Virus record (IMG/VR): IMGVR_UViG_3300050020_000142 | Coordinates: 1-31,993 of that record | Source of the DNA: a virus | DNA: 31,993 bases | Direction: 5' to 3' (one strand) | Part shown: piece by piece, positions 1 through 31,993 of the stretch | Numbering within the stretch: position 1 is the stretch's first letter | Layout of the letters: every line of letters starts with the position of its first letter | Notes under the pieces: model-generated | Told to the model about the DNA's origin: nothing | What the model saw: only the letters and a program-made list of their open reading frames with translations | The model's database searches: none | Translations under genes and position numbers: made by a program

Positions 1-1533
1 ATCCTGAACCTCTTCAAGTCCCGGCCAGAAGCCAGTGCGTGGCGCTGCTTCCGCGCTGCCATAGCCGCGCTTTCCGATTATCAATCCACTTAACACCGGG
101 ACTCCCAGCGCATGTCCCGCCCCAATTAGGCCGAAAAGAGTGCCAATTCCCACGTTCTTCGCGTCTTCGGGAGTCTCCGCCGTCATCCCCATTGCTACGT
201 CAAACAGATACCCCTTGCCCGTCTGATATGCGGCATGAGGAATATTTTGGAGGATGTTTTTGGCTAACTGCGTGTAGGAACTGGTAACAGGGATTTCTTC
301 CTTGCCCGCAAGCTCCTGGGCTGCTTCGGCTACCTTGGTGAGCTTTGGTGCAACTCCCAGAAGCGTCTCTTGTGCTTTTTTCCCTACCGCCCAGCCGGTG
401 ATACCTCCCGGAACTCCCCCCAGGGCGGTGCCCTTTACCATGCCGACCAGTGGCGCAACCTTGGCAGCCAAGGGCGCGACTTTAGCGGCCCCTTGCGCGG
501 TAGCGGTCAGTCCTGCGCTTACACCGCTGGCCAACTTATTGCCAGCCGCATCAAGCATAGCGGTGGGGGTCCCCATTTCCGCAAGGCCAAATAGCTTTCC
601 GACCAGGTAGTAAGTTAGCGGGCTTCCACTCGCGTATTTCTGAATCTCTTCCGGGCGTAAAGAAAGCCCGTTGGCCTTTATGATATCCAGCGACTTTTGA
701 AATTCGGGAAGCCAATCGCCACCCTCGCCTTTGATCGTGGCTTGAAGATTGTCCGCTTGCGTGGCATCATGCCAGAGCGCCAACACATCGTCTTGCGGTG
801 TTTGAGCAGGAGGGGTGTCCGGGAGTCCCGCAGCACCAGTGAGAGAAGAACTGGGGGAGGGATTCGTTCTCGCCACTTTGGAAAAGATAGTGCCCCCTTG
901 ATTTATCAGCCCCGTGAGAGCCACCTTCTGGCCAATTTCCGCCTCCAGCAAGTTACGTCGGGATTCTGCGTCTTCCGGCGATCCTTCTGGATGAATTGGC
1001 TGCACAAGATTCCAGCCCATCTTTGCCGTGGAGGACACCAAATCACTGACTCCACTAACAGCATTCTTGGCCATCCTGAGAGGATTCGCAACGTCACCAA
1101 GGTTGGTGCTATCCTTGTATTGCCGCCAGGCCGCCGCTACACGTATCTCCGCTTGGGGATCAGTCTGTATCTCCTGACGCCGCGCGTTCCAGGCCGAAAA
1201 AATGTCAAACTTCTTCTCCGGATTGTCCGCCGTGCTGCGCTGGAGAGATACCATATCCTCTGGCGACAAATCCCGTAGTGGGTCCACCAGGCCGGCCTTC
1301 TTTCGGTATTCCGCGCCCTCTGCGGCAGTCAGAGAAATGGGCTTGCCCTCCGCATCAGCATATTGCGGGGTGACATACGGATTTAGCAACTTAGGCACGG
1401 GGGTCGCCAGTGCCGCGGGTTGCTGCTGTGCCTGATAAAGCTGGTTGACCTCCGCTTGCTCGGCAGGAGTCAAATCCGTTATTGGCTCTCCCGAAGGAGT
1501 TGTAACCAAGGGCGCTGTTTCGGTGTCAGGCAT
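1..1533 (-). CDS. Large internal-virion/ejection-like protein, 3' end outside window
   Basis: The minus-strand frame is open without a stop from an ATG at 1533 to the left edge, at least 511 codons, so the C-terminus is missing. It begins MPDTETAPLVTTPSGEPITD. The first ~250 residues are polar and rich in Ala, Gln and acidic residues. Later parts hold Gly/Ala-rich hydrophobic stretches (for example GVPGGITGWAVGKKAQE and GIGTLFGLIGAGHALGVPV) that could cross a membrane or pack as helices. It follows the 557-residue gene by 43 bases, with no clear ribosome binding site before the ATG. Position at the end of a run of Ala/Gln-rich virion-like genes, size and composition suggest an internal virion (ejection) protein of a short-tailed phage. 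I see no lysozyme or protease motif in the visible part. The reading frame is certain; the function is inference. Confidence 0.72.
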   Translation of the reverse strand, partial: MPDTETAPLVTTPSGEPITDLTPAEQAEVNQLYQAQQQPAALATPVPKLLNPYVTPQYADAEGKPISLTAAEGAEYRKKAGLVDPLRDLSPEDMVSLQRSTADNPEKKFDIFSAWNARRQEIQTDPQAEIRVAAAWRQYKDSTNLGDVANPLRMAKNAVSGVSDLVSSTAKMGWNLVQPIHPEGSPEDAESRRNLLEAEIGQKVALTGLINQGGTIFSKVARTNPSPSSSLTGAAGLPDTPPAQTPQDDVLALWHDATQADNLQATIKGEGGDWLPEFQKSLDIIKANGLSLRPEEIQKYASGSPLTYYLVGKLFGLAEMGTPTAMLDAAGNKLASGVSAGLTATAQGAAKVAPLAAKVAPLVGMVKGTALGGVPGGITGWAVGKKAQETLLGVAPKLTKVAEAAQELAGKEEIPVTSSYTQLAKNILQNIPHAAYQTGKGYLFDVAMGMTAETPEDAKNVGIGTLFGLIGAGHALGVPVLSGLIIGKRGYGSAEAAPRTGFWPGLEEVQD

Positions 1534-1576
1534 ACGCGATTAAAAATAGCATAAAGGGGTCGAGAACACAACCCGA

Positions 1577-3250
1577 TTACCATAGTTGCACTTCGCGACC
1601 CGAACCTAGCTTCTGGACCGGCCCTATTGGCGCTCGGTTCGCCGCCCCGGGGGTGCCGGGAGCGCCGCCGCTGCTGAGGAGGCTCAATTCCATATCATTG
1701 AAGCTCGGCTTCAGCGGAAAGTTCATTTGCTTAAACTGGTCAGCCGTCGCTTGCAATGCGCTCCGCGCGGGCGCTTCAATTGCCTGCACCGCTCGATTGC
1801 CTGCGGCAATCAGCCGTTCCCGGGTGTTCTTATCATACCTGTTTTTACCCAGGATATGCGGGACAAAGTTGTAGAGCCTCTCAATGATTGGAGAGTAATC
1901 TTCGAGCTTGTCGGGTTGATAATCTGGCTCCCCCCGCCCGTTGCCTCCACCCGTCCCAGGCACCTGAAGCCGGCGAACTGCCCCAGCCAGAGCCAGGTCC
2001 TTGACGTTAGTGATCCCTTTTTTCTGGTCAAGCACGTCGGTTCCCAGGTCAGTATAAGCGCTGGCGGCATTCTTAAATACTCCGATGGTGTCAATCTTGG
2101 TGGTCCATCCCTTCACAAAGTCGCTCTCTCGAACCGCTTTCATCTGTTCCGGCGCGGAGTATCCAACCTGATACCCGGTGGGCAGTGACATAGTTTCGGC
2201 TGCGGGAGAGACAACCGGGAGAGCGGTAGGAGGTGTCTGTGTCTGGACGGTGACAACTGGCTTTCCGGAGGCATCAGTTGAGTGGGTAGTGGTGGTGGTT
2301 GCCGGGGCAATAACTGGGCGCGCGGGGGCAAAAGGAGCCCCTGCCAGTTTTTGTTGCATAGACTGGTAGGCCCCAGTAACCTCTTCATCCGTCATGTTCA
2401 CCAGGTTGGCCGGCGACACTGCACCAGAACGCAATAACCACCCGGTAGCCGCTTCCGGACTAACCTTCCCAGTCACGACCGGAGGCGCAGGCAAGCTAGC
2501 AGCCCAAGTCTGCTCAGCAGTAAGAGGTGCAACAGCAGGAACTGCGGCCAAAGGTGTAACCGCGCCAGCAGAAAGAGACGTTTGCGGCGGGGCTGCTTCA
2601 CCATTGTCCACGTCAGGAGCTTTGGCAAAAGAACCAGGAGTGTTTTTAGGAAATCTTGGAGCCGTATGGAGGTCCATGAATGCCTCCCTACGGTCTTTTT
2701 GATGCTGGAGAATTATCGGGTTCGAGGTTCCATCCGTGTTAGGCGTGACATTTTCATTGAGGTCATTTCTCCATATGGTCCTTTTGATTGGCCCGTCAAA
2801 AAATTCAGTCGGGTGCATGGTAAGACCCGCGGTTGCATAAGCAAGACGGGCTTCTGCTTGACCCAAAGCTACTCCACTGTGCTCCATAGCGTCATTATCA
2901 GGCAAGCCATCCGCTCCATGAATGACTGGAAAATACTGACGATGCTTTGCAATAGCCTCCGTAGAAAAATCCAGGGCCGCCTGCTGGCGCTGAGATTCCT
3001 GAGTCGTGAGATTAGCCGTCGCTACCTGTGCATTCGCAGTGGCGGGGATAGTTTGCAGGGCGGCCTGGCGTGTGGCCGCGCGCACTTCATTATCTTTGAC
3101 AGATTGAGTTGCGGCATTCAACTGCGCGAGCGCCGTGGCAAAGTCTGGCGTCGGGGGCGGATTATAGGTCACCGGGTCCACCGCCGCCGGTATAACCGGA
3201 AGAGAGATCGCCCCGATGGATTTTGGTTGAACGTCAGCAATACCAGCCAT
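1577..3250 (-). CDS. Probable internal virion protein (557 aa)
   Basis: A 557-residue protein starting MAGIADVQPKSIGAI. The N-terminal ~100 residues are Ala/Gln/Thr-rich and likely helical. The middle is a low-complexity Pro/Ala/Thr/Val region (roughly residues 215-360, with a run of six Thr). The C-terminal ~150 residues look like a folded helical domain (DYSPIIERLYNFVPHILGKN), followed by a Gly/Pro-rich tail. The start is 3 bases after the stop of the 54-residue gene at 3254. I recognise no enzyme motif. Its place among similar low-complexity proteins at the distal end of the structural block suggests a minor or internal virion protein carried in the head and ejected with DNA, but this is by context only. 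Confidence 0.68.
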   Translation of the reverse strand: MAGIADVQPKSIGAISLPVIPAAVDPVTYNPPPTPDFATALAQLNAATQSVKDNEVRAATRQAALQTIPATANAQVATANLTTQESQRQQAALDFSTEAIAKHRQYFPVIHGADGLPDNDAMEHSGVALGQAEARLAYATAGLTMHPTEFFDGPIKRTIWRNDLNENVTPNTDGTSNPIILQHQKDRREAFMDLHTAPRFPKNTPGSFAKAPDVDNGEAAPPQTSLSAGAVTPLAAVPAVAPLTAEQTWAASLPAPPVVTGKVSPEAATGWLLRSGAVSPANLVNMTDEEVTGAYQSMQQKLAGAPFAPARPVIAPATTTTTHSTDASGKPVVTVQTQTPPTALPVVSPAAETMSLPTGYQVGYSAPEQMKAVRESDFVKGWTTKIDTIGVFKNAASAYTDLGTDVLDQKKGITNVKDLALAGAVRRLQVPGTGGGNGRGEPDYQPDKLEDYSPIIERLYNFVPHILGKNRYDKNTRERLIAAGNRAVQAIEAPARSALQATADQFKQMNFPLKPSFNDMELSLLSSGGAPGTPGAANRAPIGPVQKLGSGREVQLW

Positions 3251-3253
3251 AAA

Positions 3254-3418
3254 TTAGTCTTCTTTCTTTACCCGTGGTGAGTAGAAAATATTCGGCTCCG
3301 ATTCATAGAAAGGCATCATGTTCTGCCGCTTCAAAGCCTCCTCAACAAGCCGCTTGTCTTCCACCTTGTCCGTCTTATCCTGCCCGCCATCTCGCTCAAC
3401 TTCGTTTCGTGCGGTCAT
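3254..3418 (-). CDS. Small charged phage protein (54 aa)
   Basis: A short gene of 54 codons from the ATG at 3418 to the TAA at 3254. It begins MTARNEVERDGGQDKTDK and ends SPRVKKED. The start overlaps the stop of the upstream gene in an ATGA tetranucleotide, and the next gene begins 3 bases after its stop, so it exactly fills what would otherwise be the only gap here. It is highly charged, with a helix-forming middle (DKRLVEEALKRQNMMPFYES) and an aromatic segment NIFYSP. No domain is recognised. The overlap geometry, shared with many genes in this window, is the main evidence that it is real. It may be a minor virion component or a chaperone of its neighbours. Confidence 0.62.
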   Translation of the reverse strand: MTARNEVERDGGQDKTDKVEDKRLVEEALKRQNMMPFYESEPNIFYSPRVKKED

Positions 3419-3741
3419 AGCTTTGAAAGTAGCGACGGATACTGAAAGCCAATATCCGACAAGTTGTTGACTGACGGATTAGTGCCGGGTGCCTTGGGTA
3501 TCATCTGACTCAAGGGTTGCGGCTGTTGTTGCGGCTGTCCCCCCACAATGCGGTTCACCAGGCTGTTGCGGAAAGCGGTGGCACTGGAGGTTTGATCCAG
3601 GGACGGCTTAAGCGCATAGGGGTTGCCAGTGACCTGCGCGGGTGCCATCTTGGAGCCCACGGAGAACCCCGGCGAAAACCCCGAGGCTAAGGACGGCAGC
3701 AGTGACGCGGCAGTCCATCCAGATTTGAATGAGGCAGCCAC
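3415..3741 (-). CDS. Small virion-associated protein (108 aa), unknown
   Basis: A 108-residue protein using GTG at 3741. The start overlaps the TAG stop of the upstream gene by one base (TAGTG). The composition is Ser/Pro/Gln-rich with a QPQQQPQP stretch near residue 70, and there is no obvious hydrophobic or enzymatic motif. It lies between two internal-virion-like genes and its own stop overlaps the start of the 54-residue gene (ATGA). I do not recognise a family; the location suggests a minor structural role. Confidence 0.58.
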   Translation of the reverse strand: MAASFKSGWTAASLLPSLASGFSPGFSVGSKMAPAQVTGNPYALKPSLDQTSSATAFRNSLVNRIVGGQPQQQPQPLSQMIPKAPGTNPSVNNLSDIGFQYPSLLSKL

Positions 3742-4616
3742 TAGCCTGCTCCTCCCATTGCAACTGAACCAGCCAGGTTCGCCACGCCGCCCCAGGCCCC
3801 TGCGGTCGCCTGGCCCGCTGCAAGTTGACCCTTGGAGACCACTGAACCCAGTTGCTGAGTAAGCTGGTTCTGCGCGCCAACACGTTGCAGCCAGACATTG
3901 GCCACGTCAGCGCCGGAAAGACCCGCTTGTGGAAGCATCGAGTTTGACTGCTGCAAGATATTGGAAGTCGCCCCGATATTTCCCATCTGTTGCTGCTGTA
4001 GGCGGGGAAAAAGTCCCTGAAGAATCTGGGATCGCTGCGCATCCAGACCGCTTGCTGTGGTCATCAACGAGGCGGCTTGCTGCTGGCGCTGTTGCTGCAA
4101 TTGTAGGCCGCCCATCCCTAGAACTTGCTGGAGGATTGTGCCCCCTGCTCCGCGCGCGGAAGCAGAGCCAGTTGCCTGTCCCGCTTGTTCCAGGCCGGAC
4201 TGCATAAGGCTGGCCTGGACATCCGCGGGCAGGGTAGCGCCAGCTTTCAGGAGTTGGTTGGCTTGACCAGTTAAAGCAGCAGAGCTAGCCTGCTCGCCTG
4301 GTCCCGCAGCGGCAGCCTCGGCAGCTGCCTGGGCGGAAAGAGTATCACTCGCGGAGGTGCCAATGCCACCCAGTTGGGTGGACAACATTTTTTGCGATTG
4401 AACCCGTTGGGCGGCAAGAGAGGGATCAATTTGTTCCTGAAGAGAAATCTGATTCGTGGCGCGTAACTGATCTGCCGCCAACGCCTGGGCATTGACTACG
4501 GCGGGGTCCATGTTCTTCTGGATGTCTGCTTGCGCTGTCTTGATATATCCAGCCTGGGTGTCCGCCGCGTGTGAGGCGGCGTCAGCGCTTAAAAAACCTG
4601 TTACAATGCTTCCCAT
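3741..4616 (-). CDS. Ala/Gln-rich internal virion-like protein (291 aa)
   Basis: A 291-residue protein beginning MGSIVTGFLSADAASHAADT. It is strongly biased to Ala, Gln, Gly, Leu and Ser with few aromatics and runs such as LQLQQQRQQQAASLM. This implies long amphipathic helices, as in podovirus ejection proteins. The ATG at 4616 comes one base after the TGA of the upstream gene (TGATATG). The upstream gene has the same junction sequence and also starts MGS, so the two may share N-terminal features. Ejection or internal virion protein is an inference from composition and context; no lytic domain is visible. Confidence 0.7.
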   Translation of the reverse strand: MGSIVTGFLSADAASHAADTQAGYIKTAQADIQKNMDPAVVNAQALAADQLRATNQISLQEQIDPSLAAQRVQSQKMLSTQLGGIGTSASDTLSAQAAAEAAAAGPGEQASSAALTGQANQLLKAGATLPADVQASLMQSGLEQAGQATGSASARGAGGTILQQVLGMGGLQLQQQRQQQAASLMTTASGLDAQRSQILQGLFPRLQQQQMGNIGATSNILQQSNSMLPQAGLSGADVANVWLQRVGAQNQLTQQLGSVVSKGQLAAGQATAGAWGGVANLAGSVAMGGAG

Positions 4617-4617
4617 A

Positions 4618-5052
4618 TCAGATATTCATTTCCCCACCTGGATCACTACCGCTACTCAAAACGCCACCCATTGGAGAGGTCAAAGTGCCCCCGCTACCGG
4701 AAGAAGACATGAGCCCCTTAACAATAGCCATCAAAGATTGCATCTGGCTACCCGAAGCGTTCGAGGCAGAGCCAAAAGCGCTTTCATTGCTGCCGCCTCC
4801 CATTGAATTCTTGAGCGATTTTCCAATGCCCGTTTTCCCAATTCCATAGAGACCCCCACTCGTCCCGAGGCCGGTCCCGAGCAAGCCGCCGCTGTTACCC
4901 AGCAGACCACCGCCCTGGTCATTGCTGCCCAACAGGCCAACTGTGCTCCCTACCACATCCCCGACCGCGCCTGCGGCGCTGCCGACAGCACCCCCGACTG
5001 CGCCGGCTGCGCTGCCAATGCCGCCCATCATGCCGCCTAACAAGCTTCCCAT
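4618..5052 (-). CDS. Gly/Ser-rich hydrophobic virion-like protein (144 aa)
   Basis: I start this gene at the ATG at 5052 (MGSLLGGMMGGIGSAAGAVG), which sits one base after the TGA of the acetyltransferase gene and has an AAGGAGC ribosome binding site within the end of that gene. Upstream extensions in frame would run into the acetyltransferase. The first ~50 residues are small-residue hydrophobic repeats (GAVGGAVGSAAGAVG), a glycine-zipper-like pattern suited to membrane insertion or tight helix packing. The rest is Gly/Ser/Asn-rich. Such proteins occur among the ejected internal proteins of short-tailed phages. No specific family is recognised. Confidence 0.65.
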   Translation of the reverse strand: MGSLLGGMMGGIGSAAGAVGGAVGSAAGAVGDVVGSTVGLLGSNDQGGGLLGNSGGLLGTGLGTSGGLYGIGKTGIGKSLKNSMGGGSNESAFGSASNASGSQMQSLMAIVKGLMSSSGSGGTLTSPMGGVLSSGSDPGGEMNI

Positions 5053-5053
5053 A

Positions 5054-5503
5054 TCAAACAAGCTCCTTTGAAAACGAGGTGTTGTAATCCGCGAACCCCA
5101 GCCGGCGGTAAAGCTTTTTGGTCCGCTCCACATCCACATATTCCGAGCACCCGAGAGTCAGCCGGGTGCAGCCGGCGGTTTTGCAGTCCTTCTCGAATGC
5201 CCCGAGCAATTCAAGCGATGGTTTCCCCTTCCAGGCGGACCACCAGGCGTGCTCAAAGCCATGAGGAAGCCCAGTCATCGGGTCCGGAACGATCATGCCC
5301 ACCAGGAACCCGCGCGGCACGAGGTTGGCGTCAAACCAGCCATAACAGCGCCCCCCCGCCTGGGCCGCAATGCCTGAACAGAACTCCTCCACGCGCGCCG
5401 GTGAGACCGCCTCGGGTATCGCGTAGTGGCAAAGCCCTTGCGGCGTCAGATCACGGATAATCTGGCGCGTTTGGGCTGAGTTTAGGCGTTGAACCATGTT
5501 CAT
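5054..5503 (-). CDS. GNAT-family N-acetyltransferase (149 aa)
   Basis: The C-terminal half matches the GCN5-related acetyltransferase pattern. Around residues 96-112 a helix (SLELLGAFEKDCKTAGCTR) follows the strand HGFEHAWWS. The protein then ends with LYRRLGFADYNTSFSKEL (residues 131-148), the usual final GNAT motif. The N-terminal half is divergent, so substrate and acetyl-CoA loop residues cannot be assigned with confidence. I chose the ATG at 5503 (a second ATG lies at 5497) because it begins 20 bases after the fibre gene stop; longer versions would overlap the fibre gene. It lies between a fibre-like gene and internal virion genes, so it may acetylate a virion or host protein, but the substrate is unknown. 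Confidence 0.78.
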   Translation of the reverse strand: MNMVQRLNSAQTRQIIRDLTPQGLCHYAIPEAVSPARVEEFCSGIAAQAGGRCYGWFDANLVPRGFLVGMIVPDPMTGLPHGFEHAWWSAWKGKPSLELLGAFEKDCKTAGCTRLTLGCSEYVDVERTKKLYRRLGFADYNTSFSKELV

Positions 5504-5522
5504 ATCAACAGTCGCCCCAAAC

Positions 5523-6479
5523 TCAAGGCGTGTAGTATATCCGGGTGCTCCGTTTGATGAAGAAAACACCCACGAAAGGAGGCATGTTCTGGTGTGTTTT
5601 ACTCGCTGGAGCCGCGACTGACAGACTACTTTGGCCAACGGTGGGAAGGGTTGCACTTCCCGAAAGTGCGTAATCCGAGGAGCCTGACCCGCCATTCCCC
5701 CAGTCCATCTGAATATAATTGGTTGGGGTGAGCACGCCCGGAACACCCGATACGGCGAGATCAACATTTGCAAGAGTGTGCGTATGTGGAACACTCCCCG
5801 ATTCATCCACGTCTAAAACAACTCGTTCATCACCACCCTGCTCCTGCACGGCGACAGCAGACGCAACGCTCCCGTCAAAGCCAGTCGTGTTGGCCCCCAC
5901 ACCGAGCGGGAACCTGAATTGAAAGAGTGTCTCAACCACCCACATGGCCCCCGTGTTTGCTGTAGGCGCGGTCGAGGCCGGATTGGAGCCGTCACCACCA
6001 TCGTAAGCCCACAGCGCTTGCTCCGTGCCAATCCACATCCGGATTTCCGGGCAGTTTGGCGGCACCGGATGGGGTGAGAGCCAATTCACGCCGTCGAACT
6101 GAAACCAACGGATCATTTCCCCAAAGGCATTAGGATCAGCACTCGTGGCATCCTGAGTAGTCTGAAGCCAAACAGGCGGGCTGGTTGACGTGGGTGTCGA
6201 ATGACCCATCGTGAAGGCCGGGGTAAAGGAGGCCGAAATATCCTGCGGCGCGTATTGCTTTGTCACCGGGTCCCAAGTCCACCACTGCGTCCCATTCTTC
6301 AACCAGGGTCCCACATTCGATGTGGGAGCAGTATCCCCGATGAAAATGAAGTTGGTTCCCGAAGGAGAGAGAATTTTCATCCTCTTAATCATCTCCGTGA
6401 ACATGTCATTAGGAGTGCCCTGAAACGTCGCCGGCAAGGGTGACGCTTGGATGAAGAGTGGAGTTGCGTTTAGGCTCAT
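5523..6479 (-). CDS. Tail fibre / collar-like virion protein (318 aa)
   Basis: A 318-residue protein rich in Thr, Ser, Pro and aromatics, typical of beta-rich fibre proteins. The C-terminus HQNMPPFVGVFFIKRSTR (from residue 296) resembles the end of tail-collar domain fibres, which commonly finish with a His-Asn-x-x-Pro-Pro-(Y/F) motif and a hydrophobic strand. VPHTHTLANVD near residue 230 is the kind of His-rich strand often seen in such domains. An earlier part (WTWDPVTKQYAPQD) looks like a small repeat found in phage tip proteins. The start overlaps the upstream stop (ATGA). It is probably an adhesin or fibre tip that contacts the host surface. Confidence 0.68.
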   Translation of the reverse strand: MSLNATPLFIQASPLPATFQGTPNDMFTEMIKRMKILSPSGTNFIFIGDTAPTSNVGPWLKNGTQWWTWDPVTKQYAPQDISASFTPAFTMGHSTPTSTSPPVWLQTTQDATSADPNAFGEMIRWFQFDGVNWLSPHPVPPNCPEIRMWIGTEQALWAYDGGDGSNPASTAPTANTGAMWVVETLFQFRFPLGVGANTTGFDGSVASAVAVQEQGGDERVVLDVDESGSVPHTHTLANVDLAVSGVPGVLTPTNYIQMDWGNGGSGSSDYALSGSATLPTVGQSSLSVAAPASKTHQNMPPFVGVFFIKRSTRIYYTP

Positions 6480-7186
6480 AGGATCATTGGTGTTGCGAAG
6501 GCAGAACCCGATGCTATCGAGTTGGCCGGTTGACAGACTGGCGGAGAGACATAGTGAAGCGGAACCCGGCGAAGCCGGAGAACGTCCAGAATTGGCTGCA
6601 TGATGAAACCAAACATGGAGATGCGCTGCGGGATAGATTCTTGGATTGAGGGATAGCCGAAGACGGCTGGGCCAACCACATACGCCATGAAGTAGCCGAG
6701 CGAGACCGAGGCTGTCGCTTTTCCAATACCCCGTAACTGCATCGAAGGGTAGGAGGAAAGTGACGCGGACGCGACCGCGAGCCCAATAGCGTTGGCCCCC
6801 AGGGGCTTCGCAATAACCATTGCAGCACCCAACGAGATGCCTGTGCCCGTTGCGGGAACTGACACGATAGCCCCGAGGGAAACAGCGGAAGTGGTTATCC
6901 CGAAACCTCCCCCAGAAAAGAGTGGACTCGCCGATTTAATCTGCGCGGACCCCAGAGAAATTCCGATGCCCAGCACCGGGGAGCCCGCCAACGCAGACAG
7001 ATTGACCGAAGCCACCGCAGCACCCATAGTAGTGCCGAGCGGCGAAGAGGCCCCAGCCTGAGAGCCGCGATCAACATCAGCAATACCATTGATCCAGGCG
7101 TTGAAGCTTCCATCAAATCCGGGGATGATTACCGGAATGCCATTGAGCCAGTAATCAAGTGTGTCTCGATTGCGTTGAAGGCTCAT
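6476..7186 (-). CDS. Repeat-rich virion protein with shared LDVL-LRRV motif (236 aa)
   Basis: The N-terminus (LDYWLNGIPVIIPG) is followed by five or six imperfect Gly/Ser/Leu repeats (for example GIGISLGSA, GTGISLGAA, GKATASVSLG) across residues 54-165. This suggests a repetitive beta structure such as a solenoid or fibre shaft. Near the C-terminus, ILDVLRLRRVPLHYVSPPVC (residues 199-218) is almost identical to the N-terminus of the gene at 9824-10615. Start and stop overlap the neighbouring genes through ATGA sequences. The family is not recognised. A structural fibre, decoration or linking role is inferred from its neighbours. Confidence 0.62.
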   Translation of the reverse strand: MSLQRNRDTLDYWLNGIPVIIPGFDGSFNAWINGIADVDRGSQAGASSPLGTTMGAAVASVNLSALAGSPVLGIGISLGSAQIKSASPLFSGGGFGITTSAVSLGAIVSVPATGTGISLGAAMVIAKPLGANAIGLAVASASLSSYPSMQLRGIGKATASVSLGYFMAYVVGPAVFGYPSIQESIPQRISMFGFIMQPILDVLRLRRVPLHYVSPPVCQPANSIASGSAFATPMIL

Positions 7187-8121
7187 ACATCAATGTTGTC
7201 GAAAAAGGCGGTGCTGTAGAAGGTGTCCGTATCATTATTCCAAAGCTCTACCCACAATACCCCCGCCGTGGCAACTGTAACGCTCAGGGAATTGATCTTG
7301 ATCCAGCCCGTCGATGCCCCCGCTAAACCGACCACGTCTGCGGCAAGGCCAAGCGCCGGGTTCGCCTTGACGATCATCGAAGGTCTTTTCCCGGTCACGT
7401 TGGACGCCTGCTTCGCATAACAGGAGATTGTCTGTAATCCTGGTTGGACTTGCCAGCGGAAGCGCCACATGCCCGGATAGTCCAGGGCCAAGCAGGGCGG
7501 TGCGGGATAGCCATCACTCAGTTCTTCGCGCACGCCGGTCTTCAAATGCCGGTCGAAGGTGTCTCCGTGAATTGAGGTCACCCCTCCGAAGGAGACCCCC
7601 TGAAGCGCGCCGACGACGCATTGCCTTCCGATCAAGGAGCGCACTGCGGTTGGTTGCACCACATTGTCCAACACGAGGTCTGCAAAATAGTTATTAGCAT
7701 CTGTGTTGGTAGGAAAAGTGTTAGACCCACCCGCGATGTATCTTGAAAAATTTACGGTCGCCGACAGTGGGTTCCCAAAAACCTGGCCAGCAACCGACCC
7801 CACTCCTATGGTAGAAGCAAAATTTGTTGGGCAGGTATAGGACACCACATATTGGATGCCGGCGCTGATATGATATGGCGAGCCAAAAGCCATATACTGC
7901 CAACCGGACGCGGTTTCCCCAGTGAAAGTTACCTGGGCCAAGTTGGTCCCGGTGATACTCCATAGGGTTCCGATGTGCGTTCCCGTGTTGAGCACCCCCT
8001 TATAGAATCTGACTCCCATTACGTCACCAACGTCCAAACTGGTAAAGACCGCACCGAGGGTATAGGTCCCAGCGTTAGACAAGTTCGTCGGAATAGTCGA
8101 GCCAAACAGGTTATAGCTCAT
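7183..8121 (-). CDS. Virion protein with DUF4082-like domain (312 aa)
   Basis: The N-terminal ~110 residues match the DUF4082 pattern: LFGSTIPTN, then GVRFYKGVLNTGTHIGTLW, then FTGETASGWQYMAF, and GIQYVVSYTCP. In bacteria this domain is found next to glycan-active or adhesin modules and is thought to form a beta-sandwich. The C-terminal ~150 residues are also strand-rich (QPGLQTISCYAKQ, GVLWVELWNNDTD) and end FFDNIDV, resembling another carbohydrate-binding-like sandwich. The start shares one base with the upstream stop (TGATG). It is likely part of the host-attachment apparatus; glycan binding is inferred from the domain type. Confidence 0.72.
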   Translation of the reverse strand: MSYNLFGSTIPTNLSNAGTYTLGAVFTSLDVGDVMGVRFYKGVLNTGTHIGTLWSITGTNLAQVTFTGETASGWQYMAFGSPYHISAGIQYVVSYTCPTNFASTIGVGSVAGQVFGNPLSATVNFSRYIAGGSNTFPTNTDANNYFADLVLDNVVQPTAVRSLIGRQCVVGALQGVSFGGVTSIHGDTFDRHLKTGVREELSDGYPAPPCLALDYPGMWRFRWQVQPGLQTISCYAKQASNVTGKRPSMIVKANPALGLAADVVGLAGASTGWIKINSLSVTVATAGVLWVELWNNDTDTFYSTAFFDNIDV

Positions 8122-9125
8122 CAGTTAGTCTCCACCGTGGCACTGGTCTCCACAGCCCAAAATCCATTATTTATCCCATGACTAACTATCTGGAAAGACT
8201 TTCCGGCGTAATCACCCCCGCCTACAAAAGTTTGTCCATCAGCAAAACTTGCAAGAGGATGACAGACGTGATAGACGCCCCGCAAGCGGCCCCGGATGCT
8301 CACCGCCACCAGTTCTATCACCTTAACTGGAGACAAGTAAACCGAGTTGTCAGGACCATTTGGAATCTGAAAGAGTCCCGCCATTGCTACCCCCACGTAG
8401 CCCACAGAGGCACCAAGGGCATTCATGTCTCCCATTTTTTGGGTGGTGATACTGGTTCCACCACCCCCGTAGGAACGAGCCATAAACATTCCTGGACCAT
8501 TGGCACCGGAAACAGCACACGGATAAATCGAGTCCAGGTTGTCAGTCGTGCTTCCACCACTCCCAACATTCTCTTGCGCCCTGCCATGAATCACACAGCG
8601 GTAAGCGTCCGTGGCTCCTTTCAACGAGAACACATCTCCAAACATGAAGGCCATATACACATTTACTGTATCCCCGCTCGCGACGAAAAGATAAAAGGTT
8701 CTGCTGTCGGCAAATAGTGTCCAAGCCCTGCCAGTAGCGTCAGCAGAAGCACTCTTGCGAATGACAACATGCCCTGATGTCAGAAGCTGTGCCGGTATCG
8801 GGAATTGACCAGAGCCGGTTCCTACTGGAGCACCCACTCCGGCAACGGACTCCCAGCCGGTAGCCCAAGCCTCCTTGTAAGTGCTAGTGACATTCGGCCC
8901 GGCATCATTGATAACGAGACCCAAACCAGCGCCAGCCCCCTGCTTGTAACAACCAATGTTGCCGCTGTTCGCGAACGGCTTGGTCCATTGAGCGGCGAGC
9001 GTGTGGCCCGCATAACTAGTCACCAAGCAAGCATCGAGCACAGCCAGCAAACTGCCGGCGGCTCCAGTGAGGAGACCGGGACCGGACACATCAGAACTGG
9101 TGAAGACGGTGAATTGTGACGCCAT
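8121..9125 (-). CDS. Phage virion/tail protein (334 aa)
   Basis: A 334-residue protein beginning MASQFTVFTSSDVSGPGLLT, followed by GAAGSLLAVLDACLVTSY. This N-terminal pattern (TSSD, then a Leu-rich helix, then a Trp-Lys-Pro-Phe segment) is one I associate with a widespread phage structural protein of unknown exact function. The remainder is beta-rich with Gly-rich turns (SYGGGGTSITTQ). The gene lies one base downstream of its upstream neighbour and overlaps the next by one base. A minor tail, fibre or decoration protein is likely from context; no enzymatic motif is seen. Confidence 0.66.
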   Translation of the reverse strand: MASQFTVFTSSDVSGPGLLTGAAGSLLAVLDACLVTSYAGHTLAAQWTKPFANSGNIGCYKQGAGAGLGLVINDAGPNVTSTYKEAWATGWESVAGVGAPVGTGSGQFPIPAQLLTSGHVVIRKSASADATGRAWTLFADSRTFYLFVASGDTVNVYMAFMFGDVFSLKGATDAYRCVIHGRAQENVGSGGSTTDNLDSIYPCAVSGANGPGMFMARSYGGGGTSITTQKMGDMNALGASVGYVGVAMAGLFQIPNGPDNSVYLSPVKVIELVAVSIRGRLRGVYHVCHPLASFADGQTFVGGGDYAGKSFQIVSHGINNGFWAVETSATVETN

Positions 9126-9126
9126 A

Positions 9127-9810
9127 TTAAACCTCAGAGATTACCAATTGCCCCGCCAGGAACTGCGGCGTGATTCCCGCTACCACCGAGAGCGATGATA
9201 GTTGTCCCAAGAGACCCGAACCATGCGTAACCACAGTTATATCCGCACCTCCCGACAAAGCGGACACAGTGCAAGTATCACCTGCTACCGTTTTGACAAA
9301 ATAAGTAACGCCCTGAGAAAACCCTCCTGGTAACGAACCACCCGGGGCTGTCAAAAGCTGTATCGGTGTCAGCGTAGCCAGACCGCTTGCCTGGTAAAAC
9401 AGGTTACCCGCCACCGTGGCAAAAAAAGCTGAGTAGGTCTGGATCAGGGGGAAAGCATAGAGCAGCTGACCTACCCCCGCTGCTGCCGTTCCAACGCCAA
9501 CCCAAGTGACAACCGAACTGAGCGCAGTGCATACCGCAAAAGTCACATTAGCCGTGTTCGAGACCTGATTGCCAGCCACAGTCCAGCCCGCCGCACTCCG
9601 GGGAACCGCCACTCGAAGATAGCCAGTATAGGTTGCCTCATTGGCGGTCTGATCCCCGGTCAACCCCGGGTCACCAGTATGGAGCGAGACATAGAGATTT
9701 CCAGGAGCAGCGGATGGCTGTAGGCCGCCTGCGTCACCCACGTTAGCATAGGCAGTGTTGACATCGAGCAACTTGAACCAGTTGTCCGCGTAATTAGTTG
9801 ATTTTGGCAT
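9127..9810 (-). CDS. Gp80-like tail fibre/virion protein (227 aa)
   Basis: Residues ~38-77 read NLYVSLHTGDPGLTGDQTAN then EATYTGYLRVAVPRSAAGW. This is the signature of a common phage minor structural module (the mycobacteriophage Gp80-type N-terminal domain). The rest is Val/Thr/Gly-rich and strand-forming, ending in a repeated beta pattern (GVTYFVKTVAGDTCTVSALS). I start at the ATG at 9810, 14 bases after the upstream gene; an earlier start at 9870 would overlap that gene by 47 bases. It is a virion protein, likely in the tail tip or fibre complex. Confidence 0.7.
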   Translation of the reverse strand: MPKSTNYADNWFKLLDVNTAYANVGDAGGLQPSAAPGNLYVSLHTGDPGLTGDQTANEATYTGYLRVAVPRSAAGWTVAGNQVSNTANVTFAVCTALSSVVTWVGVGTAAAGVGQLLYAFPLIQTYSAFFATVAGNLFYQASGLATLTPIQLLTAPGGSLPGGFSQGVTYFVKTVAGDTCTVSALSGGADITVVTHGSGLLGQLSSLSVVAGITPQFLAGQLVISEV

Positions 9811-9823
9811 AAATTTCTTATGA

Positions 9824-10615
9824 TTAAGGAGCAGTCCACGTAACCGGATAGTTGGACGGATACGGGTCACTCGTTGCCGGAACAGCTATATACCCGGTAT
9901 CAAAGGCAGGCCCAGAAGGTGAACCTGTGTGTCCAGTAACACGAATCCATCCCCCCAACTCCGTATGATTGCCTGTGAGGTGAACGGTGACCGAATAGCC
10001 CGAAAAAACAGGACTAGGAAGACTAAGAGGAGTGCCTCCCGTTTCAAAAATTGGAGTGCTATTACCCTGATAGTCTGCATCCAAAACGAGACCATAATAC
10101 ACAATTGGCAGTGGAACAACTGTGACCTGACAAACGTCAGTGCAGAGAGCACCCAAAGAATCTGTCGCAGTCACAGTAAAGTTCGTGGTGCCAGCCGTTG
10201 TCGGCGTTCCGGAAATCACTCCAGAAGAACTGAGCGTCAGACCATCTGGCAAGGAATCGGTCGTCGAAAAAGTGCGCGGGCCAGTTCCAAAAGAACAGAC
10301 CAACGTCTGGGAATAAGCCGTCCCAACGGTGCCACCAGAAAGCGAGTCTGAGTTGGTAATGCACCCCGTCGAAGGCGGCGGAGGCGGAGGCGGTGCCGGT
10401 GGCGTCGGTGGCGTCGGTGGGTTGGTTGATACACAGGTCCACAATTGGTTATCCCACACAAACCCCGGGGGACACCAACCACTCTCGTCACCCATATCCA
10501 CCCAAATTGTGCCCGACCCCGAACTACTGGTAATGGCTATCCCTGGGCAGACCGGAGGAGAAATGTAGTCCAACTTGACCCTACGGAGTTTCAATACATC
10601 CAAGACAGCGTTCAC
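9824..10615 (-). CDS. Virion adhesin-like protein with Ig-like (He_PIG) domain and poly-Pro linker (263 aa)
   Basis: The start is GTG at 10615, overlapping the upstream TGA (GTGA). Residues 4-23 ([20 protein letters not shown]) repeat a motif found near the C-terminus of the gene at 6476. A Trp/Cys segment ([16 protein letters not shown]) leads to a Pro/Thr-rich linker at 66-81. Residues ~86-166 form a putative Ig-type He_PIG/cadherin-like repeat ([19 protein letters not shown], then FTVTATDS). The C-terminal ~95 residues are another strand-rich module. The layout of anchor, flexible linker and Ig domain fits a surface-exposed decoration or adhesin. Ig-like domains on phages often bind carbohydrates weakly. 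Confidence 0.74.
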
Positions 10616-12645
10616 GGCATCCCCACTGATGTTATTGGCGGCTGCATGCCGCCCAAGTCATTCTCTGCCATCCGAGTAGCAATCACTACAGCCACCCGAT
10701 CCGCGGCTTCCTGAGAGACTATGCTATCCGCCGTCCCGACGCCGGCTGACTCATAGCCACCCTGCTCAAGCACTTCTGTTTTTACGGACTTGTATTCCGC
10801 GACACACGTTGCGGCAAGGTCCGCCACCACAGCACCGTAGTCCGGGCTACTAACAGAGGCCCCGTCATACCGGACTGCATTGAAACCGGTTTCGTCGTCG
10901 CATGCGATGGCATCACCTGACAAATCTTCCGGCACCAGGAAGGCAAACGGACGAATCCATCGCAAGGTAGCCGGGCCATGACCCACAACCAAAAGCTGAA
11001 AATTCCTGTCGATGTTATCCTGATCCGGCGACTCCGCCCCGCATGATCCCGAGCAGCTATCTGCCGGTTTTTGGTTGGCATCCTCCGTCCGCAGGGTTCG
11101 CGACTGGGCTTTGAAGGCATACACGGTATCTCGCGCACTGATCGACTGGTCATAAGACAAGCTCCCTTTGCTAACAGCAACCATCTTGCTCATTATCTGG
11201 CGAAATGCCCCGCGCGTGCCACCAGCGTAGAACACCCCCAGATTCAAATTCTCCTCCACACCGGCAAAGGCAACATCCACCCAGGAAAGCCGGCAGCGGG
11301 TGCCCGGGTCCTTCAACTGCGTTGAGGCGGTAGCACCAAAGTAACCGCGTGTAAACAGTCCCCAAGTTATCGGGCACCGATTGTCCAACCGATCTGGAAT
11401 GAATGCCTCCCACAAACGATTTTTTCCATCGAAATCGACCGAGACGTGAAAAATTCTCTCGGTGTTCGCGACCTGCCCATACATCCACTCCACCGGGCGC
11501 GTGCCTATCCAATACCCCGACCACGAGGGGCCAGAATCGTCAGCCAGTGTGGTCAGGCTGGCGTGGTTCAGGACCCAAGTGTGCCGGTTGTATGTGTCTT
11601 CAGCGGGCACAGACATCATCAGCCACTGTCCGTAAATCCCGGCGGCAACCTGCGACAGGTCATCACTCAGGACAGCTTTACTCACCAGCATTTCGTTGTC
11701 CCGAATAGGAAGCCGCGTGGTGATCTTCCCGCTTAGCGCCGGGTCATAAAAAGCAATCCCCGTGGGAGAAAACCACACCAAGCGCCCGTAGTGGGAAACA
11801 CAGGACTTCGAGCACAGGCAGCCCACACCGATCACTTCCTCCTGGAAGTTTGGCGTCGTGGTCCACTGGCTTCTGTCTCTGATGTTGGCCTGGAGGATGG
11901 ACCCGTTGACATCAGTGAACACCATCAACTGCGGTGACTCGGTGGACGGTGTCACGACCATCGCTGTGACTCCGGAGCGGAAGAAAAACGAAACCTGGCC
12001 GCCAAGGTAGCCCACTTCGCGGAAGCTGAAGGGGTTGGAAATATCACTGGCCAGAACCTGATGATCGTGCGCCACCCAGAGCCGATCACCCACCCAGGCC
12101 ATATCTCCACCGGCTGGGGTCCCATATGCATCCCCGGAAACATGCCCGGAATTTGCCCCGTCATACCACGCAGGTGCGGTAAGGCCACCATCTTGCGCAA
12201 ACATTACGGCCTTCGGGGTGATCACCTTTATCGCTGGGGCCGGCCCAACCCCGGGAGAAACCCCGTCTGACGCAATCCGCTCTGCGGACTGCGTGGCTTG
12301 AATCCAAAAGACTTGCCGCGCGTAGGGGGAAAGCTGGACGTTGGGAAGCACGTTGAAGTTGATAAAGGGCCAGTCCGCAACATAGACCTTCCCATCAATT
12401 GCCACGACCGCCTGTTCCAGGCCGTTGTTTGGCCGGAAGATAAAGCCGCCCTGGAGGTTTCCATCCGGGAGTGTCAAGACACAGCGGTAACCCGGGCGGC
12501 AACTGATTGTCCCCCCGACATTTAGGACGTTGACTCCACACCAGTAATATCCGAGTGGTATCTGTCCCGGGTCCTGATCAGACTTCATCCCGGAGAAGAA
12601 AACTCCGTCCTGATCCACAATGCGGACTGACGGGCTAGGCGGCAC
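10612..12645 (-). CDS. Large propeller-like tail protein, tail tubular B/stabilisation type (677 aa)
   Basis: The start is GTG at 12645 with a GGGAGG ribosome binding site located inside the last codons of the HNH gene. The 677-residue sequence has repeated strand pairs with aromatic turns (for example [18 protein letters not shown], then [20 protein letters not shown], then [19 protein letters not shown]), the pattern of a beta-propeller such as the tail tubular/nozzle proteins of podoviruses. It contains unusual Cys clusters (CLCSKSC, CSGSCG). The C-terminal ~100 residues are helical and Ala-rich. It follows the adaptor-like gene in the order seen for podovirus tail gp11/gp12 pairs. The assignment rests on size, strand pattern and gene order, not on a specific motif. 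Confidence 0.66.
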
Positions 12646-13288
12646 GGACGCCTCCCTTGCGGATGTTGTCCAACGCCCACAGAGGTTGCAGATTCTGGTG
12701 GTTAAAACACACCCGCTGTTGTCCTGGATCAGTCAAATCAAAAGCCGAACAGGGCTTTATGTGGTCCACATGCCACTTTCCGTAGTTCTCCCAAGACATC
12801 CCTGGCAGAAACAGTTTCTCAAGGTGTGCGATCAACTCCGCTGCCGAGCACCCGACAAGCTCCTGGGTCGAAGCACTCTTTTTAGAGATGCCCCGAACCG
12901 CGTCCCAAACTCGTTTTCTCAAACACCGACCCACTCGCCAACTAGGATCAGCAGCCTGTTTTTTGGCGCGCCAGACCTTCAATCTCGCATTTAGCTGTTC
13001 CCGGTGCTCTTGCGCCCACTTCTTAGAATAAGCAATGTTTTTCCCCGGATTTGTATAGTAGATTTTTCGGGCGGACCGCCGGGCAGATTCTAGGTATCTT
13101 TCCCGGTTCTCCTGACGCCAGACAGCGCACTGTCTGCGGCGCTTTTCTAACCTCTCCGGGTGCCGCTGAAGGTATCTCTTATTTCTGGCGTTAGCGGCGG
13201 CACGCTTTTTCAAAAGCTCGAACCAGCACCAGGCAAAAAACAGAGTTAATTTTTTCTTATCCACAGCATTAGCGAATGTCGTAGTCAT
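12635..13288 (-). CDS. HNH homing-type endonuclease (217 aa)
   Basis: The C-terminal domain has the HNH core WHVDHIKPCSAF (residues 172-183) and FNHQNLQPLWALDNIRKG (195-212), with the catalytic His in the DH pair and the NHxN element intact. The N-terminal ~110 residues are a very basic helix rich in Arg/Lys/Tyr with a loose repeat (RYLQRHPERLEKR, RERYLESARR), probably DNA binding. The start overlaps the end of the upstream structural gene by 20 bases and its stop lies 11 bases inside the next gene, so it is wedged between two tail genes. It is a free-standing homing endonuclease rather than a virion component. No intron sequence is seen around it. Confidence 0.86.
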   Translation of the reverse strand: MTTTFANAVDKKKLTLFFAWCWFELLKKRAAANARNKRYLQRHPERLEKRRRQCAVWRQENRERYLESARRSARKIYYTNPGKNIAYSKKWAQEHREQLNARLKVWRAKKQAADPSWRVGRCLRKRVWDAVRGISKKSASTQELVGCSAAELIAHLEKLFLPGMSWENYGKWHVDHIKPCSAFDLTDPGQQRVCFNHQNLQPLWALDNIRKGGVRAA

Positions 13289-14276
13289 CTTTCGCGCGCG
13301 GGTTGCTCTGATCGAGCACCTGGATAGGATGATAAACGGGGGGCTCTGCGGCCTGCTGGCTCTCCAATTCCATCCGCGCCGAATCTGCCTCTAGGGTATG
13401 GGCCTCGGCAAGCTGGTTGTCACTATACATTTTGCGCGCTTGCAGCGCAATCAGTAAAGCGATCCGGCTGCGCAGCGGGACATGATCAAAGCGCGAGGTG
13501 AAAGTGGGGTTGGTCCTGCGGAATGCAATCCGCGCCCAATTGCACGAGCGGTTGAGTTGAATGCGACGGTATTGTGGGAGCGTTTCATCCGGTTCCATGA
13601 CCGTGAGAAGGGTGCCCGTCGCACCAGACGCATCGACAGTCGATAACTGAACACTCCCAACCGTGGGCTCCTTGTAAAGACCCGTAATCCGGGCAATATC
13701 GGGCGCGCCAACATCAGGAATTGCAGCCCCGTAGATCGTGGGGACCTGGTAGCCGTTGATCCATGCGCCTGAGCTATCCTGCCGGCGAAGGACATTGCCC
13801 CCGGCATCAAAACCATAGACCAGGACCTGCTTTCCGTTGTCAGCGGGTGTCTGGAGATGCGCCACCAATTTTGACGGTTCCACCAACTCCCGGTAGGTGC
13901 AATGGAACTTGCCCTGATCTGCCCATCGCCATTCACAAATAGTCCGGCAATCCCCCGGGCCGTTCAGGTGAAATGAAAACAACTGGCTCACGCCCAGCGC
14001 CGGCTGGCCGCCGATGTTCACCGCGATCACTGTGTCCACTTCCCGCGGGAGGGCAATGCAGCGCCGCCCGCAGCCCGCCGGATTATTACAGATGGTGCCT
14101 TCATTGCAACTTCTGCAACCTTGTGTGCAGATGTCAAGGAAACCCTTCCAGCCCTCAAGGTCCTCCTTGTTGGCTATCAGCGACACGGAGTCGCCCAACC
14201 AAGTGAAGAGCTTCTGGTCATCACAAACCCCAATGATCTTGCGGGCTTCCTGGTATATGTCATCAACCCTGAAAAT
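13269..14276 (-). CDS. Conserved phage tail/adaptor-like structural protein, probable ATT start (335 aa)
   Basis: The frame stays open and protein-like upstream of the first usual start (TTG at 14198). The 26 extra codons read VDDIYQEARKIIGVCDDQ and then KLFTWL, and they run back to an ATT at 14276 placed 4 bases after a strong GAGGAGG ribosome binding site. No ATG, GTG or TTG lies between. I therefore propose an ATT start, giving 335 residues. An N-terminal helical domain (to ~46) is followed by a Cys-rich segment (CTQGCRSCNEGTICNNPAGC, 50-69), then CIALPREVDTVIAVNIGGQP and a beta-rich middle. The helical C-terminus (ALLIALQARKMYSDNQ) resembles adaptor proteins. Position before the propeller-like gene suggests a head-tail adaptor or tail tubular A-like role. 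Confidence 0.72.
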   Translation of the reverse strand: MFRVDDIYQEARKIIGVCDDQKLFTWLGDSVSLIANKEDLEGWKGFLDICTQGCRSCNEGTICNNPAGCGRRCIALPREVDTVIAVNIGGQPALGVSQLFSFHLNGPGDCRTICEWRWADQGKFHCTYRELVEPSKLVAHLQTPADNGKQVLVYGFDAGGNVLRRQDSSGAWINGYQVPTIYGAAIPDVGAPDIARITGLYKEPTVGSVQLSTVDASGATGTLLTVMEPDETLPQYRRIQLNRSCNWARIAFRRTNPTFTSRFDHVPLRSRIALLIALQARKMYSDNQLAEAHTLEADSARMELESQQAAEPPVYHPIQVLDQSNPRAKDDYDIR

Positions 14277-14290
14277 AACGCCTCCTCTTA

Positions 14291-14674
14291 TTAGCGGTCA
14301 GTTTCCTTGCCCAGCGCGCGGGCGATGGTGTCGAGCGCTTTTTCGGCGTCCGTGCCCGGCCCTTCGTCATCGCCCTCATCGTCGTCCTCATCGTCCTCTT
14401 CAACATCCCCGAAACATTTCACCTCGATGGTGCATTCATACCAGTGCTTTCCGTTAGGAAGCACTCGGCTGGTCTCCGAGGTCTTGCAGAAGCAAATCTC
14501 CATGCTGCCCTCATCCGGCAGGTCCAGTTCTTCCGGCCCGGAGTAATGAAAGCTGGGATAGTGCTTCCCGTCGCTGCCTTCCGAAGCCGAGGTCATCGAC
14601 CCCATCCCAAGGTTGCCACCGAATTCTTCCTTCGAGCTAACGCCCAGGTCCGTATGATCATGTTCTTCGTCCAT
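14291..14674 (-). CDS. Acidic capsid-staple-like protein (127 aa)
   Basis: A 127-residue acidic protein. The middle reads YPSFHYSGPEELDLPDEG, then MEICFCKTSETSRVLPNG and a strand YECTIEVKCF. This layout (a YPSxxxxG peptide, Leu-Pro-x-x-Gly turn, and two hairpins) resembles small capsid staple proteins that clamp neighbouring capsid subunits. The C-terminus has an unusual acidic tract (EEDDEDDDEGDDEG) and then a short helix. The start is 3 bases after the stop of the small 59-residue ORF. The similarity is from pattern recall only; a different small virion protein is possible. Confidence 0.6.
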   Translation of the reverse strand: MDEEHDHTDLGVSSKEEFGGNLGMGSMTSASEGSDGKHYPSFHYSGPEELDLPDEGSMEICFCKTSETSRVLPNGKHWYECTIEVKCFGDVEEDDEDDDEGDDEGPGTDAEKALDTIARALGKETDR

Positions 14675-14677
14675 AAG

Positions 14678-14857
14678 TCAAGTTTCGTTTGGGTCCGGAA
14701 AGTTCTTCACCGTCAGTTTATACTTCGGAGCGCCTATCGTCGTTGTCCCGCCGCGCTCGCTCTTGCACCTATGAGAAATCTTCGTGACCCGTTCATGGTG
14801 AACTGGAGTCTGCCCACGGCAGCTTTTCCCGATGGTTCCTAAGCAATGCGGACCCAT
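14678..14857 (-). CDS. Small basic phage protein (59 aa), probable
   Basis: A 59-codon frame from ATG 14857 to TGA 14678 fills the gap between the collagen-like fibre gene (stop at 14839) and the acidic protein (start at 14674). The translation ends TTTIGAPKYKLTVKNFPDPN, which has sensible strand-forming composition, and the rest is basic with two Cys. It overlaps the fibre gene by 19 bases and precedes the next gene by 3, matching the tight spacing of this genome. There is no clear ribosome binding site, and a different internal start is possible. No family is recognised. Confidence 0.5.
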   Translation of the reverse strand: MGPHCLGTIGKSCRGQTPVHHERVTKISHRCKSERGGTTTIGAPKYKLTVKNFPDPNET

Positions 14858-15999
14858 GATAATGTGCCCGCGTTAATTGTTGCCCAAGCCAGCCCACCAA
14901 CGTCCCCCACCTGCGGCGCGACCGCAATCCCCGCGATGGCAAGAGTCTCTCCAATCCCAGCGTGACACACCGCGTTGACCGTTACTTGTTGCGACTGGAC
15001 CTGGGCCGTGTGCGTGAAAACAAAGGCGGTGAAAGTCTCCGAGCCCGCTATATCCACACTCGTCGTGGTATTCTTCAGCTTGAACTTGGCATAGACAAGC
15101 TCGGGAGCGTTGCCGGTCTGCGCGGTCTGAATAGTGGTCGTCACCGGGATTGTTGCCGTCACCAAATAGGTTCCGGATTCCGGGGCATTAAACTCCAAAA
15201 GCAGGCCGCCGAAGTTAAGGGAACCATAGGCGGTAGCGAGACTGTAGGGAGCACTTGCCCCCGTGGCATAGACATACCCGTTCTGCGCCGTGATGTTTGA
15301 TCCGGGTGCGCCTTGCACACCGGTAAGCCCGGGGGCTCCCTGATCCCCCTTCTGCCCCGTCGCGCCCTTAGCGCCCACCGCATTGGCTCCCGTGGGGATC
15401 ACGAGAGACCCAGGCTGCACGTAGGACACCAAATTCGGCGCAGCCACCTGGAACGTCGCGAAAACAATTCCGCCCGGAAGAACCGCAGTCACGAGATAAT
15501 AGCCGGAGCCCGCAATGAAAACGTCCATCCCGGCCACAATCACCGGATTGGGGTCCACCAAAAACTGAACCAGAGGATTCTGCGGCGTGGGCTGATTGAA
15601 GCCCTGCGTGACCACTGTGAAGGCGTTTGTTCCCCTCTGGCCTGACGCACCCGGGACACCCGGATCGCCCTTCAGACCGCCCAGGCCGTCCCGGAATAGC
15701 CGAAGGAAATAACAAGCCAGCCCCTCGTCAACTCCCCGGGGATTACCCGGAAGACCAACATCTAGCTGGCACGGCAACGACCACGTCACCACGCCGTTGA
15801 TCTCCGTTTTTACCACCGTTCCGAAAAACTGAGTGGTGAAATTCTCGATCTGGCTGGGGAGAGATTCGCAGCGCGCAGAGTTTTTAGCACTGTGGCCGCA
15901 AGGGTTGTTGCAGCCCAGGCTCTCTCGCCCACAGGAGTCAATCGGATTGGGATTCCGGTTCTCCCCGCAATTATCGCAATTCTTTGTATCTCCAGGCAT
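14839..15999 (-). CDS. Collagen-like fibre protein with Cys-rich N-terminus (386 aa)
   Basis: Two Gly-X-Y tracts are visible: GLKGDPGVPGASGQRG (108-123) and, longer, residues 209-233 (GAKGATGQKGDQGAPGLTG onward). They flank a beta module (residues ~124-200) with GFNQPTPQNPLVQFLV and VFIAGSGYYLVT, a type I associate with phage fibres. The C-terminal ~140 residues are a strand-rich jelly-roll-like domain, comparable to C1q/TNF heads that trimerise collagen stalks. The N-terminal 45 residues contain eight Cys (CDNC, CNNPC and others), which may bind metal or form disulfides at the virion anchor. It is most likely a trimeric virion fibre or spike. It begins 5 bases after the lipoprotein gene. Confidence 0.82.
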   Translation of the reverse strand: MPGDTKNCDNCGENRNPNPIDSCGRESLGCNNPCGHSAKNSARCESLPSQIENFTTQFFGTVVKTEINGVVTWSLPCQLDVGLPGNPRGVDEGLACYFLRLFRDGLGGLKGDPGVPGASGQRGTNAFTVVTQGFNQPTPQNPLVQFLVDPNPVIVAGMDVFIAGSGYYLVTAVLPGGIVFATFQVAAPNLVSYVQPGSLVIPTGANAVGAKGATGQKGDQGAPGLTGVQGAPGSNITAQNGYVYATGASAPYSLATAYGSLNFGGLLLEFNAPESGTYLVTATIPVTTTIQTAQTGNAPELVYAKFKLKNTTTSVDIAGSETFTAFVFTHTAQVQSQQVTVNAVCHAGIGETLAIAGIAVAPQVGDVGGLAWATINAGTLSWVRIA

Positions 16000-16004
16000 A
16001 GGCG

Positions 16005-16760
16005 CTATTTAGTTATGGCCGCGACAGTATTCTGAGTCGTCTGATCCTGAGCCTTCATCTGATTGGTCTGGAAGGCCGTGAGAATTTTGCTTTGCAAGCT
16101 CTGATCTCCCGAAAACTCCTTGGTGACCCAATCCTTGAAATCCTCACCGCCTTTGATAACCTGCGAGAAGCCAGCAGCAAGAGTGGATTGCGCCACATTC
16201 ACAACACCGAGCCCGACCGCAGCGCCAGGGTTGGTCACCGCGGCACCCTTGAGCAGAGTCTTCGCCGCCTCGTAAAGGACCAACAGCACTAAGAAAATCC
16301 CGCCGATCCACAAGAAATATGGCACCTGAATGAGGCCAGTTCCCTCGATCTTCTTGCCGGCCACCTCGTCCTCTGCCTTGGCAAACTTCTCCACCTTGTA
16401 GTCGTAGGCCCCCATTGCCGTAGTTGCCTTGTTAGCCAAAACATCCGCCGTAACCGTGGGTATCTTCTCCGGAGGCCCCGCTACGACCATTGCCGCCTGA
16501 GTCAGCTTCATCGTATCCGTCGCCGGGGCAAGGACATTCGTGGTGGTGTTCTCTTTCAGAGCGGCTACTACAGTCTCCGTCGCCTTCTCGTGCGACTGAT
16601 AAATCGCCTCCCGCTCAAGCTCCTTAAGCGCCGGACTCTGCTCCGGAAACACCTGGGTCTTCTTCTGGAAAAGCTCCACCGATTTCGGAACCAGTGTGCC
16701 CAAACAACCCGTCAACAAGACGAGAGCGAGTAGCGCTGGTATGATACTTTTGATTTTCAT
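16005..16760 (-). CDS. Phage-encoded lipoprotein with transmembrane segment (251 aa)
   Basis: The N-terminus is a lipoprotein signal: Lys-rich start, hydrophobic core and lipobox LLTGC with the acylated Cys at residue 19. Residues ~30-130 are helical and charged. A transmembrane helix (VPYFLWIGGIFLVLLVLY, ~146-163) follows, then an amphipathic Ala/Gly-rich C-terminal third ending in a Gln/Thr-rich helix. The start overlaps the stop of the coiled-coil membrane protein (ATGA), so the two are probably made together. Possible roles are lysis, superinfection exclusion or envelope modification. It does not look like a standard small Rz1 spanin because it is long and has an internal membrane helix. 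Confidence 0.74.
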   Translation of the reverse strand: MKIKSIIPALLALVLLTGCLGTLVPKSVELFQKKTQVFPEQSPALKELEREAIYQSHEKATETVVAALKENTTTNVLAPATDTMKLTQAAMVVAGPPEKIPTVTADVLANKATTAMGAYDYKVEKFAKAEDEVAGKKIEGTGLIQVPYFLWIGGIFLVLLVLYEAAKTLLKGAAVTNPGAAVGLGVVNVAQSTLAAGFSQVIKGGEDFKDWVTKEFSGDQSLQSKILTAFQTNQMKAQDQTTQNTVAAITK

Positions 16761-17326
16761 TTGACAAAACCCTTAACAAGGCCAATTAGCGACAGCGCCA
16801 GCCCGAGCAACGATACAATTAAAGCCACATTGACCGCGGATTGGGACGCCTTTCCTTCAAGATTAGCTTTAGACTCTCTCAACACCCGTAGGTCCTTTTC
16901 CACCGAGGTCATAAATACCTCGTGTTCGCTCTTAGTAAAGAAGGTTCCCGCCTGGTCTTTCAACTGCAACCGAAATTCGTTCATCGACTCCAGCCGCTTT
17001 TCAAGCATAGCGGCTGACACCTCCGAGGCTGCCCTTGTCTCCCGCAGCAGCCTTACGTCCTCAGTGATCCTGTTTGTCTGAGATTCGTATTCTGAACGAG
17101 GCACAAAGGTTCCCGATTGGTCCTTCAACTGCGCTCGGAGTTCGTTCATTGATTCCAACCGTTTATCCATCAGTCCAGCCGCAACGGTAGTTGCTTTATC
17201 CAGAGCAGAAATCTTGAAGTCGAGCTGTTCTCTCAATCCCTCAAATCGCACATCATCCACGTTTCTGTGCTCCAGAAACTTTTCGTCAACATACTCTCTC
17301 AGTGTGATTGTATCGAGCTTGGACAT
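16757..17326 (-). CDS. Coiled-coil protein with internal duplication and C-terminal membrane anchor (189 aa)
   Basis: I use the ATG at 17326 (MSKLDTITLREY); an upstream TTG would extend into the terminator's T-tract. Residues 53-80 (MDKRLESMNELRAQLKDQSG...) and 108-135 (LEKRLESMNEFRLQLKDQAG...) are a clear internal duplication with a 55-residue period. The body is predicted coiled coil. A single hydrophobic helix at ~163-185 (VNVALIVSLLGLALSLIGLV) makes it a tail-anchored membrane protein. The RLxSMNEFRxxLKDQ motif occurs in phage and bacterial proteins of unknown function, often as one copy. It overlaps the lipoprotein gene by four bases. A membrane partner or lysis-timing role is possible but unproven. 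Confidence 0.73.
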   Translation of the reverse strand: MSKLDTITLREYVDEKFLEHRNVDDVRFEGLREQLDFKISALDKATTVAAGLMDKRLESMNELRAQLKDQSGTFVPRSEYESQTNRITEDVRLLRETRAASEVSAAMLEKRLESMNEFRLQLKDQAGTFFTKSEHEVFMTSVEKDLRVLRESKANLEGKASQSAVNVALIVSLLGLALSLIGLVKGFVK

Positions 17327-17348
17327 GGTAACCAAATTTTTTTTCCTC

Positions 17349-17382
17349 AAAAAAGGGAGCGGGCAGTTGCCCGCCCGCTCCC
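17349..17382 (-). terminator. Intrinsic terminator after the capsid gene
   Basis: On the minus strand a perfect 10-bp GC-rich stem (GGGAGCGGGC / GCCCGCTCCC, loop of 8) is followed by TTTTTT. It lies about 35 bases past the stop of the major capsid gene and just before the start of the coiled-coil protein gene. It should end or attenuate transcripts from the head genes. Confidence 0.9.
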
Positions 17383-17416
17383 AGTGTTCCCACCTGATGA
17401 ACGGCTTCAGCTAGCC

Positions 17417-18766
17417 TCAGACCCCGAACGCCGGGGGCCGCGTGTCAAAGTGGTCCGTGGTGGACCCATGCACGTTAGGCGTCTCATTGTCGCCGCACAC
17501 CCCAATTGTGGTGTAGTTGAATGCGCCACTGAAGCTAGAGGCTCCTGTGGTGATGCAGTTGACCAACCCCAGGTCAGCGGTGCAGCGCTGATACAGAAGC
17601 GGGACAATGTGCTGCGGACGGAGGGGCCGATAGGCGCGAGTAATCTGATACTTGTGCCAACCGAAGTCACCCCATTGGTTGCACTGATTGTCAACCTGGT
17701 AGTGCCATTCCAACTCGCCCATGTGAAGCTGCGGGGCGAACTTGAAGGAGCCCTCGCCGACATACTTCTCAGGCACGAGCCGCTCGAAGCTGCCATCAGC
17801 AATCAGAACGCCAACTTCATAGGGCGCGCTGAGCCAAGCCGGATTCGGCTTCGCGAACGCGGTGCCTCGGGCCGGGTTGGACACAATGGTCACGGGGTCA
17901 ATCAGGGCCAGAGTGCCGTCCGGGTTGAAGCCCGACGCGCGCAAAGGACGTTGATCCACACCGAAGGCAATGCCGCGATAAGCGGGGGACTGCTCGAAGC
18001 TGTAAGCGGTCAGCGTGGTTTCGCCGAGCTTATAGCCACCAGTGGTCAGACCGATCATCACGTTCTGAACGCCCACTTCCGAGCGGAAGTATTCGACCTG
18101 ATCCGCGCCGCCGATGAAGCGATAATGCGGCATTCCCTGATCCTGCGAATACCACTCACCGAACAGGACTTCCCGAACATAGCGGGCGATATAGTGCAGC
18201 GCCTTGAAGGTCATGGGACCCGTGGGGAGCAACGGAGCGAACTTGACGCCGAGGTCCGTCTCCAGCCCGCCGGTAAACAGCGAGTTGAAATCGTAGTTGG
18301 CGTTTGCGGTGAACTTTGAAGCGCTCCGCAGATACAACTGGGCGCGGATGTCAGAGTTGATATACTGGGTCACCAGCTTCTTCAAGCTGTCTTCGGCCAT
18401 GACGTAAGAGCCCTTGAAGGCCGAGTAACCTTTCTTGACGCAGATATTCGGACCGCGGCCACGGAAACTTTCCAGCCGGAGGTTGAATTCCACGGTGTCA
18501 GTAAGGTCCTGGATGCCGGTCTGACCACAGATTTCAGTATCACAGACAAACGTAGGGATCGCCAGGGAATCCCCAGGCGCGGCCTGCATCTGAACGATTG
18601 ACCGAATTGCATCGGACGTGCCGGAAGGAAACACCCCGCCATTAATGACGTTCATATAGGGTGAGTTGGCTGCCAGAGTCCGGGCAATCGTGCCAACTAT
18701 GCGATTGACATCTTTGCTCGCGATGTCGCTGAGATCACTGGGGTTATCACAAAAAAAAGCTGCCAT
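17417..18766 (-). CDS. Probable major capsid protein (449 aa)
   Basis: I start at the ATG at 18766 (MAAFFCDNPSDLSDIASKDV), as the longer version would begin inside the leader. The 449-residue protein lies downstream of portal and scaffold genes. It has a helical N-terminus (VNRIVGTIARTLAANSPYM), long mixed alpha/beta body, an EELINSDIRA-like spine segment (KKLVTQYINSDIRAQLYLR) and late WHYQVDNQCNQWGD region, fitting an HK97-fold capsid protein by size, position and composition. It is the only head-sized gene in this position and is flanked by a long leader (152 bases) and a strong terminator, as expected for the most abundant virion protein. Assignment is by context and overall look; no single motif proves it. 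Confidence 0.8.
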   Translation of the reverse strand: MAAFFCDNPSDLSDIASKDVNRIVGTIARTLAANSPYMNVINGGVFPSGTSDAIRSIVQMQAAPGDSLAIPTFVCDTEICGQTGIQDLTDTVEFNLRLESFRGRGPNICVKKGYSAFKGSYVMAEDSLKKLVTQYINSDIRAQLYLRSASKFTANANYDFNSLFTGGLETDLGVKFAPLLPTGPMTFKALHYIARYVREVLFGEWYSQDQGMPHYRFIGGADQVEYFRSEVGVQNVMIGLTTGGYKLGETTLTAYSFEQSPAYRGIAFGVDQRPLRASGFNPDGTLALIDPVTIVSNPARGTAFAKPNPAWLSAPYEVGVLIADGSFERLVPEKYVGEGSFKFAPQLHMGELEWHYQVDNQCNQWGDFGWHKYQITRAYRPLRPQHIVPLLYQRCTADLGLVNCITTGASSFSGAFNYTTIGVCGDNETPNVHGSTTDHFDTRPPAFGV

Positions 18767-18841
18767 AAGTGTTCTTTCTATCTTGGCGGGATTTACCCGC
18801 ACTCATTTATTGACCGTCGCGCTCTTGGCCAGCGAGCGAAC

Positions 18842-18868
18842 ACTTTAGGGCCGTCCCCTGGGTATCAA
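18842..18868 (-). promoter_or_regulatory. Weak candidate promoter upstream of capsid gene
   Basis: In the 152-base gap before the capsid gene the minus strand has TTGATA, then a 15-base spacer, then TAAAGT. These resemble sigma-70 -35 and -10 boxes but the spacer is short. A small GCGGG/CCCGC hairpin (18786-18800) lies between it and the capsid start. Only the position makes it attractive. Confidence 0.2.
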
Positions 18869-18918
18869 CAGGAGGGCTTTAGATACCAAAGAAACAGTCG
18901 CGGGGAACTTGTCCGGCG

Positions 18919-19635
18919 TCAACTTCGATCCCGGGTAATATACGCATGCCGATCCCGAAGAAGCTGATCGAGCACCTCGCGCCGCTTGATCGAGTGCATG
19001 AAAACAAACCCCTGTTCTCTCACGAGCTTTCCAAGGATTTCGATCCCGCACGGGAGCGACGGGTCCGTGCTACAGCTTGCCCCATCCGGAAACCCCTTGT
19101 AGGGCCATCCGGCCTTCACCGCAAGCTGAACCATATAGTGATCAATGAAAGGCATAACGGGGTTGGCCTGAATTCCCTCTGCCGTGGCCAGCAACGCCTC
19201 GATGGTTTTTCGGGACAGGAAATATGGAGGTTGAAAGGCGACATTCGGAAACCCAGGAGGATAAGCAACAACATGCTCCGGGATGGTGTCTATCACCAAA
19301 TTCGACCAGAGAACGTCCGGCTCCTCGTAGAGATACCCCGAAATATTTGCCGACAAACAGACCGAGTCAGCATCATGCACCAGAAAAAACTGCTCCGGAA
19401 AAGTCAAGAGAAGTTTCAGGTGTTCCCGCTGCCGGTCGAGGGACTCCTGCCCAATGTAGGCGCGCTTCCCCGCAAATCTATTCTCGATCCCTGGATACCG
19501 AATCTCGGCGGGGGCATCACCCGGAGAAAGAACCACCACCGGACAACCATGCTGAAGATAGTTGTCAAGCGCTTTAATTACTTGGTGCTGGTCTCCATTG
19601 TAACAGCAAATTGCTATCCGTGTATTATGATTCAT
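18919..19635 (-). CDS. Glycosyltransferase-like protein of the sugar cassette (238 aa)
   Basis: I start at the ATG at 19635, 4 bases after the HNH stop, with an AGAGGAAG ribosome binding site inside the HNH gene end; longer versions would lie within the HNH gene. The N-terminus NTRIAICCYNGDQHQVIKAL resembles a Rossmann-type sugar-nucleotide-binding fold. FFLVHDADSVCL (residues 83-94) carries a DAD motif expected to hold metal and the nucleotide sugar in GT-A enzymes. Later FIDHYMVQLAVKAGW and FVFMHSIKR fit the acceptor side and a late His. It is the last cassette gene before the capsid gene. Donor and acceptor are unknown; GDP-L-fucose is a reasonable candidate donor given its neighbours. Confidence 0.72.
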   Translation of the reverse strand: MNHNTRIAICCYNGDQHQVIKALDNYLQHGCPVVVLSPGDAPAEIRYPGIENRFAGKRAYIGQESLDRQREHLKLLLTFPEQFFLVHDADSVCLSANISGYLYEEPDVLWSNLVIDTIPEHVVAYPPGFPNVAFQPPYFLSRKTIEALLATAEGIQANPVMPFIDHYMVQLAVKAGWPYKGFPDGASCSTDPSLPCGIEILGKLVREQGFVFMHSIKRREVLDQLLRDRHAYITRDRS

Positions 19636-19639
19636 TATC

Positions 19640-20089
19640 TTAACTTCCTCTATCTTCCAGATAAAGAGCAGCCCGCAGGCACCGCTCAGGATCATTCTTG
19701 AGAAACCCCAAAGCCGCGTTACAACGATTGCACAACAACCCGCGAACCTCTCCCGTTCGATGGCTATGGTCAACAGCCAAGGCCATCCCCGACGTGTTAG
19801 TCTCCCCACACACCGCACACACTCCGCCTTGAGCGCGCGACATATCCCGGTATTGTACCTCAGTGATTCCGTAGCCTTTTAGCTTTTTTCTGGTGTATTG
19901 TGCCGACATCTTCTCCGGGTTTCTTTGTCTCCACCGCATCGTGGACTGACGAACTATCTCCGGGTGATCCTTCCTATATCGCAAATTTCTTTGTCGTTCA
20001 CACGACTTACAGGACGAACGGAGCCTCCCCCCGGTGCTCCAGAATTCAGCAATCCCCTTAGTCACCCCGCACAGAGAACAGGTCTTCAT
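19640..20089 (-). CDS. HNH endonuclease, recombination endonuclease VII type (149 aa)
   Basis: The C-terminal core matches the endonuclease VII family: CAVCGE (C91/C94), LAVDHSHRTGEVRGLLCNRC with the catalytic Asp-His and a second CxxC pair, and NAALG after it. An N-terminal Cys pair set (CSLC, CKSC) may form another zinc knuckle. A basic linker (RYRKDHPEIVRQSTMRWRQR) separates them, and resembles the basic repeat of the HNH protein at 12635. I use the ATG at 20089, which overlaps the gmd stop (ATGA); an ATG at 20095 adds two residues. In T4 this family resolves branched DNA, but stand-alone copies like this one often act as homing endonucleases. Here it sits within a sugar cassette. Confidence 0.88.
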   Translation of the reverse strand: MKTCSLCGVTKGIAEFWSTGGRLRSSCKSCERQRNLRYRKDHPEIVRQSTMRWRQRNPEKMSAQYTRKKLKGYGITEVQYRDMSRAQGGVCAVCGETNTSGMALAVDHSHRTGEVRGLLCNRCNAALGFLKNDPERCLRAALYLEDRGS

Positions 20090-21027
20090 AACCATGCGTC
20101 CACCATCATCCGCGCCAACTCAGCCATAGTCACCTGGGACTCCCAGCCCAGCACCCGTTTTACTTTACTGGGGTCTCCTAACAAATGCTCCACTTCCGTC
20201 GGTCGAAATAACGACGGATCAGACCGGACATGCTTTTCAATGCTTAGGTTCACACACCCAAAAGCCTCCTCCAAAAACTCCCGGACTGAGTATGCCCTCC
20301 CTGTGGCGACCACGAAGTCATCGGATGCCGGTTGCTGGAGCATCATCCACATCGCCTTTACAAAATCCTTGGCATGCCCCCAGTCCCGCCTCGCTTCTAG
20401 GTTGCCCAGATACAAAAACTCCTGCTGACCTCGTGCGATCATCGCGGCTGCCTTGGCAATCTTCTGCGTCACAAAGTTCTCTCCGCGGCGCGGGCTCTCG
20501 TGGTTGAACAGGATTCCGTTGCTCGCGTGCATCCCGTAAGCCTCCCGGTAATTCACCGTGGCATAGTAAGAGAATGCTTTCGCGCAGCCATACGGGCTCC
20601 GGGGATGAAAGGGGGTGGTCTCATTCTGCGGCGGCGGAGAGCTTCCAAACATTTCGCTTGAAGACGCCTGATAAAAATGTATGGGCTGCCCGGTCTTGCG
20701 AATTGCCTCCAAAATCCGAATTGTCCCCGCGCCGGTCACTTCCCCCGAATACACGGGCACCTTGAAGCTGATACCCACGTCACTCATGGCCGCGAGATTA
20801 TACACCTCATCCGGCTTCGCCAAGTCAATTGCAGCGGCTATTGAAGCGCTATCCGAGAGGTCTCCTTGGTGAAGCGTGATCTTGTCGAGGATGCTGTGTA
20901 AACGGACCGTGTTGTCTGTGCTAGACCGGCGGATAACACCATGCACCTCGTAGCCCTTCTCCAAGAGAAGCTCCGCTAAATATGAGCCGTCTTGGCCCGA
21001 GGCTCCAAAAATCAATGCGCGTGACAT
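20086..21027 (-). CDS. gmd: GDP-mannose 4,6-dehydratase
   Basis: This enzyme converts GDP-D-mannose to GDP-4-keto-6-deoxy-mannose, the first step to GDP-L-fucose. The sequence shows the NAD(P)-binding GASGQDG (8-14), the conserved RRSST stretch, NLAAMSDVGISF, the SSSE catalytic segment (residues 122-125), the Tyr-x-x-x-Lys pair Y146/K150 in SPYGCAK, and FNHESPRRGENFVTQKI (174-190). At 313 residues it is shorter than E. coli Gmd (373) but all catalytic elements are present, so it is probably active. It overlaps the end of fcl by 16 bases and its stop overlaps the HNH start. The order fcl then gmd is the reverse of the common gmd-fcl arrangement. Confidence 0.95.
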   Translation of the reverse strand: MSRALIFGASGQDGSYLAELLLEKGYEVHGVIRRSSTDNTVRLHSILDKITLHQGDLSDSASIAAAIDLAKPDEVYNLAAMSDVGISFKVPVYSGEVTGAGTIRILEAIRKTGQPIHFYQASSSEMFGSSPPPQNETTPFHPRSPYGCAKAFSYYATVNYREAYGMHASNGILFNHESPRRGENFVTQKIAKAAAMIARGQQEFLYLGNLEARRDWGHAKDFVKAMWMMLQQPASDDFVVATGRAYSVREFLEEAFGCVNLSIEKHVRSDPSLFRPTEVEHLLGDPSKVKRVLGWESQVTMAELARMMVDAWL

Positions 21028-21950
21028 AGATGCAAACGGAAATCCTGATAAGCAAGCTGGAGCCCTTGCTCAAGCGTTATTTTCGGACGCCACCCCAACC
21101 AGAAAATCTTCGAGCTATCCAGCCTCCTTTCCGGAGTGCCATCCGGTTTGGTGATGTCCCACTCAATAGGGCCAGAATGCCCGGCCACTTTAACCACCAT
21201 CGCCGCGAGGTCTCTGAGTGCAACCAACTCCCCGCTTCCAATGTTGACCAGCCCGAGGTATTCCGAGCAATCCATCAGAAGGATACACGCCACCGCGAGG
21301 TCATCCGCAAACAGAAACTCCCGCGTTGGCTTTCCCGTTCCCCAAAAGGTCACGCCGGGCAACAAACCCAGAACTCGCTCGTGAACCCGCCGGATCATAC
21401 CCGGAATTACATGCGAATTCTGCGGGTCGTAGCTGTCCCCCAGCCCGTAGAGGTTCGTGGGCATCACGCTGATGAAGTTGCACCCATATTCCTTACGATA
21501 CGCTTCACAAAGCTTGATTCCGGCAATTTTTGCCAAAGCGTAGCACTCATTCGAGGGCTCAAGCGCTCCGGTCAAAAGGTATTCCTCAAAAATAGGATTT
21601 TGAGCGAGTTTTGGGTAGGCGCACGCGCTGCCGAGGAACAAAAGCTTCTTGACGCCATAGTTTTTCGCGTTTTCGAGGACATTCATCTCAATCCGCATGT
21701 TGTCAAGCATGAATTCTACCGGTTTCGTCGAATTGGCGACAATTCCGCCGACTTTGGCCGCGCAGTGGAAGACATACTCCGGCTGATAGCTACTAAAGGC
21801 CCATCTTACCACCACCGGATTGGTCAAATCAACCTTCTCGTGGCTCCAAGTGATCAAATTGTCGTATCCGCTCGCCTTGAGGGCGCGGCAGACTGCGCTT
21901 CCCGCCAAACCTCGGTGCCCAGTGACCAAAATTCGAGAATCCTTGTTCAT
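21012..21950 (-). CDS. fcl: GDP-L-fucose synthase (GDP-4-keto-6-deoxymannose epimerase/reductase)
   Basis: This enzyme epimerises and reduces the Gmd product to GDP-L-fucose using NADPH. With the ATG at 21950 (overlapping the upstream TGA) it has 312 residues, close to the usual ~320. Visible motifs are the cofactor loop GHRGLAG (11-17), HCAAKVGGI (82-90), the active-site GSACAYP (107-113, Ser107 as in E. coli), the Tyr137/Lys141 pair in NECYALAKIAG, MPTNLYGLGDSYDPQNSHVI, and TREFLFADDLA. All key residues are in place. It lies between a glycosyltransferase and gmd. Together the two enzymes make a full pathway from host GDP-mannose. Confidence 0.95.
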   Translation of the reverse strand: MNKDSRILVTGHRGLAGSAVCRALKASGYDNLITWSHEKVDLTNPVVVRWAFSSYQPEYVFHCAAKVGGIVANSTKPVEFMLDNMRIEMNVLENAKNYGVKKLLFLGSACAYPKLAQNPIFEEYLLTGALEPSNECYALAKIAGIKLCEAYRKEYGCNFISVMPTNLYGLGDSYDPQNSHVIPGMIRRVHERVLGLLPGVTFWGTGKPTREFLFADDLAVACILLMDCSEYLGLVNIGSGELVALRDLAAMVVKVAGHSGPIEWDITKPDGTPERRLDSSKIFWLGWRPKITLEQGLQLAYQDFRLHLCHAH

Positions 21951-22669
21951 ACCGCGAACCGCTTTCGCCCATACTGGATCAAGGAGGTATCCTTTACCCC
22001 ATGAACCCAAATCCAGTCATTGTCAATCATCTTCTGATACCATTCTTCGGAAAAAGTGGGCGTATTGTAGATGCTTTTCATCCCGGGGACATCCGCCCAG
22101 CCCCGCCTCTTAAATTCCTGCGCGAGATAGAAATCCCAGCCGCAATTCGGAATGATCCCCCCAACTCTTCGGGCAATCCACGTCAAAAAATTCAGGTCTC
22201 CTGTGATCAGCGCGTTGCCATTGATGTGCGGACCCGGCTCCACAAGCGCCCCGGCTATCACTACCGGACTTTTTTGGTTGACTCGATCCCATTCAGAGGA
22301 CATTCGAGATAGCCAATCCCGCTGAATAGGGCATCCGTCAGCCTCGCAAGTGAAAACAGCCTTGTAGGCCGGAATTTTCCGAGCCGCAATCATCGACTGC
22401 ACCCACTCCATTGTTGAAAACCAGAGCCCGTTGCAGCCGTTAGGCCAGCCCGTCTCCCGGCGACGGCTCTTCATTGTGTAAACATTGAACTTTCGAGCCA
22501 CAAGCTGAACTGAGGGATCATCAAGGCTGCTGTCGAAGCGGCACACGAATAAAAAATCAGCGATTGGCGACTTGGTCGGCTCTAAATCCGCAAGGAAGTG
22601 GGCCAAGGCTAGCGCGCGGGTCCGGTCCCCCTCCCAATACTGGAGTGCAATCAGCAACCGGTTAGTCAT
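21947..22669 (-). CDS. Glycosyltransferase-like protein of the sugar cassette (240 aa)
   Basis: I choose the ATG at 22669 because it overlaps the upstream TGA (ATGA) and has a GGAAAGGG ribosome binding site. The N-terminus (NRLLIALQYWEGDRTRALA) begins like a nucleotide-sugar transferase. AYKAVFTCEADGCPI (101-115) gives an EAD motif at 109-111 that probably replaces the DxD metal site of GT-A enzymes. Later GWDFYLAQEFKRRGW and WIWVHGVKDTSL fit an acceptor domain and a final His. It differs from the other two transferases in the cassette, so each probably adds a different sugar or recognises a different acceptor. The substrate is unknown. Confidence 0.7.
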   Translation of the reverse strand: MTNRLLIALQYWEGDRTRALALAHFLADLEPTKSPIADFLFVCRFDSSLDDPSVQLVARKFNVYTMKSRRRETGWPNGCNGLWFSTMEWVQSMIAARKIPAYKAVFTCEADGCPIQRDWLSRMSSEWDRVNQKSPVVIAGALVEPGPHINGNALITGDLNFLTWIARRVGGIIPNCGWDFYLAQEFKRRGWADVPGMKSIYNTPTFSEEWYQKMIDNDWIWVHGVKDTSLIQYGRKRFAV

Positions 22670-23583
22670 GCCGCCCTTTCCGGGGGTCGAGTGGTCCGTG
22701 GTCCAAAGCAAAAGGTGCCCAGATGACCGCAGATAAGCCCCATATCCACATGTGGCTGGTGTCCGGCAGCCGAAGCCCGCAGGCAGAAACTCACGTCCTC
22801 TCCGAACCCAAGCGAATTCTCCGCCTGGGCGCGCGAGAGGACCGCGGTAATCCCGTCCAGGGCTGCATACGCCTTGCCCCCGTCAAGCGGACCGCTCTGC
22901 AATTGATCCTGTAGCGCCTGTAACTGCCCCAACAAACTCGCCTCAGTCGAGGTAAACCAACTGCCACCTTTTTTATCCGGCCCTCGTGAAAGTCGAGGAA
23001 ACTTTTTCTCAATATCCTCAAACACCGACCGGTGAACCAACATGCATCCGGTCCCAACCCACCTCGTTGGCTTGATCAAGTCATACGGACCCCGACGTGC
23101 ATACTCCGCCTCTTGCGGGCTCATACCCGCCTCGTTATACACTGGCGGCCCGAGCGGATGCCGCCCGAAATACAGAGCGCCTACAAGGGATTTCTTGTGA
23201 GACATCAGACGATCAATTGCATTCCAAGCCAAGAACTTTTCCGGGAAATCAGTAAACCCGGTGTGAGCTTTGAACCATTCGGAATTTCCGAAGGGAACGA
23301 CCATGTCATCGTCAATAGTCAGCAGCCAATCACACGCTGATGTGAGAAAAACATCCGCGCAGGAATTACGCGAGTGGGCGATAAAAGCATCCCCAAAATT
23401 AAGCATTGACGCCGTCCGCCTCCGGTCAATCAATTGAGCAACACAGAACGCCGTGATGGGGGATACCTGCTTCCACCAGGGAAGCACTATCATCAGTTTC
23501 TTCTGGTAGATGATGACCGGCTCCGGCGGGAGGACCGCTACTGGTCCCACTCCCGCGGTATGATCTGACCGGAAAAGACTCAC
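22666..23583 (-). CDS. GT2-like glycosyltransferase (305 aa)
   Basis: The start is GTG at 23583, overlapping the scaffold stop (GTGA). KLMIVLPWWKQVSPITAF leads to an N-terminal GT-A fold. DWLLTIDDDMVVPF (85-98) has the classical triple-Asp metal/nucleotide-sugar motif at 91-93. WVGTGCMLVHRSVFE (175-189) resembles the acceptor loop of family 2 enzymes, and GFGEDVSFCLRA (259-270) provides the GED motif and catalytic base. A ~45-residue helical insertion (about 211-254) separates these. CGHLGTF near the end supplies a late His. It is the first gene of the sugar cassette and is translationally joined to the scaffold gene. The transferred sugar is not determined. Confidence 0.84.
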   Translation of the reverse strand: MSLFRSDHTAGVGPVAVLPPEPVIIYQKKLMIVLPWWKQVSPITAFCVAQLIDRRRTASMLNFGDAFIAHSRNSCADVFLTSACDWLLTIDDDMVVPFGNSEWFKAHTGFTDFPEKFLAWNAIDRLMSHKKSLVGALYFGRHPLGPPVYNEAGMSPQEAEYARRGPYDLIKPTRWVGTGCMLVHRSVFEDIEKKFPRLSRGPDKKGGSWFTSTEASLLGQLQALQDQLQSGPLDGGKAYAALDGITAVLSRAQAENSLGFGEDVSFCLRASAAGHQPHVDMGLICGHLGTFCFGPRTTRPPERAA

Positions 23584-24905
23584 ACGCCCTTAGCCGCGCG
23601 CTCCTCCGAAATGCGCTTCGCTATTGCGTCGAGCGCATCTCCGGGCCGCTGGTTTACGTCGGTATCCTTTTTCAGATTCGGGATTCCTCCAGAAGGTGCC
23701 TGCGACTCCGAGAGGCGAGACCTGCTGGAATTCCGGATTGCTTCATATTTGGCTGACGCCTCCGCCGCTGTCTTTTCCGCCGTGACGAGCCGAGCTTCGA
23801 GCGAGGGAACCCGGCGCTGAAGGTTGAATAATTGCGCCATCCCGGCCACCAGAATTCCGCGCATCTCCGGCGAGTTGTCCTTGAGCGCCGTTATCATCTG
23901 AGACTTCAGCGTTCCAACAAACTCGTTGTGCTCAGTGGCTTCCTTTTTCGCGGGCTCTTCCATCCCCGCCGTGATTGGCTTCTCCGCAATCCAGTCTAAA
24001 TTTCCCAGAATTTTGTCCGCCGACTGCACCGCGTTCTTATACTGAATATCCTCTTGCTGGCCCAGTTCAGTCTGCCGCGCCTGCTGATACTGCGTCAGAT
24101 TTGCCTTGGCATCCTTCACCGCCTGCTCACGGTTGTATTTGGCCATCTCGATGTCCGCCACCTTTGATTCAACCAGGCGCTTGATCGTAGGGTCTTTCAC
24201 CGACTCAAAAAGCTTGGACATGTCCACCATATCCGGGCCGCCATACTTCTTGATCTGGTCGATCACCGCCGGGGTGATATTCGGCGACTTGAGAAGCTGC
24301 GCATAGATAAATTCGCGGTGTTGAGCAATGGCTTTATCGTGCTCCTTGAACTTCGGATCAAAGTCCACGTCCAGCTTCTGCCGGAACTGCCGCAATTCCT
24401 CAAGCTCCTTCTCTTTTTCGATCTGCGCCGTCGAAGGGTTCTTCGCCTTCTCAATCTGCTCCTTCAAGGCGGTGATTTCCTGCTCACGCGCGCTGATTTC
24501 CTGGGCTGCCCGGACCTTGATCTTCGCGAAGGATTCTGACGACTTCGGGCTAGCATTGGGCGGGAGCCCAGGCGAGTCCTTGAAAAGATCGTCCGCGCGC
24601 TTCTGGAGCGCTACTTCTTCCGCTGTCGGTTGCGGGGGCGCATCCAGCTTCGGCGCGGGTGCGTCCGGTGCTTTAGGGGCCGCCGGCCTCGGTTCACCCG
24701 CATCGGGCTTGGGCTCAAGACCATCTTCCTTCGGCTTCACCTGAGCAGCCAAGGCATCGAGAGCCCCCGTGGCTTCACCAAATTCCTCAGTCTTGGTGGG
24801 CTGGGCGAGGATGTCTTGCCCCGCGACCTTGCGGGCAACTTCGGCGTTGTGGGCGGCTAACTGTTCCGATGTTTGCGGAGCAGCCGGTTTGACTTCATCA
24901 GGCAT
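23580..24905 (-). CDS. Scaffold-like head protein (441 aa)
   Basis: A 441-residue highly charged protein. It has a Pro/Ala-rich region at ~66-93, a long coiled coil at ~124-178 (SAREQEITALKEQIEKAKN...), further helices with KRLVESKVADIEMAKYNREQ, and a C-terminal basic tail (LDAIAKRISEERAAKGV). It has few aromatics and no enzymatic motif. A long helical, charged protein placed between portal and capsid genes is the expected look of a scaffolding protein, whose C-terminal basic helix contacts the capsid. In this genome it is separated from the capsid gene by the sugar cassette. No protease is visible. Confidence 0.78.
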   Translation of the reverse strand: MPDEVKPAAPQTSEQLAAHNAEVARKVAGQDILAQPTKTEEFGEATGALDALAAQVKPKEDGLEPKPDAGEPRPAAPKAPDAPAPKLDAPPQPTAEEVALQKRADDLFKDSPGLPPNASPKSSESFAKIKVRAAQEISAREQEITALKEQIEKAKNPSTAQIEKEKELEELRQFRQKLDVDFDPKFKEHDKAIAQHREFIYAQLLKSPNITPAVIDQIKKYGGPDMVDMSKLFESVKDPTIKRLVESKVADIEMAKYNREQAVKDAKANLTQYQQARQTELGQQEDIQYKNAVQSADKILGNLDWIAEKPITAGMEEPAKKEATEHNEFVGTLKSQMITALKDNSPEMRGILVAGMAQLFNLQRRVPSLEARLVTAEKTAAEASAKYEAIRNSSRSRLSESQAPSGGIPNLKKDTDVNQRPGDALDAIAKRISEERAAKGV

Positions 24906-24911
24906 ATTCTA

Positions 24912-25244
24912 CTAGGGGTTTTGGGGTGTTTCAGGGTTGGGAACGTCAAGTGTCTGTCCGTCCTTCCAGGCTTTATCGTCCTCCAAGGCCGGATAAGCAT
25001 TTGCGGGCTGTTCCATTGGGGTAGGCGGGTGAGCCAGGGTAAAGATGGTTTCGATGACCATTTGGAAGGCCCGGACTTCGCCGGATCGAATCAGGATCGC
25101 ATTGATGTCTCCGCCCGCCATAAGCCCGGGGGACAATTTGACCAGGGCCGGAATGAACCGGCGTCCGGTGGGAATTTCGAGAAATGCCGCCAGAGCTAGT
25201 TCATCCGTGTGAGTCCAGTCACTGTCGTTTGCGAGAATTTCCAT
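24912..25244 (-). CDS. Small conserved head-region protein (110 aa)
   Basis: A 110-residue protein starting MEILANDSDWTHTDELALAA. The N-terminal ~70 residues form helices (FLEIPTGRRFIPALVKLS, then GGDINAILIRSGEVRAFQMV) and a Pro-rich tail follows. A similar pattern (aromatic, Thr-x-x-E, then a Gly-Arg-Arg helix) occurs in small proteins between portal and scaffold genes of other phages, function unknown. The ATG is 17 bases after the portal stop; the ribosome binding site is weak. A head assembly factor is plausible. Confidence 0.62.
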   Translation of the reverse strand: MEILANDSDWTHTDELALAAFLEIPTGRRFIPALVKLSPGLMAGGDINAILIRSGEVRAFQMVIETIFTLAHPPTPMEQPANAYPALEDDKAWKDGQTLDVPNPETPQNP

Positions 25245-25261
25245 AGGGGGTTTTCATCAGG

Positions 25262-27379
25262 TTATTGGGGAACACCTTCTTGCGGCAGTTGTTGCTGCGG
25301 CTGTGACATCTGATCGTGCATGGCTGACACCTGGGCCGCCTGAGCATCCACCTCTTTGAGCTTGGCAAGCTCCGGTCCCGCTTTGGCGAGAAACTGCGAA
25401 ACTTCAGTCAAGGCTTTTTTCTTGACGCCCTGCTGAAGCGCCTGAGAATAATGCTCATTGATGTGGGCAATCATCGTTTCCAGCACGTCTGTCGAAAACT
25501 GACCCTGCATGATAGCCTGAGCAATCTGCGCCGCCGCCGGCATGAGCACCTGCAAATGGATCATGTGGTTGTCGCGCGGGCTGACCGGGACTGCCTCGCC
25601 GTGCCCGAGGAGCATCAACTCAACCTTCTGTTGGCGTTGCTGCTCCGCTTCCTCCGTTGGATCATTCTCCGGCAAGAGGACGCGCTCAGCAAATTCGTAG
25701 TCCATGCGGGCTTGCAAATCTTCAAGCTCAAGCTGCCGCTGATTGTAAAGGGGATTGCCTCGTTTTTCCTGCGAGATCGAAACCACTAACTGCCGCTGCA
25801 AAGGTGTCAGGTCTTGAACGGTCCCGGCAACGGGTTGCGAGGCAAGCTCCTTAAGCTCTTCCCGAGTCATCACTTTCATCAACCGATCCTGGGCCGCCTT
25901 CGCATCATCCTCTGAGGTCTCTTTATCACAAATCCGGCGCTGCATTGTCTGGACCAACTCCGTAAACTGCGCCAGAAAACGGGATATGCGGACATCCCGC
26001 TGTTCTTCTTCCCGGCTGGCGAGGAGGTTCCAGGCCGCTGGAGATCGCATATCCTCACCCCCGAGGCCCGGCTGCGGAGTGGAAGTCGAGCCGATCAACT
26101 CGTTGATCAGCCCTTTGAAATACATATCGAGCTTGACAAACCCTTCCGGATTGCCGTCGATCTTTTGCTCCAGAACATTCCATCCGGTGGGGATGATTAC
26201 CGTGCTCCCAATCACCTGCATCTTGAAGGTATGAATCCTTCGCACGTCTCCTTGAATGAGCGTCTTCCCTGACATGATCAGCCGATCCACCACCTCATTG
26301 CGCGTGCGGTCGATCATCCCAGCCATTTCGTAGATGTCACGCCCGATGCCCTTCGAGCCATGCAAAGTTCCATTGCCCTTCTGGAAGGTGAAGAAGGCGA
26401 GGCAGTCTTCCATCGAGGGAAACCGGCTCTCCCGTTCAAAAATGGGAAGCATCTCCGGGCCGGCCATTCGATAGTGAGAAACCGTTCCATCCACCTCGCG
26501 CGCAAGGAGTGAGTAAACGACCACCACTGACGCGCCCGCCATATATGACGCCCCGATAGTCAACTCCCGCAGTGCATTCTGATACCAGGTCTCCAGTGTC
26601 CCCCCGACATTGAGCCGGTCTCTGATTTGCGCGGGCGAGGCCAGATTGATCGCCGTGCGGGTATTCGTCAAATTGAATCCAGCGTCCTTGGCCGCCTGCG
26701 AGTCTGGGCTAATCTGCCCGAACAACTCATGCGGCAAATAGACTTCCTTGAGGACCATAATCTGCGTCCAGCGAGTATCCGATTTGGTGCCGTCCGCAGC
26801 AAAACTTTCATCCTGCTTGAAGTGCTTGGGAAACCAGTTGAATTCGTCCAGCCACGCAATAACCGTGTGACCAAAAAGCGCGTTGTCGAAGGCAACGTCC
26901 TCAATCAGGGTCTTCCACCCTTTTCGTCCCCGGATGGTCTTCGTAATCTCCTCACGAAAAGCTTGTGTCTTGACCTGGCTCCCCTGCCACCGATTTGACA
27001 GGGACGCATTCGTGAAATACTTCAACCCATCCACCACCGACACAAAGCGCGGCGCAACCTTCTCGATCATCGAGGGCAGCGGCTTCGTGGTGAAGTTGCT
27101 CCGCCACCCGAGCCCCTCTGCCTCCAGCTTGTAGGCATCATAGGGCCGTTCCGCGTTATATTTGGCCAGGATGCGAGAGTTGACGATTGACCTATTCCGC
27201 CCGGCCATGATTACCGTCTTGACCACGTCGCTGGCCATCTGAACATCCCGAATGCTGGACTGTGTCGGCTTTCCCGACTTACCGATCATTGGGCTCCGGA
27301 TAAGCGAGCCCAGATAGTTCTGGGGATACCCGGTCCCAGATACACCCGAGGCCGGGAGTTCAGAAATCATTGCTGGCAT
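25262..27379 (-). CDS. Portal protein, P22-like size (705 aa)
   Basis: The protein forms the DNA entry/exit ring of the head and follows the terminase gene in the usual order. It is 705 residues, in the range of P22-type portals. The N-terminal half has the mixed alpha/beta wing (ASDVVKTVIMAGRNRSIVNS, PLPSMIEKVAPRFVSVVDGL). The middle includes KGIGRDIYEMAGMIDRTRNE, TVIIPTGWNVLEQKID and LDMYFKGLINELIGSTS, consistent with the stem and clip and the conserved portal helix. The C-terminal third is a Gln-rich helical barrel (QLELEDLQARMDYEF, then MHDQMSQPQQQLPQ). The assignment rests on length, overall architecture and synteny with terminase and scaffold. Confidence 0.86.
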   Translation of the reverse strand: MPAMISELPASGVSGTGYPQNYLGSLIRSPMIGKSGKPTQSSIRDVQMASDVVKTVIMAGRNRSIVNSRILAKYNAERPYDAYKLEAEGLGWRSNFTTKPLPSMIEKVAPRFVSVVDGLKYFTNASLSNRWQGSQVKTQAFREEITKTIRGRKGWKTLIEDVAFDNALFGHTVIAWLDEFNWFPKHFKQDESFAADGTKSDTRWTQIMVLKEVYLPHELFGQISPDSQAAKDAGFNLTNTRTAINLASPAQIRDRLNVGGTLETWYQNALRELTIGASYMAGASVVVVYSLLAREVDGTVSHYRMAGPEMLPIFERESRFPSMEDCLAFFTFQKGNGTLHGSKGIGRDIYEMAGMIDRTRNEVVDRLIMSGKTLIQGDVRRIHTFKMQVIGSTVIIPTGWNVLEQKIDGNPEGFVKLDMYFKGLINELIGSTSTPQPGLGGEDMRSPAAWNLLASREEEQRDVRISRFLAQFTELVQTMQRRICDKETSEDDAKAAQDRLMKVMTREELKELASQPVAGTVQDLTPLQRQLVVSISQEKRGNPLYNQRQLELEDLQARMDYEFAERVLLPENDPTEEAEQQRQQKVELMLLGHGEAVPVSPRDNHMIHLQVLMPAAAQIAQAIMQGQFSTDVLETMIAHINEHYSQALQQGVKKKALTEVSQFLAKAGPELAKLKEVDAQAAQVSAMHDQMSQPQQQLPQEGVPQ

Positions 27380-27415
27380 ACGTCAGTGAAACAGTTACCT
27401 CAAAAGCACCCAATG

Positions 27416-27664
27416 TCACATTTTCCGCCTGATCCAGACCCGGTGCCACTTCCCGATAGGGCACTCTTCTAAAGCCATCATGGTCTTCGAGAGGACCAGA
27501 CACTTGCACTCCAGACACTGGCCTTCCTCATTGCGAGAGCATCCTGCACACTGTTGATCCCGGTATGCCTGGGCTGCCGCGGGAGTGAAAATCGCATAGC
27601 CTCGCTTCTTCGCCCACCAGTGCCGAACCATCGACACCAGAAAATGCCACGCCATTTTGATCAT
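27416..27664 (-). CDS. Small Cys-rich membrane-proximal protein (82 aa)
   Basis: I choose the ATG at 27664, which overlaps the previous TGA (ATGA); a GTG seven codons upstream is possible. The N-terminus has a short hydrophobic, Trp-rich segment (WHFLVSMVRHWW). The C-terminal half holds CAGC (39/42), CLECKC (50/53/55) and ECPIGKW (C68), a zinc-ribbon-like arrangement. The same CxxC, CxxC, then CP layout appears in the upstream gene. It lies between terminase and portal but no role is known for the family. Confidence 0.66.
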   Translation of the reverse strand: MIKMAWHFLVSMVRHWWAKKRGYAIFTPAAAQAYRDQQCAGCSRNEEGQCLECKCLVLSKTMMALEECPIGKWHRVWIRRKM

Positions 27665-28236
27665 ATTGTTCTCTTTCTCCAGCACTCCTCCGGAAATCCC
27701 GGATTACTTACCGCTGGCTCGTCAAGCCACGTCGAGACCGGCAGGTATTCCGCCAGCACCGGGCAGGCGTTTATCCGGGCATCCGTCTCTCGATTACCAA
27801 CTACAGCGTCCTTCAACTCCCTCACGGCAGCCTTACAGGAGCCGCAGCCACCCCCGGGCATAGACTTGTCACGCGGGCACCGGATACAGACATCAGTGCG
27901 CGCCTCGTGAAGCTCCCGCGAGACAAACCGCAGGTCTGACGCTTCGCGCTGCCGCCGCTTCTCCATTAGCCACTGAAGCAACTGCGTCTTCAGCGAGGCT
28001 TTCTTCTGCTCCGTCCGGGTAGCTCCATTGTCTTCCACGCACAACACTGGGTTTCGAGCGCACGCCTGCTCAGTCACCTCTGAAACCACCGTTTCAAACG
28101 GCTTTCCCTGACGCTTCCGGTAGGCAACCACTCGCGCGATCACTCCCGCCCAGCTATCGCCGCGGTGCGTAGTGCCATCACCGTCCTTGAAAAAGAATCC
28201 ATCGTGGGGATACATGTTCCCGTTTATCTGCTTCAT
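27661..28236 (-). CDS. Cys-rich phage protein downstream of terminase (191 aa)
   Basis: A 191-residue protein beginning MKQINGNMYPHDGFFFKDGD. The first ~70 residues include GDSWAGVIARVVAYRKRQGK, a likely small folded domain. A basic helix (~79-115) follows, then Cys pairs CIRC (117/120), CGSC (131/134) and a late CP (158), probably a zinc site. The start overlaps the terminase stop (ATGA) and its own stop overlaps the next start. Position between terminase and portal suggests a head assembly or packaging accessory, but no family function is known to me. Confidence 0.68.
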   Translation of the reverse strand: MKQINGNMYPHDGFFFKDGDGTTHRGDSWAGVIARVVAYRKRQGKPFETVVSEVTEQACARNPVLCVEDNGATRTEQKKASLKTQLLQWLMEKRRQREASDLRFVSRELHEARTDVCIRCPRDKSMPGGGCGSCKAAVRELKDAVVGNRETDARINACPVLAEYLPVSTWLDEPAVSNPGFPEECWRKRTI

Positions 28237-30158
28237 AAGATTGGAGAATCCGACGAGTTCAAGTAATCAGACCGGTTCGAGGGGTCTATCCGCACCCCGC
28301 CGGGGTATTCACGCAAAGTCCAGTCATCATCATCACTGTCACCGGGCTGATCCACCGAGGCCCCCCTCATCGAGGGGATCACCCCGCTTCCCTTGCGCGC
28401 CGCATAGACCAGCAGCGAGAGCGAGTCCGCTTCATCCGGAGAACTAAACCCACGCGACTTGTAATCTTTCTTTGATTCCGCTTTCTTCTTTCCGTTCTGC
28501 GTCTTGAACCGACGCTGGGTAAGCTGCTGGGTGAGCTTGCCCATATCCACCGAGGGGTGGATCAGAAAATAACCAAACTCACCCCAGATTCGGAGTGCAA
28601 AAAGTAACTCTGTGTAAACACGGTCATACTCCTGCGCGCAGGTCTTGGTGTCCTCCTGCATGATCTTCGAGTCACTGGCTCCCTCGGAATAGTTTACATC
28701 ATGGATGCTCGCAGACCAATCATTCTTGATCAAGTCGGCTACCCCCGCGCCCACACCCGTCCGGTCACACGCATACAACTCAGGCCGGGTTCCAGATTTC
28801 CGATTCGCGGCAAGGACCGCTTGCTCCATCGCGACCGTATCTCCCTTGGGGTGCGCGAATTGTAAATTTGCCTGTAGTCCCCAACGCGGCATAATCTGCC
28901 CATGCGGGTCCTTGAACATTGCAATCTTCCCTTTCGGAAACTCAATCGAGGGAGGAAATTTTATGCCTGATGCGAGTCCCCAACTCCCAACCGTATGGAT
29001 TGCACTATCGCCGCCTTCAAGCGCGAGGTCTGTGGAACTGATTGGTTTTGGCTCCTCAAACCAGACATATTCGCCCCGCATCTTTGACAGCAACCCGGGC
29101 GGAAGTATAGCAGCCTCAATTCCGGTCGTAGGGTAGCACCCGCGCCCCATCGTCAAGTAGCCCGGCGCGTTCCTGCCGCCGGCATTTGATGCGATACGCT
29201 CCAAACCGTCTCGCGTCTGGAGTCCTGGATAGATAACTTTGTCCTGGAGAACATTCTCACAGCGCTCCCCGTCAAGACGAAGAACATCCCAGCGCCGGAT
29301 CGACTTCCAGCGAAAGTGCTTCTCTTCATCAAAGTCGCCCCAGCCAAACTCCGGCTCCGCGCGCTTGGCGACTTCGTCTGACATGTTCGAGGGATTATAT
29401 GCGCCGAACACCTTAAACCCCTGGCCGCCCTTCTCAATCTCGGACAGCACGTTGTCAATGTCCTGCCAGATGCCCATCGGGATGTTCTCGACTTCGTCCA
29501 AGAAAATGAACATCCGAGACAGCGGCCCGAACACCGGATGCGGTTTGATCCTGGGCCGCCTGTGACCGCCTTGCAGCCGACCCGCCTTCTTCACGTTGCC
29601 TTTGGGGATTATGACTCCCCGTATAGAAGACATCTGATCCCGACGATTGAGCCCGATGAAAAGATCGCCCACCTCCCCAGGCATCGGCAGCGTTGCATGT
29701 TGATGCAAAGAAACCAGATGTGAAAAAAGGTTCTCCTCCAAGTGATTCTCAGATGGCCCGACCACCCGGATCGTGGTGTATTCCGGGTCCCGCACCCACT
29801 CCAGGAACAGCCGCACCCCCATTGAGAAGCTCTTCGACATCTTGGCCGCGCCCATGATCAAGCCCGTATCCGCCTCGTCAAACAGCTTCCAGACCGACCG
29901 TGAGCTATCCGGATTTGGGTTGAACTGGGTAGGGCTCCAAAGCAACTGCGCCGCCTCTACCGTGCCCCCGGTCTCCAGGAGATTGTGGAGGTAGAAGTGA
30001 AGGTAGTGGTGGCACTTGGCCGGATCGTCCCGCTCCTGTTGCGTCAACCGCTGTCCCGCCGTGCCGGCAACAAGCTCCGCCGCTGCGACCGTCTTGTCGG
30101 CGTGCATCAATGCGGACACTTCGCCCGCAAGGCTTTGCTCCTCCGGACTCAGAGACAT
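28233..30158 (-). CDS. terL: Terminase large subunit (641 aa)
   Basis: This ATPase-nuclease packages DNA into the procapsid. The ATPase part shows a Walker A variant GAAKMSKS (103-110), an adenine-binding-like region before it, and Walker B MFIFLDEVEN (216-225), followed by the FGAYNPSN coupling segment (251-258). The nuclease part has the RNase H-type acidic residues: STDLALEGGD (375-384, Asp377 and Asp384), YACDRTGVGAGVADLI (462-477, Asp465) and SPDEADSLSLLVYA (573-586, Asp575/Asp578). Both activities look intact. No small terminase subunit is recognised upstream. The N-terminal ~80 residues are helical. It overlaps its neighbours at both ends. Confidence 0.93.
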   Translation of the reverse strand: MSLSPEEQSLAGEVSALMHADKTVAAAELVAGTAGQRLTQQERDDPAKCHHYLHFYLHNLLETGGTVEAAQLLWSPTQFNPNPDSSRSVWKLFDEADTGLIMGAAKMSKSFSMGVRLFLEWVRDPEYTTIRVVGPSENHLEENLFSHLVSLHQHATLPMPGEVGDLFIGLNRRDQMSSIRGVIIPKGNVKKAGRLQGGHRRPRIKPHPVFGPLSRMFIFLDEVENIPMGIWQDIDNVLSEIEKGGQGFKVFGAYNPSNMSDEVAKRAEPEFGWGDFDEEKHFRWKSIRRWDVLRLDGERCENVLQDKVIYPGLQTRDGLERIASNAGGRNAPGYLTMGRGCYPTTGIEAAILPPGLLSKMRGEYVWFEEPKPISSTDLALEGGDSAIHTVGSWGLASGIKFPPSIEFPKGKIAMFKDPHGQIMPRWGLQANLQFAHPKGDTVAMEQAVLAANRKSGTRPELYACDRTGVGAGVADLIKNDWSASIHDVNYSEGASDSKIMQEDTKTCAQEYDRVYTELLFALRIWGEFGYFLIHPSVDMGKLTQQLTQRRFKTQNGKKKAESKKDYKSRGFSSPDEADSLSLLVYAARKGSGVIPSMRGASVDQPGDSDDDDWTLREYPGGVRIDPSNRSDYLNSSDSPIL

Positions 30159-30484
30159 AGGGGACGCCCGCAGGCATAAACTTCACCCACCGAGGAAAAT
30201 CGAACCAGGCCGGCTGTCTTCCATCCCCGCTTGCCAAACCGGGTTGCCCGCAACTTCAGACCCGCCTTTGGGGGTTGGGAAAAGTTGATCGTCTGAAGGT
30301 CAACAAGCAGTGACGCATAGCGGCAGCGCCGCCGGATGATCGCCTGGCGCGCGCTGCCCGCCTCCTGGATTTCCCGGGCAGATAGGATACGGGCCTTCCA
30401 GCCGCGCGCCTCCCAGGAACGAATCCATAGGGAGACAAGTGCCGCCTTCGGCTCCGAGAAGACGGCGAAAACAAAATAGGTCAC
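30149..30484 (-). CDS. Unknown phage protein upstream of terminase (111 aa)
   Basis: The frame opens with GTG at 30484, which lies inside a 30-bp dyad, and it lacks a clear ribosome binding site, so the true start may be further in. The body (ALVSLWIRSWEARGWKARIL, then a SARQAIIRRRCRYASLLVDL stretch, then FGKRGWKTAGLVRF) has a WxxSWxxxGWxxxxL pattern that reminds me of the beginning of glycosyltransferase-like phage proteins, but it is too short for a full enzyme. It overlaps the terminase start by 10 bases. It may be a regulatory or packaging accessory; no family is assigned. Confidence 0.5.
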   Translation of the reverse strand: MTYFVFAVFSEPKAALVSLWIRSWEARGWKARILSAREIQEAGSARQAIIRRRCRYASLLVDLQTINFSQPPKAGLKLRATRFGKRGWKTAGLVRFSSVGEVYACGRPLCL

Positions 30485-30511
30485 AAGTCAACAGTTGCCT
30501 GTTGACCTGTG
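30482..30511 (-). repeat. 30-bp inverted repeat beside the serine recombinase gene
   Basis: Two 12-base arms (CACAAGTCAACA and TGTTGACCTGTG on the plus strand) surround a 6-base centre. The one mismatch becomes a G-U pair in the minus-strand RNA. It starts 11 bases past the recombinase stop and includes the GTG start of the next gene. It could be a recombinase site, an RNA hairpin controlling that start, or both. Confidence 0.6.
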
Positions 30512-30522
30512 CTTGTTGAATT

Positions 30523-31215
30523 TCAGCGACGGTTAAGCACCTGATATACCGCCGCTTTGGTCCAGGGCCGGCCCGAGCGTGTCACGTATCCTAGCGCATT
30601 TGCCCCCCGGGCGATAGTCTCATATGAGTTTCGGTTGACCCGACTGATTTCCAGCCAGCGCAACACCGCTATCTCCGCTTCCAAATCCCCATATGGTTTC
30701 ACTCCCTCGCACCGTCCAGTTTCCTGACGCTTCCGGTCCCGCGCTGCTCTGAGTTTCTTGACGATGACCGATTTCTCCCATTCAGACAACGCACCCATGA
30801 TCTGCCGGATCAGCTTGCGCGTAGGGTCTGCCTCTGTCGAGGCTTGGTCAATCTTCTGGCCCTGGTCCGCTGCATAGACCGGGATACCTCGGGCGGCGCA
30901 CTCCTTCAGGATCACCTCTGAGACAATCAGGTCCCGGGCCAACCGGTCCATCCTCTCCAGAACGATGCACACCTCCCGGAGAGGGCTGCCCTTCGGCGCT
31001 GTCTCAATCTCCTGGATCATCTGCAAGAACACTGGCCGGCTGAGTCCGTCAATGGTGCCACTGACCGCCTCCTCTGTGAAAAAGAAGAGCGGATCGAGCC
31101 CCTGCTCAGAGCAGAACTTCTGGATCGCGTCCCTTTGCCGCTGCGGGCCATCCCCATCAATCTGCCCCCGCCCGCTCACCCGCACGTAGCCGAACGCTCT
31201 CACCAGAACCTCCAA
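30523..31215 (-). CDS. Small serine recombinase / resolvase (230 aa)
   Basis: The N-terminal catalytic domain has the nucleophile Ser14 in FGYVRVSGRG (8-17), the SGTIDGLSRP segment (52-61), and the VLERMDRLARDLIVSEVIL block (85-103) with the conserved Arg residues. The E-helix is EADPTRKLIRQIMGALSEWEKS (128-149). The C-terminal ~60 residues form a helix-turn-helix (YETIARGANALGYVTRSG, then WTKAAVYQVLNRR). At 230 residues it is in the resolvase/invertase class rather than the large integrase class. It overlaps the small membrane protein by 16 bases. The likely job is site-specific recombination or genome-dimer resolution; integration would be unusual for this size. Confidence 0.9.
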   Translation of the reverse strand: MEVLVRAFGYVRVSGRGQIDGDGPQRQRDAIQKFCSEQGLDPLFFFTEEAVSGTIDGLSRPVFLQMIQEIETAPKGSPLREVCIVLERMDRLARDLIVSEVILKECAARGIPVYAADQGQKIDQASTEADPTRKLIRQIMGALSEWEKSVIVKKLRAARDRKRQETGRCEGVKPYGDLEAEIAVLRWLEISRVNRNSYETIARGANALGYVTRSGRPWTKAAVYQVLNRR

Positions 31216-31493
31216 TTCCGATTACGATATGCAGAAAGCTCCTGCGGCCCTACATACCGAGTGGAGGCCGTCCCCCGGATAGCCCGCAGGTCTCTCTCGT
31301 AGCTCGCTTCATTCCGCTGTTTCACCTGGTCAGACATCCAACAGCTAAGCCAGCCTTCCTTAACCGGGGTAGCCATCTTTGACGCAGGCTTCGCATCCTG
31401 GATCAAACCGAGGAGGATCACCCCGGCGGCGGCCCACCAGTTGCCGGTGAAAAGGAAACACCCGAACCCAAGGAGCATCAATATTGTTTTCAT
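31200..31493 (-). CDS. Small membrane protein (97 aa)
   Basis: I start at the ATG at 31493 with TAGGGG upstream; a TTG five codons earlier is weaker. The first ~30 residues are hydrophobic (ILMLLGFGCFLFTGNWW, AAAGVILLGLI), forming one or two short membrane spans. The rest is charged and helical, ending YRNRNWRFW. No holin family is recognised but small size and membrane spans allow it. It overlaps the recombinase start by 16 bases and lies after two hairpins. Confidence 0.64.
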   Translation of the reverse strand: MKTILMLLGFGCFLFTGNWWAAAGVILLGLIQDAKPASKMATPVKEGWLSCWMSDQVKQRNEASYERDLRAIRGTASTRYVGPQELSAYRNRNWRFW

Positions 31494-31508
31494 GCCCCTA
31501 CAATACAA

Positions 31509-31542
31509 CCGCCGTCCCGGGATTGCAACCCCGGAACGGCGG
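31509..31542 (-). terminator. GC-rich hairpin between small genes (possible terminator)
   Basis: A 13-bp stem with one G-U pair on the minus-strand RNA, 8-base loop, followed by UUGUAUUGUAG, which is U-rich but not a clean U-run. It lies 15 bases upstream of the small membrane protein start. It could terminate, pause or protect transcripts. Confidence 0.5.
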
Positions 31543-31554
31543 ATTTCTACGATT

Positions 31555-31581
31555 TAAGGAGACTTAATTAAAGTCCCCTTA
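31555..31581 (-). terminator. Second hairpin just after the 76-residue gene
   Basis: On the minus strand an 11-bp stem (TAAGGGGACTT / AAGTCTCCTTA, loop of 5) with one G-U pair begins 4 bases after the upstream TAA stop. It is A/T-rich at the ends and is followed by AAATCG, so it is a weak terminator on its own, but the two hairpins in tandem could act together. Confidence 0.4.
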
Positions 31582-31585
31582 GGTA

Positions 31586-31816
31586 TTAGGGAGCCGGAGG
31601 AACCACTACCGCACCCGTCGCGGCAACCAGCCGGGCGGTCTGGGCGACCACTGCGGCAGTGGCAGAGTCAACTGCGGCTGCCTGAACCAGGATGGCGGCA
31701 TCCGTCACCGGAGGCGCATTCAGGTCCGTAACCGCCGTGTCCACCGCTGCCGTGAGCGCCGTGACGGCTGCCGTATTCGCTGTAACCGAACTGATCAATG
31801 TATCAATCGCTGCCAT
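31586..31816 (-). CDS. Small Ala/Thr/Val-rich phage protein (76 aa)
   Basis: I start at the ATG at 31816 because GAAAGGAAACTC precedes it as a good ribosome binding site. An ATG at 31894 in the same frame would add a 26-residue helix. The sequence (MAAIDTLISSVTANTAAVTA and onward) is a heptad-like Ala/Thr/Val pattern, suggesting a small coiled coil or amphipathic helix bundle, ending GAVVVPPAP. Such proteins are frequent in phages, often as structural or trimerisation elements, but no function is assigned. Confidence 0.6.
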   Translation of the reverse strand: MAAIDTLISSVTANTAAVTALTAAVDTAVTDLNAPPVTDAAILVQAAAVDSATAAVVAQTARLVAATGAVVVPPAP

Positions 31817-31890
31817 GAGTTTCCTTTCGTTGTGGTTGTGTTGTTCTCTCCACTCCAACAGGAAGTGGAAGATTTTTTCAAGAACTATGA

Positions 31891-31993
31891 TCATACTGTG
31901 CTACCAACAGTCGCCCGACTAGCGGCGAATGTCATGCGGTCACCTGCCACAGCGCGGGCACTGCGGGCGGATTCCAGCCGGCCTGCGACGTAT
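31891..31993 (-). CDS. Partial gene end at the right edge (frame uncertain)
   Basis: Two minus-strand frames are open from the right edge. One ends at the TGA at 31891-31893, overlapping the ATG at 31894 in the ATGA style of this genome. The other ends at 31940 with PAGIRPQCPRCGR, which looks like the end of a zinc-binding protein. Only one is likely to be coding and the window is too short to decide. Confidence 0.22.
   Translation of the reverse strand, partial: YVAGRLESARSARAVAGDRMTFAASRATVGSTV

Follow-up and report, generated by a model that had tools for sequence, protein, structure and literature searches.

The adaptor-like gene on the minus strand of the window, as we call the whole 31,993-nucleotide stretch of viral DNA that was analysed (IMG/VR record IMGVR_UViG_3300050020_000142), very probably starts with the codon ATT. 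The 14 nucleotides in front of this codon, which hold the Shine-Dalgarno (SD) sequence GAGGAGG, are best read as the scar of an HNH endonuclease gene that was inserted at this junction and lost again, an origin to which we give a probability of about 0.6. The positions of the features are collected in Table 1.

Table 1. Features of the window at both ends of the adaptor-like gene, with the evidence for each.
Feature	Position	Strand	Evidence
Adaptor-like gene, ATT start to TAA stop	13269..14276	−	Open frame, 37-row alignment, modelled fold that matches head-to-tail adaptor chains of podophages
Probable ATT start codon	14274..14276	−	Homologue column comparison
Shine-Dalgarno GAGGAGG, 4 nt (CGTT) 5' of ATT	14281..14287	−	Anti-SD pairing, −12.0 kcal/mol
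Intergenic 14 nt TAAGAGGAGGCGTT, proposed scar left by the 3' end of a former HNH gene	14277..14290	−	Comparison with L059, L268, L269 and L356; inferred for the window
Upstream gene, 127 aa	14291..14674	−	Stop abuts/overlaps adaptor start (TAATG) in most relatives
Putative HNH/endonuclease VII-type gene	12635..13288	−	PHROG 1035, E=1.6e-10
GTG start of next gene, read from HNH 3' end	12643..12645	−	ATG in relatives without HNH
Shine-Dalgarno GGGAGG within HNH C-terminal codons (KGG)	12651..12656	−	−11.3 kcal/mol
Next gene, 677 aa, virion structural protein (MPPSPS... family)	10612..12645	−	PHROG 3287, E=1.4e-4

The start site of the adaptor-like gene

On the minus strand the region around the start reads ...GCTAATAAGAGGAGGCGTTATTTTCAGGGTTGATGAC..., and the stop codon of the upstream gene is the TAA at 14293-14291. 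The adaptor frame opens after the TGA at 14300-14298 with the codons CCG CTA ATA AGA GGA GGC GTT ATT TTC AGG and contains neither ATG, GTG nor TTG down to the TTG at 14198, which is the first standard in-frame start and lies 26 codons below the ATT. The original prediction had described this frame and had placed the ATT at 14274-14276, four bases past GAGGAGG; coordinates and spacing are both correct. Translated from the ATT to the TAA, the product reads fMet-FRVDDIYQEARKIIG...YDIR. Pairs of an SD and an ATT are also found by chance within other open reading frames of the window, and therefore such a pair alone is little proof of a start. When the window was scanned for other ATT starts, no further gene appeared to require one, and the RNA fold at the start region shows nothing unusual (z −0.13). 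An out-of-frame ATG at 14263 was considered as start and rejected, as its frame ends after about 27 codons.

The start position was compared in homologues (numbered with L) that were confirmed by tblastn, derive from viral contigs and one genome contig, and were reduced to 88 distinct genes. In the column of the ATT, three codons 5' of a conserved V(D/E)D(I/V), ATG, GTG or TTG is present in 81 of the 88 genes, ATT in five (the window, L006, L043, L048 and L059) and ATC in one (L268), and the remaining homologue (L240) has an ATG one codon upstream. Residue 2 is almost always F, as it is in the window, the encoded N-terminus is conserved, and no homologue lacks the upstream residues. The alignment thus bears out both the assignment of ATT as start and the reality of the 26 residues upstream of the TTG. 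Compared with ten relatives, the stretch from ATT to TTG differs 48, 29 and 150 times at codon positions 1, 2 and 3, respectively, which indicates that it evolves as coding sequence. Judged from these sequence comparisons, ATT 14276 can be assigned as the adaptor start codon with high confidence. The open reading frame listing of the window shortens the protein by 26 residues.

The product matches no Pfam family (E≤0.01) and no PHROG family (E≤0.001). An AlphaFold2 model was built from 37 family members, and when this model (pLDDT 72.6) was compared with 979 chains, the top 8 were podophage tail/adaptor chains with Z-scores of 6.9-9.3 and an rmsd of 5-7 Å, followed by the next chain at 4.8. 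The matched adaptors are those of SU10 (7z47), Pa223 (9nwi), KHP30 (7wmp), GP4 (8jov), N4 (9lc0), VP1 (8zkk) and DEV (9bgm). With Foldseek alone the E-values were weak, and the highest probabilities again went to these podophage proteins. The fold match spans residues 1-312 with the alignment starting at residue 1, and the model has a helix at residues 2-12; the N-terminal helices lie within the matched fold, so that losing the first 26 residues is not expected to be neutral. A podophage head-to-tail adaptor is our best guess for this product, and the predicted fold agrees with the earlier view of a structural gene. The predicted fold resembles that of these adaptors, but with about 330 aa and extra insertions the product differs from their 195-243 aa, and there is no family match at the sequence level.

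Two readings would do away with the ATT start. Metagenome assemblies do contain single-base errors, and the original prediction had asked for a check for a sequencing error near 14276; no error was seen. The ATT is identical in L001, a second assembly from another metagenome with 8 mismatches and 0 gaps over 8,946 bases, which makes an error unlikely, and ATT is also present in L006, L043, L048 and L059, so that a misread or misassembled ATG is scarcely conceivable. Translation from TTG 14198, which would leave the 26 codons above it untranslated, has in its favour that TTG is a standard start and in frame. We nevertheless regard it as very improbable, since a usable SD is absent before this TTG, and the upstream residues are conserved, show coding-type evolution and supply the opening helices of the predicted fold.

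Several side observations concern the family and the surroundings of the gene. No adaptor homologue was found in phage records. The only homologue from the bacterial/archaeal genome collection (L195, 44% identity) comes from a Candidatus Peribacteraceae MAG, where it lies on a contig of 26.5 kb; this could hint at the host, or the contig could be phage DNA that was binned wrongly. Close to the adaptor gene a podophage GP4 fibre-I (gp80) domain is encoded. The product of 7183-8121 has a DUF4082 domain (E 5e-31), and its gene is a neighbour of those for a He_PIG Ig-like protein and a GP4 gp80-like fibre protein, in what is presumably the tail/receptor-binding region.

Start codons and endonuclease genes at the 5' junction

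Most relatives resemble the described cases of translational coupling by stop/start overlap (TAATG; PMC6728339), whereas the window has a 14-nt gap with an SD instead. Changes to ATT or ATC number at least six on the best tree and at least four on supported branches, and these codons occur only where the stop/start overlap is broken, either by an endonuclease gene or by a gap of 14-15 nt with a strong SD. The 54 clusters in which the start abuts the upstream stop comprise 43 with ATG, 9 with GTG and 2 with TTG, and ATT/ATC in none (0/54), while the 15 that have either an endonuclease gene upstream or a gap of 10 nt or more comprise ATG 5, GTG 3, TTG 2, ATT 4 and ATC 1. The difference in ATT/ATC (5/15 versus 0/54 clusters; Fisher p=2.7e-4) and in non-ATG starts (p 0.0012) refers to endonuclease and gap classes that were partly assigned by hand, with the 10-nt cut set post hoc and four loci of unclear context excluded. 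Phylogenetically independent pairs agree in 4/4 cases (p=0.125) and are too few for significance alone. In addition, SDs are stronger at ATT/ATC loci than at ATG loci (p 0.0015), with the strongest, −11 to −12 kcal/mol, at ATT loci.

In L059 and L268 an HNH open reading frame runs across the adaptor start codon, and its K-G codons are the SD. The HNH gene of L059 ends with CAG AAA GGA GCT ACT TAT TTT CAG (QKGATYFQ) and has the ATT inside, that of L268 with AAA GGA GCC GCT TAT CTT (K-G-A-A-Y-L, of KGAAYLH) and has the ATC inside. In both loci the start codon is composed of the AT of the Tyr codon TAT and the base that follows this codon. By the same overlap TAT GTT yields an ATG start in L036 and L045, and the HNH ends of L263 and L356 go with GTG and TTG starts, respectively. 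In a wider sample of HNH junctions the overlapped starts were mostly ATG; thus the overlap permits ATT, but does not cause or dictate it.

At L269 an intact HNH gene is absent, and a 52-nt gap directly before the GTG start encodes YQPLFALDNLRKGARV, an HNH C-terminus. This remnant shows that an HNH gene can vanish while its 3' end persists as the start signal. In the window the gap and the first two codons, TAAGAGGAGGCGTT-ATTTTC, resemble the HNH end of L356, TAAGGGAGGGCGAT-TTGTTC. Read in the frame of the HNH gene, the loci with ATT give GGLYF (L006), RGGIYF (L043), WGGIYF (L048) and KRRRYF (window), with the Tyr codon kept. As 14 nt barely exceeds an SD, the similarity of the window to HNH ends could reflect function alone. 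By sequence motifs, L271 has an endonuclease VII-type and L272 a NUMOD3-like open reading frame at the adaptor 5' junction, and the presence of two endonuclease types suggests an insertion hot spot.

Other sources of the start signal were considered. The motif GGAGGN..TTATTTTC in L003, L004, L021 and L022 was rejected as a start, as it encodes QGGFIFR within the next gene, and copying from this motif was abandoned because its bases are variable in other relatives. A broad DNA pattern scan for the start motif gave mostly unrelated contigs, and a tighter one the known loci together with unrelated ones. Between L048 and L044 the identity falls just upstream of the start and is nearly complete downstream; this pattern fits mosaic exchange but is unspecific, and a co-conversion tract was not adopted. 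A separate observation concerns L059, in which the adaptor gene has an in-frame TGA (972-974 of the locus) at an invariant Gly position (G152). On one contig a nonsense mutation, an error and recoding are indistinguishable from the sequence; an alternative code was rejected, as only a single site on this contig would be affected and the gene itself ends with TGA.

Proposed origin of the ATT start

We propose that the adaptor gene originally started with ATG, sometimes GTG or TTG, abutting or overlapping the stop of the upstream gene, and that HNH endonuclease genes were inserted repeatedly and exactly at this junction. The C-terminal HNH codons N-x-x-K-G-x-x-Y would serve also as the ribosome-binding site of the adaptor gene (AAR GGN), and the adaptor start would lie in another frame within the final HNH codons, where TAT and the next base can give ATG, ATT or ATC. 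On loss of the HNH gene its 3' end would stay in place, because it would by then be the sole start signal of the adaptor gene. In the window GAGGAGG would position the initiator tRNA on the AUU, and the protein would begin with fMet-FRVDDIYQEA. With the stop/start overlap lost, simple reinitiation has probably given way to initiation at the adaptor's own SD and a weak codon, and a lower expression from ATT is possible.

For the window the scar is a probable origin of the 14 nucleotides with GAGGAGG and the ATT. These are the only intergenic bases left and they are mostly SD, which makes an HNH origin unprovable from the stretch itself. Several findings speak against a scar: the stretch lacks one base relative to the HNH register, the recognisable 52-nt scar of L269 has GTG and not ATT, L036 and L045 retain ATG despite the HNH overlap, and of the two key HNH cases one, L059, is the locus with the in-frame TGA. 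The wider proposal, that HNH endonucleases carry in their conserved C-terminal codons a portable start for the downstream gene and that, as they insert and decay, they give essential phage genes new start codons, among them AUU and AUC, which are otherwise hardly ever reached from AUG, we consider about evenly balanced.

A real ATT start could also have arisen without any endonuclease: an ordinary short insertion would first have created a strong SD, and a point mutation would then have turned ATG into ATT, with the SD making up for the weak codon. Non-AUG starts are linked with stronger SDs (Belinky et al., 2017, PMC5622118), which suits the SDs of the ATT loci, and the window has no HNH gene at the adaptor 5' junction now. 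In the same study, however, AUU had replaced AUG in a single case out of 61,358 ancestral AUG starts of prokaryotes, against the at least four to six ATT/ATC changes in the adaptor family, and these changes are all at broken junctions, two of them with an HNH overlap. We hold this course to be unlikely, but worth keeping in view. Another possibility is that the weak ATT was selected for a low, tuned adaptor level, perhaps with IF3 sensing as in infC; the original prediction had suggested a low but tuned level by analogy with self-regulated genes such as infC. Few adaptor copies are needed per virion. AUU and AUA starts with extended SDs are functional in S. aureus and reduce expression (PMC13009471). 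Yet the close relatives L041 (ATG) and L048 (ATT) encode an almost identical protein, and the use of ATG in the nearly identical L041 and L044 speaks against ATT being strictly required. Furthermore, the product is adaptor-like and not IF3 or another translation factor, the RNA structure at the start is unremarkable, and the relatives suggest another cause; the infC-like part of the prediction is not upheld, and selection for a tuned level is improbable.

Known AUU/AUA-initiated bacterial genes (E. coli infC; S. aureus cvfC1, ccpN and infC; PMC13009471) have a near-cognate AUN codon and a strong, close SD, as in the window. The adaptor-like gene differs in being a presumed phage structural gene and not a regulator, and in its family ATT/ATC arose several times and maps to endonuclease junctions. 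The family is a testable set of natural AUU/AUC starts outside infC. Free-standing HNH and endonuclease VII homing endonucleases of phages (T4 seg/mob) lie between essential genes and vary in presence, as here, and T4 endonuclease genes are known to hold promoters of downstream genes (PMC2988022) and homing endonuclease genes to cluster near structural genes (PMC10448857). Here HNH C-terminal codons hold the ribosome-binding site and start of the downstream gene, and the passages of these two papers covered by the search mention neither this nor a change of start codon. In the literature searched, which includes few subscription journals, we found no earlier AUU start in phages and no report of endonuclease C-termini that supply the ribosome-binding site and start codon of a neighbour. 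Although AUG to AUU is reported to be almost absent in prokaryotes, this one phage gene family has several AUU switches as well as AUC, GTG and TTG at one spot. If endonuclease insertion and loss is the driver, mobile genes reshape the translation signals of essential neighbours, break translational coupling and leave behind starts that escape gene finders.

The junction behind the adaptor-like gene

At the 3' end of the adaptor gene the window has a putative HNH homing endonuclease gene, which has no Pfam match at E≤0.01. It starts within the last adaptor codons and ends within the start of the next gene, with overlaps of 20 nt and 11 nt, respectively. The window shares an HNH gene at this place with L006, L020, L025, L027 and L031, and it is absent in L021, L023, L024 and L069. 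The pattern of the 5' junction recurs here. Across the relatives non-ATG starts were found at 7 of 15 junctions with an HNH insert or scar versus 1 of 25 without (p=0.0022), and the SD energies separate fully, at −6.0 or stronger with the insert versus −5.7 or weaker without it. L028 retains a 21-nt scar at this junction and has a TTG start. The same KG..Y-to-ATG overlap with the following start is seen for related HNH genes of two cultured phages, MPK9 and elemoA.

Elsewhere in the window, at 20086-22010, there are two adjacent NAD-dependent sugar epimerase/dehydratase genes (Pfam matches GDP_Man_Dehyd and Epimerase), perhaps for glycan modification. A gene at 30523-31215 matches PHROG integrase and DNA invertase families, which could point to tail-fibre switching or a temperate lifestyle.
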